In this document: piece after piece, positions 1-64,000 of the stretch
Position numbering within the stretch: the first letter of the stretch is position 1
How the letters are laid out: each line of letters starts with the position of its first letter
Assembly: GCF_023516555.1 (NCBI RefSeq)
Contig: NZ_JAMGBD010000001.1
Location: 992,001 to 1,056,000 of the forward strand
Reading direction: 5' to 3'
DNA from: Sphingomonas alba
Lineage (GTDB): Bacteria > Pseudomonadota > Alphaproteobacteria > Sphingomonadales > Sphingomonadaceae
Length of the DNA: 64,000 nt
Made by a program: the position numbers and the translations under genes
The notes under the pieces: generated by a model
What the model saw: the letters and a program-made list of their open reading frames with translations, nothing else
The model's database searches: none
Told to the model about the DNA's origin: nothing

Positions 1-305
1 GCGGGGCCCGGCGGGTTGGTAGAAGCATCGGCGACTTCCTTGGCCGGAGCGGCGACGGCTGCACCGCCACCTTCGCCCACGCGGGCAATGACTGCGCCGA
101 CTTCGACGGTATCGCCTTCCTTGACCAATTGCTCGGCAAGCGTGCCGGCGACCGGGGCATTGACCTCGACCGAGACCTTGTCGGTTTCAAGGCTGGCGAT
201 GGGTTCATCGGCGGCGACCGTATCGCCCGGCTGCTTGAGCCATTGGCCAAGCGTCGCCTCGGTGATCGATTCTCCAAGCGCCGGAACTTTGACGTCGGTC
301 GACAT
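1..305 (-). CDS. sucB: Dihydrolipoamide succinyltransferase (E2 of 2-oxoglutarate dehydrogenase), N-terminal part only
   Basis: E2 core of the 2-oxoglutarate dehydrogenase complex. It carries the succinyl group on a lipoyl arm and transfers it to CoA in the TCA cycle. About 101 codons are visible before the window edge. They form one lipoyl domain (residues 1-77) with the lipoylation motif ETDKV, followed by the start of an Ala/Pro linker. The start is the ATG at 305-303. It lies 14 bp after sucA in the same direction, so the two are co-transcribed. The catalytic domain is outside the window. Confidence 0.95.
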
Positions 306-319
306 GCGCTTCCTTCTTG

Positions 320-3106
<2,787 letters not shown>

Positions 3107-3118
3107 GCTCAACCTTCT

Positions 3119-3166
3119 TGTTCCCCGGCGGAAGCCGGGGTCCAGGCCCGGCGCGAGCCGGGGTCA
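3119..3166. repeat. Paired-hairpin repeat, left copy of the GIY-YIG cassette
   Basis: Two adjacent GC-rich hairpins. The first is TTCCCCGGC-ggaa-GCCGGGG, the second CCCGGC-gcga-GCCGGG, joined by TCCAGG. The outer 28 bases (3119-3146) match the reverse complement of 3482-3509 at 25 of 28 positions, so the two copies form inverted ends around the nuclease gene. The stop codon of the nuclease gene (TGA, 3166-3164) lies on the inner edge of this repeat. Confidence 0.85.
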
Positions 3167-3451
3167 GAATAAAGTCGGATAGAGATCATTCCATTCAAGG
3201 TTCGTTTCCTCGATCAGCCGAATCTTCCAACTTCGCTTCCATTCCTTCATCTGCAGTTCCCGCTGGCGCGCTTGCTGCAGATCGTCAAATGCTTCGAACC
3301 ACACCAGCAGCTTGCAGCCATGCTGCCTCGTGAAACCATCGATCCGGCCTTCGCGGTGAGCATATGCCCGGCCAATTAGATCACTGGTAACACCGATGTA
3401 GATCGTCCCATTTTTCTGGCTGGCCATGATGTAAACGTAGCCAGCCTTCAT
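3164..3451 (-). CDS. Small GIY-YIG family nuclease
   Basis: 95-residue single-domain GIY-YIG protein of the UPF0213/YhbQ-like type. The family motifs are clear: GYVYI near residue 4, YIGVT near residue 18, a conserved Arg in the next helix, and the catalytic Glu in the RELQMKEWKR helix. A strong ribosome binding site (GGAGG) lies 4 nt before the ATG at 3451. The gene points the same way as the TCA operon, between sucD and sucA, and is flanked closely by inverted paired-hairpin repeats; its stop codon is part of one of them. The family has no settled function. Its placement suggests a small mobile cassette rather than a TCA-cycle role. Confidence 0.9.
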   Translation of the reverse strand: MKAGYVYIMASQKNGTIYIGVTSDLIGRAYAHREGRIDGFTRQHGCKLLVWFEAFDDLQQARQRELQMKEWKRSWKIRLIEETNLEWNDLYPTLF

Positions 3452-3469
3452 TCGTCCTCCGTTACAAAA

Positions 3470-3509
3470 GCCCTTCGGGCTCCTGGGCCCCGGCCTTCGC
3501 CGGGGAACA
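3470..3509. repeat. Paired-hairpin repeat, right copy of the GIY-YIG cassette
   Basis: The hairpins are AGCCC-tt-CGGGCT and CCCCGGC-cttc-GCCGGGG, joined by CCTGGG. Bases 3482-3509 are the inverted partner of 3119-3146. The outer edge lies directly against the sucD stop codon (3510-3512). In the mdh-sucD-sucA transcript the hairpins could also act as a processing or stability element. Confidence 0.85.
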
Positions 3510-5374
<1,865 letters not shown>

Positions 5375-5378
5375 TCAA

Positions 5379-5428
5379 ACGGTCTGGAGCCGCGCGGGGA
5401 CGCGGATTTCGCGGGCGCTCTAGACCGT
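5379..5428. repeat. Inverted repeat in the mdh leader
   Basis: ACGGTCTGGAGC (5379-5390) and GCTCTAGACCGT (5417-5428) pair over 12 bp with one mismatch around a GC-rich 26-nt loop. It lies 25-75 bp upstream of mdh. It could be a leader hairpin or the operator of a dimeric regulator. No known riboswitch was recognised. Confidence 0.5.
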
Positions 5429-5506
5429 GAAGCCGGATGCATCAACCGCCTAGCCAAAGCCGCGTCATTTGGCGTTCAGGCGCCTTCCGCGATATTATCC
5501 GGCATT

Positions 5507-5908
5507 ATGAAACAGCTTATTCTCCTCGCGGGCGCAGCGGCGCTCGTCTCCGCCGCCCCGGCACTGGCCCAAGGGCATGGACACGGTAACGGCAAGGGCA
5601 AGGGCAACGTTCATCCCTATGGCGTGAACGGCCCCGTGGGCTACGGCGTTGGCGGCTGCCCGCCGGGCCTTGCCAAGAAGAACAATGGCTGCCTGCCGCC
5701 GGGCCAGGCGAAGAAGCTCTATGGCGTCGGCCAGCGCTATCCGCTCGGATACGGCAATGCCTGGACCTATAACCAGATCCCGTACGACATCCGGACCCAT
5801 TACGGGCTCAGCCCAAACTACAATTATTATTACGGCGACGGCTATGTTTACCGCGTCGATCCGGCAACCATGCTGATCAGCCAGGTCGTCAGCGCCATCA
5901 TTCACTAG
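5507..5908 (+). CDS. Small secreted Gly/Tyr-rich protein, possibly RcnB-like
   Basis: 133 residues starting at the ATG at 5507. Residues 1-22 form a signal peptide ending ALAQ. Next is a Gly/His/Lys-rich stretch, then two similar Cys-containing units (GCPPGLAKKNNG and GCLPPGQAKKLYG). The Tyr-rich C-terminus (YNYYYGDGYVYRVDP) resembles the end of RcnB-type periplasmic proteins common in sphingomonads. Metal or envelope stress roles are known for RcnB but are only a guess here. It is divergent from mdh and convergent with the VOC gene. Confidence 0.7.
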   Translation: MKQLILLAGAAALVSAAPALAQGHGHGNGKGKGNVHPYGVNGPVGYGVGGCPPGLAKKNNGCLPPGQAKKLYGVGQRYPLGYGNAWTYNQIPYDIRTHYGLSPNYNYYYGDGYVYRVDPATMLISQVVSAIIH

Positions 5909-5919
5909 GGATCCTGGCG

Positions 5920-6294
5920 TCAGGCCTCTTCGATGAGGCTGAGGATGTTGCCGTCCGGGTCCTTGAACCAGGCGGTCTTCATGCCCTCGCCGACGTAAAG
6001 GTCGCCTCGCGGTTCAAGACCGGGGAGGTCGTACTTCTCGAAGAAAACGCCTTTGTCCTTCAAGGTCGCGACCTCTTCCTCGATATCGTCGACGTCGAAG
6101 TTGAGGGCGGTCGCCTTGTTGGTGCCGGCGAACTCGGACCTATAGACGTTGACGAGGGTGTCGCCGCTCTCGAGCGTGAAACCCTCGCCCCATTCATCCT
6201 TGGTCTTGAGGCCCAAGGTCTCCTCATAAAACCTGCGGGCGCGGTCGACATCGCTGACAGCGATCATCGGGGTTGCGTCTGATTTGCCGAGCAT
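5920..6294 (-). CDS. VOC-fold (glyoxalase/bleomycin resistance-like) protein
   Basis: 124 residues, one vicinal-oxygen-chelate domain made of two beta-alpha-beta-beta-beta units. The first unit opens MIAVSDVDRARRFYEETLGLK, and the second ends in the typical AWFKDPDGNILSLIE. The start at 6294 is fixed by GGAGGAG 7 nt upstream; a longer reading frame has no support. Members are metal-dependent enzymes or ligand binders of many kinds, so the substrate cannot be named. It is a single gene between a secreted protein and the peptidase pair. Confidence 0.88.
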   Translation of the reverse strand: MLGKSDATPMIAVSDVDRARRFYEETLGLKTKDEWGEGFTLESGDTLVNVYRSEFAGTNKATALNFDVDDIEEEVATLKDKGVFFEKYDLPGLEPRGDLYVGEGMKTAWFKDPDGNILSLIEEA

Positions 6295-6354
6295 GGTCTT
6301 GCCTCCTCCATTGCCCGGTGACGAACGGGCGGGAAGCAAGCCGCGTTCCTCGGC

Positions 6355-7791
6355 TTACCGCCCGGCAAGCTCCTTCAGCACGATCTCCCAATGGACGACG
6401 TCGTCGTACATGGCGCGAACGGGGACGCGTTCGTCGAGGCCGTGGGCGCGCTCGTCATCGGGCGAGATGCCCCAGCTGCCGTCGACGTCATAGACAGGCA
6501 TTCCCTTCGCGCGGAAGAATGAACCGTCACTGGCGCCAGTCGCCAGGATCGGAATGATTTCCATCTTCGGGCCATGGATGAAGGTGATCGCCTTGGTTAC
6601 GGCGTTGACGACGTCAGGCCGAAGCGGCGAGGCCGGAGACGATTGTCCGAGGAAAGACGGGTCCATGGTCACCTGGACCTTGGGGCCGGCAAGTTGCTGG
6701 AGCTCGGCCTGCACCGTCTGGGTGTCGACACCCGGGAAGATGCGGCAGTTGACGGTCGCCTTTGCGGTCTGTGGCAGCGCGTTGTCGGCATGGCCGCCTT
6801 CGAGCATCGTCGCGACGCAACGGGTGCGCGTGTGGCCGACCTCCAAATCATTGGCCTCGACAGCGTCGGCGGCGGCGCCGTCATTCGGATTGGCCAGCCA
6901 GGCGCGAATGGCGTTGCCGAGGGAATTATTGCCCTCCTGCTTCGCGCGAGCCTCGAAATAGGCGCGCGAAACCTCGTTCATCATCGGCTGGAAGCGATGC
7001 GCCTGCAGGGCCTTCAGCGCGTCGGCAAGCTCGTAAATGGCGTTGTCGGGACGCGGCCGCGAGCTGTGGCCGCCGGGATTATGGGTGGTGAAGAAATAGG
7101 TCTGGAAGGTCTTCTCGGCCATGGAAATTGCGCAGTTGAGCGGCCGGCCGTCACGGTTGTAACCGGCGCAACCGCCATCGGCGTTGAGGCCGAACTCGGC
7201 ATCGGTCAGGCTACGCCATTCCGAGGCTCCGAGCTTGGCGCCATTGCCCATGGTTTCCTCGTCACCGGTGAAGAAGAGGATGATGTCGCGGTCGGGCTTG
7301 AACCCTGACTCGCGCAGCTTGATGACGGCCATCGTCGTCGCGACGATGCCGTTCTTCATGTCCGAGGAACCGCGGCCGAGGAAGTAGCCACCCTCTTCGC
7401 GGAAGACGAAGGGATCGAAGGTCCAGTCGCTGCGCTTGGCTTCGACCACGTCCATGTGGCCGAGGATAAGGATCGGCTTCTTGGTCGGCTTGTCGGCCCG
7501 CCAGCGGGCAATCAGCGCCGCGGTCTTGTCGCCCGGCAACGCCTCATAAGGCTTGATCTGGATGTCGGCATCGGACCAGCCGGCGGCTTTCAATTGGTCG
7601 GCGAGCAGCGCCGCCATCTTCGGCACCTCGCCGCGATTATGGACGGTCGGGATTTCGATGACCTGCTTGAAGAGTGCACGCGTCTTTGCCTGCCATGCCG
7701 GTTCAAGCTTGCTCGGTACCGTCAGCGGGCTTGGCGCGGCGAGCGCCGGGGCGGCGAGGCAAGCGAGCAGGATAGCGGCGATGGGGCGCAT
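6355..7791 (-). CDS. Secreted M20 family metallopeptidase, copy 1
   Basis: 478 residues, zinc-dependent M20/M25/M40 peptidase. The signal peptide is MRPIAAILLACLAAPALA. Metal ligands are visible in ILGHMDVV, in GRGSSDMKNG, and in FTGDEETMG with the catalytic Glu. The dimerisation domain holds the conserved His in NPGGHSSRP. I chose the ATG at 7791; a GTG at 7812 would overlap the stop codon of the next gene but gives a poorer signal peptide. It is a tandem paralogue of the gene just upstream, so probably a local duplication. It likely cleaves peptides in the periplasm. Confidence 0.92.
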   Translation of the reverse strand: MRPIAAILLACLAAPALAAPSPLTVPSKLEPAWQAKTRALFKQVIEIPTVHNRGEVPKMAALLADQLKAAGWSDADIQIKPYEALPGDKTAALIARWRADKPTKKPILILGHMDVVEAKRSDWTFDPFVFREEGGYFLGRGSSDMKNGIVATTMAVIKLRESGFKPDRDIILFFTGDEETMGNGAKLGASEWRSLTDAEFGLNADGGCAGYNRDGRPLNCAISMAEKTFQTYFFTTHNPGGHSSRPRPDNAIYELADALKALQAHRFQPMMNEVSRAYFEARAKQEGNNSLGNAIRAWLANPNDGAAADAVEANDLEVGHTRTRCVATMLEGGHADNALPQTAKATVNCRIFPGVDTQTVQAELQQLAGPKVQVTMDPSFLGQSSPASPLRPDVVNAVTKAITFIHGPKMEIIPILATGASDGSFFRAKGMPVYDVDGSWGISPDDERAHGLDERVPVRAMYDDVVHWEIVLKELAGR

Positions 7792-7808
7792 GGACTTCAA
7801 CTTTCTTC

Positions 7809-9239
7809 TCACTTGCCGGCGAGCTCGCGCAGCAGGATCTGCCAGTGGACGACGTTGTCATAGAGCGACTTGACGGGGAGCCGCTCGTCTTTCCCGTGAG
7901 CGCGATTGTCGATCGGCGTTACCGTCCAGCCGCCATTGGTGCCGTAGATAGGAATGCCTGCCACCCGGAATGGCCGCGCATCGCTGGCCCCCGTCGACAT
8001 TTCCGGGAAAACCGGTTGGCCTGGATGCAAAGCGTGGACTGCCTTCGTGTAGGCCGCGACGACATCCGGACGCAGCGGCGAGGCCAAGGAGGCCTTCTGC
8101 TCGTCATTTCGGGTCACCACGACTTCCGGATTGGCAACAATGCGCTCCAGCTCGGCCTTGACCGCATCCGGCTCCACGCCCGGGAAGATGCGGCAGTTGA
8201 TCATCGCCGTCGCCAATTGCGGCAAGGCGTTGTCGGCGTGGCCGGCGAACAGCCGGGTCGGCACGCAGCGCGTGCGCGTCAGCCCCACCTCGGTCTCGCT
8301 GGCCTCGATCGCATCGGGGGCCGCCGTATCGTTCGGGTTGGTGAGCCAGGCGCGCATCGCATCTCCGAGCGGGCCCTTCTCAAGCTTCTGCCGCCCGTCG
8401 AAATAGGCGCGCGTCGTCTCGTTCAGCATCGGTGTGAAGCGATAGGCCTCGATCTTGTCCAGCGCGTGCGCCAGCGTGAAAATCGCATTGTCCTTGCGTG
8501 GCTTCGAGGAATGGCCGCCGCGGTTGCGCACGGTCAGCGTGTAGCCCGCGTAGGTCTTCTCGGCGGCTTGCATCGTGAAGCCCGCAGGCGAGCCGTCGGT
8601 GTTGACGCTGCCGCCGCCGCCATCGGCGTTGAGGCCGAATTCCGGCTGGCCCAGCAGGTCGAGCCATAGCGAGGAACCATTCTTGGCACCGATGCCGTTG
8701 GTTTCCTCGTCGCCGGTGAAGAGGACGACGATGTCACGCTTCGGCTTAAAGCCGGCGGCCTTGAGGTTGATCATCGCCTGGGTGATGCCGACGATGCCGT
8801 CCTTCATGTCGGTGGTGCCGCGGCCGTAATAATAGCCGTCCTGCTCCGTCATCACGAACGGATCGGTGGTCGAATCCTCTCGCTTCGCCTCGACCACGTC
8901 CATGTGCCCCATCAGCATGATCGGCTTGAGCTTGGAATTGCCGGGCGCCCGCCAGCGAACGATCAAGGCGGCGGTGTCGTCTTCACCGGTCGTCGCGCTG
9001 CTTGTGTGATAGGGCAGAACGTGGACGTCGTCCTTCGGAAAGCCGGCGGCAAGGAATTGGTCGGCGACATATTGCGCCATGTCCGGAACCTTGTGCCGAC
9101 CGATCACGGTCGGTGTGTTGATGACATGCTCGAACATGTCGTGCGTCGCCGTGCGCTGGGCCGGCGTCAGTCCGGGTGTCGCGGGCGCCGCAAGGGCCGA
9201 TGTGCCCAAGGCAAGAACAAGTACGGCCAATCGATGCAT
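7809..9239 (-). CDS. Secreted M20 family metallopeptidase, copy 2
   Basis: 476 residues, same architecture as copy 1: signal peptide (MHRLAVLVLALGTSALA), the LMGHMDVVEAKRED metal motif, GRGTTDMKDGIVG, FTGDEETNG and NRGGHSSKP. The start at 9239 is fixed by GGAGGAAG 5 nt upstream. The gap to copy 1 is only a few bases, so the pair forms an operon. Substrates are unknown. The pair separates zapE from mdh, genes often close together in alphaproteobacteria. Confidence 0.92.
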   Translation of the reverse strand: MHRLAVLVLALGTSALAAPATPGLTPAQRTATHDMFEHVINTPTVIGRHKVPDMAQYVADQFLAAGFPKDDVHVLPYHTSSATTGEDDTAALIVRWRAPGNSKLKPIMLMGHMDVVEAKREDSTTDPFVMTEQDGYYYGRGTTDMKDGIVGITQAMINLKAAGFKPKRDIVVLFTGDEETNGIGAKNGSSLWLDLLGQPEFGLNADGGGGSVNTDGSPAGFTMQAAEKTYAGYTLTVRNRGGHSSKPRKDNAIFTLAHALDKIEAYRFTPMLNETTRAYFDGRQKLEKGPLGDAMRAWLTNPNDTAAPDAIEASETEVGLTRTRCVPTRLFAGHADNALPQLATAMINCRIFPGVEPDAVKAELERIVANPEVVVTRNDEQKASLASPLRPDVVAAYTKAVHALHPGQPVFPEMSTGASDARPFRVAGIPIYGTNGGWTVTPIDNRAHGKDERLPVKSLYDNVVHWQILLRELAGK

Positions 9240-9273
9240 GTGAACTTCCTCCCCGGCAGATGCGGGCGGGACG

Positions 9274-10386
9274 CTAGGCGGCCCCGTGGCCCACCGCAAG
9301 ATAGTCGGCGCTGCGCATTTCCTCGAGCCGGCTGACGGTGCGCTGGAACTCGAAATTTCCGTCTCCCTGCGGGTAGAGCCCTTCCGGCGCTGCGTCCGCA
9401 GCGGCGAGCAGCTTGACCTTATGCTCATAGAGGGCGTCGATCAGGGTCACGAAGCGTGCCGCCTCGTTGCGCATTTCGCGCGTCATGACCGGGATGCCGA
9501 CGATGATGACGGTGTGGAAGCGGCGGGCGATGGCGAGATAGTCGGGTGCCCCACGCGCCTCTCCACAAAGGCGCTTGAAGGAGAAGACCGCGACGCCCTT
9601 GAGGCTCTTTGGGACATGGAGTGTGCGCCCGCCCCCGACGTCAAGTTCCTCAGTGGGGACTTTGGCGCGGTCCTCGACCGGGTAATCGGTCAATTGGAAA
9701 AAGGCGCGGCTGAGCGCCGCAGTGGCCTCGGGTCCGTTCGGCACGTGCCAGGTCTGGACGCCCTCCAGTCGGTCGAGCCGATAATCGGTGGGGCCGCTCA
9801 GCGACACGACCTTCATGCGTTGCTCGATCAGCGCGATGAACGGCAGGAAGAGCTGGCGGTTGAGGCCGTCCTTGTAGAGGTCCTGCGGCGGCCGGTTGCT
9901 GGTGGTGACGATGCCGACGCCAGCATCGATTAAGGCGGTGAAGAGCCGGCTCATGATCATCGCGTCGGCAGGGTTGGTGACCATCATTTCGTCGAACGCA
10001 AGGAACCTGAGGTCGCGGGCGATATCTTCGGCGATGTGGATGACCGGGTCGCCTTCCTGCGTCTTGCGGGCGTCCCGCAGCCGCTCGTGGACCTCGAGCA
10101 TGAAGGCATGGAAGTGGGCCCGGCGCTTGGGCGCGGCGTCGATGGAGTCGAAAGCGAGCTCCATCAGCATCGACTTGCCGCGACCCACCCCGCCCCAGAG
10201 ATAAACGCCGCACGGCACAGGCGTTTCGCGGCCGAACAGGCGGGACAGGAAGCCGGTCCGAGTATTCCCAAGATCGCCGGCGAGCCGGTCGAGCGCAGCG
10301 ACCGCACGTTCCTGGTCCGCATCGGGTTTCAGCTCGCCGGCCGCGACCAGCGCGGCATAGGCCTTACCGACGGGCCCCATCGTCAT
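9274..10386 (-). CDS. zapE: Cell division ATPase ZapE (AFG1 family)
   Basis: 370-residue P-loop ATPase of the AFG1/ZapE family. It acts at the Z-ring in bacteria and is related to mitochondrial Afg1/LACE1. The Walker A motif is GGVGRGKS near residue 64, Walker B is FLAFDEM near residue 127, and sensor residues lie in VTTSNRPPQDLY. The length is typical. It overlaps the end of the thioesterase gene by 23 bp, so they are co-transcribed. Confidence 0.93.
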   Translation of the reverse strand: MTMGPVGKAYAALVAAGELKPDADQERAVAALDRLAGDLGNTRTGFLSRLFGRETPVPCGVYLWGGVGRGKSMLMELAFDSIDAAPKRRAHFHAFMLEVHERLRDARKTQEGDPVIHIAEDIARDLRFLAFDEMMVTNPADAMIMSRLFTALIDAGVGIVTTSNRPPQDLYKDGLNRQLFLPFIALIEQRMKVVSLSGPTDYRLDRLEGVQTWHVPNGPEATAALSRAFFQLTDYPVEDRAKVPTEELDVGGGRTLHVPKSLKGVAVFSFKRLCGEARGAPDYLAIARRFHTVIIVGIPVMTREMRNEAARFVTLIDALYEHKVKLLAAADAAPEGLYPQGDGNFEFQRTVSRLEEMRSADYLAVGHGAA

Positions 10387-10855
10387 CCAATGCCGGTCCG
10401 TTGCGGCGCGTCACCTTCTTGAGCGTACCGGTAAAGCTGTAGCAGGGCTCGCCATCCTGGACGACGACGCCCTGCAGGAACACCAGGCTGCGTGTTTGCT
10501 TGACGAGATCGACCTGCGCATCGAGTGGAACGCCGGTCTCGCCGCGAGCGAGGAAGTGCGTCGTCAGGTCGAGCGTGACATAATGCCCTTCGGCCATGCC
10601 CGCGCAGCGGCCGCCGGCAAACAAGGCCATGTCGATGAAGCTCATCACAGCGCCGCCGTGAATCGAGCCGCCCATGTTCATATGCGCTTCGGTCGGGAAC
10701 ATTCGGACTTCGCCGCGCCCTTTCCCCGCTGGCCGGAACAATAACCTGCCGGTGGCGGACGCGAACGAGCTACGCGGAAAGTCCCCCCAGCTGAACCAGC
10801 CCGGATGATCGGGGTCCGGCTGCGCTCCGGTCGGTTGGCGGACCTGGTCTGTCAT
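10364..10855 (-). CDS. PaaI-type hotdog-fold thioesterase
   Basis: 163 residues with one hotdog domain. The family pattern NMGGSIHGGAVMSFIDMA, with its catalytic-site residues, is clear. It probably hydrolyses acyl- or aryl-CoA thioesters. The C-terminal end overlaps the start of zapE. The substrate is not predictable from sequence. Confidence 0.87.
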   Translation of the reverse strand: MTDQVRQPTGAQPDPDHPGWFSWGDFPRSSFASATGRLLFRPAGKGRGEVRMFPTEAHMNMGGSIHGGAVMSFIDMALFAGGRCAGMAEGHYVTLDLTTHFLARGETGVPLDAQVDLVKQTRSLVFLQGVVVQDGEPCYSFTGTLKKVTRRNGPALDDDGARR

Positions 10856-10906
10856 GACAGCAGCGCTATGGCCTTAGGTGGCTCTACGCAACCGACTTGA
10901 TTGGGC

Positions 10907-11689
10907 CTAGGCGGCGCGCTCCGCCACCAGCTTCTTGGTCTCGGCAATCGCCTTGGCGGGGTTGAGGCCCTTCGGGCAGACGTTCGCGCAATTCATGATC
11001 GTGTGGCAGCGGTAGAGGCGGAACGGGTCCTCGAGCTGGTCGAGCCGCTCGCCGGTCATTTCGTCGCGGCTGTCGGCCAGCCAGCGATAGGCCTGGAGCA
11101 GGATGGCCGGCCCCAGGAAGCGGTCGCCGTTCCACCAATAGCTGGGGCAGCTGGTCTGGCAGCAGAAGCAGAGAATGCATTCGTAAAGCCCATCGAGCTT
11201 ATGGCGGGCCTCCGGCGACTGCAGCCGTTCCTTGCCCGAGGGTTCGGGCGTCACCGTTTTCAGCCAGGGCTGGATCGAGGCGAGCTGCGCATAGGCATGG
11301 GTGAGGTCGGGCACCAGGTCCTTGACGACGTCCATGTGCGGCAGCGGGGTGATCTGCACCTCGCCCTTGATGTCCTCGATCGCGGTCGTGCAGGCGAGGC
11401 CGTTGCGGCCGTCCATGTTCATCGAACAGGAGCCGCAAATGCCCTCGCGGCAGGAGCGGCGGAAGGTCAGGGTCGGGTCGATCTCGTTCTTGATCTTGAT
11501 GAGCGCGTCGAGGACCATCGGCCCGCACTTGTCGAGGTCGATCGTATAGGTGTCGTAGCGCGGGTTGGCACTGGTTTCCGGATCGTAGCGATAGATTTTG
11601 AAGCGCTTCTGGCGCTTGCCTTCCTCGGCCTTGTAGGTGCGGCCCTTGCGGCTGATCTTGCTGTTCTTTGGAAGGGTGAACTCAGCCAC
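10907..11689 (-). CDS. sdhB: Succinate dehydrogenase iron-sulfur subunit
   Basis: Electron-transfer subunit of complex II, 260 residues, complete. The [2Fe-2S] ligands are in CREGICGSC plus a later Cys, the [4Fe-4S] ligands in [12 protein letters not shown], and the [3Fe-4S] ligands in [17 protein letters not shown]. sdhC, sdhD and sdhA are not adjacent, so this copy is separated from its partners. Its neighbours are bcp upstream and the thioesterase downstream. Confidence 0.96.
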
Positions 11690-11751
11690 GACGGCTCCTC
11701 GGCTCCAGTGTTGTGGGAGCCGCTACCACCGCGACTCCCCGATGTTCAAGC

Positions 11752-12210
11752 TTAGAGGGCCTTGACGGCCTTCAGCACCTCGGCGGCATGGCCGGGGACT
11801 TTGACCTTGCGCCATGCCCTGGCGACCTTGCCATCCTTGCCGATCAGAAAGGTCGAGCGCTCCATCCCCATATATTTGCGGCCGTACATGGACTTTTCGA
11901 CCCAGGTGCCGAACGCATCCGAAATGCGGCCCTCCTCGTCGGAGGCGAGCGGCACCTTGAGGTCGTATTTGGCGATGAATTTATCGTGCTTTTTCATCGG
12001 GTCGCGTGAAACGCCGACGATCCTGGCGCCGGCCTCGGCGAAGTCGCCGGCCAGCTCGGTGAAGTCCTGCGCTTCCTTGGTGCATCCCGAAGTGTCGTCC
12101 TTGGGATAAAAATAGAGGACGAGCGGCGCGCCCGGGGAGGCGAGGTTGACGGCCGAGCCGTCGCTGGCGTTGACGTCAATGTTGGGGGCCTTGTCGCCTT
12201 CGTTGATCAT
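11752..12210 (-). CDS. bcp: Thioredoxin-dependent peroxiredoxin (BCP type)
   Basis: 152 residues. Reduces hydroperoxides with thiol reductants. The peroxidatic Cys is in TSGCTKEAQDF. The position five residues later, where many BCPs carry a resolving Cys, is Gln, so this looks like a one-Cys form. The start at 12210 overlaps the glnE stop (ATGA), with GGAAGGCGAGG upstream; a longer frame is not supported. Confidence 0.93.
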   Translation of the reverse strand: MINEGDKAPNIDVNASDGSAVNLASPGAPLVLYFYPKDDTSGCTKEAQDFTELAGDFAEAGARIVGVSRDPMKKHDKFIAKYDLKVPLASDEEGRISDAFGTWVEKSMYGRKYMGMERSTFLIGKDGKVARAWRKVKVPGHAAEVLKAVKAL

Positions 12211-14882
12211 GCCTCGCCTTCCTTGATGCGATTCCACAGTGCCGCGATCCTTTGCCGCGCCTCGTCGTGGGCGGCAAGCAGCGCATCCCAGTCCGGGTAA
12301 CCGCAGACTTCGGCGACCAGCGGGCGAGACTCCGGCGGTGGCACGCTGCCGTCCGGCGCGACCAGGCGCATGGTGACGAGGATGCGGGAAAGCAGGCGGA
12401 GGTCAGCGTCGGCCCGCATGGTTATATGGCCGGCCTCAAGCAGCGGTGCCATCGCAAATTCGAGACGCGGGTCGAAGCCGGTGCGGTGGGTCAGCTGCAG
12501 GACGTGGACGGCAAATTCGAGATCGACCAACCCACCTGGGCCGAGCTTGATATCGAGCGGGCCGGACGGAGGCTTATGTTTCGCCATGTCGAGGCGCATT
12601 TTGGCGGCGTCTGCGCGGACCTTCGCCGGATCGCGCTTCATGCCGAGCACGGTAAGGATGGCGTCCTTGAGTTTGGCCCGCCCCGCGTCCGAGCCATGGA
12701 CAGGGCGCGCTCGGAGGAGCGCCATATGCTCCCAGGTCCAGGCTTCGTCGCGCTGGTAGGCCAAAAAGGCATCCATGCGGACGGCCATCATGCCTTCCGC
12801 ACCCTGCGGCCTCAGCCGCGTATCGACGTCGTAGAGAGGGCCGGACGCCGTGGGCACCGAGAGCGCTGCGACAATGCGGCGAGCGAGGCGGTTGTAATAG
12901 TCGGTTGCGCTGAGCGGCTTCTTGCCATCGGAACTGCTGCCTTCCGGGGCGTCGAAGATGAAGATGAGATCGAGGTCGGAAGCGTGGGTAAGAGCCCTGC
13001 CGCCGAGGCGGCCGAGGCCAAGGATCAACAGTTCACCGCCGGCGACGGTGCCATGCAGCTGCTCGAACTCGCGGGTTGCGGCGGCGGCGAGCGCCTGGAT
13101 CGCGCCCTCTGCAACATCGGCATAGCCCATCATGATGTCGAGCGGGTCGCGGTGCTTGAGGATCAGCTGCACCCCGAACGCAAAGCGACGCTCGTTGACG
13201 AGGCGGCGGACGCGGTCGAGCTGCTGGTCGTAATCGTCGCCTGAATGGCGCAGCTTTCGTGCGAACTCCGCTGGCTCAGGGGGCGCGGCAAAGCTGGATG
13301 CATCGATCAGCCCGTCGAACAGAACCGGACGGCGTGCGAGCTGGTCAGCCAGGACGGGCGCATGCGCCAGGATCAACGACAGCATGTCGGCCAGGGGCGC
13401 TTGCGCCTGCAGCAGGCGGAACAGGTTCACACCGCTCGACAGCCGCTCGATAATGTCGCTGAACCGGTTGAGCGCGTGGGTTGGGTCGGGGCCATGGGCG
13501 ATGGCGCGGAGCATGACCGGGAGCATCGCCTCGAACGCCCGGCGGGCGGCGGGGGAGCGCAACGATCGAACGTCGCCGGCACGCCATTCGGCGATGCGCT
13601 TGAGCGGCTGCTGCGTGTCCTTGAAGCCGAGTTCCTTGAGCTCGCCCTCAAGAATATCGCGGTCGTTGGAGAGAAGCGCACCGCGGTCGCCGGCAAGTTC
13701 GTCAAATCGGGTACCGACGAAATCGACGTACGGCTGCAGTGAAGCGATGAGCGCGCCGCCGTCCGGCAGGCCGTCGAGCCGTGCAACTGCGTCGAGGCCT
13801 CTAGGGTCCAGCGGTAGCCGGTGAGTCTGCTGGTCGGCGATCATCTGGATCCGATGCTCGACGGTCCGCATACGGCGGTAGGCCGCGGCGAACCCTTCCG
13901 CGACTTGAGCCTCGAGACGGCCTTCGAACGCCAGGGCCGACAGTGCGTCGAGCGTTGCCGGCGTGCGCAATGATGGCTCGCGACCGCCGTGGATCAGCTG
14001 CTGGACCTGCGTGAAGAATTCGGCCTCGCGGATGCCCCCGCGGCCGCGTTTCAGGTCGAATCCCGGGCCAAAGGCCTGGCCCTGCGCATAATGGTCGCGG
14101 ATACGGATGCTGATGTCCCGAATCTCGTCGATGGCGCCGAAATCGAGCGCGCGGCGCCAGATGAAGGGCTGGATTTCGGCCAGGAAGCGCTCGCCGAGCG
14201 CTTTGTCGCCGGCAGCGGCGCGGGCGCGAATGAAAGCGGCCCGCTCCCACGGCAGGGCTTGCGATTCATAATAGGAGATCGCGGCAGCAACCGGGAGTGC
14301 GATCGGCGTTACCTCGGGCGACGGACGCAGCCGCATATCCACGCGGGCCACATAGCCATGTTCGGTACGCTGCTGGAGCAGTTCCACCATTCGGCGAGCG
14401 ACCCGGACTGCGGCTTCCCCCGGATCGTCGCGCTCGCGGCGCGGCAGTGTCGCGGGATCGAACAACAGGATGAGGTCGACGTCGGAGGAATAATTGAGCT
14501 CGTGGCTGCCGAGCTTGCCGAGGGCCAGGACGGTAAAGCCTTTTGCCTCGGCGCCGGGAACACGCTCTGAAATCGCCGTTGTCAGGGCACGGTCAATCGC
14601 TTGGTCAGCGAAGTCTGAGAGGATGCGGGTGACGTCCTCCAGGGGCAGCTCGCCGGCCAGATCGCCAAGCGCTACGGCCAATGCCAGGGCCGTTCTCCGA
14701 CGCCGAAGCTCTTCGCCGACATCATTTCCCGCGAGGTTGAGCGCGAGAGGGACGACTGCCCGAGCGCCCTTTCCGACGAAAGCATCGGCAATGTCGGAAA
14801 ATACCGACGCGGTCTCGCGCAGGAATGGCGAGCAGGCCAGCGCCCTTTGCAGCACTTCGCGTCGCTTGCCGATTGCGTCCAT
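12207..14882 (-). CDS. glnE: Bifunctional glutamine synthetase adenylyltransferase/adenylyl-removing enzyme
   Basis: Adds AMP to glutamine synthetase and removes it in response to PII and glutamine. 891 residues, slightly shorter than the E. coli enzyme. Both nucleotidyltransferase domains are intact. The N-terminal one shows GKLGSHELNYSSDVDLI near residue 125, and the C-terminal one GLGRLGGRALTHASDLDLI near residue 620. The spacer and PII-related domains lie between and after them. It is the first gene of a glnE-bcp pair, divergent from the small NepR-like gene. Confidence 0.95.
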   Translation of the reverse strand: MDAIGKRREVLQRALACSPFLRETASVFSDIADAFVGKGARAVVPLALNLAGNDVGEELRRRRTALALAVALGDLAGELPLEDVTRILSDFADQAIDRALTTAISERVPGAEAKGFTVLALGKLGSHELNYSSDVDLILLFDPATLPRRERDDPGEAAVRVARRMVELLQQRTEHGYVARVDMRLRPSPEVTPIALPVAAAISYYESQALPWERAAFIRARAAAGDKALGERFLAEIQPFIWRRALDFGAIDEIRDISIRIRDHYAQGQAFGPGFDLKRGRGGIREAEFFTQVQQLIHGGREPSLRTPATLDALSALAFEGRLEAQVAEGFAAAYRRMRTVEHRIQMIADQQTHRLPLDPRGLDAVARLDGLPDGGALIASLQPYVDFVGTRFDELAGDRGALLSNDRDILEGELKELGFKDTQQPLKRIAEWRAGDVRSLRSPAARRAFEAMLPVMLRAIAHGPDPTHALNRFSDIIERLSSGVNLFRLLQAQAPLADMLSLILAHAPVLADQLARRPVLFDGLIDASSFAAPPEPAEFARKLRHSGDDYDQQLDRVRRLVNERRFAFGVQLILKHRDPLDIMMGYADVAEGAIQALAAAATREFEQLHGTVAGGELLILGLGRLGGRALTHASDLDLIFIFDAPEGSSSDGKKPLSATDYYNRLARRIVAALSVPTASGPLYDVDTRLRPQGAEGMMAVRMDAFLAYQRDEAWTWEHMALLRARPVHGSDAGRAKLKDAILTVLGMKRDPAKVRADAAKMRLDMAKHKPPSGPLDIKLGPGGLVDLEFAVHVLQLTHRTGFDPRLEFAMAPLLEAGHITMRADADLRLLSRILVTMRLVAPDGSVPPPESRPLVAEVCGYPDWDALLAAHDEARQRIAALWNRIKEGEA

Positions 14883-14916
14883 CAGGCAACGCTCTGCCCG
14901 ATTTCGACGAAAAGGC

Positions 14917-14941
14917 GAAACCCCTGGCCCTCGCCTGCGTT
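14917..14941 (+). promoter_or_regulatory. Candidate EcfG-type promoter for the small NepR-like gene
   Basis: GAAAC (14917-14921), 16 nt, then CGTT (14938-14941). The EcfG consensus is GGAAC-N16/17-CGTT, so one base of the -35 differs. The start codon of the next gene is only about 12 nt after the -10 element, which implies a nearly leaderless mRNA; no ribosome binding site is seen. Confidence 0.45.
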
Positions 14942-14952
14942 AAGTTCTTCTA

Positions 14953-15138
14953 ATGGCTAGCAACCCTCATAAGGAGACGGCTGGCGGGCACCATGTGGAA
15001 AGGCGCATCATCCGCGTCGAGAACTTGCCCGACCAGGCCGGAATTGCCGCGGCACTTCGTCGCGCATTCGCTGCTGGTATGCCTGAAAAGGACGATAGCG
15101 ATCTGATGTTCGAGGAATTACTGAGGCGGCTGCACTAG
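14953..15138 (+). CDS. Small protein, possible second NepR-like anti-sigma factor
   Basis: 61 residues, function not certain. The C-terminal half (ALRRAF... then MFEELLRRLH) can be laid over the true NepR in this window (ALRSVY... then DFLDLLGKLS) with a two-residue gap. NepR works through two such helices that clamp EcfG. The gene is convergent with ecfG (6 bp between stop codons) and has an EcfG-like promoter, as expected for a stress-locus member. The similarity is short and could be chance. Without it I would call this a conserved hypothetical protein. Confidence 0.5.
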   Translation: MASNPHKETAGGHHVERRIIRVENLPDQAGIAAALRRAFAAGMPEKDDSDLMFEELLRRLH

Positions 15139-15144
15139 CCGGCC

Positions 15145-15891
15145 TCAGGCTTCGTCGTCGAGGGCGCTTTCCTCGCTATCATCGTGACGACGCCGGGCGA
15201 TCGCATCGCTGCCGGCGCTCAGTTCGTCGACTTCGCCCATGATCGTCTGCAGCGCCGACTTGTTCGGGTCGGTCTTGTGCTGGCGGCGGGAGGGCAGCTT
15301 GCCGCCTGACAGGAGGGCTTCCAACGCCACACGACCACGGGCCACGCGGCTTTTGATCGTGCCGACCGCGCAGCCGCAGATTTCCGCCGCTTCTTCGTAG
15401 GCAAAACCGCCGGCGCCGACGAGGATCAAAGCCTCGCGCTGTGGCTGCGGCAGATGCATCAACGCCCGCTGCATGTCACCGAGCTCGATATGCCGATCCT
15501 GGCTCGCCGGAGCGGCAAGGATCTTCGAGGCGGTGAGGTCATCCCACTCGCCCTTGAACCGCGCGCGGCGCATCTGGCTGAGGAACAGGTTGCGCAAGAT
15601 GATGAAGGTCCAGGCCCGCATGTTGGTGCCGGCCTGGAACCGCTTGCGCGCCGCCCATGCTTTAAGAAGCGTTTCCTGGACGAGGTCGTCGGCGAGGTCG
15701 CGGCTGCCCGACAGCGAACGTCCGAAGGCGCGCAGGTGCGGGATCACCGCCGCCAGATGGTCTTTGAACTCATCGTCGGGGAGCGGCACCGGCTCGGGCC
15801 GTACCTCCTCGATGATTTCGTCGTCTTCAGCTTCGTCGGACACTTTACCCCACCCCGTTGCTGGGCCGGAGGCCGCATGCGCAATGTTCAT
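15145..15891 (-). CDS. ecfG: General stress response ECF sigma factor, EcfG type
   Basis: 248 residues. Region 2 is in residues 40-110 (IPHLRAFGRSLSGSRDLADDLVQETLLKAW, TNMRAWTFIILRN). Region 4 helix-turn-helix is near residues 130-190 (LPQPQREALILVGAGGFAYEEAA, CGCAVGTIKSRVARGR). Both match the EcfG group, which NepR sequesters and phosphorylated PhyR releases. Acidic N-terminal and about 55-residue C-terminal extensions make it longer than typical EcfG (about 180 residues). It follows a 45-residue membrane protein gene in one unit with an EcfG-type promoter, which suggests autoactivation. Confidence 0.9.
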   Translation of the reverse strand: MNIAHAASGPATGWGKVSDEAEDDEIIEEVRPEPVPLPDDEFKDHLAAVIPHLRAFGRSLSGSRDLADDLVQETLLKAWAARKRFQAGTNMRAWTFIILRNLFLSQMRRARFKGEWDDLTASKILAAPASQDRHIELGDMQRALMHLPQPQREALILVGAGGFAYEEAAEICGCAVGTIKSRVARGRVALEALLSGGKLPSRRQHKTDPNKSALQTIMGEVDELSAGSDAIARRRHDDSEESALDDEA

Positions 15892-15916
15892 TGATACGCC
15901 TGTAAAAAATAGGAAG

Positions 15917-16054
15917 TCAGCCAGCGACCAGCAATATGACCGCGAAGATCGCGATCACGAGCAACAGTCCGACGCCTAGCACCACGCGGGTGACGTGTGG
16001 CGTTGCACCGGCGCGCGCTTCGGTCGTCGTCAAATGCTCACTCGGCTCGGCCAT
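15917..16054 (-). CDS. 45-residue single-helix membrane protein upstream of ecfG
   Basis: A short gene with ATG at 16054 and TGA at 15919-15917. It has a polar N-terminus of about 22 residues, then one hydrophobic helix (VVLGVGLLLVIAIFAVILLVAG) that ends the protein. GGAAG lies about 9 nt upstream of the ATG. It sits 25 bp before ecfG and directly behind an EcfG-type promoter, so it should be made together with the sigma factor under stress. No family recognised. Confidence 0.7.
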   Translation of the reverse strand: MAEPSEHLTTTEARAGATPHVTRVVLGVGLLLVIAIFAVILLVAG

Positions 16055-16085
16055 TGAACGGGACTTCCTTGAGGAATGGACTTTC

Positions 16086-16108
16086 CGCGCCAACGCGGAG
16101 TTGGCGCG
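16086..16108. repeat. Perfect 9-bp hairpin overlapping the ecfG promoter
   Basis: CGCGCCAAC (16086-16094) and GTTGGCGCG (16100-16108) pair perfectly around a 5-nt loop. It lies 25 bp after the phyR stop codon and contains the -10 element of the EcfG-type promoter. It could end phyR transcripts, although no T-run follows, or act as an operator. Confidence 0.7.
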
Positions 16109-16116
16109 ACTGTTCC
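16092..16116 (-). promoter_or_regulatory. EcfG-type promoter for the membrane protein-ecfG unit
   Basis: On the minus strand GGAAC (16116-16112), 16 nt, CGTT (16095-16092), an exact match to the alphaproteobacterial EcfG consensus. It lies 38 bp upstream of the small membrane protein gene, implying positive autoregulation of ecfG. Confidence 0.75.
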
Positions 16117-16132
16117 CTTACGGAAACGAAGT

Positions 16133-16936
16133 CTATCCCGCTGGAACGGTCGCCGCGTCGAAGAACAGGGCCTGGCTGATCGCCGCCTTCACTGTCGAGC
16201 GCTGGAATGGCTTGGTGATGAGGAATGTCGGCTCCGGCCGGGTACCGGTCAACAGGCGCTCCGGAAAGGCGGTGATAAAGATCACGGGCACCGAAAATTC
16301 GGCGAGGATGTCCTTGACCGCGTCGATGCCCGAACTGTCGTCGGCGAGCTGGATGTCCGCCAGTACCAACGTCGGCGGCGACTGGCGCGCCTGGGCGACT
16401 GCCTCGGTGCGCGTGACTGCAACGCCGGTGACGTTGTGACCAAGGTCGCGGACAATCATTTCGATGTCCATTGCGATAATCGGCTCGTCTTCGATGATCA
16501 GCACGTCCGCATGGGTCTGGCGCTCGATTTCGGCCAGAGCCTCAGCGACCAGGCTGTCCACGTCTTCTGGCGAGACACCAATCAGATATGCGGCGTCCTC
16601 CGTCGAAAACCCTTCTAGCGACGTCAGCAGCAAAGCCTGGCGCGACAGTGGCGTGATGCGTGACAGCCGAGCTTGAGCGATGCCTTCGGCGCCGAAACCG
16701 GTGACACCCGAAGGCTCCTCGCCCGGCTCGATATTCGCGGTCGACCAGATGGCGTGGAAGGTCTTGTAGAGACCCAGCCGGGGGTCGACGTCCCGGGGGA
16801 AATCATTCGGCGCGGCGACGATGGCTTCGAGCGCTGCACGCACGAAGGCGTCACCATGAGCCTGCGATCCCGTAAGGGCGCGGGCATAGCGGCGAAGAAA
16901 CGGCAGGTGCGGCGCGAGTTCCTGTCCAAGCGACAT
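16133..16936 (-). CDS. phyR: General stress response regulator PhyR
   Basis: 267 residues. Residues 1-130 are a sigma-factor-like domain with EcfG-like regions 2 and 4. Residues 142-255 are a receiver domain with acidic residues in IIEDEPIIAMD, phospho-acceptor Asp194 (LADIQL), and FITAFPERLLTG in place of the usual T/A switch loop, as in the FAT GUY receivers. When phosphorylated, PhyR binds NepR and frees EcfG. AGGGAGAG 7 nt upstream supports the ATG at 16936. Divergent from nepR-phyP, with a shared promoter region. Confidence 0.96.
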   Translation of the reverse strand: MSLGQELAPHLPFLRRYARALTGSQAHGDAFVRAALEAIVAAPNDFPRDVDPRLGLYKTFHAIWSTANIEPGEEPSGVTGFGAEGIAQARLSRITPLSRQALLLTSLEGFSTEDAAYLIGVSPEDVDSLVAEALAEIERQTHADVLIIEDEPIIAMDIEMIVRDLGHNVTGVAVTRTEAVAQARQSPPTLVLADIQLADDSSGIDAVKDILAEFSVPVIFITAFPERLLTGTRPEPTFLITKPFQRSTVKAAISQALFFDAATVPAG

Positions 16937-17057
16937 TCAAAGTCTCTCCCTGAATCCCCGGCGGCCCTATTGGGCGCACCGTATGATCGTTGCAACCCCG
17001 GAACCGAACGCCACGCGGTCCAGCCGCCTGCATCCCCCCGAGATCATTTCGAGTGTT

Positions 17058-17085
17058 GGAACAAAGAAGCGCGCTTTTAGTTTCC
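17058..17085. promoter_or_regulatory. Near-symmetrical EcfG-type promoter between phyR and nepR
   Basis: Plus strand: GGAAC (17058-17062), 16 nt, AGTT (17079-17082). Minus strand: GGAAAC (17085-17080), then TGTT 16 nt further on. Both lie on the same 28 bp around the palindrome AAGCGCGCTT. Each strand is near the EcfG consensus, so the site may fire in both directions. Confidence 0.5.
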
Positions 17086-17243
17086 ACGCATCAATTGGGG
17101 GCGTTTTTCCTTGCAGTTTGACGAGGTGCAAAGGGGGGATATAGGTGCGCGCCAAAGCCGCTATCGACCCGTCTTGCGTAGTGGATGTGAAGAGGACCAT
17201 GTGGGTCGAACATTTGATGTACCCAGGCGAGGGGGACGACGAG

Positions 17244-17429
17244 TTGAGTGACAAGCGCAACAGCGACCGTCTCGCCGGAAAGGACAATTCGAAAGTGCGT
17301 TCCAAGCGCAAACCTGAAGGAGGCTCGAAAGCCGGCGACCTCGGGAAAGCCTTGCGATCGGTTTACGACAATACGCTTCGCGAAGAGGTTCCGGGCGATT
17401 TTCTCGACCTGCTGGGCAAGCTCAGCTAG
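17244..17429 (+). CDS. nepR: Anti-sigma factor NepR
   Basis: Binds EcfG in unstressed cells and is captured by phosphorylated PhyR. The conserved core, KALRSVYDNTLREEVPGDFLDLLGKLS, has both NepR helices. I chose the TTG at 17244 (61 residues), with GAGGGGG 8 nt upstream, because it gives the usual family length. A GTG at 17145 with AAGGGGGG upstream would give 94 residues with an unusual N-terminus and cannot be excluded. It is followed 27 bp later by the phyP-like gene. Confidence 0.9.
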   Translation: MSDKRNSDRLAGKDNSKVRSKRKPEGGSKAGDLGKALRSVYDNTLREEVPGDFLDLLGKLS

Positions 17430-17456
17430 GTCGGCGCGCTAACGGCAGCGCGATCC

Positions 17457-18989
17457 GTGGACGAACGTCCTTCCCAATTCGATCGCCTGCCGACGGGCAC
17501 GAAGCTGTTGCTGATCCTGTCTGCGGCGCTGCTGCCGCTCGGCCTCGCGCTGGCCTGGGCAGCGCGCGACAGCCTGCACGACGCCAATATCGCCAACCGC
17601 GAAGCATCCGAGGAACAAGGCCGCGCGGTCGCACGGGCCATTGAGAGCCTGATTGCCCGCAATGCGCTGGCGCTCAGCGTCGCCGCCAACGGCGCCTTTC
17701 ACGACAATAGCGACGACCCCTGCGGCAATGCCGCACAATCGCTCGCGGTGACTCCGGCGATCGCCAACCGCTTCACCATCCGCGACACCAACGGCAAACT
17801 CCTTTGCGCCCATGGCAATTTCGAGCCCCGGCGCGAAGAGACCCTTGTGGCGCCCGGCGACATCAGGCTGTGGGTGTCGCGTCAGGACAATGCTGTCGAC
17901 TATCGCGTGGGGGTCGCCGGCGGCATGGCGACGGGCGATGTGACAGTCGATGCCTTGCGCGCAGCCGCCGCCGAAGTCAGCAAGGACATCGACGAACTCG
18001 TCGTCACGGATGGCGGCAGCCAGCTCGCCATCATTGAATCGCATCGCGCTGCTTCGACCGCCCAGCCGCTGCGCGGCCGGCACCGGATCGGCAGCGGCCA
18101 GCTGGAAGTCCACACCGCTGTCAATGTCGATCACACGACGATCTTCGACCAGGTGGCGATGATGCTGCCGATCCTGATGTGGGTCGTGGCGGCTTTGCTG
18201 AGCTGGTACCTGGTGCGTCGTTCACTGATCCAGCCCCTCGGGAGGCTGACGAGCGCGGTTACGGCCTATCAACCGGGCGACACTCTCGAGCTGCCGGAAA
18301 AACTGGGGCCTGCGGCAGAGATTCGCGAGCTTGGGCAGGCGTTCGAGCGCGCAGTCGCGAGGATCGAGGAATCCGAGCGCCATATGGCGGAAGCGCTGGA
18401 GGGCCAGAGGCGGTTGGTGCGCGAGGTCCATCACCGCGTGAAGAATAATTTGCAGGTCGTCGCCTCGCTTCTCAACATTCACGGCCGCAGCGCAACGATG
18501 CCGGAAGCACGCGCTGCTTATGCGGCGATCGGGCGCCGCGTCGACGCGCTGAGCGTCGTCCATCGCAACCATTTCGCCGAGGTCGAGGAGAGTCGCGGCA
18601 TTTCCCTGCGGCCGTTGCTCGTCGAGCTCTCGGCGACGCTGCGAGCCTCGGCACCGGACGATGCCAAGGCAACGCCAATCCAGCTCGACGTCGACCATCT
18701 GTACACGACGCAGGATGCCGCGGTGGCAGCCGCCTTCTTCGTCACCGAGGTCGTCGAGTTCGCCATGCTGGACCAACCCGGCCAACCGATCGAAATCGAG
18801 CTGAGGCGGATCAGCGAACTGGTCGCCCACCTCACGATTTCCAGCAACGCCCTGACGCCCGCGAAGGATGGAGACGCCCAGCGGCAGCAGTTCAGCCGGA
18901 TCATCGGCGGGCTGGCGCGGCAGTTGAGGTCACCGCTCGACGAGAGAATGGGGCGCTTGAGCGTTGATATTCCGGTCTTTCCCGACTGA
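17457..18989 (+). CDS. phyP: HisKA_2-type sensor kinase relative, PhyP-like regulator of PhyR
   Basis: 510 residues. Membrane helices near 15-33 and 236-256 enclose a periplasmic sensor region. A HAMP-like linker follows, then a HisKA_2 domain with EVHHRVKNNLQVV near residue 323. The C-terminal ATPase region is degenerate: the N-box position reads FFVTEVVEFA with no Asn, and no glycine-rich loop follows. In Sphingomonas, PhyP at this locus acts as a negative regulator (phosphatase) of PhyR. The loss of ATP-binding residues fits that role better than a kinase. Operon with nepR. Confidence 0.8.
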   Translation: MDERPSQFDRLPTGTKLLLILSAALLPLGLALAWAARDSLHDANIANREASEEQGRAVARAIESLIARNALALSVAANGAFHDNSDDPCGNAAQSLAVTPAIANRFTIRDTNGKLLCAHGNFEPRREETLVAPGDIRLWVSRQDNAVDYRVGVAGGMATGDVTVDALRAAAAEVSKDIDELVVTDGGSQLAIIESHRAASTAQPLRGRHRIGSGQLEVHTAVNVDHTTIFDQVAMMLPILMWVVAALLSWYLVRRSLIQPLGRLTSAVTAYQPGDTLELPEKLGPAAEIRELGQAFERAVARIEESERHMAEALEGQRRLVREVHHRVKNNLQVVASLLNIHGRSATMPEARAAYAAIGRRVDALSVVHRNHFAEVEESRGISLRPLLVELSATLRASAPDDAKATPIQLDVDHLYTTQDAAVAAAFFVTEVVEFAMLDQPGQPIEIELRRISELVAHLTISSNALTPAKDGDAQRQQFSRIIGGLARQLRSPLDERMGRLSVDIPVFPD

Positions 18990-19035
18990 TCGGGCATTTT
19001 TCACGCCGCCGCGAAAAATTTTTTCAAAGAGGGGC

Positions 19036-19061
19036 GGAACCCACCGGAAACGCAGGACGTT
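19036..19061 (+). promoter_or_regulatory. EcfG-type promoter driving no protein gene
   Basis: GGAAC (19036-19040), 17 nt, CGTT (19058-19061): an exact consensus match. It lies 46 bp after the phyP stop, and no open reading frame follows on this strand. It points at the hairpin element annotated as an sRNA. Confidence 0.75.
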
Positions 19062-19067
19062 GTGCAG

Positions 19068-19172
19068 GTTGGATAGTGACCTTTTGCCCCCCCGCTCTCG
19101 CTATCCGCTTAAATGGGCCCGGACTCGCCAACCCTCCCCCCCCCCGGTGGCGAATCCGGGCCCACGTTTCTC
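19068..19172 (+). ncRNA. Candidate GsrN-like general stress sRNA
   Basis: About 105 nt predicted from the start expected 7-10 nt after the EcfG -10 element. Hairpin 1 pairs GGATAGTGA (19071-19079) with TCGCTATCC (19098-19106) around an 18-nt loop holding CCCCCCC (19087-19093). Hairpin 2 has a 17-bp stem (19114-19130 with 19148-19164), a loop with C10, and the tail CGUUUCUCU, a plausible terminator. GsrN of Caulobacter is a similarly sized, EcfG-class-dependent sRNA with a C-rich target-binding loop, and relatives are often near nepR/ecfG. The 3' half is antisense to the end of tatC. Ends are predicted, not measured. Confidence 0.6.
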
Positions 19173-19951
19173 TGGGGCCCTTCATCTCCATTTGAGGCAG
19201 AGGCTTTGGCCAGGCGAGCAGCGCGCCAGTGCGTGATGCGAATGGCGAGGATCGCGAACTCGTATAGCAAATATAGCGGCACGAGCAGGATCAGCATCGA
19301 GACGACATCGGGCGGCGTCAGAACCGCCGACACCGCTGCGCAGACGACGATCGCGTAGCGGCGCGACTTGGCGAGCTGCTCCCGCGTGACAATCCCGGCC
19401 CGCTCTAGGATCATCAGCAGCACAGGTGTCAGGAAGGCTACGCCGAAGCCGAACAGAAAGCGGGTCGAGAAGGCCAAATAATTGCCCACAGCGGGCAAGG
19501 CTTCCTGATGGATGCCGCCGATTTCGCCCTGGTAGCCGAGCAGGAAATGCAGCGCCCACGGCATCGCGACGAAATAGGCGAAGCTTGCGCCCATCGCGAA
19601 GAACAGGGGCGTCATGATCAGGAAGGGCAGAAGCGCCTTCTTCTCCTTGGCGTAGAGGCCGGGCGCAACGAACTTCCAGATTTGCGTGGCAATGAAGGGG
19701 AAGGTGATCATCGCTGCGGCGAACAGGGCGACCTTCACCTCGGCAAAGAAGGCTTCGAAAATATCCGTGTAGATGAGCTTGCCCTGGCCGGCTTCGAGCA
19801 ACGGCTGGACGAGGACCGCGAAGATATCGCGGGCGAAGTAGAGGCAGATGAAAAAGGCAGCCGCCAGCGCTGCGATGCACATGATCAAACGGCGCCTGAG
19901 CTCGACCAGGTGCTCCATCAGCGGCGCCTTGGTGTCGTCGATATCCTTCAC
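19109..19951 (-). CDS. tatC: Sec-independent (Tat) translocase subunit TatC
   Basis: Receptor for twin-arginine signal peptides, 280 residues, six membrane helices. The conserved N-terminus MEHLVELRRRL and the FIATQIWKFVAPGLYAKEKK loop are present. Its GTG start overlaps the tatB stop (GTGA). The last 17 residues are encoded by a long inverted repeat with a G10 tract (coding strand), which also forms the end of the candidate sRNA on the other strand. Without it the protein would end near the usual family length. Confidence 0.96.
   Translation of the reverse strand: MKDIDDTKAPLMEHLVELRRRLIMCIAALAAAFFICLYFARDIFAVLVQPLLEAGQGKLIYTDIFEAFFAEVKVALFAAAMITFPFIATQIWKFVAPGLYAKEKKALLPFLIMTPLFFAMGASFAYFVAMPWALHFLLGYQGEIGGIHQEALPAVGNYLAFSTRFLFGFGVAFLTPVLLMILERAGIVTREQLAKSRRYAIVVCAAVSAVLTPPDVVSMLILLVPLYLLYEFAILAIRITHWRAARLAKASASNGDEGPQRNVGPDSPPGGGRVGESGPI
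19114..19164. repeat. 17-bp inverted repeat with a C10 tract in the loop
   Basis: Stems 19114-19130 and 19148-19164 differ at one position. The loop holds ten consecutive C (19136-19145). It lies at the meeting point of two convergent units (nepR-phyP-sRNA and the tat genes), inside the 3' end of tatC. It may serve as a two-way terminator. The homopolymer is prone to slippage. Confidence 0.8.
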
Positions 19952-20334
19952 GGCAGCGGACGCTCCTCAGGCGGGCGCGGGTCGGGATCTTCGAGCGGGA
20001 GGCCGGGCTGGTCGTCGTCGACCGGCGGCGGAATCCCGTCCGATGGCGGCATTTCGGCAGACGCCTCCTGACTCGGCAGCATCAGCTGATCACCGTTGGC
20101 CGGGAATTCCTGCATGATACGCTCGTTTTCGGCGCGCCAGCGCTTCTCCATCTCTTCCAGCTCGGCTTCGCGGACCATGGCCTCGATGCCCGAATTGAAG
20201 TGGCGCGCCATGCCGCGGATCTTGCCGACCCAGTGGCCGACCGTGCGCATGGCTTTGGGCAGGTCCTTCGGCCCAATGAATACGAGCGCGATGATCGCGA
20301 CGAGGAAGAGTTCAGAGCTGTCGACGCCGAACAT
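19948..20334 (-). CDS. tatB: Tat translocase subunit TatB
   Basis: 128 residues. One N-terminal membrane helix (SSELFLVAIIALVFIGPKDLP), the hinge with Gly-Pro, and an amphipathic helix (MRTVGHWVGKIRGMARHF) as in TatB. The acidic, Pro-rich C-terminal tail is typical of alphaproteobacteria. Overlaps tatC by 4 bp. Confidence 0.94.
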   Translation of the reverse strand: MFGVDSSELFLVAIIALVFIGPKDLPKAMRTVGHWVGKIRGMARHFNSGIEAMVREAELEEMEKRWRAENERIMQEFPANGDQLMLPSQEASAEMPPSDGIPPPVDDDQPGLPLEDPDPRPPEERPLP

Positions 20335-20354
20335 CGGCGTACTCCCGAGCTAGT

Positions 20355-20651
20355 CTAGCTGCGCGGCGGTTCGTCGCCAGAAGCCGGCGGCGGCGTGGTC
20401 GGCTGGGCGGGCGGGGGCGAGGTCGGCGTGATGTCGATCGGCTGCTCGCTCAGCTTGCGTTGCTGCTCCTCGTAGCGGCGGCGCTCCTCGTACTTCTTGT
20501 ACTTTTCGTCCTCGTCGTCCTCCATGCCGCTCTTGAAGCTTTTGATGCCCTTGCCGAGCTCGCCCATGATGTTGGACACCCGGCCCGCGCCGAAGAGCAG
20601 GAGCACGATGACGAGAATGATGATCCAGTGACTGATGCCGCCTAGGCCCAT
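20355..20651 (-). CDS. tatA: Tat translocase pore subunit TatA
   Basis: 98 residues. One short membrane helix (ISHWIIILVIVLLLFGAGRVSNIM), then the amphipathic GELGKGIKSFKSGM helix and a charged, Pro-rich tail. FGxGR at the hinge is the TatA signature. First gene of tatABC; it follows scpB by 24 bp and is probably in the same transcript. Confidence 0.95.
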   Translation of the reverse strand: MGLGGISHWIIILVIVLLLFGAGRVSNIMGELGKGIKSFKSGMEDDEDEKYKKYEERRRYEEQQRKLSEQPIDITPTSPPPAQPTTPPPASGDEPPRS

Positions 20652-20675
20652 TGGGAAACTCCTTTGAGGGCGTCT

Positions 20676-21242
20676 TTAGTCCGCCTCGTCTTCGCTTTCC
20701 AGTTGTAGCTGGAACATGCTCTCGTCGAGCGGGTCGAGCAGGCCCGCCGCCTTGAGGTCCTCGATGCCCGGCAGGTCGCGGCGAGAGCCGAGACCGAAGT
20801 GGGTCAGGAAGTCGTCCGTGGTCGCGTAAAGCAGCGGCCGCCCCGGCGCTTCGCGGCGACCGGCGGTCTTGACCCAGCCCGCTTCCATCAGCACGTCGAG
20901 GGTGCCTTTGGAGATCTGGACGCCGCGGATCGCCTCGATCTCGGCGCGGCTGACAGGCTCGTGATAGGCGATGATCGCCAATGTCTCGGTGGCGGCACGC
21001 GACAGGCGCCGTGGCTCTTCGCGCTCGCGGCGGAGAATGTGGGCGAGATCCGGCGCGGTCTGGAAATGCCAGCGTCCGCCGCGCTCGACTAGCTCGATGC
21101 CATGGCCTTCGTAGTGGGCGGAAAGCTGACCGAGCGCTATCTCAACGTCGCCTTCGCCGGTATAGGCAGCGATCTGCTCCACGGTCAGCGGGATTTCCGA
21201 CGCGAACAGGGTCGCTTCAACGGCGCGGGCAAACTCATCCAT
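20676..21242 (-). CDS. scpB: Segregation and condensation protein B
   Basis: 188 residues. Two winged-helix domains, with LSRAATETLAIIAYHEPVSRAEIEAIRGV as the family signature. Partner of ScpA and SMC in chromosome condensation. Start codon and scpA stop overlap (TGATG). Confidence 0.95.
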   Translation of the reverse strand: MDEFARAVEATLFASEIPLTVEQIAAYTGEGDVEIALGQLSAHYEGHGIELVERGGRWHFQTAPDLAHILRREREEPRRLSRAATETLAIIAYHEPVSRAEIEAIRGVQISKGTLDVLMEAGWVKTAGRREAPGRPLLYATTDDFLTHFGLGSRRDLPGIEDLKAAGLLDPLDESMFQLQLESEDEAD

Positions 21243-22012
21243 CAGTGAAGCCTCGCGGCGGCTGCCTTGCGAACCAACAGAGGCGCAAAGGCCTCGTCCT
21301 GGGCGATCTCCACCCTGCCCTGCCGCGCCAGCTCCAGCGCGGCGACGAAAGAAGACGCGAGCGCGGATTTGATGAACGCGGAGTCTTCGCTCTCCGGCAG
21401 GAATGCTTCCAGCACCGTCCAGTCGATATGCGCGCCGATGAGCCGCGAGACGCGCTCGATGGCATCATCGAGGGTCATGACCCGTCGATCATGGACGACG
21501 TGCATAGCTGGCTGGGTGCGCGCCTTGACCACACCATAGGCAGCGAACAGCTCGAACGGCGTTACCTGCCAGGCGGATTTGCGGACGAGGCGAAGACCTT
21601 CGGGTCCGCCGCGGGCAAAGACGTCGCGGCCGAGACGGTCCCGGCCCATCAGCCGAGCACCAGCTTCCCGCATCGCGTCAAGCCGCTGCAGCCGCATCTG
21701 CAGGCGCAGCGCCAGCTCTTCCGGGCTCGGGTCCTGTTCCGGATCTTTGGGCAGCAGCAGGCAGGATTTAAGGTAGGCCAGCCATGCCGCCATGACGAGA
21801 TAGTCGGCGGCAATCTCCAGACGCAGCTTCCGGGCGCCCTCCAGGTAGGTGAGATACTGCTCGACCAGCGCGAGGATCGAAATCTGGTGGAGGTCGACCT
21901 TCTGGACACGGGCAAGACTGAGCAGGAGGTCGAGCGGACCTTCCCAACCGTCGAGGTTGAGGGTCAGCGCCTCGTCTTCGCGTGCCGGAGTGTCGAAGAA
22001 TTCGGAGTCCAT
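21242..22012 (-). CDS. scpA: Segregation and condensation protein A
   Basis: 256 residues. Kleisin subunit of the SMC-ScpAB condensin. N-terminal GWEGPLDLLLSLARVQKVDL is the SMC-binding start typical of ScpA, and a winged-helix C-terminus follows. Sits between nagZ and scpB, a common alphaproteobacterial order. Confidence 0.95.
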   Translation of the reverse strand: MDSEFFDTPAREDEALTLNLDGWEGPLDLLLSLARVQKVDLHQISILALVEQYLTYLEGARKLRLEIAADYLVMAAWLAYLKSCLLLPKDPEQDPSPEELALRLQMRLQRLDAMREAGARLMGRDRLGRDVFARGGPEGLRLVRKSAWQVTPFELFAAYGVVKARTQPAMHVVHDRRVMTLDDAIERVSRLIGAHIDWTVLEAFLPESEDSAFIKSALASSFVAALELARQGRVEIAQDEAFAPLLVRKAAAARLH

Positions 22013-22035
22013 CGGCGTCGAGCCTATCGCAGGGC

Positions 22036-23043
22036 CTAGACCAGCGCCAGAAGCTCATCGCGCTTGGCGACGGCTTCCGCGAAACTCACGTCATCTTCCT
22101 CGTTGAGCGTGATCGCCATCGCCCGCGCCAGCCGCGCCTCGCCGTCGGCAGACAGCGCGGGCACGGCTGCGGCGACGGACTGCATCTCCGCCATGTCGCC
22201 TGAGCAATGAAGGGCGATATCGCAGCCGGCCGCGACCGCATTCGCGGCTCGCGAGCCCATGTCGCCCGATAAGGCGTGCATGCCGAGGTCGTCGGTCATC
22301 AGCAGATTGTCGAAGCCGATGCGCTCGCGGATGATCTGGTTGATGACGGTCGGCGACATGCTGGACGGGAGGTCCGCATCCCAAGCGGTGTAGACGACGT
22401 GCGCCACCATCCCCATCGGCGCCCAACGCAGGCGTTCGAACGGTTCAAGGTCGATTGCCAGTTCGTCGTCGCCTGCGGTGACTATTGGCAGTTCCTTGTG
22501 GCTGTCGACGAGCGCTCGGCCATGACCCGGCATATGCTTGACCACACCGACGACGCCGGCCGAGGCCATGCCGTCGAGCACTGCCCGGCCAAGCGCCGCC
22601 ACCTGCATTGGGTCGCCGCCCAGCGAGCGGTCGCCGACAATGTCGGTCGCACCCGGCTGGAGGACATCAAGGACCGGCAGGCAATTGACGTTGACACCGA
22701 CGCCGCGAAGCATGAGCGCCAAGGCCCTGGCGTTGACCCGAGCGGCCTCGATCGCCGAGGACGGCGCGAGGTTATAGAGATTGGCGAATGCCTCGGCCTT
22801 GGGGAATGCCGGCCAGACCGGAGGCTGCATCCGGGCGACCCGGCCGCCCTCCTGGTCGATCAGGATCGGGAGGTCAGGACGGCCAGACAGCGCAAAAAGC
22901 TCGTCGTTAAGCCTCCGCAACTGTTCTTCGTTCGAACAGTTGCGTTTGAACAAAATATAGCCCGCCGGATCGGTATCGCGAAAGAAATCGCGTTCATTAT
23001 CCGTGAGTTCGGTGCCAGAGAGGCCGTAAATCGCTGCCTGCAT
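22036..23043 (-). CDS. nagZ: Beta-N-acetylhexosaminidase (cell-wall recycling)
   Basis: 335 residues, glycoside hydrolase family 3. Removes GlcNAc from anhydro-muropeptides in the cytoplasm. The catalytic loop KHMPGHGRA, the nucleophile region MTDDLGM, and LIDQEGGRV are present. No signal peptide, as expected. One base separates it from the SPOR gene upstream. Confidence 0.95.
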   Translation of the reverse strand: MQAAIYGLSGTELTDNERDFFRDTDPAGYILFKRNCSNEEQLRRLNDELFALSGRPDLPILIDQEGGRVARMQPPVWPAFPKAEAFANLYNLAPSSAIEAARVNARALALMLRGVGVNVNCLPVLDVLQPGATDIVGDRSLGGDPMQVAALGRAVLDGMASAGVVGVVKHMPGHGRALVDSHKELPIVTAGDDELAIDLEPFERLRWAPMGMVAHVVYTAWDADLPSSMSPTVINQIIRERIGFDNLLMTDDLGMHALSGDMGSRAANAVAAGCDIALHCSGDMAEMQSVAAAVPALSADGEARLARAMAITLNEEDDVSFAEAVAKRDELLALV

Positions 23044-23044
23044 C

Positions 23045-23722
23045 TTATTGCGCCACGAAGCAGTTTTCGCCGCCGGCGGTCACGGCGCGACAGGCGGCCT
23101 GTGCCTCCGCCGGAGACGAGGCTGCAGCGCGAAGACGGTAGCCGCCACTGTACTGGACAACCACCTTATTGAGCTTCGCGACCTCCGGGAAGCGCCCGGA
23201 CAGCAGCCGCCAGGCGGTCTCCGCCTTGCCGGTCGAGGCATAGGCGCCAAGCTGGATGACGGTGCCCTTGGCACCGCTTGGCGCGGCCGGAGCGGGCGTT
23301 GGTTCGGTCTTCGGCGGTTCAGGTTTCGCCGGCTTTTCGGCCGCTTCCGCAGGCTTTGTTGCGGGGCCCTCATCGACCGCGTCGGGAACTTCCGACAACT
23401 TGCTGGTGTCGAGTTGGGCGTCGCTGTCCTCGCCGGCACCCGTGGCATAAGCGGTGCCGCTGTCGCCGGCGACGTCGAGGCCGCCGGGATTATCGGGCTT
23501 CACCTTGTAGGGGCCGGGCTCGGCTTTGATCAGTTGCGGCGGGCCATGACCCTTGTCCTGGCGGCCGAGCCAGAAGAGCGTTCCGGCAACGATACCGACA
23601 CCGACCAGTACCAGCAGCAGGGCCATCAGCATCTTCCGCCCGGAAACGGCGGGCGGCTCATCTTCGTCATCGACCGCTTCCAGCCAGGGAAGGGCTTCAT
23701 CGCCGGAGCGGACGTCACTCAT
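23045..23722 (-). CDS. SPOR-domain membrane protein 1
   Basis: 225 residues. Cytoplasmic N-terminus with DEALPWLEAVDDED, one membrane helix (LMALLLVLVGVGIVAGTLFWLG), a long Pro/Lys/Ala-rich periplasmic linker, and a C-terminal SPOR domain (GTVIQLGAYASTGKAETAW, ending in two Cys regions). SPOR domains bind denuded septal glycan. The same N-terminal motif and layout occur in the next gene, so the two are tandem paralogues. Confidence 0.88.
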   Translation of the reverse strand: MSDVRSGDEALPWLEAVDDEDEPPAVSGRKMLMALLLVLVGVGIVAGTLFWLGRQDKGHGPPQLIKAEPGPYKVKPDNPGGLDVAGDSGTAYATGAGEDSDAQLDTSKLSEVPDAVDEGPATKPAEAAEKPAKPEPPKTEPTPAPAAPSGAKGTVIQLGAYASTGKAETAWRLLSGRFPEVAKLNKVVVQYSGGYRLRAAASSPAEAQAACRAVTAGGENCFVAQ

Positions 23723-23735
23723 TCATTCGACTCCC

Positions 23736-24458
23736 TCAGCCGATCACCAGGCAGTGATCGCCGCTCCGCTGCAGGTTGCGGCAGACAGTTTTCGATTGTT
23801 GGCGCGAGCTGGTGCCGAGACGCAAGACATAAAGGATGCGACCGTCAGGCTTGGTGATGACCGGTACGACGACCTTCGGCATGCGCCCAAGGACCGGGTA
23901 GCGCGCCACTCGTGAGGAATAGGCATTGTTGGCCCTTGCCGCGGTGGTGAAGGCACCGAGCTGGATGACTTGTCCGGCAGGACCGGGCGAAGGCATTTTC
24001 GGCCAGGGGCGGCTCTTGGCGAGCCGCTCCTGCTCGGCGCGGACGGCATCGATATGAGCGCGCTCGACACCGGCGGTGCGGATCTTGCGGCGCGCGGGCG
24101 CTGCCCGATGGTGCACTGCTTTCCTTGGCGCTTTAGCCTTCGCAACTGGCACAGTTGCGGGACCGGGTGCCTCAACTGCGGGTGCAGCCACTGGCGCTTG
24201 TGCGACTTCAACGACCTGAGCGACTGGCCTGGCTGGAGCGATTGCAACCGTTTGCGATGGTTGCGGCTGGGGCGCTTCCTTCTGCTGGCCGAGCCAGTAA
24301 CCGCCGCCGCCAACGGCCGCCAGCAAGATCAAGCCGATGATTGCCAGAAGCGGCCTGCCGGACCTCGAGCGCGGCTGCGGCGGCGCCGTCGCTTTCGTCT
24401 CCCGGTACGGCTCCAGCCAGGGCAGCCGGTCTTCATCGACCGGCCGGTGACCATGCAT
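23736..24458 (-). CDS. SPOR-domain membrane protein 2
   Basis: 240 residues. N-terminal DEDRLPWLEPYRE, one membrane helix (PLLAIIGLILLAAVGGGGYWLG), an Ala/Pro linker, a basic segment, and a C-terminal SPOR domain (GQVIQLGAFTTAARANNAY) with paired Cys. The start overlaps the argS stop (TGATG). Paralogue of the preceding protein; linker and SPOR sequences have diverged, which suggests an old duplication. Confidence 0.87.
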   Translation of the reverse strand: MHGHRPVDEDRLPWLEPYRETKATAPPQPRSRSGRPLLAIIGLILLAAVGGGGYWLGQQKEAPQPQPSQTVAIAPARPVAQVVEVAQAPVAAPAVEAPGPATVPVAKAKAPRKAVHHRAAPARRKIRTAGVERAHIDAVRAEQERLAKSRPWPKMPSPGPAGQVIQLGAFTTAARANNAYSSRVARYPVLGRMPKVVVPVITKPDGRILYVLRLGTSSRQQSKTVCRNLQRSGDHCLVIG

Positions 24459-26191
24459 CAGCGCATCTCCTCGACGGCCTCGACTCCCATCAGTTCCAGG
24501 CCGTTACGGATGATTTGCCCGATGCCGCGCGCCAGTTCCAGCCGCGCCCGCGAAAGTTGTGGATTGTTTTCAAGGAGAAAGCGCCGCGATGGGTCGTCAT
24601 TGCCGCGGTTCCACAACGCATGGAACTCGGCAGCTAGGTCGTAGAGATAGAAAGCGATCCGGTGCGGCTCATGCGCCATCGCCGCGCCTTCGACGACGCG
24701 GGGATATTGGGCAGCGGTCTTGACCAGCGCCAGTTCCTCGCCGTCGAGCAGGTTCAGGTCCGCAGGCATGTCGAGCGAAACCCCGGCGTCTGCGGCCTTG
24801 CGCTGCAGCGAGTGGATCCGCGCGTGCGCGTACTGGACGTAGAAGACCGGATTGTCCTTCGACGCCTCGACGACCTTGGCGAAGTCGAATTCGAGCATCG
24901 TGTCGGCGCGCTTGGTCAGCATCATGAAGCGGACAACATCCTTGCCTACCTCGCGCACGACATCGGCAAGCGTCACAAAATTCCCGGCGCGCTTGCTCAT
25001 CTTGATCGGTTCGCCGCCGCGCAGGAGCTTGACCATCTGGATGATCTTGACGTCGAGATCGACGCGGCCGTCGGTCAGTGCGTTGACCGCTGCCTGCACG
25101 CGCTTGACGGTCCCGGCGTGATCGGCGCCCCAGATGTTGACCAGGTGATCGGCATTCTCGGCCTTTTGGTAGTGATAGGCGGCGTCGGCGCCGAAATAGG
25201 TCCAGCTGCCGTCGGACTTCTTCATGGGCCGGTCCTGATCGTCGCCGAACTGGCTTGACCGGAAGAGAGTCAGCTCGACCGGCTCCCAATCGTCATGATC
25301 ATCGAGGCTCTTCGGCCGTTCCAGCTCGCCCTGGTAGACAAGGCCCTTGCTGCGGAGATTCTCCATCGTGGCCTCGACCTTGCCCGACTCTTGCAGCTCG
25401 GCCTCCGAGGCGAAGATGTCGTGATGGATGTTGAGCAGGCTGAGGTCGTGGCGAATGAGGTCGAGCATCGCCGCGACCGTTCGCTGCTTGAAGATCGGCA
25501 GCCATTCGCTCTCGGGCGCACCGACATATTTGTCGCTGAACTCGGCGGCGAGAAGCGACCCTACCGGCTGCAGATAGTCGCCCGGGTAAAGCCCTTCCGG
25601 GATCTCGCCGATATCCTCGCCGAGCGCCTCGCGGTAGCGCAGGTGCGCGGAGCGCGCGAGCGTGTCGACCTGCGACCCGGCGTCGTTGACATAATATTCC
25701 TTGGTGACCCGGAAGCCGGCGGCTTCGAGCAGCCGGGCGAGTGCATCGCCCACGACCGCACCGCGGCAATGCCCCATGTGCATCGGCCCGGTGGGATTGG
25801 CCGAGACATATTCGACATTCACGCGCTCGTTGTTGCCGATGTTCGACAGGCCGTATCCCTCACCCTCGGCAAGGATGGTCGTCAGCTCGTCCCGCCAGGA
25901 TTCCTCGGCCAGCCTCAGATTGATGAAGCCCGGTCCGGCGATATCGACCGACGTGACGCCGGGGATGGCCTCGAGCTTCGGCTTGATCGCTTCGGCCAGC
26001 GCACGCGGATTGGTGCCGGCAGCCTTGGCGAGCACCATCGCAGCGTTCGTCGCGAGATCGCCATGGGAGGCATCGCGCGGCGGCTCGACCGCGACCGCCT
26101 TGCGGTTAGCGTCGGCGGGCAAACGCCCCTCGCTGACCAAATCGTCGAGAATGCCGTCAAGAAGCGCGGAAAAGCGGGCGTAGAGGCTCAA
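24458..26191 (-). CDS. argS: Arginyl-tRNA synthetase
   Basis: 577 residues, class I synthetase. The HIGH-type motif is HMGHCRG near residue 125, KMSKR is in [11 protein letters not shown] near residue 390, and the C-terminal anticodon-binding domain follows. The start is TTG at 26191; no better ATG is near. First gene of the argS-SPOR-SPOR-nagZ-scpAB-tat unit, divergent from the DUF922-like gene. Confidence 0.96.
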
Positions 26192-26340
26192 TGTCGTGTC
26201 ACCGAAAGCAGGAAAGCCGCGCCTCTAGCGCAGGCTCAAGCCTTCGTCACGTCCGGCTCTCGGCCATCTACCGGGATTTTCCGGTTCAGAGGAGCCGTGA
26301 CGCGGGTTAGAAGCCCCGCTCCAGCATAGGGGATTCGGAC

Positions 26341-26901
26341 ATGATGATGATGCTAATCGCCGCCATGGCTGTGCAAGCGGCCACGCCGCCCGCCGGTCCC
26401 CCGACGGCTGCAAGGCCGCTGAAGGATATCCCCGGCGTCACCGTCTCCTATTATGACGTCGCCGGAAAGAACCAGAAGCAGATCAAGGACGCGCTCAAAA
26501 AATTGCGGCCGGTCGGCGCGAACGGCGAACCGCAGGCCATCAAATCAAGCTGGGACGTCGGCGCGGGCGTGCAGAAGCAGACGGAAGGCGACAAATGCAC
26601 CATCATCGGCGCGAAGGTGACTTTGGAAGGGAAGGTCGAGCTTCCGCGCCTCGCCGACCCCGCCAAAGCCGACGCGGACACAGTCAAAGCCTGGAATGAA
26701 TACGTCGCCAGATTGGAGAATGTGGCCGCGCTCGATTTTAATTTCGTTTCCGATCGCATGCCTGACATTGAGAAGGCTTTGACCGGCCAGACTTGTGATG
26801 CCGCTTCAGGCGCGATGAGTGCGGCCGTCGACCGACTAGCGGCGCAGGAAAGAGGATATATGGCGTCGCTGGCGCCCCCTGCAGCGGCGCCCCAGAAATA
26901 A
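26341..26901 (+). CDS. Secreted DUF922-like protein, protease motif apparently lost
   Basis: 186 residues, opening with four consecutive ATG codons (AGGGG about 8 nt upstream) and a short hydrophobic signal. The body (VSYYDVAGKNQKQI, SSWDVGAG, CTIIGAKVTLEGKVELPR, AWNEYVARLE) follows the DUF922 pattern of putative secreted Zn proteases. Where the family usually has HExxH after the conserved Trp-Tyr helix, this protein reads ENVAALDF, so it is probably not a metalloprotease. Convergent with dgt, 5 bp apart. Confidence 0.65.
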   Translation: MMMMLIAAMAVQAATPPAGPPTAARPLKDIPGVTVSYYDVAGKNQKQIKDALKKLRPVGANGEPQAIKSSWDVGAGVQKQTEGDKCTIIGAKVTLEGKVELPRLADPAKADADTVKAWNEYVARLENVAALDFNFVSDRMPDIEKALTGQTCDAASGAMSAAVDRLAAQERGYMASLAPPAAAPQK

Positions 26902-26906
26902 CAGCC

Positions 26907-28067
26907 TCAGAAACGGTCGGGCAGATGGACGGGACCGACCAGCTCCTCGTGGCGGGCGATGGCGAAGCGGTCGGTCATGCCGGCGATATAGTCGGCGATG
27001 CCGCGCTGGCGGGCGACTTCGCCCTCCCCGCGCTGCCAGCCCTTGGGAAGACCGGCGGGGTTGTCGAGATAATACTGTGCAAGGCCCGAGATCACACGTT
27101 GCGCCTCTTTGCGGACGGGCATCAGCGGGACACTGTTGTAAAGGCGATCATAGAGGAAGCGCTTCAGCTGGCGCTCCTCGGTAGCCAGCGCCTCCGAGAA
27201 GCCGACCAATGCAGACCCGAAGCTGCGGACGTCTTCGATGGATTGCACCCCCGCTTCGCGCACCAGGCGCAGGGTTTCCTCCATCGCATCGCCAACCATG
27301 GTCCCAATGCCGTCGCGGACGAGCGCTTTGACCTTCTTGATGGGATCAAGGCCCGGGTGGCGCTTCTCGATCGCAAGCCAGAGGCGCCGGACGAATGGCA
27401 GCTCCATTAGCTCTTCGAGCCTGAGGATCCCGGCGCGCAGCCCGTCGTCGATGTCGTGGTTATCGTAGGCGATATCGTCGGCAATCGCTGCAACCTGCGC
27501 CTCCAGGCTAGGCCAGGTGCCAAGCTCCAGCGGGAAGGCCGCGTCCGCTTCCGCCATAGCCCAGCCCGGATTGGTGACCGGCCCGTTGTGCTTGGCCAGC
27601 CCCTCCAGGCATTCCCAGCTGAGGTTGAGGCCGTCGAAATCCGGATATGGATTTTCGAGCAGGGTCACGAGCCGCAAGCTGTGGCCATTATGGTCGAACC
27701 CGCCGCCAGCGCTTAGCGCTTCCGACAGCGCGTCCTCACCGGCATGGCCGAACGGTGGATGGCCAAGGTCATGGGCCAGGCACAAAGCCTCGGTCAGGTC
27801 TTCATTGAGGCCGAAGGCGCGAGCCATGCTGCGGCCGATCTGCGCGACTTCCAGGGAATGGGTCAGGCGGACTCGAAAATGGTCGCCGTCGGGTGCAACG
27901 AAAACCTGCGTCTTGTGGCGCAACCGCCGAAACGACACGGAATGGACGATCCGATCGCGGTCACGCTGGAAGATGTCGCGCGGGCCGCGCGGACCCCCGT
28001 CGGCTTCGGAAAAGGCCCTGCCGCGCGACTGGCTTGGCTGCGCGGCTAAGTCCCCCCCTAGTTTCAT
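26907..28067 (-). CDS. dgt: Deoxyguanosinetriphosphate triphosphohydrolase-like protein
   Basis: 386 residues, HD-domain dNTP triphosphohydrolase. RRLRHKTQVF and TRLTH-type residues (RLTHSLEVAQI), then LAHDLGHPPFGHAGE carrying the HD metal pair. I chose the ATG at 28067, which overlaps the TPR/SPOR stop (TGATG); upstream residues are not family-like. A G7 run lies within the first five codons. Confidence 0.92.
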   Translation of the reverse strand: MKLGGDLAAQPSQSRGRAFSEADGGPRGPRDIFQRDRDRIVHSVSFRRLRHKTQVFVAPDGDHFRVRLTHSLEVAQIGRSMARAFGLNEDLTEALCLAHDLGHPPFGHAGEDALSEALSAGGGFDHNGHSLRLVTLLENPYPDFDGLNLSWECLEGLAKHNGPVTNPGWAMAEADAAFPLELGTWPSLEAQVAAIADDIAYDNHDIDDGLRAGILRLEELMELPFVRRLWLAIEKRHPGLDPIKKVKALVRDGIGTMVGDAMEETLRLVREAGVQSIEDVRSFGSALVGFSEALATEERQLKRFLYDRLYNSVPLMPVRKEAQRVISGLAQYYLDNPAGLPKGWQRGEGEVARQRGIADYIAGMTDRFAIARHEELVGPVHLPDRF

Positions 28068-29809
28068 CAGCTCTTGAGTTTCTCGATCCTGATCTGTGCC
28101 GGATTGCGGGTCCACCTAAAGCTGTCGACGCCCGCCTTATCAAGCTTTGTCACGAAATCCTGCGCATCGTCGGCGCTGGCAAAGGGTCCGACCAGCAACC
28201 GGAAATAATCCTTCCCGTTGGTGACGTAGCCGGAGCGCGACTTCAGCACCGAACCCGCTTTTGCGGACAGGCGCTTATATTCCGTGGCCAGGCGGTCCTG
28301 GTTGGCGCCACCCGCCAGCTGAACCCAATTGGAGCCTGCGACACCGAGCTTCGCGGCTTCTGCCTTTTCCTTCTTGTCCGCCTCGGCCTTGGCCTTCTTT
28401 TCGGCAGCGAGCTTGTCAGCCTTCTTCTTGTCCTCGGCTGCAGCTTTGGTCGATCTGGCATTCTCGACCTTTGGCGTGGAGAGGGTAGCGTCAGCCACCT
28501 TGGCCTTCGGCTGGATAATCACCGATCGCGTGGTTTCGACCTTCGGCCTGGAAATTGGCGGACCTTCGAACACGAATGCAGGCTCAACGGCCGCAACCGG
28601 TGGCGGCTCTGGCGCTTGCGCATCAGCCACTTTGACCAGGCCGTCGCCTGCGGGCGGATCGGCCGGTTCCTGCTTCAGGCTTTCGGCGATGTCATTGAGA
28701 CGGTCGGCCGGTCGAGGTTCCGGATCCTTGTCGGCGGCATCCGGCCTGGCACTGTCGGCGGTTTGCGTCTTGGGTCGACGAGTTGAGGCAAAGCGGCTCG
28801 GATCGAGCGACGGTCGCACCATTGCCATGTAGGTCGACGGCTTCGCGGCTTCCTGTACGGCGCGGACCGGCGCATCGGCAACCTTGATCGGCTTCTTCGC
28901 TTGGGTGCGCGCCTGCTTTTGAGCCAGTGCCGCCTGTCGCTGCGGCGCGCTATTGCCGATCGAAACAACAGGTGAAATGGGCACTGGCTCTGCCGAAGCG
29001 TAACGTTGGGCCGCGTCCTTGGGGAAAATACCCAAGTGGACCGCGGCCGCCTTCTCGTCCGGCCGGAGCACGGGCAACATCTTGAAGAAGGGCTCGAAGC
29101 TCGCGCCGGCGCCGGGCATGACCGCGTCGATCGTCCGGCGCGCGCCTTCCCGATCCCCGGCCAAAGCCAGGATGAAGGCGTTGATCCGCGTCGCTTCCGG
29201 ATCGCGCCGAGCCAGCAAGGGCTCGATCGTGTCGGCGGCAGCCTTGATGTTGCGTGAAATCGCAAGACTGACGGCCAACCGGCGGCGAGCCTCATCCGCG
29301 TCGGCACCCACCAAAGCCACCCGATAATCGGACTGCGCCTTGGCCTGGTCGCCGGTCAGGTCGAACGCGAGGCCGCGGTCGACGGCAATCTGCATCTGCG
29401 TCGCGCCGAACGATTGCGCCTTGGCGAAATAGGGCAGCGCATCGGACGGGTCGCCCATTGCGACCATCGCTGCCGCCTTGCCCGCTTGCGGTTGCCAGCT
29501 GTTGGGGCTGACATCCTCGGCACGGCCATAAAAGCCGATGGCGGCTTGAGGATCCCCGGTTGCGAGCGCGGCCCGCCCAGCGGCGACCAGTGCCTGGAAA
29601 TTCCTGGGGTTGAGTGCGATCAGCCGGACGTTGCGGGCCAGCGCCGCTTCGGGGCTTTCGACGGTTCCGGGCGCAGGGGCTTCCGGTGGAGGAGGCGCTG
29701 CGCCGATATATTGGGCGCAAGCAGGGGCGATCGGCACGAAAACGGCAGACGCAACGAGTGCCGCGCGGCCGGCGCGGCTAGGCAAGCTCTTGAGCATGAA
29801 ACGAATCAT
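28067..29809 (-). CDS. Secreted TPR and SPOR domain protein downstream of ftsZ
   Basis: About 580 residues. Signal peptide ending ACAQ; TPR-like helices in residues 60-250; a long low-complexity linker with Lys/Ala-rich coiled-coil segment; C-terminal SPOR domain (SNWVQLAGGANQDRLATEY to the end). Follows ftsZ, so a role at the division septum is reasonable but inferred. The start (29809) is chosen for the signal peptide; an upstream start has no support. Confidence 0.82.
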   Translation of the reverse strand: MIRFMLKSLPSRAGRAALVASAVFVPIAPACAQYIGAAPPPPEAPAPGTVESPEAALARNVRLIALNPRNFQALVAAGRAALATGDPQAAIGFYGRAEDVSPNSWQPQAGKAAAMVAMGDPSDALPYFAKAQSFGATQMQIAVDRGLAFDLTGDQAKAQSDYRVALVGADADEARRRLAVSLAISRNIKAAADTIEPLLARRDPEATRINAFILALAGDREGARRTIDAVMPGAGASFEPFFKMLPVLRPDEKAAAVHLGIFPKDAAQRYASAEPVPISPVVSIGNSAPQRQAALAQKQARTQAKKPIKVADAPVRAVQEAAKPSTYMAMVRPSLDPSRFASTRRPKTQTADSARPDAADKDPEPRPADRLNDIAESLKQEPADPPAGDGLVKVADAQAPEPPPVAAVEPAFVFEGPPISRPKVETTRSVIIQPKAKVADATLSTPKVENARSTKAAAEDKKKADKLAAEKKAKAEADKKEKAEAAKLGVAGSNWVQLAGGANQDRLATEYKRLSAKAGSVLKSRSGYVTNGKDYFRLLVGPFASADDAQDFVTKLDKAGVDSFRWTRNPAQIRIEKLKS

Positions 29810-29902
29810 GCTCGCAACCAGCTTGCTCAAAGCTGACAGAAAAGACCCTCGCGGCGAACTGTGGCGGGGCGGCGGCGAACCGAGCCGCCGCCGCAACGCG
29901 CG

Positions 29903-31291
29903 TTACTGATTGTTTTGCCGATTGAGGAAACGAGGAATGTCGAGCGGCTCCCGGCGGAAGCTCGGCATCGGCTCGTCGCCCTCGCCCTGCGCCTGCGCAG
30001 CGCCACGCGCGATGTTCGACATACGCTCAAACAGGGTGCCGCTTTCGCGGGCGATCTTCGGCGCGTCCTCGGCGTCCGAAGTCTCTTCGACCGGAGTGTC
30101 GAGCTCCATCACTTCATCCGCCGGAGGAGCGATCGGCGCGGCACCGACCGGCTGGGTGAGGATGTCGTCATTGTCGAGCACCAGCTCGTCCGTCTCGTCT
30201 TCTTCCGTCAGCTCCAGCGGCTCATCGTCGATCGCTGCGGACGCCGGCGCCGGGGTCACAGCGACCGGGGCCGCGCGCGGTGTCGGGAAGCTGAACACCT
30301 TACCCGGCTGCGGCTGGGTCGCGGCGTCGGCCTCGATGCCAGTGGCGACGACCGAGACGCGGATCTTGCCGCCGAGGTCGTCATTGAACGCCGAGCCCCA
30401 GATGATGTTGGCGTCGGGATCGACCAATTCCTTGATGTGGCTGGCGGCCTCGTCAACCTCCATCAGGCGCATGTCCTCGCCGCCAGTGATCGAGATGATG
30501 ACGCCCTTGGCACCCTTCATGCTGACACCGTCGAGCAGCGGGTTCGAGATCGCCTTTTCTGCGGCCTCGATGGCGCGATTTTCGCCAGCGGCTTCGCCGG
30601 TGCCCATCATCGCCTTGCCCATCTCGCCCATCACCGAGCGGACGTCGGCGAAATCGAGGTTGATGAGGCCCGGCATGACCATAAGGTCGGTGATGCCGCG
30701 CACGCCCTGCTGCAGCACCTCATCGGCCATTTCGAACGCTTCCTTGAAGGTCGTTTCAGAATTGGCGAGGCGGAACAGGTTCTGGTTGGGGATGACAATC
30801 AAGGTGTCGACGTGCTGCTGCAGCTCGCTGATGCCGGCCTCGGCCGAGCGGCTGCGGCGCGCGCCTTCGAACGCGAACGGCTTGGTGACGACACCGACAG
30901 TCAGGATGCCCTTGTCGCGCGCCGCCTTGGCGATGACCGGGGCAGCGCCGGTGCCCGTGCCGCCGCCCATGCCGGCGGCGATGAAGCACATGTGAGCGCC
31001 GTCCAGCGCCTTCTCGATTTCCTCCAACGTCTCTTCGGCGGCGGCGCGGCCGATCTCGGGTCGCGACCCGGCGCCGAGGCCCTGCGTGATCTTGAGGCCG
31101 AGCTGGATGCGGCGGTCGGCCGAGGAGGCATTGAGTGCCTGGGCGTCGGTGTTGGCGACGATGAAATCGACACCCTGAACGTCCCGGCGGATCATGTTGG
31201 CAATGGCGTTTCCGCCAGCGCCGCCGACGCCGATGACGCTGATCCGCGGCCGCAGTTCGTCGACCTCAGGACGGATGAAATCGATGCTCAT
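29903..31291 (-). CDS. ftsZ: Cell division GTPase FtsZ
   Basis: 462 residues. GTP-binding signature GGGTGTG near residue 105, T7 loop [11 protein letters not shown], and the conserved C-terminal peptide DIPRFLNRQ for FtsA and regulator binding. About 140 residues of acidic linker precede it, long as in alphaproteobacteria. Unlike the usual order it is not next to ftsA: an MFS gene lies between. It must rely partly on a promoter in 31292-31466. Confidence 0.98.
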
Positions 31292-31466
31292 GGGCTAAAC
31301 CCCCTCCCCTGCACGCAGTGCATTGAACTTAGGGGATGAATCTTTGAATCATCGCGAGTCGCACCACAAGCGAAAAAGTTAACCGTGGTGAAAAAAAACG
31401 GTGGATTGTGCCCCTTCAGACTCACCGTGATTCAGATTGGGACAAGGTTAATCGAAAGCGGAACAA
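31292..31466 (-). promoter_or_regulatory. ftsZ upstream region
   Basis: 175 bp without a gene, more AT-rich than its surroundings, between MFS and ftsZ. It probably holds the ftsZ promoter. TTAACC at 31379-31384 resembles half of a CtrA site (TTAA-N7-TTAA), but the second half reads GAAA, so I give this little weight. An A8 run follows at 31391. Confidence 0.4.
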
Positions 31467-32708
31467 TTAGCCCCGCCGCGCATCCCAATCGATCTCCCGG
31501 ATTTCGGGCAACAGGAATGCCCACCAAAGTGCCCCGACGGCAGCGATGGCCGCGGTCAACAGAAAGGCACTCGTATAGCCGGCTCGATCGACGATTATGC
31601 CTGTGACGACCGGGCCAACGATGCCCGACAAATTGCCGAGCGCATTCTGAATTCCGACCCAACTACCGGACGCGCGCGGACCGGCATACATTTGCGCAAT
31701 GGCATAAAGGTTCATCGACAGCGCAGCGGTCGCGGCGCCGGCAAAGCTGAGAAGAATGCCGATTTCGAATGCGGTGTCCGCATAGGCCAGGCCGAGGATG
31801 GCGCCGGCGGCAAGCAGCTGGCTCAAAACCATCATCCATTTCCGGCACGCGGCTTCGGATCGGCCCGACCGCGTCCACCAGTCCGAGAAATGACCGTAGC
31901 CGAACGCGCAAGCGCCCTGAACGGCATACCCGAGCGAAGCAAGATAGGTCATCTCCGTGATGGTGAAGCCGCGCGACTTGGTGAGGTAAAGCGGCAGCCA
32001 GGCCAGCAGGAAGTAGAAGCAGTAATTGCCGAGAGCGTGAACAATAGAGATCGACCACAATGGCCATTGGCTCAGGAGGACGCGAGCCGGCACGCGCCGC
32101 TCATCCATATTCGCGACTTGAGCGGGCAGATTGCGAACCAGCGGCTGCCACGGGATCAACCAAAGCAAGGTCGCGAGACCGAATAGGAAGAACATCGTCC
32201 GCCAGCCCCAGCTGGCGACAATCAGGCCGCCCGCAAGCGTTCCAAGCGCGGGTCCCAGCGCGATACCCATGGCGAGCGCGGCGTTGGCGACCCCGCGCCG
32301 CTCCGCCGGAACGTGCCTGGCGACAATCTTCGATGCGCCGGGGAAAGCGATGCTTTCGCCAATGCCTAGCATGATGCGGAGCACGAGCAGCGACACGAAA
32401 CCGCCGACGAGACCCATCAACAGCGTGCTCGCCGCCCACAGGAGGATGCCAGCCGCGATCAACTTGTAGACCGAGAAGCGATCGCACAGCCAACCGGCGA
32501 AGAGCTGAACCGGTGCGTAAACCCAGAAGAAGGCGGAGACGGCGAGGCCGAAGTCGGTCGCACTTAACCCGAGTTCGCCTTTCATCACCGGGGCGGCAAC
32601 CGCAATTGCGCCGCGATCTACGTAGTTGAGGAAGACTGCGACGCCCAAAAGCAGGATCAGCGCGTTCCCGGCCGTCCGTACGGTCGCCCCTGTAGTTGCT
32701 GTCGCCAT
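31467..32708 (-). CDS. MFS transporter (anion:cation symporter type) between ftsA and ftsZ
   Basis: 413 residues, 12 membrane helices. Loop 2-3 has GWLCDRFSVYK (DRxG-like motif) and helix 4-5 GIGESIAFPGASK, as in the ACS group that carries sugar acids and other organic anions. The substrate is unknown. It interrupts the ftsA-ftsZ pair of the dcw cluster. Just upstream of the ATG there is no normal ribosome binding site, only G10 and two T. Confidence 0.9.
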   Translation of the reverse strand: MATATTGATVRTAGNALILLLGVAVFLNYVDRGAIAVAAPVMKGELGLSATDFGLAVSAFFWVYAPVQLFAGWLCDRFSVYKLIAAGILLWAASTLLMGLVGGFVSLLVLRIMLGIGESIAFPGASKIVARHVPAERRGVANAALAMGIALGPALGTLAGGLIVASWGWRTMFFLFGLATLLWLIPWQPLVRNLPAQVANMDERRVPARVLLSQWPLWSISIVHALGNYCFYFLLAWLPLYLTKSRGFTITEMTYLASLGYAVQGACAFGYGHFSDWWTRSGRSEAACRKWMMVLSQLLAAGAILGLAYADTAFEIGILLSFAGAATAALSMNLYAIAQMYAGPRASGSWVGIQNALGNLSGIVGPVVTGIIVDRAGYTSAFLLTAAIAAVGALWWAFLLPEIREIDWDARRG

Positions 32709-32710
32709 AA

Positions 32711-32720
32711 CCCCCCCCCC
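32711..32720 (-). promoter_or_regulatory. G10 tract in place of the MFS ribosome binding site
   Basis: Ten consecutive G on the coding strand, 2 nt before the MFS ATG and 10 nt after the ftsA stop. Such tracts change length by slippage in some bacteria; here a length change would alter spacing or pairing at translation start. Confidence 0.6.
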
Positions 32721-32730
32721 GGTTGACTGG

Positions 32731-33987
32731 CTAGAACCCGCCCTTCATGGCCGAGACCAGACGCCCCATGAAACCCTGCCCGGTCTTCTTTTCGATGACT
32801 GTGCCGAGTGCCAGGTCGCGCAAGTCTCCCGTGCCGCCTGCCGCAAGCATTGCCAGCCCGACCAACGTCGCGAAAGCGGGGCCGCTGTGCGCATCAGGGA
32901 GGCCGGTGATCGTCTTTGGACGCCCAACACGGACTGCACGCCCAAGCACACCCTGCATGTAGTCGGCGATGTTCTTGAGTTCGGCGCCGCCACCGGTCAG
33001 CACGACCTGGCGCCCGACGGGGCCAGTGAATCCTAGTCCCTTAAGGGCATTGTCGACCTGGTTGGTGAGCTCCTCGACGCGCTGGCGAATGACGGTCATC
33101 AGCTGGGCGCGGGTGATGCGCATCGGCTCGGTTCCGGCCTCCGCCCCCATTTGGTTGGCCTCGATCATCTCGTGATTGTCGCGAGGGCTCGTCATCGCCG
33201 AGCCGTAGAAACACTTCAGCCGCTCGGCATCGCGCCGCTGCACGCCGAAGGCGCAGGCGATGTCATCGCTGATGTCGCGAGCCCCGAGCGGGATTGAGCG
33301 GAGGCCGACAAGCATGCCGCCGACATGAAGCGAAACGTTGGTGACCTCGGCACCAAGCTCGACCAATGCGACGCCCAGCTCTCGCTCTTCCGGCGTCAGG
33401 CAAGCGAGCGCAGCCGCAACGGGCGAAGCCACGATGGCGCGGACACCGAGGTGCGCCGAGCGGATGACATAGTCGAGGTTGCGCAGCGGCGCCGGATCGG
33501 CGGCGATAACGTGAATGTCGACACCCAGTCGCTCGGCATGCAGGCCGATGGGCTGACGAACGCCCTCGACACCATCGATCGTATAAAGTGCAGGGTGGGC
33601 ATGAAGGACAACGCGGTCACCGCGATCGATCGCGGTGCGGCCGTGGCGGAGCAGCTCGGTAATGTCCGACTGTTCGATCTGGTGGCCGCCGAGCTCGACC
33701 TCGACGTTGGCGTCCTCGCTGGTCAGCCCGCCCGCGCCAAAGCTGGCCCAGACGTCATCGATAGTGACACCTGACATACGCTCGGCACTCTCGACTGTCT
33801 CGCGGACGGCGACTTCGCTGCCGTCAACGTCGGTGACGTAACCGCGCTTGACGCCCTGGCTCTCTCGCTGGCCTGAGCCGAGTACGCGCAGCCGCCCGTC
33901 CGCGTCGGGAGCGACGATCAAGGCACTGACCTTCGACGAGCCGATGTCGAGGGCGGTGATCAGGGGCTGCGAGGTGGGGTCGGCCAT
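32731..33987 (-). CDS. ftsA: Cell division actin-like protein FtsA
   Basis: 418 residues, tethers FtsZ to the membrane. LITALDIGSSKVSALI (phosphate 1), the SHS2 subdomain, phosphate 2 and adenosine motifs (LVELGAEVTNVSLHVGG, VVLTGGGAEL), and a C-terminal amphipathic helix (GFMGRLVSAMKGGF). ATG at 33987, 13 bp after ftsQ; weak ribosome binding site. Confidence 0.96.
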   Translation of the reverse strand: MADPTSQPLITALDIGSSKVSALIVAPDADGRLRVLGSGQRESQGVKRGYVTDVDGSEVAVRETVESAERMSGVTIDDVWASFGAGGLTSEDANVEVELGGHQIEQSDITELLRHGRTAIDRGDRVVLHAHPALYTIDGVEGVRQPIGLHAERLGVDIHVIAADPAPLRNLDYVIRSAHLGVRAIVASPVAAALACLTPEERELGVALVELGAEVTNVSLHVGGMLVGLRSIPLGARDISDDIACAFGVQRRDAERLKCFYGSAMTSPRDNHEMIEANQMGAEAGTEPMRITRAQLMTVIRQRVEELTNQVDNALKGLGFTGPVGRQVVLTGGGAELKNIADYMQGVLGRAVRVGRPKTITGLPDAHSGPAFATLVGLAMLAAGGTGDLRDLALGTVIEKKTGQGFMGRLVSAMKGGF

Positions 33988-34000
33988 TCGGTTTACGGTA

Positions 34001-34888
34001 CTAACTCTGGTTCTTTGTTTCGGGAACGATCGGCTCGCCCGGCGCGCGCGGCAGGCGGACGACCATCTTGCCCGGAATGCGAAGGTCGATGCGAAGGATT
34101 CCGCGTCCGAGCAAGCCTGCCGATTTGTCGAGTTTCGCGAACTTGGCAAGTGCCGCTTTTGCGTCGGCCTGTCCCTCCGGCAGCGCGACGGTCTCACCGG
34201 ATTGGAAATTGAGGTCCCAGCGACGACGGCCAACCCAGGTCGCCGATTCCAGCTGCGGCCCAAGCGTCGGCGCGCCCTGGAGCAGCGCCTGCAGGTTGCG
34301 ACTCTGCGCGTTTGCGCCTGGCCCGATCAGCAAGGGCAGGTCTGGCATGGCACTGATCGGAACGCGGTCGAGGACGACGCCCTCCGCATCGATCAGCGAC
34401 AGCTTGCTGCTGTCCTGCCAGATTGCCGTCGGCTTCCGCTCGATAATGTCGATGACCAGTGTGTCAGGCAGGCGGCGCGAGACGCGCGCGTCCTTGACCC
34501 AGCCATATTGGAGCAGCCGCTCGCGGATGGCGGCGACGTCGACGAGCGGCATGGCCATGCTCTTCTGGTCGAGCGCGATTTGATAGACCGGTTTGCGGTC
34601 CATGCGATGCACGCCCTGGACATCGACGCTGCGCACGCGGAAACCGGCGTCGCCGATGGCCTCGCCGGCGGCCAAACCTGCCTTGGCCGGAATATCGAGG
34701 GCCACCAGGGTCACCGCCACCGCCGCCGCAGCGAACAGGCCGAATGCCCAACGGGCCAGCCGGTTGGCGCTGTCCTGCTGCACCGGCAGCTTGTCGACGA
34801 GCTTCCTGGGAACCGTGACCTTGCCGCGCGCAGGCTTGCCGCGCTTCCGCCCGCTGCCCGATCCACGCCGGACGTGGGCCGCACTCAT
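34001..34888 (-). CDS. ftsQ: Cell division protein FtsQ
   Basis: 295 residues. Basic cytoplasmic tail, one membrane helix (ARWAFGLFAAAAVAVTLVALDI), POTRA domain (FRVRSVDVQGVHRMDRKPVY), then the FtsQ beta domain. Overlaps the ddlB stop by 4 bp (ATGA). Part of the divisome bridge between cytoplasmic and wall-synthesis proteins. Confidence 0.95.
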   Translation of the reverse strand: MSAAHVRRGSGSGRKRGKPARGKVTVPRKLVDKLPVQQDSANRLARWAFGLFAAAAVAVTLVALDIPAKAGLAAGEAIGDAGFRVRSVDVQGVHRMDRKPVYQIALDQKSMAMPLVDVAAIRERLLQYGWVKDARVSRRLPDTLVIDIIERKPTAIWQDSSKLSLIDAEGVVLDRVPISAMPDLPLLIGPGANAQSRNLQALLQGAPTLGPQLESATWVGRRRWDLNFQSGETVALPEGQADAKAALAKFAKLDKSAGLLGRGILRIDLRIPGKMVVRLPRAPGEPIVPETKNQS

Positions 34889-35853
34889 CCAGCCGCGCCC
34901 TCCAGCGCCCTGGCATTTTGCGCCGCGTCGTCGAGTGCTTCGGCGATCAGACGTTCGACCAGTTCGCCATATTCAATTCCGCGCTGGCGGGCCTGCTCGG
35001 GAACCAGGCTCAAGGGCGTCATGCCGGGCTGGGTGTTGACCTCGAGGAGGTAGATGCCCTCCTCGCCCTGCTCTTCATCCCAACGGAAGTCGGAGCGCGA
35101 CGCGCCCTTGCAGCCAAGCAATTTGTGCGCGCGGGCGGCCATGTCCATCATCGCCTTGGCGATATTGTCGGGGACCTCCGCCGGGCAGACATGTTCCGTC
35201 AGTCCATCGGTATATTTGCTGTCATAGTCGTAGAAACCGACCTTGGGCTTCAGCTCGGTGACGCAGAGCGCCTCCCCGCCGATGACTGCCACCGTCAACT
35301 CGTGGCCCTTGATGAAGGGCTCGGCGAGCAAATGGTCGAAATGCTTCCACGGGCCTTCGACATCGCGACCGATCGGGTTGCCGTAATTGCTGTCGTTGGT
35401 GACGATGGCGACACCGACGGACGAGCCCTCGTTGACCGGCTTCAGCACGTAGGGTCGCGCCATCGGATCGCCGTCGTAGAGCGTGTCGCTCTCAACCACC
35501 TTACCTTTGGGCATGCGGATGCCGCCGGGGACCAGCACCATCTTGGTCAGTTCCTTGTCGATGGCGATCACCGAGGTTTCGAGTCCGCTGTGCGTATAAG
35601 GGATCTGCATCAGGTCGAGCATGCCCTGAACCGTGCCGTCCTCGCCGGGAGTGCCGTGCAGCGCGTTGAAGACAACGTCGGGGCGTATGGCTGTCAGGAC
35701 TGAGGCGACATTGCGGTCCATGTCGACCGCCGTGACGTTCGACCAGCCGCGGCCGCGCAGCGCTTCGACCACACCCTGGCCGCTGGTCAGGGAGACTTCG
35801 CGTTCGGACGACCAGCCGCCCATCAGCACCACGACGTTCAGGTCCTTATTCAC
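34885..35853 (-). CDS. ddlB: D-alanine--D-alanine ligase
   Basis: 322 residues, ATP-grasp. N-terminal VVVLMGGWSSEREVSLTSG, ALHGTPGEDG, and C-terminal LLEVNTQPGMT metal-binding loop. Makes the D-Ala-D-Ala dipeptide for MurF. GTG start, 3 bp after murB. Confidence 0.96.
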   Translation of the reverse strand: MNKDLNVVVLMGGWSSEREVSLTSGQGVVEALRGRGWSNVTAVDMDRNVASVLTAIRPDVVFNALHGTPGEDGTVQGMLDLMQIPYTHSGLETSVIAIDKELTKMVLVPGGIRMPKGKVVESDTLYDGDPMARPYVLKPVNEGSSVGVAIVTNDSNYGNPIGRDVEGPWKHFDHLLAEPFIKGHELTVAVIGGEALCVTELKPKVGFYDYDSKYTDGLTEHVCPAEVPDNIAKAMMDMAARAHKLLGCKGASRSDFRWDEEQGEEGIYLLEVNTQPGMTPLSLVPEQARQRGIEYGELVERLIAEALDDAAQNARALEGAAG

Positions 35854-35856
35854 CGG

Positions 35857-36753
35857 TCATTCCACTCCGACGCGCTGGATTTCCCATTCCAGCTGAATGT
35901 TGGTTTTCTCCATCACGCGGCGGCGCACTTCCTCGCCGAGCGCTTCGATATCGCTAGAGGTCGCCGAGCCCGTGTTCAAAAGAAAATTGCAGTGTTTTTC
36001 CGAAACTTGCGCACCGCCCAGCGTCATTCCGCGGCAGCCCGCCGCATCGACCAAAGCCCAGGCCTTGTGGCCCGGCGGATTCCTGAAGGTCGACCCGCCG
36101 GTGCGGCTACGGAGCGGCTGCGATTCCTCGCGGGCACGAGCGATGGCATCCATCTCGGCACCAATGGCCTCCGGCTGGCCCGGCGTGCCGCGGAAGACGG
36201 CAGAAAGGACCACCGCGCCTTCGGGCAATTCGGAATGACGGTAGGTGTAGCCGAGCCGTTCGGCGGGCCATTTCTCGACGGTGCCGTCGCGAAGCGCAAC
36301 GCGGCAGGACAGGAGGATATCGCAGACCTCGCGTCCGTAGGCGCCGCCGTTCATTCGAACGAAACCGCCGACCGTTCCGGGGATGCCGCGCAGGAATTCG
36401 AGCCCGGCGACGCCAGCGTCACGCGCTGTCGACGACACGAGAATGCCGCTCGCGCCCCCGCCGCATTGCAGCGTGGTTTCGTCGAGCCGGTCGATCTTCG
36501 CAAAAGCCTTGCCGAGACGGACGACCACGCCAGGCACGCCGCCGTCGCGAACGATCATATTGGAGCCTAAGCCCAGCGCCATCACCGGGACATCGGGATC
36601 AAGTTGGCGAAGGAAATCGACGAGGTCGGCTTCGTCCGCAGGTTCGAACAGCCATTCGGCATTTCCGCCGGACTTGAACCAGACCAGCGGCGCGAGCGGG
36701 GCATCACTTTTGAGCTTGCCCTTCACCTGCGGCAGCTCGGCGATAGAGCTCAT
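35857..36753 (-). CDS. murB: UDP-N-acetylenolpyruvoylglucosamine reductase
   Basis: 298 residues, FAD enzyme. [51 protein letters not shown] are the FAD and substrate motifs. It lacks the Tyr loop of type I enzymes, so it is type II. Start at 36753 overlaps the murC stop (ATGA). Confidence 0.96.
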
Positions 36754-38168
36754 TTCTTGCTCTTCCGCGCCTTGGCGATGCCGTCGGCCAGGCCAGCAGC
36801 CCATTTGGTGATGTCGCCGGCGCCAAGGCAGAGGATCATGTCGCCGTCGGCGGCGATGTCGCGGAGCGACGAGGCGAGATCGTCGGCGCTCTCCACCAGT
36901 TTCACCATGCGGTGGCCATGGACGCGAAGGCCCTCCGCCAACGCGGCGCTATCGACGCCCTCGATCGGTTCCTCGCCAGCGGGATAGACGGGGGCGACCA
37001 TGACGATGTCGGCATCGTTGAAGGCGTTCTGAAAGTCGTCCATCAGCGCCTGCAGCCGAGTGTAGCGATGGGGCTGAACGACGGCGATGACGCGTCCTTC
37101 GGCGCTCTCCCGCGCGGCGGATAGCACTGCGCGGATTTCGACCGGATGGTGGGCGTAGTCGTCGATGACGATCGCGCCATCGACGTCGCCGACGCGGGTG
37201 AAGCGGCGCTTGACGCCATCGAACTTCTCAAAGCCGCGGGCGATGGCGGCATCGTCCATGCCGAGTTCGATTCCGACGGCGATGGCGGCAAGCGCGTTTA
37301 GCACATTGTGGCGCCCCGGCATCGGCATGCGAATGCCGGTGATTGAGCGCCGCGAGCCATCGCGTTCGAGGATGACGGCATCGAACTGCGAGCCGCCATC
37401 GACAACTTCGACATTATCGGCCCGCAGGTCGGCAAGGGCGGAGAAGCCATAGGTTACGATACGCCGGTCGCGGATGCGCCCGATCAAGCCTTGTACGTCC
37501 GGGTCGTCGATGCACATGACTGCAAGGCCGTAGAAGGGAACGTTCTCGATGAACTCGACGAAGGCGTCCTTGGCGCGGTCGAAATCGCCATAATGTTCGA
37601 GATGCTCGGGATCGACATTGGTGACGACGGCGATGGTGCCGTCAAGCCGCAGGAAGCTGCCGTCGCTCTCGTCGGCCTCGACCACCATCCAGTCGGATTT
37701 GCCGAGGCGCGCGTTGGAGCCGTAGCGGTTGATGATGCCGCCGTTGATGACGGTGGGGTCGATCCCGCCGGCGTCAAGCAGGCAGGCGATCATCGAGGTC
37801 GTCGTCGTTTTCCCGTGGGTGCCGGCGACGGCGATCGTCTTCTGCATCCGCATCAGCTCGGCGAGCATTTCGGCACGGCGGACACGCGGCAGCCGGCGCT
37901 CGACCGCAGCAGCGATCTCGGGGTTGTTTTCCTTGATCGCGGTCGAGCAGACGATGACGGTGGCATCGCCGAGATTGCCGGCGTCATGACCGATTGAGAC
38001 GGGAATGCCGGCCTTCCGCAGTTTCTCGACCACGTAGCTGTCGGCCTGGTCGGAGCCCTGCACCTTGTAGCCGAGCTGATGCATGACTTCAGCGATGCCG
38101 GACATGCCGATGCCGCCGATTCCGACGAAATGGATCGTACCGATGTCAGTGCCCAAAGCCTTCATCAT
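36750..38168 (-). CDS. murC: UDP-N-acetylmuramate--L-alanine ligase
   Basis: 472 residues, Mur ligase. N-terminal [19 protein letters not shown] loop [13 protein letters not shown], and C-terminal domain with [12 protein letters not shown]. Adds the first residue of the stem peptide. ATGA overlaps on both sides. Confidence 0.97.
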
Positions 38169-39319
38169 GCCGGGACGCCGTTCGTGACGGTTTCGGGAGC
38201 GGTGCGAGCGGCAAGTCCGACGGGGATCGGCGACAGCCCGCCGCCGATGCGTTCGACCAGGTCGGCAAGGTCGCGAGCGGCGTTGGGGCGACCGACGGAC
38301 AGCGAGCGCGCCGCGGCATTGGCCAACGCCTGCGGGTCCTGGGCCAGTGCCTCGATCTGGCGCGCCAGTGCTTCGGGCGTGAATTCCGGCTGCGGGATCA
38401 TGCGGGCGCCGCCAGCCTTGGCCATTTCGCGCGCATTGGCGGTCTGGTGATCGTCGGTGGCGATCGGCAGTGGCACCAGGATCGCAGGGCGCCCCGCCGC
38501 CGTAAGCTCGGCAATGGTCGATGCTCCGGCGCGCGCGATGACGAGATGCGCGTCGGCGATCTTGTCAGGCATGTCGGTGATATAGGTCATCAGCTCGGCG
38601 GGAATGCCGAGCTCCGCATAGCGGGCGCGGACCTGGTCGATGTCGTCGGGCCGGCACTGCTGGACGATCTGCAACCGGTGACGCAATGACGGCCCGAGCA
38701 GGCCGAGGCCTTCCGGGACGACCTGGCCGAGAATCGTCGCGCCCTGGCTGCCGCCGGTGATCAGGATCTTGAGCGGCGCATAATCGTCGAATGGCGGCAG
38801 CGGCGCCTCGCCCAATCGAGCGACCTCCTCGCGGACCGGGTTGCCGACCAGCACTGTCTTCTTGGCGTAAGCAGGCTTCAGCCGGTCGACCTGGTCGTAG
38901 GCGGTGGCGATCGCTTCCGCCTCGCCCGCAAGCAACCGATTGACGCGCCCAAGCACGGCATTCTGCTCATGCAGGATCGTCGGCACCTTGAGCGAACTCG
39001 CCGCCAGCAGCGACGGAAACGCGGGATAGCCCCCGAAGCCGACGACAACGTCAAGACGGAAGCTGCGATAAAGCTTCTTCGCCTCGCGCCGTCCAGCGAT
39101 GACCGAGCCTACCGCCTTCAACCATGAGAGCGGCCCGCCACCGGTCCGGCCAGCCGGCAGCACGTGCACCGGCACATCCTCGAACAGGCCGGGAATCTTC
39201 GCGCCGCGCGCGTCGGTGACAAGGCCGACGCCATAACCGCGCGCCTTTAGCTCCGCGGCAAGCGCATGGGCTGGGACCATGTGACCGCCGGTTCCTCCGG
39301 CGGCAAGAATGACGTTCAT
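38165..39319 (-). CDS. murG: UDP-GlcNAc:lipid I N-acetylglucosaminyltransferase
   Basis: 384 residues, GT28 family. Makes lipid II at the inner membrane. [14 protein letters not shown] at the N-terminus, [21 protein letters not shown], and the donor-site [21 protein letters not shown]. Confidence 0.97.
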
Positions 39320-40542
39320 CCGGCTACGGCCTCACCGCTCCATTTAACCACATAGGGCGAGCGCGTGAGATACGGATTTCTGCGCGTGAAGGCGAGCAGC
39401 AATCCCATGCCGATGGAGAGCGCCAGCATCGAGCTGCCGCCATAGGAGATGAACGGCAGGGTCATGCCCTTTGATGGGGCGATCTGGACGTTGACTGCCA
39501 TGTTGATCAGCGCCTGCAGCCCGAACTCGATGACGAGACCGGCAGCGGCGAGGATGGCAAAGGGCGATTCCTCATCGAGCAATTTGACGAGCACCCGGCC
39601 GACGATGGCGAGGTAGAGGCAGGCGATGGCGAGACAGGCAATGAGGCCGAACTCCTCGCCGATGACCGAGAAGATGTAATCGGTATGCGGCTCGGGCAGG
39701 CCGAACTTCCGCGTGCCACCGCCCGGCCCCATGCCGAAGAGGCCGCCGGCAGTCAGCGTCCGCATGGCATTGTCGGTCTGGAATGTATCACCCTGGCCGA
39801 ACAGGAAGCCGTCGATGCGGACGGTTGCGACGTCATAGGTGAAGTAGGCGATGATGACGCCGAGGACCGCCGCGACGCCAAGGCCGATGAGCAGCCGCAT
39901 GCGAAGACCGGCGAGCGCCAGCATGGCGATCCAGACGCTGGCGAAGATGATGGTCGAGCCGAAGTCGGGCTGCTTCATCAACAGGAAGGCGACGATGCCG
40001 GTTAGCACCGCCGACAGCGGGAAGACCGGCAGGCTCTTGTCGCTCTGTCTGAGGCTCAGGAGCCATGCGAGCGCAACGACGAAGAACGGCTTGAGGAATT
40101 CGGACGGCTGCAGCTGGCCGACCCCGATGTTGAGCCAGCGGACGGCACCGTTCTTCTCCTCACCGATGACCGGCACCAGCGCCAGCAACGCCAGGAAGAT
40201 GACGGCTCCGACAACACAGAGGCGGCGGAGCTTGTCGCGTGGCATCATCGAAATGCCGATCATGACCGGCAGCGAGGCGCCGATCCAGATGATCTGGCGG
40301 TAGAAATAATGGAGTTCGTTGAAGCGGACGTTACCACCCGAATAGCGCTGACCGGCGGCCGGCGACGCGGCGGCGACGGCGATCAGGCCGATGCCGATCA
40401 GCACCGCGACGAGCAGCAGCAGGACGCGGTCGATTTCCCAAAACCAGCGGCCAATCGGCGAGCGGTCGGAGCGGCCGTAACGGCTCGGATCCAACAACTC
40501 CGCCTTGGCCCTTATGCTGCGCGAAATCCCTGCCGCGGTCAT
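39316..40542 (-). CDS. ftsW: SEDS-family septal glycan polymerase FtsW
   Basis: 408 residues, about ten membrane helices. NIGVGQLQPSEFLKPFF, SVIGEEFGLI and LPFISYGGSSMLALSIGMGLL are SEDS signatures. Works with FtsI to polymerise septal peptidoglycan. Confidence 0.96.
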   Translation of the reverse strand: MTAAGISRSIRAKAELLDPSRYGRSDRSPIGRWFWEIDRVLLLLVAVLIGIGLIAVAAASPAAGQRYSGGNVRFNELHYFYRQIIWIGASLPVMIGISMMPRDKLRRLCVVGAVIFLALLALVPVIGEEKNGAVRWLNIGVGQLQPSEFLKPFFVVALAWLLSLRQSDKSLPVFPLSAVLTGIVAFLLMKQPDFGSTIIFASVWIAMLALAGLRMRLLIGLGVAAVLGVIIAYFTYDVATVRIDGFLFGQGDTFQTDNAMRTLTAGGLFGMGPGGGTRKFGLPEPHTDYIFSVIGEEFGLIACLAIACLYLAIVGRVLVKLLDEESPFAILAAAGLVIEFGLQALINMAVNVQIAPSKGMTLPFISYGGSSMLALSIGMGLLLAFTRRNPYLTRSPYVVKWSGEAVAG

Positions 40543-41885
40543 AGCCCCTCCACCAGCTCCCGGAACCGGTCCCCTCGCGCTTCGAAGTCCCTGAATTGGT
40601 CGAACGACGCGCTCGCCGGCGAGAGTAGAACAACATCGCCTGGAAGTGAATCCTCCGCGGCGCGATTTGTCGCAATTTCAAGCGTTTCGCATTCCTCGGC
40701 CGGAACGGCGAGGTCGCGGAGCAGCCGGGCGAACATTGGCCCAGCTTCGCCGATCGTATACGCCTTCACGACATGGCCGAGTTGGGCCTCTGTATCGCCG
40801 AGGCTTTCGGTCTTCGCCTGACCGCCAAGGATCCAGCGCACCTTGGAATAAGCCGCCAGCGCCGGCGCCGCCGCCTCGGCATTGGTCGCCTTGCTGTCGT
40901 TGACGAACAGCACGCCATCCTTTTCGCGGATGCGCTCCATGCGATGCGGGAGGCCGGGGTAGGTGCGGAGGCCATCGCGAATTTGCTCGCCTCCCAACCC
41001 CAACAGGTAGCAAGTCGACATCGCAGCTGAGACATTCAAAAGATTGTGGGGTCCCTGCAGCGAAGGCCACTGAGGCTGCTCAAAAACGCCTATTGCGCCA
41101 GATTCGGCCTGCCAGTTGTGGAACGCGTCGTCGAACACATCGAGATGGCCAGCTTTGCTTTTCTCTTGGGCACCTTTGCCCCACCAATCAGCGGATCGCG
41201 CCACTGCGGTGTGAGTACTGGTCTGCATCTCGAACAGCCGCGCCTTCGATGCCGCATAGGCCTCGAAGCTCTCATACCGGTCGAGATGGTCGGGCGTGAT
41301 GTTCAGCAGCACCGCGACGTCGCAATCAAGGCTCTGCGTCAGGTCGATCTGGTAGCTCGACAGTTCCAGCACATAGACGCCGCCTTCGGGTAGCGGCTCC
41401 TGCGCCAGGATCGGCAGGCCGATGTTGCCGCCCATCGTCGTCGGCACGCCGGCAGTCTTGAGAATGTGATGGATGAGCGCAGTGGTCGTCGACTTGCCGT
41501 TGGTGCCGGTGATGCCAACCACCTTGTGCGGCGGCAGCTCCGGCCGGGCGCGGGCGAACAGCTCGATGTCGCCGATGATTTCGACGCCCGCCGCCCGCGC
41601 AGCCTGCGCGATCGGGTGGCGGTTCAGCGGAACTCCTGGCGAAAGTACCAAGGAGTCGAAAGCGCCGATTTCGTTGAATCCTGTATCCCCGCGAAGGCGG
41701 GGATCCAGTAGTGGGCTCCTGCCTTCGCAGGAGCACATCTCGGCCTTGGCACGGGCGTCGGGATTATCATCCCACGCCGTCACCTTGGCTCCGCTGGCCA
41801 GCAGCGCCTCGATCGTCGCGATGCCCGACCGCGCGAGGCCGTAGACTGCGTAATGTTTGCCGGCGAAGGCCTTGGCCGTGATCAC
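40539..41885 (-). CDS. murD: UDP-N-acetylmuramoylalanine--D-glutamate ligase with a repeat-encoded insert
   Basis: 448 residues, Mur ligase adding D-Glu. YGLARSG, ATP loop [16 protein letters not shown] and the C-terminal VNDSKATN region are intact. Between the first two N-terminal motifs, about 19 codons (41682-41738) derive from a paired-hairpin repeat and add [19 protein letters not shown] near residues 50-68, just before [18 protein letters not shown]. The frame is kept, so the enzyme is probably active with a surface loop. GTG start overlaps the mraY stop. Confidence 0.95.
41683..41735. repeat. Paired-hairpin repeat inside murD
   Basis: Hairpin 1 ATCCCCGC-gaag-GCGGGGAT (41685-41704), linker CCAGTAGTGG, hairpin 2 GCTCCTGC-cttc-GCAGGAGC (41715-41734). 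Same layout and linker start (TCCAG) as the copies around the GIY-YIG gene, but with no nuclease gene of its own. Confidence 0.88.
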
Positions 41886-42952
41886 CGCAATTTGAGGGTC
41901 GACAGGCCGGCGAGCGCCAGCACGAAGCTGATGATCCAGAAGCGGATGACGACCGTCGGCTCGCTCCAGCCGAGATGCTCGAAATGGTGGTGGATCGGTG
42001 CCATCCGGAAGACGCGCTTCCCGGTGCGCTTGTAGAAGAAGACCTGAATGATGACGCTCATCGCTTCGAGCACAAACAGCCCGCCCACGATCGCCAGTAC
42101 GAACTCGTGGTGCGTCGCCACTGCGACCGCGCCGAGCGCTCCGCCCAAAGCGAGGCTGCCGGTGTCGCCCATGAAGACTGCCGCCGGCGGCGCGTTGAAC
42201 CAGAGGAAAGCGAGGCCCGCGCCGATGATCGCAAGGAGCAAGACGGTCAGGTCGCCAACGCCGGGCACGTGCGGAATGCCGAGATACTCGGCGAACTTCA
42301 CGTTGCCGACGAGGTAGGCGATCAGGAGGAAGGCCATGCTGGCGATGATCACGGGCATGGTTGCCAGCCCGTCGAGCCCATCGGTCAGGTTCACGGCATT
42401 GCCGAACGCGACGATGACGAAGGCACCGAAGGCGATGTAGCCCCAGCTCAAGTCGAGAACCGGTCCCTGCACGAATGGCAAATACAGCTCTGTGTTGCTG
42501 TTGCCGACCATCAGCCAGGTCGCGACGCCGGCGATCAGGAACTCCAGGGCCAGCCGCATCTTGCCGGAAAGCCCCGCATGGTGGGCCTTCTTCACCTTGT
42601 CATAGTCGTCGAGGAACCCGATCAGGCCGAAGCCCGCCGTCACCAACAGGCACGCCCAGACGTAAGGGTTCTTGAGGTCCATCCACAGGAGGACCGAGAC
42701 GAAGGCGGAGATCAGGATCAGCAGTCCGCCCATGGTCGGCGTGCCGACCTTTGCGAGATGGCTTTGCGGACCGTCTGCGCGGATTGGCTGGCCCTTGCCC
42801 TGTTTGGCGCGCAGCCAGCGGATGAAGGCCGGCCCAAGCAGCAGGCCGATAAGCAGCGCGGTGGCGCTCGCGGCACCAGCCCGAAAGCTGATGTAGCGAA
42901 TGAGGTTGAGGATTCCGGGGAATCCAAGCTGCTCGGCGATTACGTAGAGCAT
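41882..42952 (-). CDS. mraY: Phospho-N-acetylmuramoyl-pentapeptide transferase
   Basis: 356 residues, ten membrane helices. [31 protein letters not shown] and the [13 protein letters not shown] loop hold the Mg and substrate residues. Makes lipid I. Overlaps murF by 13 bp. Confidence 0.97.
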
Positions 42953-44328
42953 GGGACTCCCGCTTCTGTAACCCGGTCGACGAGCCTCGCAAGCCCGACG
43001 CTGTTCGACGCCTTGACCAGCACCGCATCGCCGTCGCGCAGCATCGCCAGCAACAGCTCTGTAGCTTCGTCGACGGTGGCGGCTCGGTCGATGGCAATTT
43101 GTTCGCCCAGGGCATTGGCCAGCGGCGCCATGTCACCGTTGATGAGGATGAGGTGGTCGACCTTGGCTTCGAGCACCGGCTCGGCGAGTCCGGCGTGGAG
43201 GTCGTTGGCGTGCTCGCCAAGCTCGCGCATGGGCCCCAGAACCGCGATGCGACGCTTCGCATCCTCGACACCAAGGCTCTTCAATGTCGCCGCCATACTT
43301 GCGGGATTGGCGTTGTAGCTTTCATCGATGAGCAGGGCCTCGCCGTTTTCCAGCTCAATCTTGTGCCGCTCGCCGCGGCCCTTGAGTCCGCCCATGTCGG
43401 CGAGGGCAAGCCCGGCAGCCGCGATATCGCCGCCAACTGCTTCTACTGCCGCCAGAACCGCCAGTGAGTTGGTCACCCAATGCTCGCCGCGCTGGGACAA
43501 AGTGTAGGTCAGCTCGCTGTCCATCAGCCGGGCCGTGATCAGGTAGCCGCCTGCGTCGGACCGTACGGCATGCAGCGCGGTGACATCCGCGTCCTGGCTC
43601 AGGCCGAAGGTCACGACCCGCTCGGCATGATCGCGCGCGGCGCGCACCAGGCGATCGCGCTGTCGGCTGTCTTCAGGGATGATGGCGGTGCCGCCGGGTT
43701 CGAGGCCCTGGAAGATCTCGCCCTTGGCGTCGGCGATCGACTCAATCGAGCCGAGGTTCTCGATATGCGCGGGGGCGATCGATGTGACGACGGCAACGTG
43801 CGGCCGGACCAGCCGGGTCAGGGCCGCGATCTCGCCGGCATTGTTCATGCCCATTTCGAGCACGGCATAGACGGCCTCGCGCGGCATCCGCGCCAGCGAC
43901 AGCGGCACACCGGTGTGGTTGTTGTAGCTCTTCACCGACTTGTGGACCGGGCCGCGGCGGCTGCGCTCCAGTGCCGCGGACAGCGCTTCCTTGGTGCTCG
44001 TCTTGCCGACCGATCCGGTGACGCCGAGCACCGTGCCCTTCATCCGCTCGCGGGCGGTGATCGCCATGGCGGTCAGGGCGGCGGCGACATCGTCGACCAG
44101 GACATGGGGGCCATCGACGGGTTGTGAGACGACTGCAGCGGCCGCGCCCGAAGCGAAAGCTTGGGTGACGAATGAGTGGCCGTCGTGGACTGTGCCTGGC
44201 ATGGCGACAAACAGGTCGCCGGGGCCGACCTCACGGCTATCGAATGTGACGCCGGTCGCGTCGAACGCCACGTTCGCCTTGCCGCCGGTGGCCGCTTCGA
44301 TCTCGGCGCTGGTCCACAGCGCGCTCAT
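42940..44328 (-). CDS. murF: UDP-MurNAc-tripeptide--D-Ala-D-Ala ligase
   Basis: 462 residues. [17 protein letters not shown] loop, [10 protein letters not shown], and [11 protein letters not shown] chose the ATG at 44328 because it overlaps the murE stop (ATGA), like most neighbours; a GTG at 44337 is possible. Confidence 0.96.
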
Positions 44329-45740
44329 GCCGCGCACTCCCTGGCGACTTTGGCATCATCGAAAGGAAATACTTTGTTTCCAATGATTTGACCGGTCTCA
44401 TGGCCCTTGCCGGCGAGCAGTATAATGTCCTTCGGGCCGGCCAGCCGGATCGCCTCGGCAATGGCCTCGCGGCGGCCGCCGATTTCGGTCGCTCCGGACG
44501 CGCCTTGCATGATTGCCGAGCGTATGAGCGCCGGGTCTTCGCCGCGCGGATTGTCGTCGGTGACGATGACGACGTCGGAAAGCCGCGCCGCGACTTCGCC
44601 CATCGGCGCACGCTTGCCGGCATCGCGGTCGCCGCCGGCGCCGAAGACGGTAATGAGCTTGCCCTCGACGTGCGGCCGCAGCGCTTCGATCGCGGCTTCC
44701 AGCGCATCGGCGGTATGCGCGTAGTCGACATAGACCGGGGCGCCGGCACGGCTGATGACCGCGCGCTCGAGGCGCCCGCGCACTGGCGCGACGCGACCCA
44801 TGGCGGACAAGGTCGCCGCCCATTCGCCGCCGGTAGCCAGCACTAGGCCGGCGGACACAAGGACGTTCGCGGCCTGATAGGCGCCAATGAGCGGCAGGCT
44901 GAGCTTATATTCCTTGCCGCCGAAGCGGATGACGAGCGACTGGCCGAGCGGGGTCGGCGCGCGGCTGACCAGCGCAATGGTCTCGGCGTCGGGTCCGACG
45001 GTTATGATGTTGAGCCCGCGCTTCATCGCGTGCTCGATGACCTGTCCGGACTTGGGATCAGCAGTCCACAAGACGGCGGTGCCGCCCGGTTCAACCACCT
45101 CGTCGAACAGCCGCATCTTGGCCGCGAAATATGCGTCCATGTCGGGGTGGTAGTCGAGATGGTCGCGGCTGAAGTTGGTGAAGGCAGCGGCGCGGACGGG
45201 CACGCCTTCGGCGCGATACTGGTCGAGCCCGTGGCTCGAGGCTTCGTAGGCGACGTGGCTGATCCCGAGCTTCTTCAAGCCGGCGACATTGTTGAGGAAG
45301 GTGACGATGTCGGGCGTCGTCAGGCCCGTCGTCACCTGGTCGTCGGCGGTGGTGACCCCCAGCGTACCGATCGATGCAGACCTGTGGCCGGCCATGCGCC
45401 ACATCTGGCGCGTCATCTCGACCGTCGAGGTCTTGCCGTTGGTGCCGGTGACGGCGACGACGACCTCCGGATAGGGCGCGTAATATCTGGCGGCGAGTTC
45501 GGCGAAGAGCTTGCGCGGCTCATCGGCGGCCAAATGTGGCACGCCTTCGACCTTTGCGTCGGGCGATGCGACGATCGCCACAGCTCCATTGGCAATGGCT
45601 TCGCCAATGAAATCCTCGCCATTGAAGCGGCTGCCGCGGAAGGCGCCGAAGACATTGCCGCGCACGACCTTGCGATGATCGATCGCAAAGCCGGTGACTT
45701 CGGAATCGTTCGCGATGCCGGCGAGCTCACCCAGGTTCAC
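44325..45740 (-). CDS. murE: UDP-MurNAc-dipeptide--meso-diaminopimelate ligase
   Basis: 471 residues. ATP loop VTGTNGKTSTVEM and the DDNPR motif near residue 400, which selects meso-diaminopimelate. Wall is therefore expected to be the usual Gram-negative A1-gamma type. GTG start, 4 bp after ftsI. Confidence 0.97.
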   Translation of the reverse strand: MNLGELAGIANDSEVTGFAIDHRKVVRGNVFGAFRGSRFNGEDFIGEAIANGAVAIVASPDAKVEGVPHLAADEPRKLFAELAARYYAPYPEVVVAVTGTNGKTSTVEMTRQMWRMAGHRSASIGTLGVTTADDQVTTGLTTPDIVTFLNNVAGLKKLGISHVAYEASSHGLDQYRAEGVPVRAAAFTNFSRDHLDYHPDMDAYFAAKMRLFDEVVEPGGTAVLWTADPKSGQVIEHAMKRGLNIITVGPDAETIALVSRAPTPLGQSLVIRFGGKEYKLSLPLIGAYQAANVLVSAGLVLATGGEWAATLSAMGRVAPVRGRLERAVISRAGAPVYVDYAHTADALEAAIEALRPHVEGKLITVFGAGGDRDAGKRAPMGEVAARLSDVVIVTDDNPRGEDPALIRSAIMQGASGATEIGGRREAIAEAIRLAGPKDIILLAGKGHETGQIIGNKVFPFDDAKVARECAA

Positions 45741-45744
45741 GGGA

Positions 45745-47451
45745 TTATTTCTCCTCGTGAACGAAGGGCAATACTTCCGCCATGTTGGGTTCGCGGCCCT
45801 TGTCGGGTCGCACGCCGAGCATCGGTGCGATCCGACTGACGGTGCGCGAAACGACGGGCGCCACGTTCCAGCCGGCGGTCGTGAAGCCGTAGGTGTCCTT
45901 GGTTGCCTTGGGTTCGTCGAGCATGACTACGATCACATAGCGCGGGTCGTCCATCGGGAACACACCGGCGAAGCTGGTGATGTTGATGGTCTGGCTATAG
46001 CGGCCATTGATCAGCTTCTGCGCCGTGCCGGTCTTGCCCCCGACCCTATAACCGGGCGCGTCGGCCTTCTTGCCGGTGCCCTTCATTACGACCAGGCGGA
46101 GCAATGAGCGCATGCGATAGCTGGTGTCGGCGGTGAAGACGCGGCGGCCCTGCGGCAAGGGATGGCTCGCATCGCGCTTCAGAATGGTCGGCGCATGATA
46201 GATGCCGCCGTTGAACAATGTCGCATAGCCCATGGCGAGCTGGAGCGGCGCGACGGCGATGCCCTGGCCGAAGCCGATGGTCATGGTTTCGAACGGCCCC
46301 CAGCGCGACCCGGGATTGAGGGCGCGGCCGCGCTCTTTCAGTTCGATATCGACCCTGTCGAGGAAGCCCATTTTCTTGAGCCAGGCCTTCTGGCGCTGGA
46401 TCCCGAGCTGGTCCGCCATCTGGGCCATGCCGATGTTGGAGCTTTCCATCATGATTTCAGCGACGGAGCAGCGGCGTCCGAACGGATGGGTATCGTGAAC
46501 GACGTGGCCATAAACCGGCAGCGCATCCGGGCAATTGTATATCTGGCCCGGTCCGGAGACGACGCCGGAATCCATCGCCATCGCCAGCGTGAACGGCTTG
46601 AAGGTCGAGCCAAGCTCGAACACGCCGAGCGTCGCACGATTGAACATCTGCTCGGGGGTCGCCTTGCCGGCAACGTTCGGGTTCATCTCCGGTAGCGAGG
46701 TCATTGCCAGGACTTCGCCGGTGTGGACATCCATGATGACCCCGGCGGCGCCGATGGCACTGAATTCGTTCAAGGCGGCATTGAGTTCGTTCTCGAGCGC
46801 CTGCTGGACACGGCTGGAGATGGAAAGCGTCAGCGGCTGGCCGCGGCGGGCGGGATCGGACAATTCCTTGTCGAAGGCGCGCTCGACCCCGGCCATGCCA
46901 TGGCCGTCGACGTCCGTGTAGCCGATGACGTGGGCGGCAAGGCTGGTCTGGGGATAGAGCCGGTCGGGCTCACTATCGATCGCGAGGCCCGGTTCGCCGA
47001 TGGCGTTGATCGCCTGGACGAGCGCGGGCGGCGAACGACGGCGAAGATAATAGAAGGGCTTGTCCGACCGCAGCATCGCGAAATAGTCGGCCTCGGTCTT
47101 CTCCGGCATCAGCCGTGCCAGCGTGCGCGCCAGGTCGAGCTTGTTGCCGATGATTTTCTTCGGATGCAGGGAAATGGTCCAGGCATCGATGGTCCGTGCC
47201 AGCGGATGGCCTTCGCGATCCACGATATCGCCCCGCGCCGGAACGAGGGCCACAACGCCTTCCTTGCGGCCGGCATGATCGCCGAAGGCTGCGAGCCACA
47301 GGATACGCAGAACGATGAGGCCGATGATGCCCGCGTAGACGATCATCGCGAACATCAGCCGCTGGTGCATGACCGCCAGCACCTGGCGCCTCTGTCCGAC
47401 GAGACGAAGCCGCTCGGGCCGTGCGACGAGAGCGGGCGTGGGCGCGTTCAT
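45745..47451 (-). CDS. ftsI: Septal transpeptidase FtsI (PBP3)
   Basis: 568 residues. Cytoplasmic tail, one membrane helix (MFAMIVYAGIIGLIVLRILW), pedestal domain, and transpeptidase domain with GSTFK (nucleophile Ser), SSN and GGKTGTAQ motifs. Class B PBP. Overlaps ftsL by 4 bp. Confidence 0.97.
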   Translation of the reverse strand: MNAPTPALVARPERLRLVGQRRQVLAVMHQRLMFAMIVYAGIIGLIVLRILWLAAFGDHAGRKEGVVALVPARGDIVDREGHPLARTIDAWTISLHPKKIIGNKLDLARTLARLMPEKTEADYFAMLRSDKPFYYLRRRSPPALVQAINAIGEPGLAIDSEPDRLYPQTSLAAHVIGYTDVDGHGMAGVERAFDKELSDPARRGQPLTLSISSRVQQALENELNAALNEFSAIGAAGVIMDVHTGEVLAMTSLPEMNPNVAGKATPEQMFNRATLGVFELGSTFKPFTLAMAMDSGVVSGPGQIYNCPDALPVYGHVVHDTHPFGRRCSVAEIMMESSNIGMAQMADQLGIQRQKAWLKKMGFLDRVDIELKERGRALNPGSRWGPFETMTIGFGQGIAVAPLQLAMGYATLFNGGIYHAPTILKRDASHPLPQGRRVFTADTSYRMRSLLRLVVMKGTGKKADAPGYRVGGKTGTAQKLINGRYSQTINITSFAGVFPMDDPRYVIVVMLDEPKATKDTYGFTTAGWNVAPVVSRTVSRIAPMLGVRPDKGREPNMAEVLPFVHEEK

Positions 47452-48104
47452 CGGGCGGAAGTGATGTCCTTGGGTTTTGCGGAAACAGGCTTGGAAGCGC
47501 CGCCCTTGGCCGAGGATGCCGCTGTCGGCAAGGGCGCCAGCGGGTCAGCCGTCGCGCTTTTCGCCGGTTTCGCCGTTACGGTAGCCACCGACTTTACAGG
47601 GCGCTTCTCCACCGGCGGTAAGGCCGGCTTCACAGCGACCGGAGCAGGCTTCTCGTAGCTGGCCGTATGCAGCATGTCCGCAGCATCAGGATGCTTGGCC
47701 ACCGCGGGCGGCGGCGTGTCGTCGGCGTCGCTGATGACGACGGGACGGACCGGCGCTTCAGGCGCGGGCGCGGAAGCCAGGACGACAGGCGCATCGATCG
47801 CCGGATGCTTGTCCGGCTTGACGAGCGCGGCGAGCTGGAAGCCGCCGTCCACGAACTGGTCGGCGGACGGCGCCGACAGGCGAATGAACCTGGCGTTCCA
47901 GCGTTCGAGCTGGGCGAGCCGTCCGCGCGTTCCGATTTCGGTCTGCAGCACCCGGATGTCCTGCTGGGCGAGGACGATCTTGCCCTCGACCCTTTCCAGC
48001 TTGGCCCGTTCCGAGGCGACATTCAGAGAGACGAGGTAACAGCCGAGCGCGGCGCCAACTACGCTGGCGGCCATGAACACCGACTTGAAGCCGTGCGCGC
48101 TCAT
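47448..48104 (-). CDS. ftsL: Cell division protein FtsL
   Basis: 218 residues. Short cytoplasmic start, membrane helix ([19 protein letters not shown]), a coiled coil of about 45 residues, then a long Pro/Lys/Ala-rich tail. Position between rsmH and ftsI identifies it; the sequence itself is weakly conserved. The tail makes it longer than enteric FtsL. Start at 48104 overlaps the rsmH stop. Confidence 0.85.
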
Positions 48105-49060
48105 GCATGCCCTCCCTGGTCCCACGCGGGCGCATCGGTACGGACAGCGGTACGCAGCCGGGCCGAGCGCGCGCGCGGGTTCCTGGCCAGCTCGCGCTCC
48201 GACGGGGCGACGGGCTTGGCGACCTTCTCGAACGTGGGTGCCGGGCCGCGCGCGATTTGCGGGCGATGGCGCGACCCGGCGGGAACGTTGCCACTGCGCT
48301 CCTTGAGGAAGCGCTTGACGATGCGGTCTTCGAGCGAATGGAAGGTGACGACGGCGATCCGGCCGCCCGGGCGCAGCACGCGCTCGGCAGCACGGAGCCC
48401 CTGCTCCAGCTCTTCAAGCTCGGCATTTAGATGGATACGGATCGCCTGGAAAGTGCGAGTGGCGGGATCGCTTTTCATTCCCTGGCGGTGGCCGAGGGCC
48501 TTGCGGACGACGGCGGCAAGCTCGGCGGTGCGGGTCAAGGGCCGCGCTCCGACGATAGCGCGTGCGACCGCCCGGGCGCGCGGCTCCTCCCCATAGTCAC
48601 GCAGGACCCGGGCGATCTCGGCCTCCTCGGCCGTATTCAGGAATTCCGCAGCGGACTCGCCGGCCTGGCTCATCCGCATGTCGAGCGGGCCGTCCTTGGA
48701 GAAGGAGAAGCCGCGGTCGGCACGGTCGAGCTGCATGGACGAAACGCCGATGTCGAGCGCAACCCCATCGACCGGCGCTTCGTCCAATTGAATAAGTGCG
48801 CTGTCCATGCGGCTGAAGCGCTCGTGCACCAAGGTCAGGTTGGAGTTCGGGACGAGCGACCGGCCTTCCTCGATCGCTGTGGGGTCGCGATCGAAGGCGA
48901 TCACTCGTCCCGCCCCCGCCCCCAGGAGGGCCTTGGTGTAGCCGCCGGCGCCAAAGGTGCCGTCGACGATGGTGGCGCCGGGCTGCACGGCGAGGCCGGC
49001 GACGACCTCCTCGAGCAGCACCGGCTCGTGCGGTGCCGGGGCAACGGCGGCCGCACTCAT
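48101..49060 (-). CDS. rsmH: 16S rRNA (cytosine-1402 N4) methyltransferase
   Basis: 319 residues, SAM-dependent. [23 protein letters not shown] (SAM site), [14 protein letters not shown] and [13 protein letters not shown]-like ([15 protein letters not shown]). Second gene of the dcw cluster. Confidence 0.97.
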
Positions 49061-49548
49061 GGCTTCACCCCCCGCTCTTCCAAACGGAAGCGGGCGATAT
49101 CTTTCATGTCCTCAGGAATGCGCTTGTCGGCGAGGAACAGCTTGGGGTTCCAGATCTGGAAGGTCTCACCGGCGCCCAGGAACAGCGCGAGTTCGCCGAG
49201 TTCACCCTTGCGGCGCATCATCGGTGGCAAGACGATGCGGCCGGAGGCGTCGTAGGGCACTTCCTCGGTAGCGCCGAAGGCCATGAGCGTGCGGGCCTGA
49301 TAGGCAAGCTCGGCTTCGGGGTTGAGTTCGTCCTTCTCGAACTGGCGCTCGATCTTGGCGTGCTTCAGCGCGGCATAGCCGGGATCGTAAGCGGAGAGGC
49401 AGGCGAAGGCGTCATGCTTGGCAAGCACGATGGTTTTGGCGTCGCCGCGGCGTTCGATGACGGAGCGCAGGAAGGCGGGCACGGAGACGCGACCCTTCGC
49501 GTCGACCGCGTTCAAGGCACTGCCCTGAAACAGATGCTCTAGCGCCAC
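49057..49548 (-). CDS. mraZ: Transcriptional regulator MraZ
   Basis: 163 residues with two AbrB-like units, each with a DxxGR core: DAKGRVSVP near residue 16 and DASGRIVLP near residue 98. MraZ binds its own promoter and represses the dcw cluster in E. coli. GTG start with GGAGTAGGAC upstream; overlaps rsmH by 4 bp. Confidence 0.96.
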
Positions 49549-49848
49549 GTCCTACTCCCGCGGCGCGCAAAGCTTCCCCGTTCGCAGGTTGCACGACATC
49601 GCCGTGCGCCCTGCGGTTTTCACTCAAAGGTGAGGATGCCCCCGCGCCAGACATGTTGGTAACTCAACACGGGTGGGGACACAATGGATTTTGATGCCAT
49701 TTTGTGGGTTTTAATCCCACCAAGATGGAAAAAGATGGAAAATCGCGACGAATTGGGCGGGATTACTTGGGTTTGTTCTCGTCCTGTTCTGGGTGGATCA
49801 GGTTGTGGATAAGTTTGTGGGCGACGCGACTCGGAAAAACCAGCCGAA
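49549..49848 (-). promoter_or_regulatory. dcw cluster control region
   Basis: 300 bp without a gene, between mraZ and a lipoprotein gene. TGGRN boxes recur on the plus strand at near-helical spacing: 49674, 49685, 49705, 49726 and 49736 (the last two in an exact 10-bp tandem AAGATGGAAA). E. coli MraZ binds TGGGN boxes 5 nt apart. GTGGG/CCCAC (49704-49720) forms an inverted repeat. These are likely MraZ sites plus the promoter, but no clear -35/-10 was found. Confidence 0.5.
49804..49812 (-). promoter_or_regulatory. Consensus DnaA box upstream of the dcw cluster
   Basis: TTATCCACA on the minus strand, a perfect match to the high-affinity DnaA box. It lies about 255 bp upstream of mraZ. A single box, not an origin-like cluster. 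Confidence 0.5.
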
Positions 49849-50532
49849 TCAGCGGGTCAGCGAAGCCAGCTGCGATTCCAGGGCAAAGAGGTTTGGGTCA
49901 TCCGTACCGACGTTAAGGAAGTCGGCGTCGGCAATGACCGTGACCTGCCCGCGGCCGATGGCGCAGCGCCCGACGAACCCTTGATCGCTGAACCGGCACC
50001 TTCCACGCTCAAGGACGAGCAGGCCCGGCGAGGCAGTTTGCACAGGCCGCCCGCCGATTTGCGATTGAACCGGGCCCCTATGCTCCGGAGCATCGAGGCG
50101 CAGGCCCCAATGTTGCAGCAGCCCGGTGTCAGCGAAAGCCGTCGGCGCGCGGCGCTTGTCGCCCAGCGGCAGATCGCTCGGCCATTCCAGCATCGGGTCG
50201 GCAAGGAGCAAAAGTCGCCCTCCAGCCCTCACCCACGCGTCGAGCTTGACCAATTCCTCGGCCGGAAGTGCCCGCGGCTGAGCGGCCAGCAAGACCGCGC
50301 CCTTCGGCAATTGGCTGGGCAGGTCGATCAACTTGACGCGATAATCCTTCTCGAGCGCCGTCATCACCGGTGACTTCGGTTGGTCGAGCGAGAATTGTTC
50401 GCTCCACGCGATGGGCAGGGAGGTGAGTAGGAAGAGATCGGGCTTGGGCCGCTCAGGGGGCTTCGGAGCCGGCGCCTGACGGCAGGAGACCAGCGCTATC
50501 AGCGCCACCGCTGCCGCCAGCGCACGTTTCAC
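49849..50532 (-). CDS. Predicted lipoprotein with a GldG-like domain
   Basis: 227 residues. Signal peptide with lipobox LVSC (Cys17). The core (KLIDLPSQLPKGAVLLAAQPRALPAEELVKLDAWVRAGGRLLLLADP) resembles ABC-type GldG/DUF4350 domains, with no catalytic motif seen. The GTG start overlaps the stop of the small membrane protein upstream. Function not known. Confidence 0.65.
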   Translation of the reverse strand: MKRALAAAVALIALVSCRQAPAPKPPERPKPDLFLLTSLPIAWSEQFSLDQPKSPVMTALEKDYRVKLIDLPSQLPKGAVLLAAQPRALPAEELVKLDAWVRAGGRLLLLADPMLEWPSDLPLGDKRRAPTAFADTGLLQHWGLRLDAPEHRGPVQSQIGGRPVQTASPGLLVLERGRCRFSDQGFVGRCAIGRGQVTVIADADFLNVGTDDPNLFALESQLASLTR

Positions 50533-50744
50533 TGCTTGTTCTGGGAGTCGTTCTTGGCGGATGAGTCGCCCGGCGCAACACCGAGCTCGGCCAGCGGCTC
50601 ATTGGGCTCGGCGGTATTGTTGGCGATGTTGGCGGTGTTGTTCGCGGCCGGCTCTTCCGAACTCCAGCGGCTGATCGCGGCGCCAAGCAGGACAAGCAGG
50701 AACACGAACGCCAGGCCCGTCAATCCAATGCGCACGCGCTGCAT
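50529..50744 (-). CDS. Small single-helix membrane protein
   Basis: 71 residues. Membrane helix near residues 5-24 (IGLTGLAFVFLLVLLGAAI), then an Asn/Ala/Glu-rich periplasmic tail. Translationally coupled (GTGA) to the lipoprotein that follows, so they probably act together. GGGGAGG lies 13 nt before the ATG, rather far; a TTG just after it is an alternative start. No family recognised. Confidence 0.6.
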   Translation of the reverse strand: MQRVRIGLTGLAFVFLLVLLGAAISRWSSEEPAANNTANIANNTAEPNEPLAELGVAPGDSSAKNDSQNKQ

Positions 50745-50857
50745 GTCGTTCAGCAATCCTCCCCTGCCCCCGCAGTTCGACGAGCCTATGCCCGGCGTCG
50801 ACAAATGGCAAACACCCGTATTGACTGTTGGCGAATGATGGCGACATGCCAAGGGAT

Positions 50858-51193
50858 ATGAAGCGCCTCCTCTGCTCGACTCTACTGGTTGCCGCCGCCG
50901 CGCTAGCCGGCTGTGACCAATCCGATCACAATCTCAGCACCACTGAGCCTTATGATCCGCAGGCGAATGTCGCCAACAGCACTGCCCCTGTAGCTCTTCC
51001 GCCGTCCATCACCGCCCAGAAGTCGTACCGCTGCAAGGACAATAGCATCATCTACGTCGATTGGTTGAGCGACGGGACCGCGCGCCTCAAGAAGGACCGC
51101 GCCGAGCCCGGCACGCTTGTCCAGGGCGCCGACCTCAAGGGCGACGCCAAATCGGTTTCGATCACGGCGAACGGGCAGAGCTGCAAGGCTTAA
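50858..51193 (+). CDS. Small lipoprotein, MliC-like core possible
   Basis: 111 residues from the ATG at 50858; another ATG at 50846 would add four residues. Lipobox LAGC (Cys about 18). The C-terminal 55 residues ([21 protein letters not shown] ... SCKA) have the Cys and beta pattern of MliC/PliC lysozyme inhibitors, but similarity is weak. A strong terminator follows 24 bp later. Confidence 0.65.
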
Positions 51194-51216
51194 GCCGCTC
51201 GACGCGAGACAAAGGA

Positions 51217-51243
51217 CCCCCGGTTCCGGCCGGGGGTTTTTTT
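51217..51243 (+). terminator. Rho-independent terminator after the small lipoprotein gene
   Basis: CCCCCGG (51217-51223), 6-nt loop, CCGGGGG (51230-51236), then T7. A textbook terminator. The purL start codon is only 27 bp downstream. Confidence 0.92.
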
Positions 51244-51270
51244 ATGCCCTTAGCGCGGCTAGTGGGCGCC

Positions 51271-53529
51271 ATGACCGTCGCCGAAGCGCCCGCCATCACC
51301 CCGCAGATCGTTGCCGACCACGGCCTTTCGCCGGAGGAATATGACCGCATCCTGCACGCGATGGGCCGCGAGCCGAACCTCGTCGAGCTTGGCATCTTCT
51401 CCGTCATGTGGTCGGAGCATTGCAGCTACAAGAGCTCGCGCTTCCACCTGAAGAAGCTGCCGACCGAGGCGCCTTGGGTGATCCAGGGTCCGGGCGAGAA
51501 TGCCGGCGTCATCGACATTGGCGATGGCGATGCGGCCATCTTCAAGATGGAGAGCCACAACCACCCGTCCTACATCGAGCCCCACCAGGGCGCGGCGACG
51601 GGCGTCGGCGGCATCTTGCGCGACGTCTTCACGATGGGCGCGCGTCCGGTGGCCAACATGAACGCGCTGCGCTTCGGGCGGCCGGACCATCCCAAGATGC
51701 GGCATTTGATCGCGGGCGTGGTCGCGGGGATCGGCGGCTACGGCAATTGCGTCGGCGTCCCGACGGTGGGCGGAGAGGTCAATTTCGACACCGCCTATGA
51801 CGGCAACATCCTCGTCAACGCCATGACCGTCGGCGTCGCGAAGACCGACAAGATTTTCTATTCGGCCGCGACCGGCGTCGGCAATCCGATCGTCTATGTC
51901 GGCTCCAAGACCGGCCGCGACGGCATCCACGGCGCGACCATGGCGAGCGCCGATTTCGGGGAAGACAGCGACGCCAAGCGCCCGACCGTGCAGGTCGGCG
52001 ACCCCTTCACCGAAAAGCTGCTGATCGAGGCCTGTCTTGAGCTGATGGCGACGGACATCATCGTCGCCATTCAGGACATGGGTGCGGCGGGCCTTACGTC
52101 CTCCTCGGTAGAAATGGCGAGCAAGGGCGGCGCCGGCATCCGCCTCGACATGGACAAGGTGCCGTGCCGCGAGGAGGGCATGACGCCCTATGAGATGATG
52201 CTCTCCGAGAGCCAGGAGCGGATGCTCATGGTCCTCAAGCCCGGCCGCGAGCCCGAGGCGGAAGCCATCTTCAGGAAGTGGGAGCTGGACTTCGCGGTGA
52301 TCGGCGAAGTCACCGACACCGGGCATATGGTGCTCGAGTTCGGCGGCGAGGTCGTCTGCGACATACCGCTGGGCCCACTGGCCGACGAGGCGCCCTGCTA
52401 CGAGCGGCCCTATCTGAGCCGCGACGAGTACAAGGCCTGGGCGCAGGTGAAGCCGCTCGGCGAGGTGCCGGAATCGACCGACATCGCCGGCGACCTGCTG
52501 AAGCTGATGGCGTCCCCCAACCTCGCTTCGCGGCGGTGGATCTGGGAACAGTATGACAATCGCGTCGGCGCCGACACGGTCCAGCCGCCCGGCGGCGACG
52601 CCGCGGTGGTTCGCGTCCACGGCACGAAGAAGGCGCTGGCGATCACGACCGACTGCACACCGCGCTATTGCTATGCCGACCCCTATGAAGGCGGGAAGCA
52701 GGCGATCGCCGAGGCCTATCGCAATCTCTGCGCGGTCGGGGCGAAGCCGCTCGCCGTCACCAACTGCCTCAACTTCGGCAACCCGCAGCGGCCCGAGATC
52801 ATGGCGCAATTTGTGGGTTGCCTCGAAGGCATGGCCGACGCCTGCCGCGCGCTCGACTTCCCGATCATCAGCGGCAATGTCTCGCTCTACAACGAGAGCA
52901 AGGCGACGGGCGGCGGCAGCGCGATCCTGCCGACTCCCGCCATCGGCGGCGTTGGGTTGCTGGACGATTGGGAGAAGTCGGCGACGATTGGGTTCAAGGC
53001 TGCGGGCGAGCACATCGTCTTGATCGGCCATAGCGACAGCCATGCCGACCAGTCGCTTTGGCTCGACGTATGCCACGATCGCCGGGAAGGTCCTTCGCCA
53101 CCGGTTGACCTCGCCGCGGAGCGGCGCGCGGGCGAATGCATCCGAAAGCTGATCCGCAACGGGCTTGTCACCGCGGTCCACGATTGCTCAGACGGCGGAG
53201 CTGCCGTGGCGGTCGCCGAGATGGCGCTGGCGGGGAATATCGGAATGACGATGACGGTCGTTCCGCAGATCCCGAACCCCGGCGCGATCCTCTTCGGTGA
53301 AGACCAGGGTCGCTACGTCGTCACGACCAACGACGCGGACCAGGTCCGTCAGCTCGCCAACGATGCGCAGCTGTTCGCGGTGCCGATCGGAACGACGGGC
53401 GGCGAGGCTTTGACTTTCGACCTCGTCGAGCGTGGTGGTTCGCAGGCCGTAAGCTTGAGCGACCTCCGCGCCGCGAGCGAAGGGTTCTTCCCGAAGCTGA
53501 TGGGCAGCGAGCTGACGCCGGAGTTCTAA
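51271..53529 (+). CDS. purL: Phosphoribosylformylglycinamidine synthase, large subunit
   Basis: 752 residues, small PurL type that works with PurS and PurQ. Converts FGAR to FGAM in purine synthesis. [11 protein letters not shown] (catalytic His), [24 protein letters not shown], and C-terminal [15 protein letters not shown] chose the ATG at 51271; an ATG at 51244 overlaps the terminator T-run. No space for a normal promoter remains between terminator and gene. Confidence 0.96.
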
Positions 53530-53581
53530 TCCTCCCCGAGCTTGCTCGGGGAGGGGGACCATGCAAAGCATGGTGGAGGGG
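53530..53581. repeat. Paired-hairpin repeat, left copy of the DUF559 cassette
   Basis: Hairpin 1 CCTCCCCGAG-cttg-CTCGGGGAGG (53531-53554), GGG, hairpin 2 ACCATGC-aaa-GCATGGT (53558-53574), then GGAGGGG. The outer edge touches the purL stop codon. The inner GGAGGGG lies 11 nt before the DUF559 start codon and could serve as its ribosome binding site. Confidence 0.88.
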
Positions 53582-53592
53582 ACCGCTCGCCG

Positions 53593-54003
53593 ATGCTTTC
53601 CGGACCAGCTCAAACTGTGAAGCACGCGCGTCGGCTGCGGCAAACCATGAGCCCGCCCGAGATCATTCTATGGCAGCGGCTTCGCCAGCGTCCCGGAGGA
53701 TTCAAGTTCCGGCGGCAGCATCCTGCCGGGGGCTATGTCCTCGATTTCTTCTGCTCGGAAGCGCGATTGGCGATCGAGGTCGACGGCATGGCGCATGACA
53801 TGGGCAATGCCCCGCGCGCCGACGAAATGCGCGATAGCTGGCTGCGGATGCGAAATGTCCAGACGCTGAGGATTCCCGCGAGCGATGTGTCGCGCTCGCC
53901 CGACCAAGTCATCGAATGGATCGTCAACAATTGCGTGGAACGGGCCGGGCCCCTCCACCAGCCTCCGGCTGGTCCCCCTCCCCGTTCCGGGGAGGATGTT
54001 TGA
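53593..54003 (+). CDS. DUF559 endonuclease-like protein
   Basis: 136 residues. DUF559 is related to Vsr and other PD-(D/E)xK nucleases. Asp51 in VLDFF, then AIEVDG with Glu62 and Asp64, and His68 form the likely metal site. Function of the family is not established. The last 17 or so residues (GPLHQPPAGPPPRSGEDV) are encoded by the right-hand repeat. The stop codon overlaps the start of the next gene (TGATG). Repeat-bracketed like the GIY-YIG gene near 3.3 kb. Confidence 0.88.
   Translation: MLSGPAQTVKHARRLRQTMSPPEIILWQRLRQRPGGFKFRRQHPAGGYVLDFFCSEARLAIEVDGMAHDMGNAPRADEMRDSWLRMRNVQTLRIPASDVSRSPDQVIEWIVNNCVERAGPLHQPPAGPPPRSGEDV
53950..53997. repeat. Paired-hairpin repeat, right copy of the DUF559 cassette
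   Basis: CCCCTCC, hairpin ACCAGCC-tcc-GGCTGGT (53957-53973), CCC, hairpin CCTCCCCG-ttc-CGGGGAGG (53977-53995). Inverted relative to the left copy, with the same outer edge (ATCCTCCCCG read from outside). Its GGGGAGG is 7 nt before the next ATG (54003), so it supplies that gene's ribosome binding site. Confidence 0.88.
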
Positions 54004-54452
54004 TGCTTAAGCCAATCGCAATTGCGACCGCGATTTCCGGTTCGCTCGACATATTGTTCGCGATGATCCTGACGGTCGCTTTCGGCCGCCAGATCCCGGG
54101 CATGCTTCGCTATGTCGGCTCCGGACCCTTCCCGCAGGCGATGGACATGGGCACCACCGGCGCCATCCTCGGCCTCGTCGTCCACTTCGCGCTGATGGCG
54201 ATCATGGCTGCAGTGCTGATGGCCTACCTCCGCCACAATCCCGCCCAGCTCGCCAACCCAATCATGGTCGGGATCGTCTACGGCCTCATTACCTATGTGG
54301 TCATGAACCTGATTGTCGTGCCGGTGCGCTTCGGGACGCCGCTGCCACCCAAGACACTGTCCATCGCGACGCAGCTGTTCGCGCATATCTGCCTGGTCGG
54401 TATTCCGATGGCGCTGGTCGCGAAGAGATTCCTGCGGCCGCAACTGGGATGA
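54003..54452 (+). CDS. Four-helix membrane protein
   Basis: 149 residues, four predicted membrane helices (near 5-25, 50-72, 82-103, 118-138). No known family recognised with confidence; it resembles uncharacterised inner-membrane proteins of sphingomonads. Start overlaps the DUF559 stop, and its end overlaps the DUF3052 gene (ATGA). Confidence 0.75.
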   Translation: MLKPIAIATAISGSLDILFAMILTVAFGRQIPGMLRYVGSGPFPQAMDMGTTGAILGLVVHFALMAIMAAVLMAYLRHNPAQLANPIMVGIVYGLITYVVMNLIVVPVRFGTPLPPKTLSIATQLFAHICLVGIPMALVAKRFLRPQLG

Positions 54453-54850
54453 CAGCCGGGTATTCAGGGACGCCATTAGCGAAGAAGCTGGGGTTCAAGC
54501 CCGGCCAGCGGACCTGGTTCGATGCCATGCCGGACAGCGTCCGGACCGAGATCGGCGATACCGGCGCTGACATGCTCGAAAGCCCGGAGCCGCCGGTCGA
54601 GGCCGCGCATATGTTTGCGACCCATACCGCGACCCTCGACTGCAAGCTGCGGATGCTGCTGCCTCTCATCGCCCGCGACGGCATGATCTGGGTCAGCTGG
54701 CCGAAAAAGGCCGCCAAGGTCGAGACCGATATCACCGAAGACGTCATCCGGGCGGTCGCGCTGCCGCTCGGCCTGGTCGATGTGAAAGTCTGCGCAGTCG
54801 ATGAGACCTGGTCCGGCCTCAAGCTGGTCATCAGAAAGGAGCTTCGATAG
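54449..54850 (+). CDS. DUF3052 family protein
   Basis: 133 residues. YSGTPLAKKLGFKPG at the N-terminus and LLPLIARDGMIWVSWPKKAAKVETDITEDVIRAVALPLGLVDVKVCAVDETWSGLKLV are the family pattern. Function unknown. Translationally coupled to the membrane protein gene. Confidence 0.85.
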   Translation: MTAGYSGTPLAKKLGFKPGQRTWFDAMPDSVRTEIGDTGADMLESPEPPVEAAHMFATHTATLDCKLRMLLPLIARDGMIWVSWPKKAAKVETDITEDVIRAVALPLGLVDVKVCAVDETWSGLKLVIRKELR

Positions 54851-54854
54851 TTAT

Positions 54855-54869
54855 TGCGAACGTTTCGCA
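54855..54869 (+). promoter_or_regulatory. Fur-box-like palindrome upstream of bfd
   Basis: TGCGAACGTTTCGCA: six-base perfect arms around CGT, 20 bp before the bfd start codon. It resembles alphaproteobacterial Fur sites (TGCGAAT-like arms with TTCGCA). bfd is iron-regulated in many bacteria. Confidence 0.6.
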
Positions 54870-54889
54870 TTATCGTTATACTGCGCTCC

Positions 54890-55090
54890 ATGATCGTCTG
54901 TATCTGCAACCGCATCACAGAGAGCGAGGTCCGCTTGGCCGCGCGCGGTGGCTGCAAGACTCCGGAAGCCGCCTACGCCTGCCAGGGTTGCGAAGTGCAG
55001 TGCGGCTGCTGCCTCGACTATGCGCAGGAAGTCATCGACGAAGAGCTGGGCAAGCACCCGCCGCTGAGGCTGGTCCCGAAGGCAGCCTGA
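54890..55090 (+). CDS. bfd: Bacterioferritin-associated ferredoxin
   Basis: 66 residues, [2Fe-2S] protein that reduces ferric iron in Bfr so it can be released. Cluster ligands: CIC near residue 4 and CQGCEVQCGCC near residue 35 (family CxC and CxxC). Directly behind a Fur-like site and 114 bp before bfr. Confidence 0.93.
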   Translation: MIVCICNRITESEVRLAARGGCKTPEAAYACQGCEVQCGCCLDYAQEVIDEELGKHPPLRLVPKAA

Positions 55091-55099
55091 CCGCCTACC

Positions 55100-55114
55100 T
55101 GCGACTGACTCTCA
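55100..55114 (+). promoter_or_regulatory. Second, weaker Fur-box-like site upstream of bfr
   Basis: TGCGACTGACTCTCA: TGCGA and TCTCA arms five bases apart, close to the Fur pattern but with an imperfect right arm. It lies about 90 bp upstream of bfr. Confidence 0.35.
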
Positions 55115-55204
55115 ATCGCATATTTTTCGCAGTTTTCCGCCAATAATTCGCTTTGATTTGCCGTGGATAAGGCGTAGTGCCGCCTCGCCAAGAGGGAGGC
55201 GTGC

Positions 55205-55684
55205 ATGAAGGGCGACCCCAAGGTCCTCGAGCTGCTCAACGAAGCGCTGAAGAACGAGTTGACCGCGACCAACCAATATTGGCTTCACTACCGGCTGCTC
55301 GACAATTGGGGGGTCCACAAGCTGGCACAATTCGAGCGCGGCGAATCGATCGACGAGATGAAGCATGCCGACAAGCTTGCGGAGCGAATCCTGTTCCTCG
55401 ACGGCCTGCCCAACTTCCAGCTGCTTGGCCGGCTGCACATCGGCGAGAATGTCGAGGAAATCCTCAAGGCCGACCTGGAACTGGAGCTGGAAGCGCTCGG
55501 ACAACTCAAAGGCGCCATCGCCCATTGCGAGAAGGTTCACGACTATGTCAGCCGCGACCTCTTCTCCGAAATCCTCGAAAATGAGGAAGAGCATGTCGAC
55601 ACGCTCGAGCAGCAATTCGAGATGATCGCGCGAATGGGGCTGCAGAACTACATTCAGTTGCAGAGCGAGGCCGCAAAGGACTAG
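55205..55684 (+). CDS. bfr: Bacterioferritin
   Basis: 159 residues, 24-mer iron store. Ferroxidase ligands Glu18, Glu51, His54, Glu94, Glu127 and His130 and Tyr25 are in the standard places, and Met52 (DEMKH) is the haem ligand between subunits. Strong pairing with bfd. Start codon has AGGAG-like GAGGGAGG upstream. Confidence 0.96.
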   Translation: MKGDPKVLELLNEALKNELTATNQYWLHYRLLDNWGVHKLAQFERGESIDEMKHADKLAERILFLDGLPNFQLLGRLHIGENVEEILKADLELELEALGQLKGAIAHCEKVHDYVSRDLFSEILENEEEHVDTLEQQFEMIARMGLQNYIQLQSEAAKD

Positions 55685-55709
55685 CCTGCCCAGGGGTTAG
55701 GGGGCAGGC

Positions 55710-56981
55710 ATGGCGACACTCGCATCAGACGTCGCGTCCAGGCGCATCGTCACGCTCGACATGATCCGCGGCATCGCGGTCATGGGCATCTTTTCGGTCA
55801 ACGTCATCGCCTTCGCGATGATCGAAAGCGCCTATTTTAACCCCGCTGCCTATGGCGGCCACGCCGGACCCAATTTGGCACTTTGGGCGACCAACATGAT
55901 CCTCATCGACGGCAAGATGCGGACGCTCTTCTCGATGCTCTTCGGTGCCTCGATGCTGCTCGTCATCGAGCGCGCGGAGGCTTCGGGCCGGTCAGGCTGG
56001 TGGACTCACTTCCGGCGGATGATCGTGCTCTTGGGCTTCGGCCTCGCCCATTATTATCTCATCTGGTTCGGCGACATCCTGACGCTCTACGCGGTGGCCG
56101 GACTGTGCTCTTACATGTTCCGCCGGATGAGCCCGCGCGCGCTCGTCGTCTCGGGCATCATCTGGCTCGTCCTGCACGAGCTTCTGTTCACCGGCTTCCT
56201 CTACAGCCAGTATCTTGCGGACATCGCGGCGCACGCGCCGGGCGCGACCCAGTCGGCCATCAAGGAATGGAATGATGCGCTCGGCAGCTTTTATCCCTCA
56301 GCGGCCGAGATCGCCAAGGACAAGGCCCGGATGCTGGGCTCATGGATCAGCTACGCCAGCGGCAATCTGCGGCACTGGGACAATGTCATTCAAGGCGTGC
56401 TTGTTTTCATCCCCGACACGATCGGGCTGATGCTGATCGGAATGGCTGGGTACAAGTCGGGCTTCCTCACCGGCGCCTGGTCCGACGCCAGCTATCGCCG
56501 CTTTGCCTCGTGGACGATCCCGCTCGGCATCGCCGCCGGCATCGGCGTGGTCGCCATCGACCTCAGCACGAATTTCTACACCATTGCCATGATGGGGTCG
56601 TTCGTCGTGCTGGAAACGCCGTTCATTACCTTGATGGCGCTAGGCTATGCAGCGCTCATCATTCTGCTCACCCGGAGAGGCGGTTGGTTGGCGGAGCGCA
56701 TTGCCGCCGCCGGCCGCTGCGCCTTCACCAACTATCTGGGCACTTCGATCATCGCCAGTTTGGTCTTCTTCGGCTGGGGCCTCGGGCTCTATGGCAGCCT
56801 GTCGCGCTGGCAGGCCTGGCTGGTGGCGCCCATGATCTGGACCGTGATGCTGCTATGGTCGAAGCCGTGGCTCGAGCGCTTCCATTACGGACCGTTCGAG
56901 TGGGCGTGGCGCAGCCTCGCGCGGGGAAAATTACAGCCGATGTGGAAGCACGGAGCCGCTACGGTGGCGGCCGCCGCCTAG
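55710..56981 (+). CDS. DUF418 family membrane protein
   Basis: 423 residues, about ten membrane helices. N-terminal RIVTLDMIRGIAVMGIFSVNV is the DUF418/YeiB opening; the C-terminal DUF418 domain starts near residue 240. Function unknown; some members are linked to transport or acyl transfer. Convergent with the Hpt gene, 1 bp apart. Confidence 0.88.
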   Translation: MATLASDVASRRIVTLDMIRGIAVMGIFSVNVIAFAMIESAYFNPAAYGGHAGPNLALWATNMILIDGKMRTLFSMLFGASMLLVIERAEASGRSGWWTHFRRMIVLLGFGLAHYYLIWFGDILTLYAVAGLCSYMFRRMSPRALVVSGIIWLVLHELLFTGFLYSQYLADIAAHAPGATQSAIKEWNDALGSFYPSAAEIAKDKARMLGSWISYASGNLRHWDNVIQGVLVFIPDTIGLMLIGMAGYKSGFLTGAWSDASYRRFASWTIPLGIAAGIGVVAIDLSTNFYTIAMMGSFVVLETPFITLMALGYAALIILLTRRGGWLAERIAAAGRCAFTNYLGTSIIASLVFFGWGLGLYGSLSRWQAWLVAPMIWTVMLLWSKPWLERFHYGPFEWAWRSLARGKLQPMWKHGAATVAAAA

Positions 56982-56982
56982 G

Positions 56983-57420
56983 TCAGATCCGGCCGAAGCC
57001 CTGGTTGCTGACCTTGCGGCCGAAGCCGCCGACACCCGGCGCATTGCGCGTCACCAAAGGGTTGGTCGCCTTTTCGAACAGCTCGACCGTCTGCTCGAAG
57101 AGCTTGCGGAGCTGCACGACCTCGGGAACCAGCTCATCCGGAAAGCGGTGGGTCTCGACGCACATGCGTGCGGTCTGCTCGATGAGCTCGGCGATGTTCG
57201 CGAGCGGCTCGGCGCCGAACTGGCGCGACTCGCCCTTCAGCGTGTGGGCCGGAATGATGAGGGCAACGGTATTATGCTCGCGCATCGCGTCCTCGATCTG
57301 CGCGACCGATTTGACGCCATCCTCGCGGAAATAGCTCAGGATGCGGATAAAGCCCGGGCCGAGCTCGGCCCTGCTCTTCTCGAAATGCACCCAGTCGACG
57401 ATGTCCGGGCTGTCGGTCAA
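56983..57420 (-). CDS. Histidine phosphotransfer (Hpt) domain protein
   Basis: 145 residues. The four-helix Hpt signature IIPAHTLKGESRQFGAEPLANIAELIE has the phospho-His. TTG start at 57420 chosen for GAGGAG 8 nt upstream; an earlier TTG is too close to it. No histidine kinase or receiver gene is adjacent, so its partners are unknown. Confidence 0.82.
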   Translation of the reverse strand: MTDSPDIVDWVHFEKSRAELGPGFIRILSYFREDGVKSVAQIEDAMREHNTVALIIPAHTLKGESRQFGAEPLANIAELIEQTARMCVETHRFPDELVPEVVQLRKLFEQTVELFEKATNPLVTRNAPGVGGFGRKVSNQGFGRI

Positions 57421-57505
57421 AACCAATGCTCCTCATGCCCATTCGGGCGTGGTCCCACGCTGCTGGTCTAGCCGCAAAAGGGTAAAGAGCCGGTTATTAT
57501 TGGGG

Positions 57506-58861
57506 CTAATCCTTGTTAGCGTCGTAGGGATTCTTCGGCGCGCGCATCGTCATCCGGAGCGGCACGGCACCAAGCTTCAGGTCGCGCCGCATCGAGTTGA
57601 GCAAATAACGCCGGTAGCTTTCCGGCAGCTGGTCGACCCTAGTCCCGAATACGACGAACGTCGGCGGCCGGGTCTTTACCTGGGTGATGTAGCGCAGCTT
57701 GATGCGACGGCCGCCCGGCGCCGGCGGCGGGTTGTTATCCACCGCCTTCTCGAACCAGCGGTTGAGCTCGCCCGTCGTGACGCGCCGCGACCAACTGTCG
57801 CGGATTTCAAAGGCGGCGCCGAGCAGTTGGTCGATGCCCTTTCCGGTCTTGGCCGAGACTGTGAGCAGCGGCACGTCCTTCAGCTGCGACAGCCCCTCCT
57901 GCAACGCTGCCTTGACGCCGTTGAAGAGCGACGAGGCATGGTCGGCAACGTCCCATTTGTTGAGCGCGATGACTAGGCCGCGGCCCTCCTCGATCACCTG
58001 GTCGGCGATGCGCAAATCCTGCGCCTCGAGCCCGCGCGTGGCGTCCAGCAAGAGCACGACCACCTCGGCCATGTCGATGGCGCGGCGGGTATCCATGGCC
58101 GACAGCTTTTCCAGCTTGTCCTCGACTTTGGCGCGCTTCCTGAGGCCCGCCGTGTCGACGAGATGGACGCCGCGGCCTTTCCATTCCCAGTCCAGCTTGA
58201 TCGAGTCCCGGGTGATTCCGGCCTCGGGGCCAGTGATCATCCGTTCCTCGCCGAGCATGGTGTTGACGAGGGTGGACTTGCCGGCGTTGGGACGGCCGAC
58301 GATCGCGATATGCAGGGGACGGCTGGGGTCTTCCTCGTCCTCCTCGACGGTCTCTTCCTCCTCGCGCTCGACATAGGGTCGGAGGGATTCGAACAAATCG
58401 GCAAGGCCTTCGCCATGTTCGGCGGACAAGGCGATTGGCTCGCCAAGGCCAAGGGCGAAGGCCTCAAGGCGCCCGGCTTCGCCGCCTCGGCCTTCGGCCT
58501 TGTTGGCGGCGACGATCACGGGCGTGTCCTCGCCACGAAGCCAGCGGCCGATTTCCTCGTCGAGCGGGGTGATGCCAGCCCGAGCATCGACCAGGAACAA
58601 GGCGGCGTCGGCGTCGCGGACCGCCGCTTCGGTCTGGGCGCGCATGCGGCCGGGAAGCGTGTGGGGGTCCTCGTCCTCGAACCCCGCCGTGTCCATGATC
58701 GTGAAGGTCAGGTCGAACAGGCGCGCCTCTCCCTCGCGCCGGTCACGGGTGACGCCGGGCCTGTCATCGACAAGCGCCAGGCGCTTGCCGACCAGCCTGT
58801 TGAACAGGGTCGACTTGCCGACATTGGGACGGCCGATGATGGCGACGACGGGAAGGGGCAT
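57506..58861 (-). CDS. der: Ribosome assembly GTPase Der
   Basis: 451 residues, two GTPase domains in tandem (GRPNVGKSTLFNRL near residue 8, GRPNAGKSTLVNTML near residue 190) and a C-terminal KH-like domain. Needed for 50S assembly. Neighbours bamB and a YfgM-like gene are the classic order. Confidence 0.97.
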   Translation of the reverse strand: MPLPVVAIIGRPNVGKSTLFNRLVGKRLALVDDRPGVTRDRREGEARLFDLTFTIMDTAGFEDEDPHTLPGRMRAQTEAAVRDADAALFLVDARAGITPLDEEIGRWLRGEDTPVIVAANKAEGRGGEAGRLEAFALGLGEPIALSAEHGEGLADLFESLRPYVEREEEETVEEDEEDPSRPLHIAIVGRPNAGKSTLVNTMLGEERMITGPEAGITRDSIKLDWEWKGRGVHLVDTAGLRKRAKVEDKLEKLSAMDTRRAIDMAEVVVLLLDATRGLEAQDLRIADQVIEEGRGLVIALNKWDVADHASSLFNGVKAALQEGLSQLKDVPLLTVSAKTGKGIDQLLGAAFEIRDSWSRRVTTGELNRWFEKAVDNNPPPAPGGRRIKLRYITQVKTRPPTFVVFGTRVDQLPESYRRYLLNSMRRDLKLGAVPLRMTMRAPKNPYDANKD

Positions 58862-58900
58862 GGCGCGACGCCCTGCCCGCCCCCTGCCTCCGGGTCAACC

Positions 58901-60226
58901 TTAGCGGAAGGCGGTCAACCGGCCGCGATCGTCGAGCACGAACAGGGTCGACCCCGCGACGACCGGCTGCAGGCTGATGCCCGCGCCGACCTGGCTCTGC
59001 GTCAGGAACGCGCCATTTTCCGGGTTGATGTTGATCAGCGCGCCGCGCGAGCTGACCAGAACAAGCCGGCCGCCGGCCAGCACCGGGCCGTAATAGAAGA
59101 TCGGGTTCTTCTTGCCCTTTTCATTTTCCCAGCGCGGCAGCTGATTGATCCAGCGGACCTTGCCGTTGGTCCGGTTGAGCGCAATCGCCTTGGCCTCATC
59201 GGTCACAACGAACACCCAGTCGCCCGCCACCCAGGGGGTCGCGTTGCCGGCAATGTTGAGTTCCCACATGCGCTGGCCGCTTGTGAGCTCGAGGGCGACC
59301 ATGCGGCCACCCTTGCCGATCGAGAAGACCTGGCCGCCGTCGACGACCGGATCGGCGTCGATGTCGGACAAAGCGGCAACGCTGGTCGAGATGCTGGTGC
59401 GCGACAAAGTGTCGCTCCAGACCTGGCGTCCGTTCTCGTAACGGTAGGCGTTGAGCTCGCCCGACGAGAAACCCGCGACGACGGTGCCGGAAACGACCGA
59501 GGGCGAGGCCGCACCGAAGATGCCGGCGATTTCAAGGGCCGCGGCGCTGGACCAGTTGGTCGTGCCGTCGCTTTCCTTCAGCGCATAGAGCTGGTTGTCC
59601 TGGCTCATGACATAAACGGAATCGCTGGTGGCAGTCGGCGCGCCGCGCAGCGGGCCGCCCGGCTTCACCGTCCAGACAACACCGCCGTTCGTGGCATCGA
59701 GCGCAGCGACGAAACCGTTGCCGTTGGTCGCATAGACCCGGCCGTTGTCGTAGGCGACGCCGCCGCCGTAATTGCTTTCGCGGCTGATGTCCTTGCCGAA
59801 GCTGCTGCTCCAGACCTGGCCGCCGTTGCGCACGTCGAAGGCCCGGACAGTGCCGATGGCATCGATCGTGTAGACGCGGCCGCCGCCGACGACCGGCGAG
59901 CTAACGAGGCGCGACTTGTTGCTGCTGCCTTCGCCGATGGAAACGGTCCAGGCCGTCCCGAGGCTGTTGCCGAGGGCGAGGTGCCCCATCGACTTCTGGG
60001 CATTGCCGCCCGGCTGCGTCCAGTCCTCGTTCGCCACCGCCTCGGGCAAGGTGAACGGCATGGCCGCCGTTTCATCGTCGATTTCGACGTCGCTTTCGCT
60101 GGCCAGCACCGAGATGCGCTCGCCGACGACCGGTGTCTTCGGCTTGTCCTTCTTGAACGGGTTGCAACCGCCGAGCAGGGCGGCCGCCGCGAAAACCATG
60201 CCAATCTTGTAAACGCTACGCTTCAT
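58901..60226 (-). CDS. bamB: Outer-membrane assembly lipoprotein BamB
   Basis: 441 residues, PQQ-like beta-propeller. Signal peptide with lipobox LLGGC (Cys21). Repeated blades with GRVY, WTVKPGG and similar strings. Part of the BAM complex. Coupled to the YfgM-like gene 11 bp upstream. Confidence 0.94.
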   Translation of the reverse strand: MKRSVYKIGMVFAAAALLGGCNPFKKDKPKTPVVGERISVLASESDVEIDDETAAMPFTLPEAVANEDWTQPGGNAQKSMGHLALGNSLGTAWTVSIGEGSSNKSRLVSSPVVGGGRVYTIDAIGTVRAFDVRNGGQVWSSSFGKDISRESNYGGGVAYDNGRVYATNGNGFVAALDATNGGVVWTVKPGGPLRGAPTATSDSVYVMSQDNQLYALKESDGTTNWSSAAALEIAGIFGAASPSVVSGTVVAGFSSGELNAYRYENGRQVWSDTLSRTSISTSVAALSDIDADPVVDGGQVFSIGKGGRMVALELTSGQRMWELNIAGNATPWVAGDWVFVVTDEAKAIALNRTNGKVRWINQLPRWENEKGKKNPIFYYGPVLAGGRLVLVSSRGALININPENGAFLTQSQVGAGISLQPVVAGSTLFVLDDRGRLTAFR

Positions 60227-60237
60227 TGATTTCAGTC

Positions 60238-60948
60238 CTATCGGGCTGCGGCAGGCAGCGACGCAGTGGCGTCGACGCCGAGCGTACCGGCGATCTGCAC
60301 CGCGCGGCTACGGATGGTAATGGGAACCTGCTTGTCGGCGGCCATGGCGGCGAACATGCGCCCCGCCTCGCTCTTCTTGCCCTGCTTGAGCATCGCCATG
60401 GCGGTCAGTTCGCCGGCGCTGCCGAACCATGGATTGCCGGGCTTGGCGAGCGTCTCAAGCCGGGAGATCACGTCCTCGGGCTTGATCTGGTCGAATTCGA
60501 GCGCGGTCAGTCGGATCATCGCCATGTCGCGATAGGGCTGGGCCAAGTCCTTGTCGTTGGCGACGGCGCGATATTCATCCATCGCCGCCTTACGGTCCGA
60601 CTTGTCCAGCAAGAGTGCTGCATGGGTAAGGCGAGCGGCGGCGCTGATGCCTTCCGACTTCGAGCCCTGGAGTGCCGGCAGGTCCTTCTCGGCAGTGGCG
60701 ATTTGCCCGCCGCCAATCTCCACCATGACCTCGTTCAGCTTTTCGGTGTCGGCTTCCGACGCCTTCAGCTGGCGGTCCTGCCAATAGAGATAGCCGGCGA
60801 CTGCGGCGAGGAAGAGGAGGACGGCGCCGACGATCCACGGCCCGTTCTTCTTCAGGAAATCCTGGGCCTGGTCGCGGCGTAGATTCTCGTCGACTTCGCG
60901 GACGAAGGATTCGGCTGGGTCGGTGGGAAGCGCCAATTCGGTCCTCAT
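60238..60948 (-). CDS. YfgM-like TPR membrane protein
   Basis: 236 residues. Cytoplasmic start (SFVREVDENLRRDQAQDFLKKNGPW), one membrane helix (IVGAVLLFLAAVAGYLYW), then periplasmic TPR-like helices. E. coli YfgM binds SecYEG and PpiD. Order yfgM-bamB-der is conserved. Confidence 0.88.
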   Translation of the reverse strand: MRTELALPTDPAESFVREVDENLRRDQAQDFLKKNGPWIVGAVLLFLAAVAGYLYWQDRQLKASEADTEKLNEVMVEIGGGQIATAEKDLPALQGSKSEGISAAARLTHAALLLDKSDRKAAMDEYRAVANDKDLAQPYRDMAMIRLTALEFDQIKPEDVISRLETLAKPGNPWFGSAGELTAMAMLKQGKKSEAGRMFAAMAADKQVPITIRSRAVQIAGTLGVDATASLPAAAR

Positions 60949-61046
60949 GCCAAGGGGATAGGATTCACCAGCTGCTTCCTTCCCCCCTCATAATGAACGA
61001 AAGCTGGCTCGGGCGCCCGTCTAGCGAACCGCGGAAGAAAGGCAAA

Positions 61047-61089
61047 GGCCCAAGCGCAGGTCGTGCGGCGCACGACCTGCACTTGGGCC
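61047..61089 (-). terminator. Hairpin terminator after corA
   Basis: GGCCCAAG-c-GCAGGTCGTGCG and CGCACGACCTGC-a-CTTGGGCC form a 43-bp near-perfect palindrome with one mismatch. It starts 5 bp after the corA stop. A short T-rich tail follows on the corA strand, so this probably ends corA transcription. Confidence 0.8.
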
Positions 61090-61094
61090 CTGCG

Positions 61095-62060
61095 TCAGAG
61101 CCAGCCGCTTCGGCGGAAGCGGCCGTATAGCAATGTGCAAAGGGCGACGATCACAACGAGGACGACATAGTAGCCGTACTTCGTGTCGATCTCGGGCATG
61201 TTGGTGAAATTCATCCCGTAAATGCCGGCGATCGCGGTCGGCACCGCCAGAATTGCCGCCCAGGCGGCCAGCTTGCGGGTGATTTCGCCCTGCCGCTGCT
61301 GCTCGAACAATGTGCTGACCTCGAACACGCTGGCAATCGCGTCCTTCACTGCATCGACGCGCGTGCTGACACGTTGCACGTGGTCCAGCACGTCGCGGAA
61401 ATAGGGCCGGATATTGGCGTCGATTACGGGCAGGTCGACGCGCACGAGCCGGCTGCAGACTTCCGTCATCGGGCCCAGGTGCCGCTGGAAACGAATGACC
61501 TCACGCCGCAGCGCGAACAGCCGCGAGACCTCCTCACGGCTGAGGAAGGCATCGACCGCAGAGGTTTCGATCGCCAGCACGTCCTCCTCGATCTCCTCGA
61601 CCACCGGCTGATAGCCGTCGACGATGAAATCGAGCACGCCGTGGAGCACATAGTCGACCCCATGCGCGAGAAGCTTCGACGATGCCTCCAGCTGCGCCCG
61701 CAGCATGCCGTGGTCGCGGACAGATCCGTGGCGAACCGTGACGATGTGGCGTTTTCCAACGAAGATGGCGGTCTCGCCATAGCTGATGGCGTCGTCGCGG
61801 AAGCTAGCGGTCGTCGCGACGACGAACAGCTGGTCGCCATAGACTTCGACCTTGGGCAGTTGATGCGCCTTGTGGGCGTCCTCGACAGCCAGCGGGTGCA
61901 GATCGAACTTTTTCTGGAGCGAGGCGAGCTCCTCCTCCGTTGGCTCGACGACGCCGACCCAGACGAACTCATTTTCTTCGCAAACCAGGTTCGGATCGTA
62001 GAGGTTGACCTCCTCGACCCGTTCGCCTCCGCGATATTTGTAAGCTGCTACCAGGGTCAT
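61095..62060 (-). CDS. corA: Magnesium/cobalt transporter CorA
   Basis: 321 residues. Large cytoplasmic domain, two C-terminal membrane helices, and the pore motif YGMNF near residue 280 between them. Pentameric Mg2+ channel. Confidence 0.95.
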   Translation of the reverse strand: MTLVAAYKYRGGERVEEVNLYDPNLVCEENEFVWVGVVEPTEEELASLQKKFDLHPLAVEDAHKAHQLPKVEVYGDQLFVVATTASFRDDAISYGETAIFVGKRHIVTVRHGSVRDHGMLRAQLEASSKLLAHGVDYVLHGVLDFIVDGYQPVVEEIEEDVLAIETSAVDAFLSREEVSRLFALRREVIRFQRHLGPMTEVCSRLVRVDLPVIDANIRPYFRDVLDHVQRVSTRVDAVKDAIASVFEVSTLFEQQRQGEITRKLAAWAAILAVPTAIAGIYGMNFTNMPEIDTKYGYYVVLVVIVALCTLLYGRFRRSGWL

Positions 62061-62069
62061 CGGCTGAAA

Positions 62070-62939
62070 CTAACTCTTCGGCCGGTAGGTCTGGTCGGCG
62101 GTGGGGAAGCCTCGATCGATCACTTCCTGGCGGTATTTGGCCGCCGCCGTGCCGATTTCGCTCGCGAGGTCGGCGTAGCGCTTCACGAAACGAGGCGTCC
62201 GCTCGAACAGGCCGAGCATATCCTCGGTGACGAGCACCTGCCCATCGCATTGGGCCGAAGCGCCGATGCCGATCACTGGGGCTTTCACCTCAGCGGTCAC
62301 CTTGTTTGCAATCTCTTCCATAACCCCTTCGACCACGATCAGGAACGCGCCGGCTTGATCGACCGCCTTGGCGTCGGCGAGGATTTTCTTCGCCTCATCC
62401 GAGCTCTTGCCGCGCGCGCCGTAGCCGCCGAGCACGTTCACCGCCTGCGGCGTCAGGCCGACATGGCCGATAACCGGGATGCCGCGGTGGGTGAGGAAGT
62501 CGATCGTCTCCGCCATCGCCTCGCCGCCTTCGAGCTTCACCGCCGCGCAGCCGGTCTCCTTCAAGATTCGCGAGGCGCTAGCGAAGGCCTGTTCGGGCGA
62601 ACCCTCATAGCTGCCGAACGGCATGTCGACCGCGACGAGGCTGTGCCAACTGCCACGCACCACCGCCGCGCCGTGCGCGCACATCATTTCCAGAGTTACC
62701 GGAACGGTGGAAGGCAGCCCGTAGATCACCTGCCCCAGGCTGTCTCCGACCAGCAAGACCTCGCAATGCGGATCGAGCAACTGGGCCATCCGCATCGTGT
62801 AGGCGGTCAGCATGACCAGCGGCTGCTCGGTCTTCCCGTCTTTCTTGCGGGCCCGGATGGCGGGGACGGTCATGCGCTTGCCGGGGACCGGCGAGGGCGT
62901 CGCCCGGCTCGTCGCCGTATCGATGGTGAAAGTCGACAT
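62070..62939 (-). CDS. panB: 3-methyl-2-oxobutanoate hydroxymethyltransferase
   Basis: 289 residues, makes ketopantoate for pantothenate/Co[28 protein letters not shown] and [12 protein letters not shown] are PanB motifs. Start at 62939 has AGAAGG upstream. corA follows 9 bp later. Confidence 0.96.
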
Positions 62940-63094
62940 GAGCGGCCTTCTAATCGTTCGCTTCCCCGTCAGCCACCCCACCGGTCCAACAGGCCACCGA
63001 TGACGAGCCGGAACGACCGGAACCGCACCTTTATGAACGTGGGTTGGTCAACGCTCGGCGCATTTGCGTGCGCTTACAGGGAATGGAGATCATC

Positions 63095-63421
63095 ATGTTC
63101 AAGACACTCATGGCCGGGGCACTTTTGACGCTTGGCGCTGGGGTCGCGCTCGGCCAGACCGAGATTCCGCCCGATTCAACGGCCCCCGCAACCGCCGATG
63201 TCCAGGCCACCGCCAAGGAAGATCCGGCGCCGGCTGCGGGCGCCGCGGCCAGCACCGACGCGCAGGCCTCCGCGAAGGCGGATCCGGCTGCTAATGCCGA
63301 TGTGAGCGCCAGTGGGGAAACCGATGCAAAGGCCGACCTTGCCGACGCGCGCAAGGCCAAGAAGGCCAAGCAGAAAGCCGAATGCCTGAAGGTCAACGTC
63401 GGCAAGCCGCACGACTGTTAG
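63095..63421 (+). CDS. Small secreted Ala/Asp/Lys-rich protein
   Basis: 108 residues from the ATG at 63095 (GGAG 6 nt upstream; an ATG at 63083 is possible). Signal peptide ending ALGQ, low-complexity Ala/Asp/Lys-rich middle, C-terminal Cys-containing KAKQKAECLKVNVGKPHDC. No family recognised. Confidence 0.65.
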   Translation: MFKTLMAGALLTLGAGVALGQTEIPPDSTAPATADVQATAKEDPAPAAGAAASTDAQASAKADPAANADVSASGETDAKADLADARKAKKAKQKAECLKVNVGKPHDC

Positions 63422-63437
63422 GAAGGCGGAAGACTGG

Positions 63438-63869
63438 CTAGCGAAGCCAGCCTTCCTTCCTTGCCCGGCGGGCCAAGTGCCAGACGGCGTAGCAGATCAC
63501 GCCGACGATGAAGGGCATGAACAGATCGTCTGAATTTGTCAGGTTTCGCAGTGCCGGAACCAGGACCATCCCGCTGAACTGAACGACGACTGCGAGGAAA
63601 GAGAGCAGCAGCAGCGGCTCCGACTGACGCCGGCGCATCACGAGCAGCACCGCGCCGGCAATGCCCGTGACGACGGCAAAACCCCACGCCGCGTTCATCC
63701 AGGCCGGCGTCGCGGCCCAGGCAGCGCGTTGGTCGAGAGGCAGCGAGGCGGGGTCGGCCATCGCCTGCATGAGAAACATCGAACAACCGAGCGCTTCCCA
63801 AAGGACTGCTGCAATTGCCGCCGCTGTGAACCAGCGCGGCGCCGCAACCGCGCTTTGCTTCACGTCCAT
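63438..63869 (-). CDS. Four-helix membrane protein near the window end
   Basis: 143 residues, four predicted membrane helices. Start at 63869 is fixed by GGGGAGG 5 nt upstream. ALGCSMFLMQAM and MNAAWGFAVVTGIAGAV lie in helices 1 and 2. Family not recognised. Convergent with the secreted protein gene. Confidence 0.72.
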   Translation of the reverse strand: MDVKQSAVAAPRWFTAAAIAAVLWEALGCSMFLMQAMADPASLPLDQRAAWAATPAWMNAAWGFAVVTGIAGAVLLVMRRRQSEPLLLLSFLAVVVQFSGMVLVPALRNLTNSDDLFMPFIVGVICYAVWHLARRARKEGWLR

Positions 63870-64000
63870 GCCCACCTCCCCTTTGCAGATCTCAAACTGC
63901 ATCCCAGGCTGGTCCGACTCAACCCGTCGGCCTGGTTTACATAGCTTATTGCGGCGGGTTGCGACTCGTGAGAAGTTTTCCACAGCCGGCAGGGCAAGCT
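63870..64000. other. No gene seen at the right edge
   Basis: 131 bp upstream of the membrane protein gene. TTTTCCACA near 63978 resembles a weak DnaA box but stands alone. Nothing else supported. Confidence 0.5.

Follow-up and report, generated by a model that had tools for sequence, protein, structure and literature searches.

Gene content of the locus

The window analysed here, a 64,000-nucleotide stretch of Sphingomonas alba DNA, carries genes of the general stress response (GSR). On the reverse strand lie an ecfG-type sigma factor gene (15145 to 15891; Pfam Sigma70_r2 and r4_2), named EcfG from its place beside phyR-nepR, and phyR (16133 to 16936; Pfam PhyR_sigma2, PhyR_sigma-like and Response_reg). 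The forward strand carries nepR, encoding the anti-sigma factor (17244 to 17429, most likely starting at TTG 17244; Pfam NepR, E 3e-7), and a gene for a phyP/phyT-like HWE/HisKA_2 sensor protein (17457 to 18989; Pfam HisKA_2, HAMP and HWE_HK), the name PhyP again being taken from position. A putative EcfG-like promoter of nepR-phyP, GGAAC-N16-AGTT, was read by eye at 17058 to 17082 (+). Convergent to these genes is tatC (19109 to 19951, -; Pfam TatC, E 1.8e-68).

Downstream of phyP, sequence and conservation point to an EcfG-type promoter (19036 to 19061, +), with GGAAC at 19036 to 19040, a spacer of 17 nt and CGTT at 19058 to 19061. It precedes a candidate sRNA of about 105 nt (19068 to about 19172, +), predicted from fold and covariation, which would start about 7 nt past the -10 element and end in the T-rich stretch beyond its second hairpin. 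Hairpin 1 (19071 to 19106, +; GGATAGTGA...CTATCC), assigned from its fold and loop conservation, has a C7 loop at 19087 to 19093. Hairpin 2 (19115 to 19163, +), assigned from its fold and pair changes, resembles an intrinsic terminator with a T-rich stretch on its 3' side, overlaps the 3' end of tatC and has the loop CCCTC10, with the C10 at 19136 to 19145. The folding energy of positions 19068 to 19175 is -47.1 kcal/mol (z -5.6), which none of 200 shuffles equalled; hairpin 1 alone gives z -3.7 (1/200 shuffles equal) and hairpin 2 alone z -6.3 (0/200).

A preliminary description of this DNA had proposed an EcfG promoter ahead of about 105 nt with C7 and C10 hairpin loops; its coordinates are correct, and the fold and the conservation described below agree with it. 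Its statement that the region holds no reading frame needs rewording, as a 90-aa TTG ORF on the forward strand and the tatC ORF on the reverse strand both cross it. What holds is that the C-runs vary in length (C4 to C10 in loop 1 and C5 to C13 in loop 2, across 84 sequences), so that no conserved reading frame fits the sRNA region. Within the genome itself the pattern GGAAC-N17-CGTT is not enriched (25 matches vs 69 for a reversed control), and a single promoter match therefore proves nothing; chance is excluded in this case because the promoter is conserved at a fixed distance across loci.

Distribution and conservation of the sRNA family

A DNA search covering 61 genomes gave matches at E<1e-24 in 35 of the 37 same-genus genomes, the window's own included; the two lacking one are 77% and 79% complete. 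The best E value in the 24 genomes of other families was only 0.038. We built a covariance model from the 35 same-genus sequences and ran it on 396 Sphingomonadales genomes. It matched 98 of them at E<=1e-5, every one belonging to the window's family (27 of the same genus and 71 of other genera), while five more genomes of the order matched only at E 0.0037 to 0.97. Large covariance searches apply stricter filters, and a more sensitive re-search of 20 family genomes with no match recovered four divergent members, with E values between 5e-9 and 3e-5; all four are preceded by GGAAC-N16/17-NGTT and carry C-rich loops on different stems. Among 385 genomes of the class, a sample that may hold no Caulobacteraceae, the convincing matches were two already known members, and three weak matches (E 0.01 to 0.07) had no GGAAC-N16/17-NGTT promoter. 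Among the matches listed, the hairpin 1 pattern is present in Sphingomonas, Sphingobium, Sphingomicrobium, Sphingosinicella, Stakelama, Hephaestia, Parasphingopyxis, Rhizorhapis and Sphingorhabdus.

The paired structure is conserved through changes on both sides of the stems. In an alignment of 84 sequences, which was itself fitted to the model, 27 of the 29 base pairs have changed on both sides, and 93.7% of cells are paired vs 30.9 to 40.6% with slid partners; all 19 pairs of hairpin 2 are among those that change on both sides. A MAFFT alignment of the 35 same-genus sequences, not fitted to the model, gives two-sided changes in 9 of 29 pairs and 95.5% of cells paired. The loops are kept too, with a C-run of at least six in loop 1 of 83/84 sequences and of at least five in loop 2 of 84/84.

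Of the 103 aligned loci, 87 have the exact promoter (GGAAC-N16/17-CGTT), where shuffles predict 0.015, and 101 have it when NGTT is allowed. All 36 full same-genus loci carry the exact form at a fixed distance (the 37th is a contig-end piece without a full copy), as do 51 of the 67 full-length loci from other genera, 65 of which have NGTT. As the preliminary description had noted for the window, the sRNA lies near the stress regulators: phyP is upstream in 36/36 same-genus loci and in 53/67 of the others (the remaining 14/67 have no phyP match). Beyond the sRNA, tatC is convergent in 35/36 and 62/67 loci, respectively. The promoter and synteny counts leave out the family loci L063, L064 and L067, as well as L158, an incomplete locus. 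We judge it almost certain that these loci form a genuine sRNA family whose promoter is of the EcfG type.

Other weak matches to the model (L161 to L163 and L165 to L172) were set aside as chance terminators; they lack an exact GGAAC-N16/17-CGTT, and their 5-kb loci contain none of eight window proteins. In L164 (strand -, 2501 to 2608), from genome G312, we observed a second C-rich two-hairpin element with GGAAC-N16-TGTT ahead of it, which is perhaps a paralogous EcfG sRNA; none of the eight window proteins was matched in its 5-kb locus. At gathering scores, Rfam had no match in the 64,000 bases of the window. Relaxed thresholds gave three weak matches within 18500 to 19700, the best of which, Scr3202 (RF02833) at 19066 to 19167, reached 25.1 bits (E 0.44), less than half its gathering score of 52, and was taken as chance.

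The nepR start as candidate target

Runs of six G's are rarer in the window than expected from dinucleotide shuffles (20 vs 52), and the sRNA gene, read on its opposite strand, accounts for 7 of the 20. Several of the remaining runs of at least six lie at or just before gene starts, namely in the nepR leader, in the phyR leader, and at the MFS gene and rsmH, and it was this that led the search to nepR. We infer the nepR start at TTG 17244 from the genus-conserved motif GAGGGGGACGAGAGG-TTG-AGTG, and the choice of start by purine-rich site independently agrees. An alternative start at GTG 17145, which would have the G6 at 17133 to 17138 (+) ahead of it, was replaced by TTG 17244, which fits the genus motif. 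The proposed sRNA target is the G5 in the nepR ribosome-binding site (17231 to 17235, +), part of a conserved G-run at the nepR start; the G6 in the leader, a second possible pairing site, is predicted to be paired in the leader's own fold.

We took as the G-run the longest one lying 4 to 18 nt before the best in-frame start, for the 71 nepR cores recognised among 122 loci, many of which stop short of nepR. Of these 71 sRNA-bearing loci, 68 have a G-run of at least four, 50 of at least five and 13 of at least six, the window still being scored here as G6 (from GTG 17145). The same procedure applied to six control genes found at least five G's in only 5 of 353 cases (PhyR 2/74, PhyP 0/10, TatC 1/86, TatB 1/84, TatA 0/64, ScpB 1/35). 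When the nepR start was chosen by purine-rich site rather than by G-run, at least four G's were found in 51/59 loci and at least five in 38/59. This nepR G-run in sRNA-bearing genomes is a new observation.

Among 12 genomes whose sRNA gene is divergent or unlinked, just 4 have at least four G's before the first-listed nepR; 11 of the 12 are outside the 71-locus count (3/11 with at least four), and G140 is in both. Another 13 genomes of the family yielded no convincing sRNA, their best model E values being 0.018 or higher; four of these have at least four G's and three at least five. Compared with the 71 loci, this gives Fisher p values of 3.7e-7 (at least four) and 0.003 (at least five), values which ignore relatedness, as related genomes are not independent. 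The comparison set consisted of these 13 genomes and one of another family, and was searched with Pfam NepR because a regular expression missed nepR in 12 of 14 phyR loci. In 10 of the 13 (loci L375 to L388 and L418 to L434), NepR was found at E<1e-12. These 10 proteins score above the NepR of sRNA-bearing genomes searched alongside, and most are not encoded next to phyR, representing a different GSR gene order.

In the predicted duplexes between a locus's own loop and its own gene starts, the mean energy is -20.5 kcal/mol for nepR (n=59), compared with -11.5 to -13.6 across five other genes; nepR gives the strongest duplex in 30 of 42 loci. Composition-matched shuffles of the nepR starts nevertheless average -18.1 kcal/mol, and the real site falls in the best 5% for just 12/59 loci; for the window's own site, 18% of shuffles do equally well. 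We therefore rejected duplex energy as proof of nepR pairing, since it mostly reflects G-rich composition. In predicted leaders from 68 loci, the mean unpaired value of the nepR G-run is only 0.42. In 66 of 68 loci nepR starts with TTG or GTG, and a G-rich ribosome-binding site aiding such weak starts may also yield G-runs.

Two readings of these data deserve consideration. nepR may be a main target of the sRNA, a proposal that we regard as evenly balanced. Alternatively, the RNA could be a GsrN-like, EcfG-dependent sRNA with other G-rich targets, while the nepR G-run serves ordinary translation. The mostly compositional nature of the predicted nepR pairing agrees with this alternative, as do the further ribosome-binding sites with at least six G's in the window, at the MFS transporter and rsmH, and the fact that GsrN and sX13, through their C-rich loops, have many G-rich mRNAs as targets, as described in the available parts of the respective papers (PMC5869019, PMC3771888). 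It is harder to reconcile with a G-run peculiar to nepR among the seven genes compared, and with an rsmH site that is not conserved (4/15 vs 1/15, see below). We find it plausible but rather doubtful.

Other candidate targets

The G6 in the phyR mRNA leader (17034 to 17039, -) is proposed as a second target on the basis of how often phyR leaders contain such runs: between -120 and -20, at least five G's occur in 35/74 loci, vs 7/74 on the opposite strand, and the leaders of five other genes have them in 0 to 3 of 10 to 54. In the window, loop 1 pairs with the phyR start region no better than with shuffles (53% equally good).

Ten G's stand directly ahead of the ATG of an MFS transporter gene (32711 to 32720, -; gene at 31467 to 32708), which is a possible further target; 20% of shuffles pair equally well with loop 1 of the window. 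The ribosome-binding site of rsmH (49068 to 49073, -) contains an 11-nt perfect complement to loop 1. It was rejected as a target for lack of conservation, at least five G's being present in 4/15 sRNA-bearing vs 1/15 sRNA-lacking genomes. The genome contains four exact GCGGGGGGGC sites, one of which is the sRNA's own complement and another of which lies just inside a likely start codon. Whatever the individual targets, we consider it likely that the C-rich loops act on G-rich mRNAs.

Comparison with GsrN and other known RNAs

GsrN is described in the available text of its report as a SigT-dependent RNA of about 100 nt whose C-rich 5' loop binds the katG leader; by BLASTn it was found in Caulobacteraceae only, and Erythrobacter litoralis, a sphingomonad, had no apparent gsrN-like gene (PMC5869019). 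The same text places C. crescentus gsrN away from the GSR locus and the copies of most relatives near it (PMC5869019). As far as that description goes, our candidate is similar to GsrN of Caulobacter crescentus in its EcfG-type promoter, a length near 100 nt, a 5' loop rich in C and a terminator, all predicted here from sequence and fold. It lies near ecfG, nepR and phyR, like gsrN of most relatives and unlike that of C. crescentus. By the same description, it differs from GsrN in having a C-rich terminator loop as well, in lacking the katG leader site and in having nepR as its best conserved candidate target. No sequence kinship emerged from the class-wide model search, whose sample may hold no Caulobacteraceae.

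The candidate thus resembles GsrN, and identity with GsrN is not supported. Two further traits of GsrN are processing to a stable 5' isoform and an effect on peroxide survival. The match to GsrN drawn in the preliminary description survives for size, promoter class, C-rich 5' loop and GSR locus, and is not supported for identity, given the class-wide search and the absence of G5 from katG leaders (0/28). That the candidate could be a true GsrN ortholog, diverged past sequence recognition, is suggested by its agreement with GsrN in promoter class, size and C-rich 5' loop, and with the gsrN of most relatives in GSR neighbourhood, again as described in the accessible part of that work. We nevertheless judge it improbable, as the model found no promoter-bearing match outside the family in 385 class genomes (which may include no Caulobacteraceae) and all 28 katG leaders read lack G5.

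katG was accordingly rejected, for this genus, as a target shared with GsrN. Between -80 and +20, G5 is found in 0/27 and G4 in 4/27 recognised katG starts from 30 loci, and the genome's own katG has neither; two loci were left unread, and these positions are counted from start codons, which may differ from mRNA 5' ends. Many of the katG leaders (L321 to L350) share AATCGATTTT...TTAATCGTTTCC-like blocks, perhaps an OxyR site.

Other C-rich RNAs offer looser parallels. As portrayed in the available part of its paper, sX13 of Xanthomonas also combines several C-rich loops with G-rich motifs near translation starts, and differs in belonging to an unrelated lineage, in having three loops and in that no EcfG promoter is mentioned there (PMC3771888). 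The putative GsrN-like RNAs of Rhizobiaceae likewise have an EcfG-type promoter near the GSR locus and an exposed C-rich loop, as far as they are covered in the text available (PMC5869019). This likeness is one of description, the model having given no convincing match outside the family in the class sample.

We found no paper on the candidate sRNA in the open-licence literature. The available main text of the S. melonis Fr1 EcfG paper contains no mention of sRNA, small RNA or GsrN (PMC6599016), and that of the Sphingopyxis granuli EcfG paper none of sRNA, small RNA or GsrN, its sole match to "non-coding" being the SuhB reference (PMC7083833). GsrN is not mentioned in the accessible portion of an ECF review (PMC8103513).

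Termination and the overlap with tatC

A mere terminator for nepR-phyP, tatC or both, producing no separate RNA, would fit two features of hairpin 2: its strong GC stem lies between convergent genes, and the 12 nt flanking it contain similar numbers of T's on the two strands (mean 5.2 in 103 loci vs 4.7 on the opposite strand, for the 78 loci where the other hairpin edge was found). Such an element would account neither for the conserved promoter nor for a 5' hairpin with a near-invariant loop, and outside the genus tatC mostly ends 100 to 400 nt past the RNA; we consider this explanation very unlikely.

In the window the tatC ORF ends at 19109, and hairpin 2 (19115 to 19163) is antisense to its tail. 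The preliminary description had pointed to this antisense arrangement, which is real within the genus and incidental to the family: when the tatC frame is followed as far as its first stop, it runs into the sRNA in 32/35 same-genus loci vs 3/62 others. Because the overlap is rare outside the genus, antisense pairing with tatC is not the function of the sRNA family, and a cis-antisense regulator of tatC, which the 32/35 loci might suggest, is extremely unlikely when only 3/62 other-genus loci overlap though they keep the same RNA. In this genus the terminator stem is at the same time the coding end of tatC on the opposite strand (19109 to 19165), and in many loci the stop that closes the tatC frame occupies one and the same linker position.

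A possible RNA arm of the EcfG-NepR-PhyR switch

Our best model, to which we give an even chance, is a trans-acting sRNA gene of the general stress response whose C-loops mask the nepR start. Under stress, free EcfG would transcribe the sRNA from its own promoter, as the conservation of that promoter suggests. The RNA of about 105 nt would fold into two hairpins exposing C-rich loops, the second of which would also terminate transcription, and these loops would pair with G-runs near mRNA starts, with the nepR translation start as the best conserved candidate and the phyR leader as the second. If the nepR ribosome-binding site were covered, NepR synthesis would most likely fall, and with less NepR, EcfG would stay free for longer and the response would become stronger or longer; this direction is a deduction from the model, and the effect may have the opposite sign. 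That the effect on nepR is repression is possible, if somewhat doubtful. We tentatively propose, with a little less than even confidence, that the sphingomonad EcfG-NepR-PhyR switch has an RNA arm, in which an sRNA made by EcfG attaches through its C-rich loops to the G-run at the nepR start, and to the phyR leader, and exerts post-transcriptional feedback on the anti-sigma factor.

The candidate belongs to an sRNA family of conserved structure, preceded by an EcfG-type promoter and present in many genera of the family to which E. litoralis itself belongs, and it comes with a specific, testable candidate target. If the link to nepR is true, it would mean that the general stress response of alphaproteobacteria includes a feedback step at the RNA level, and it would provide a natural comparison with GsrN.
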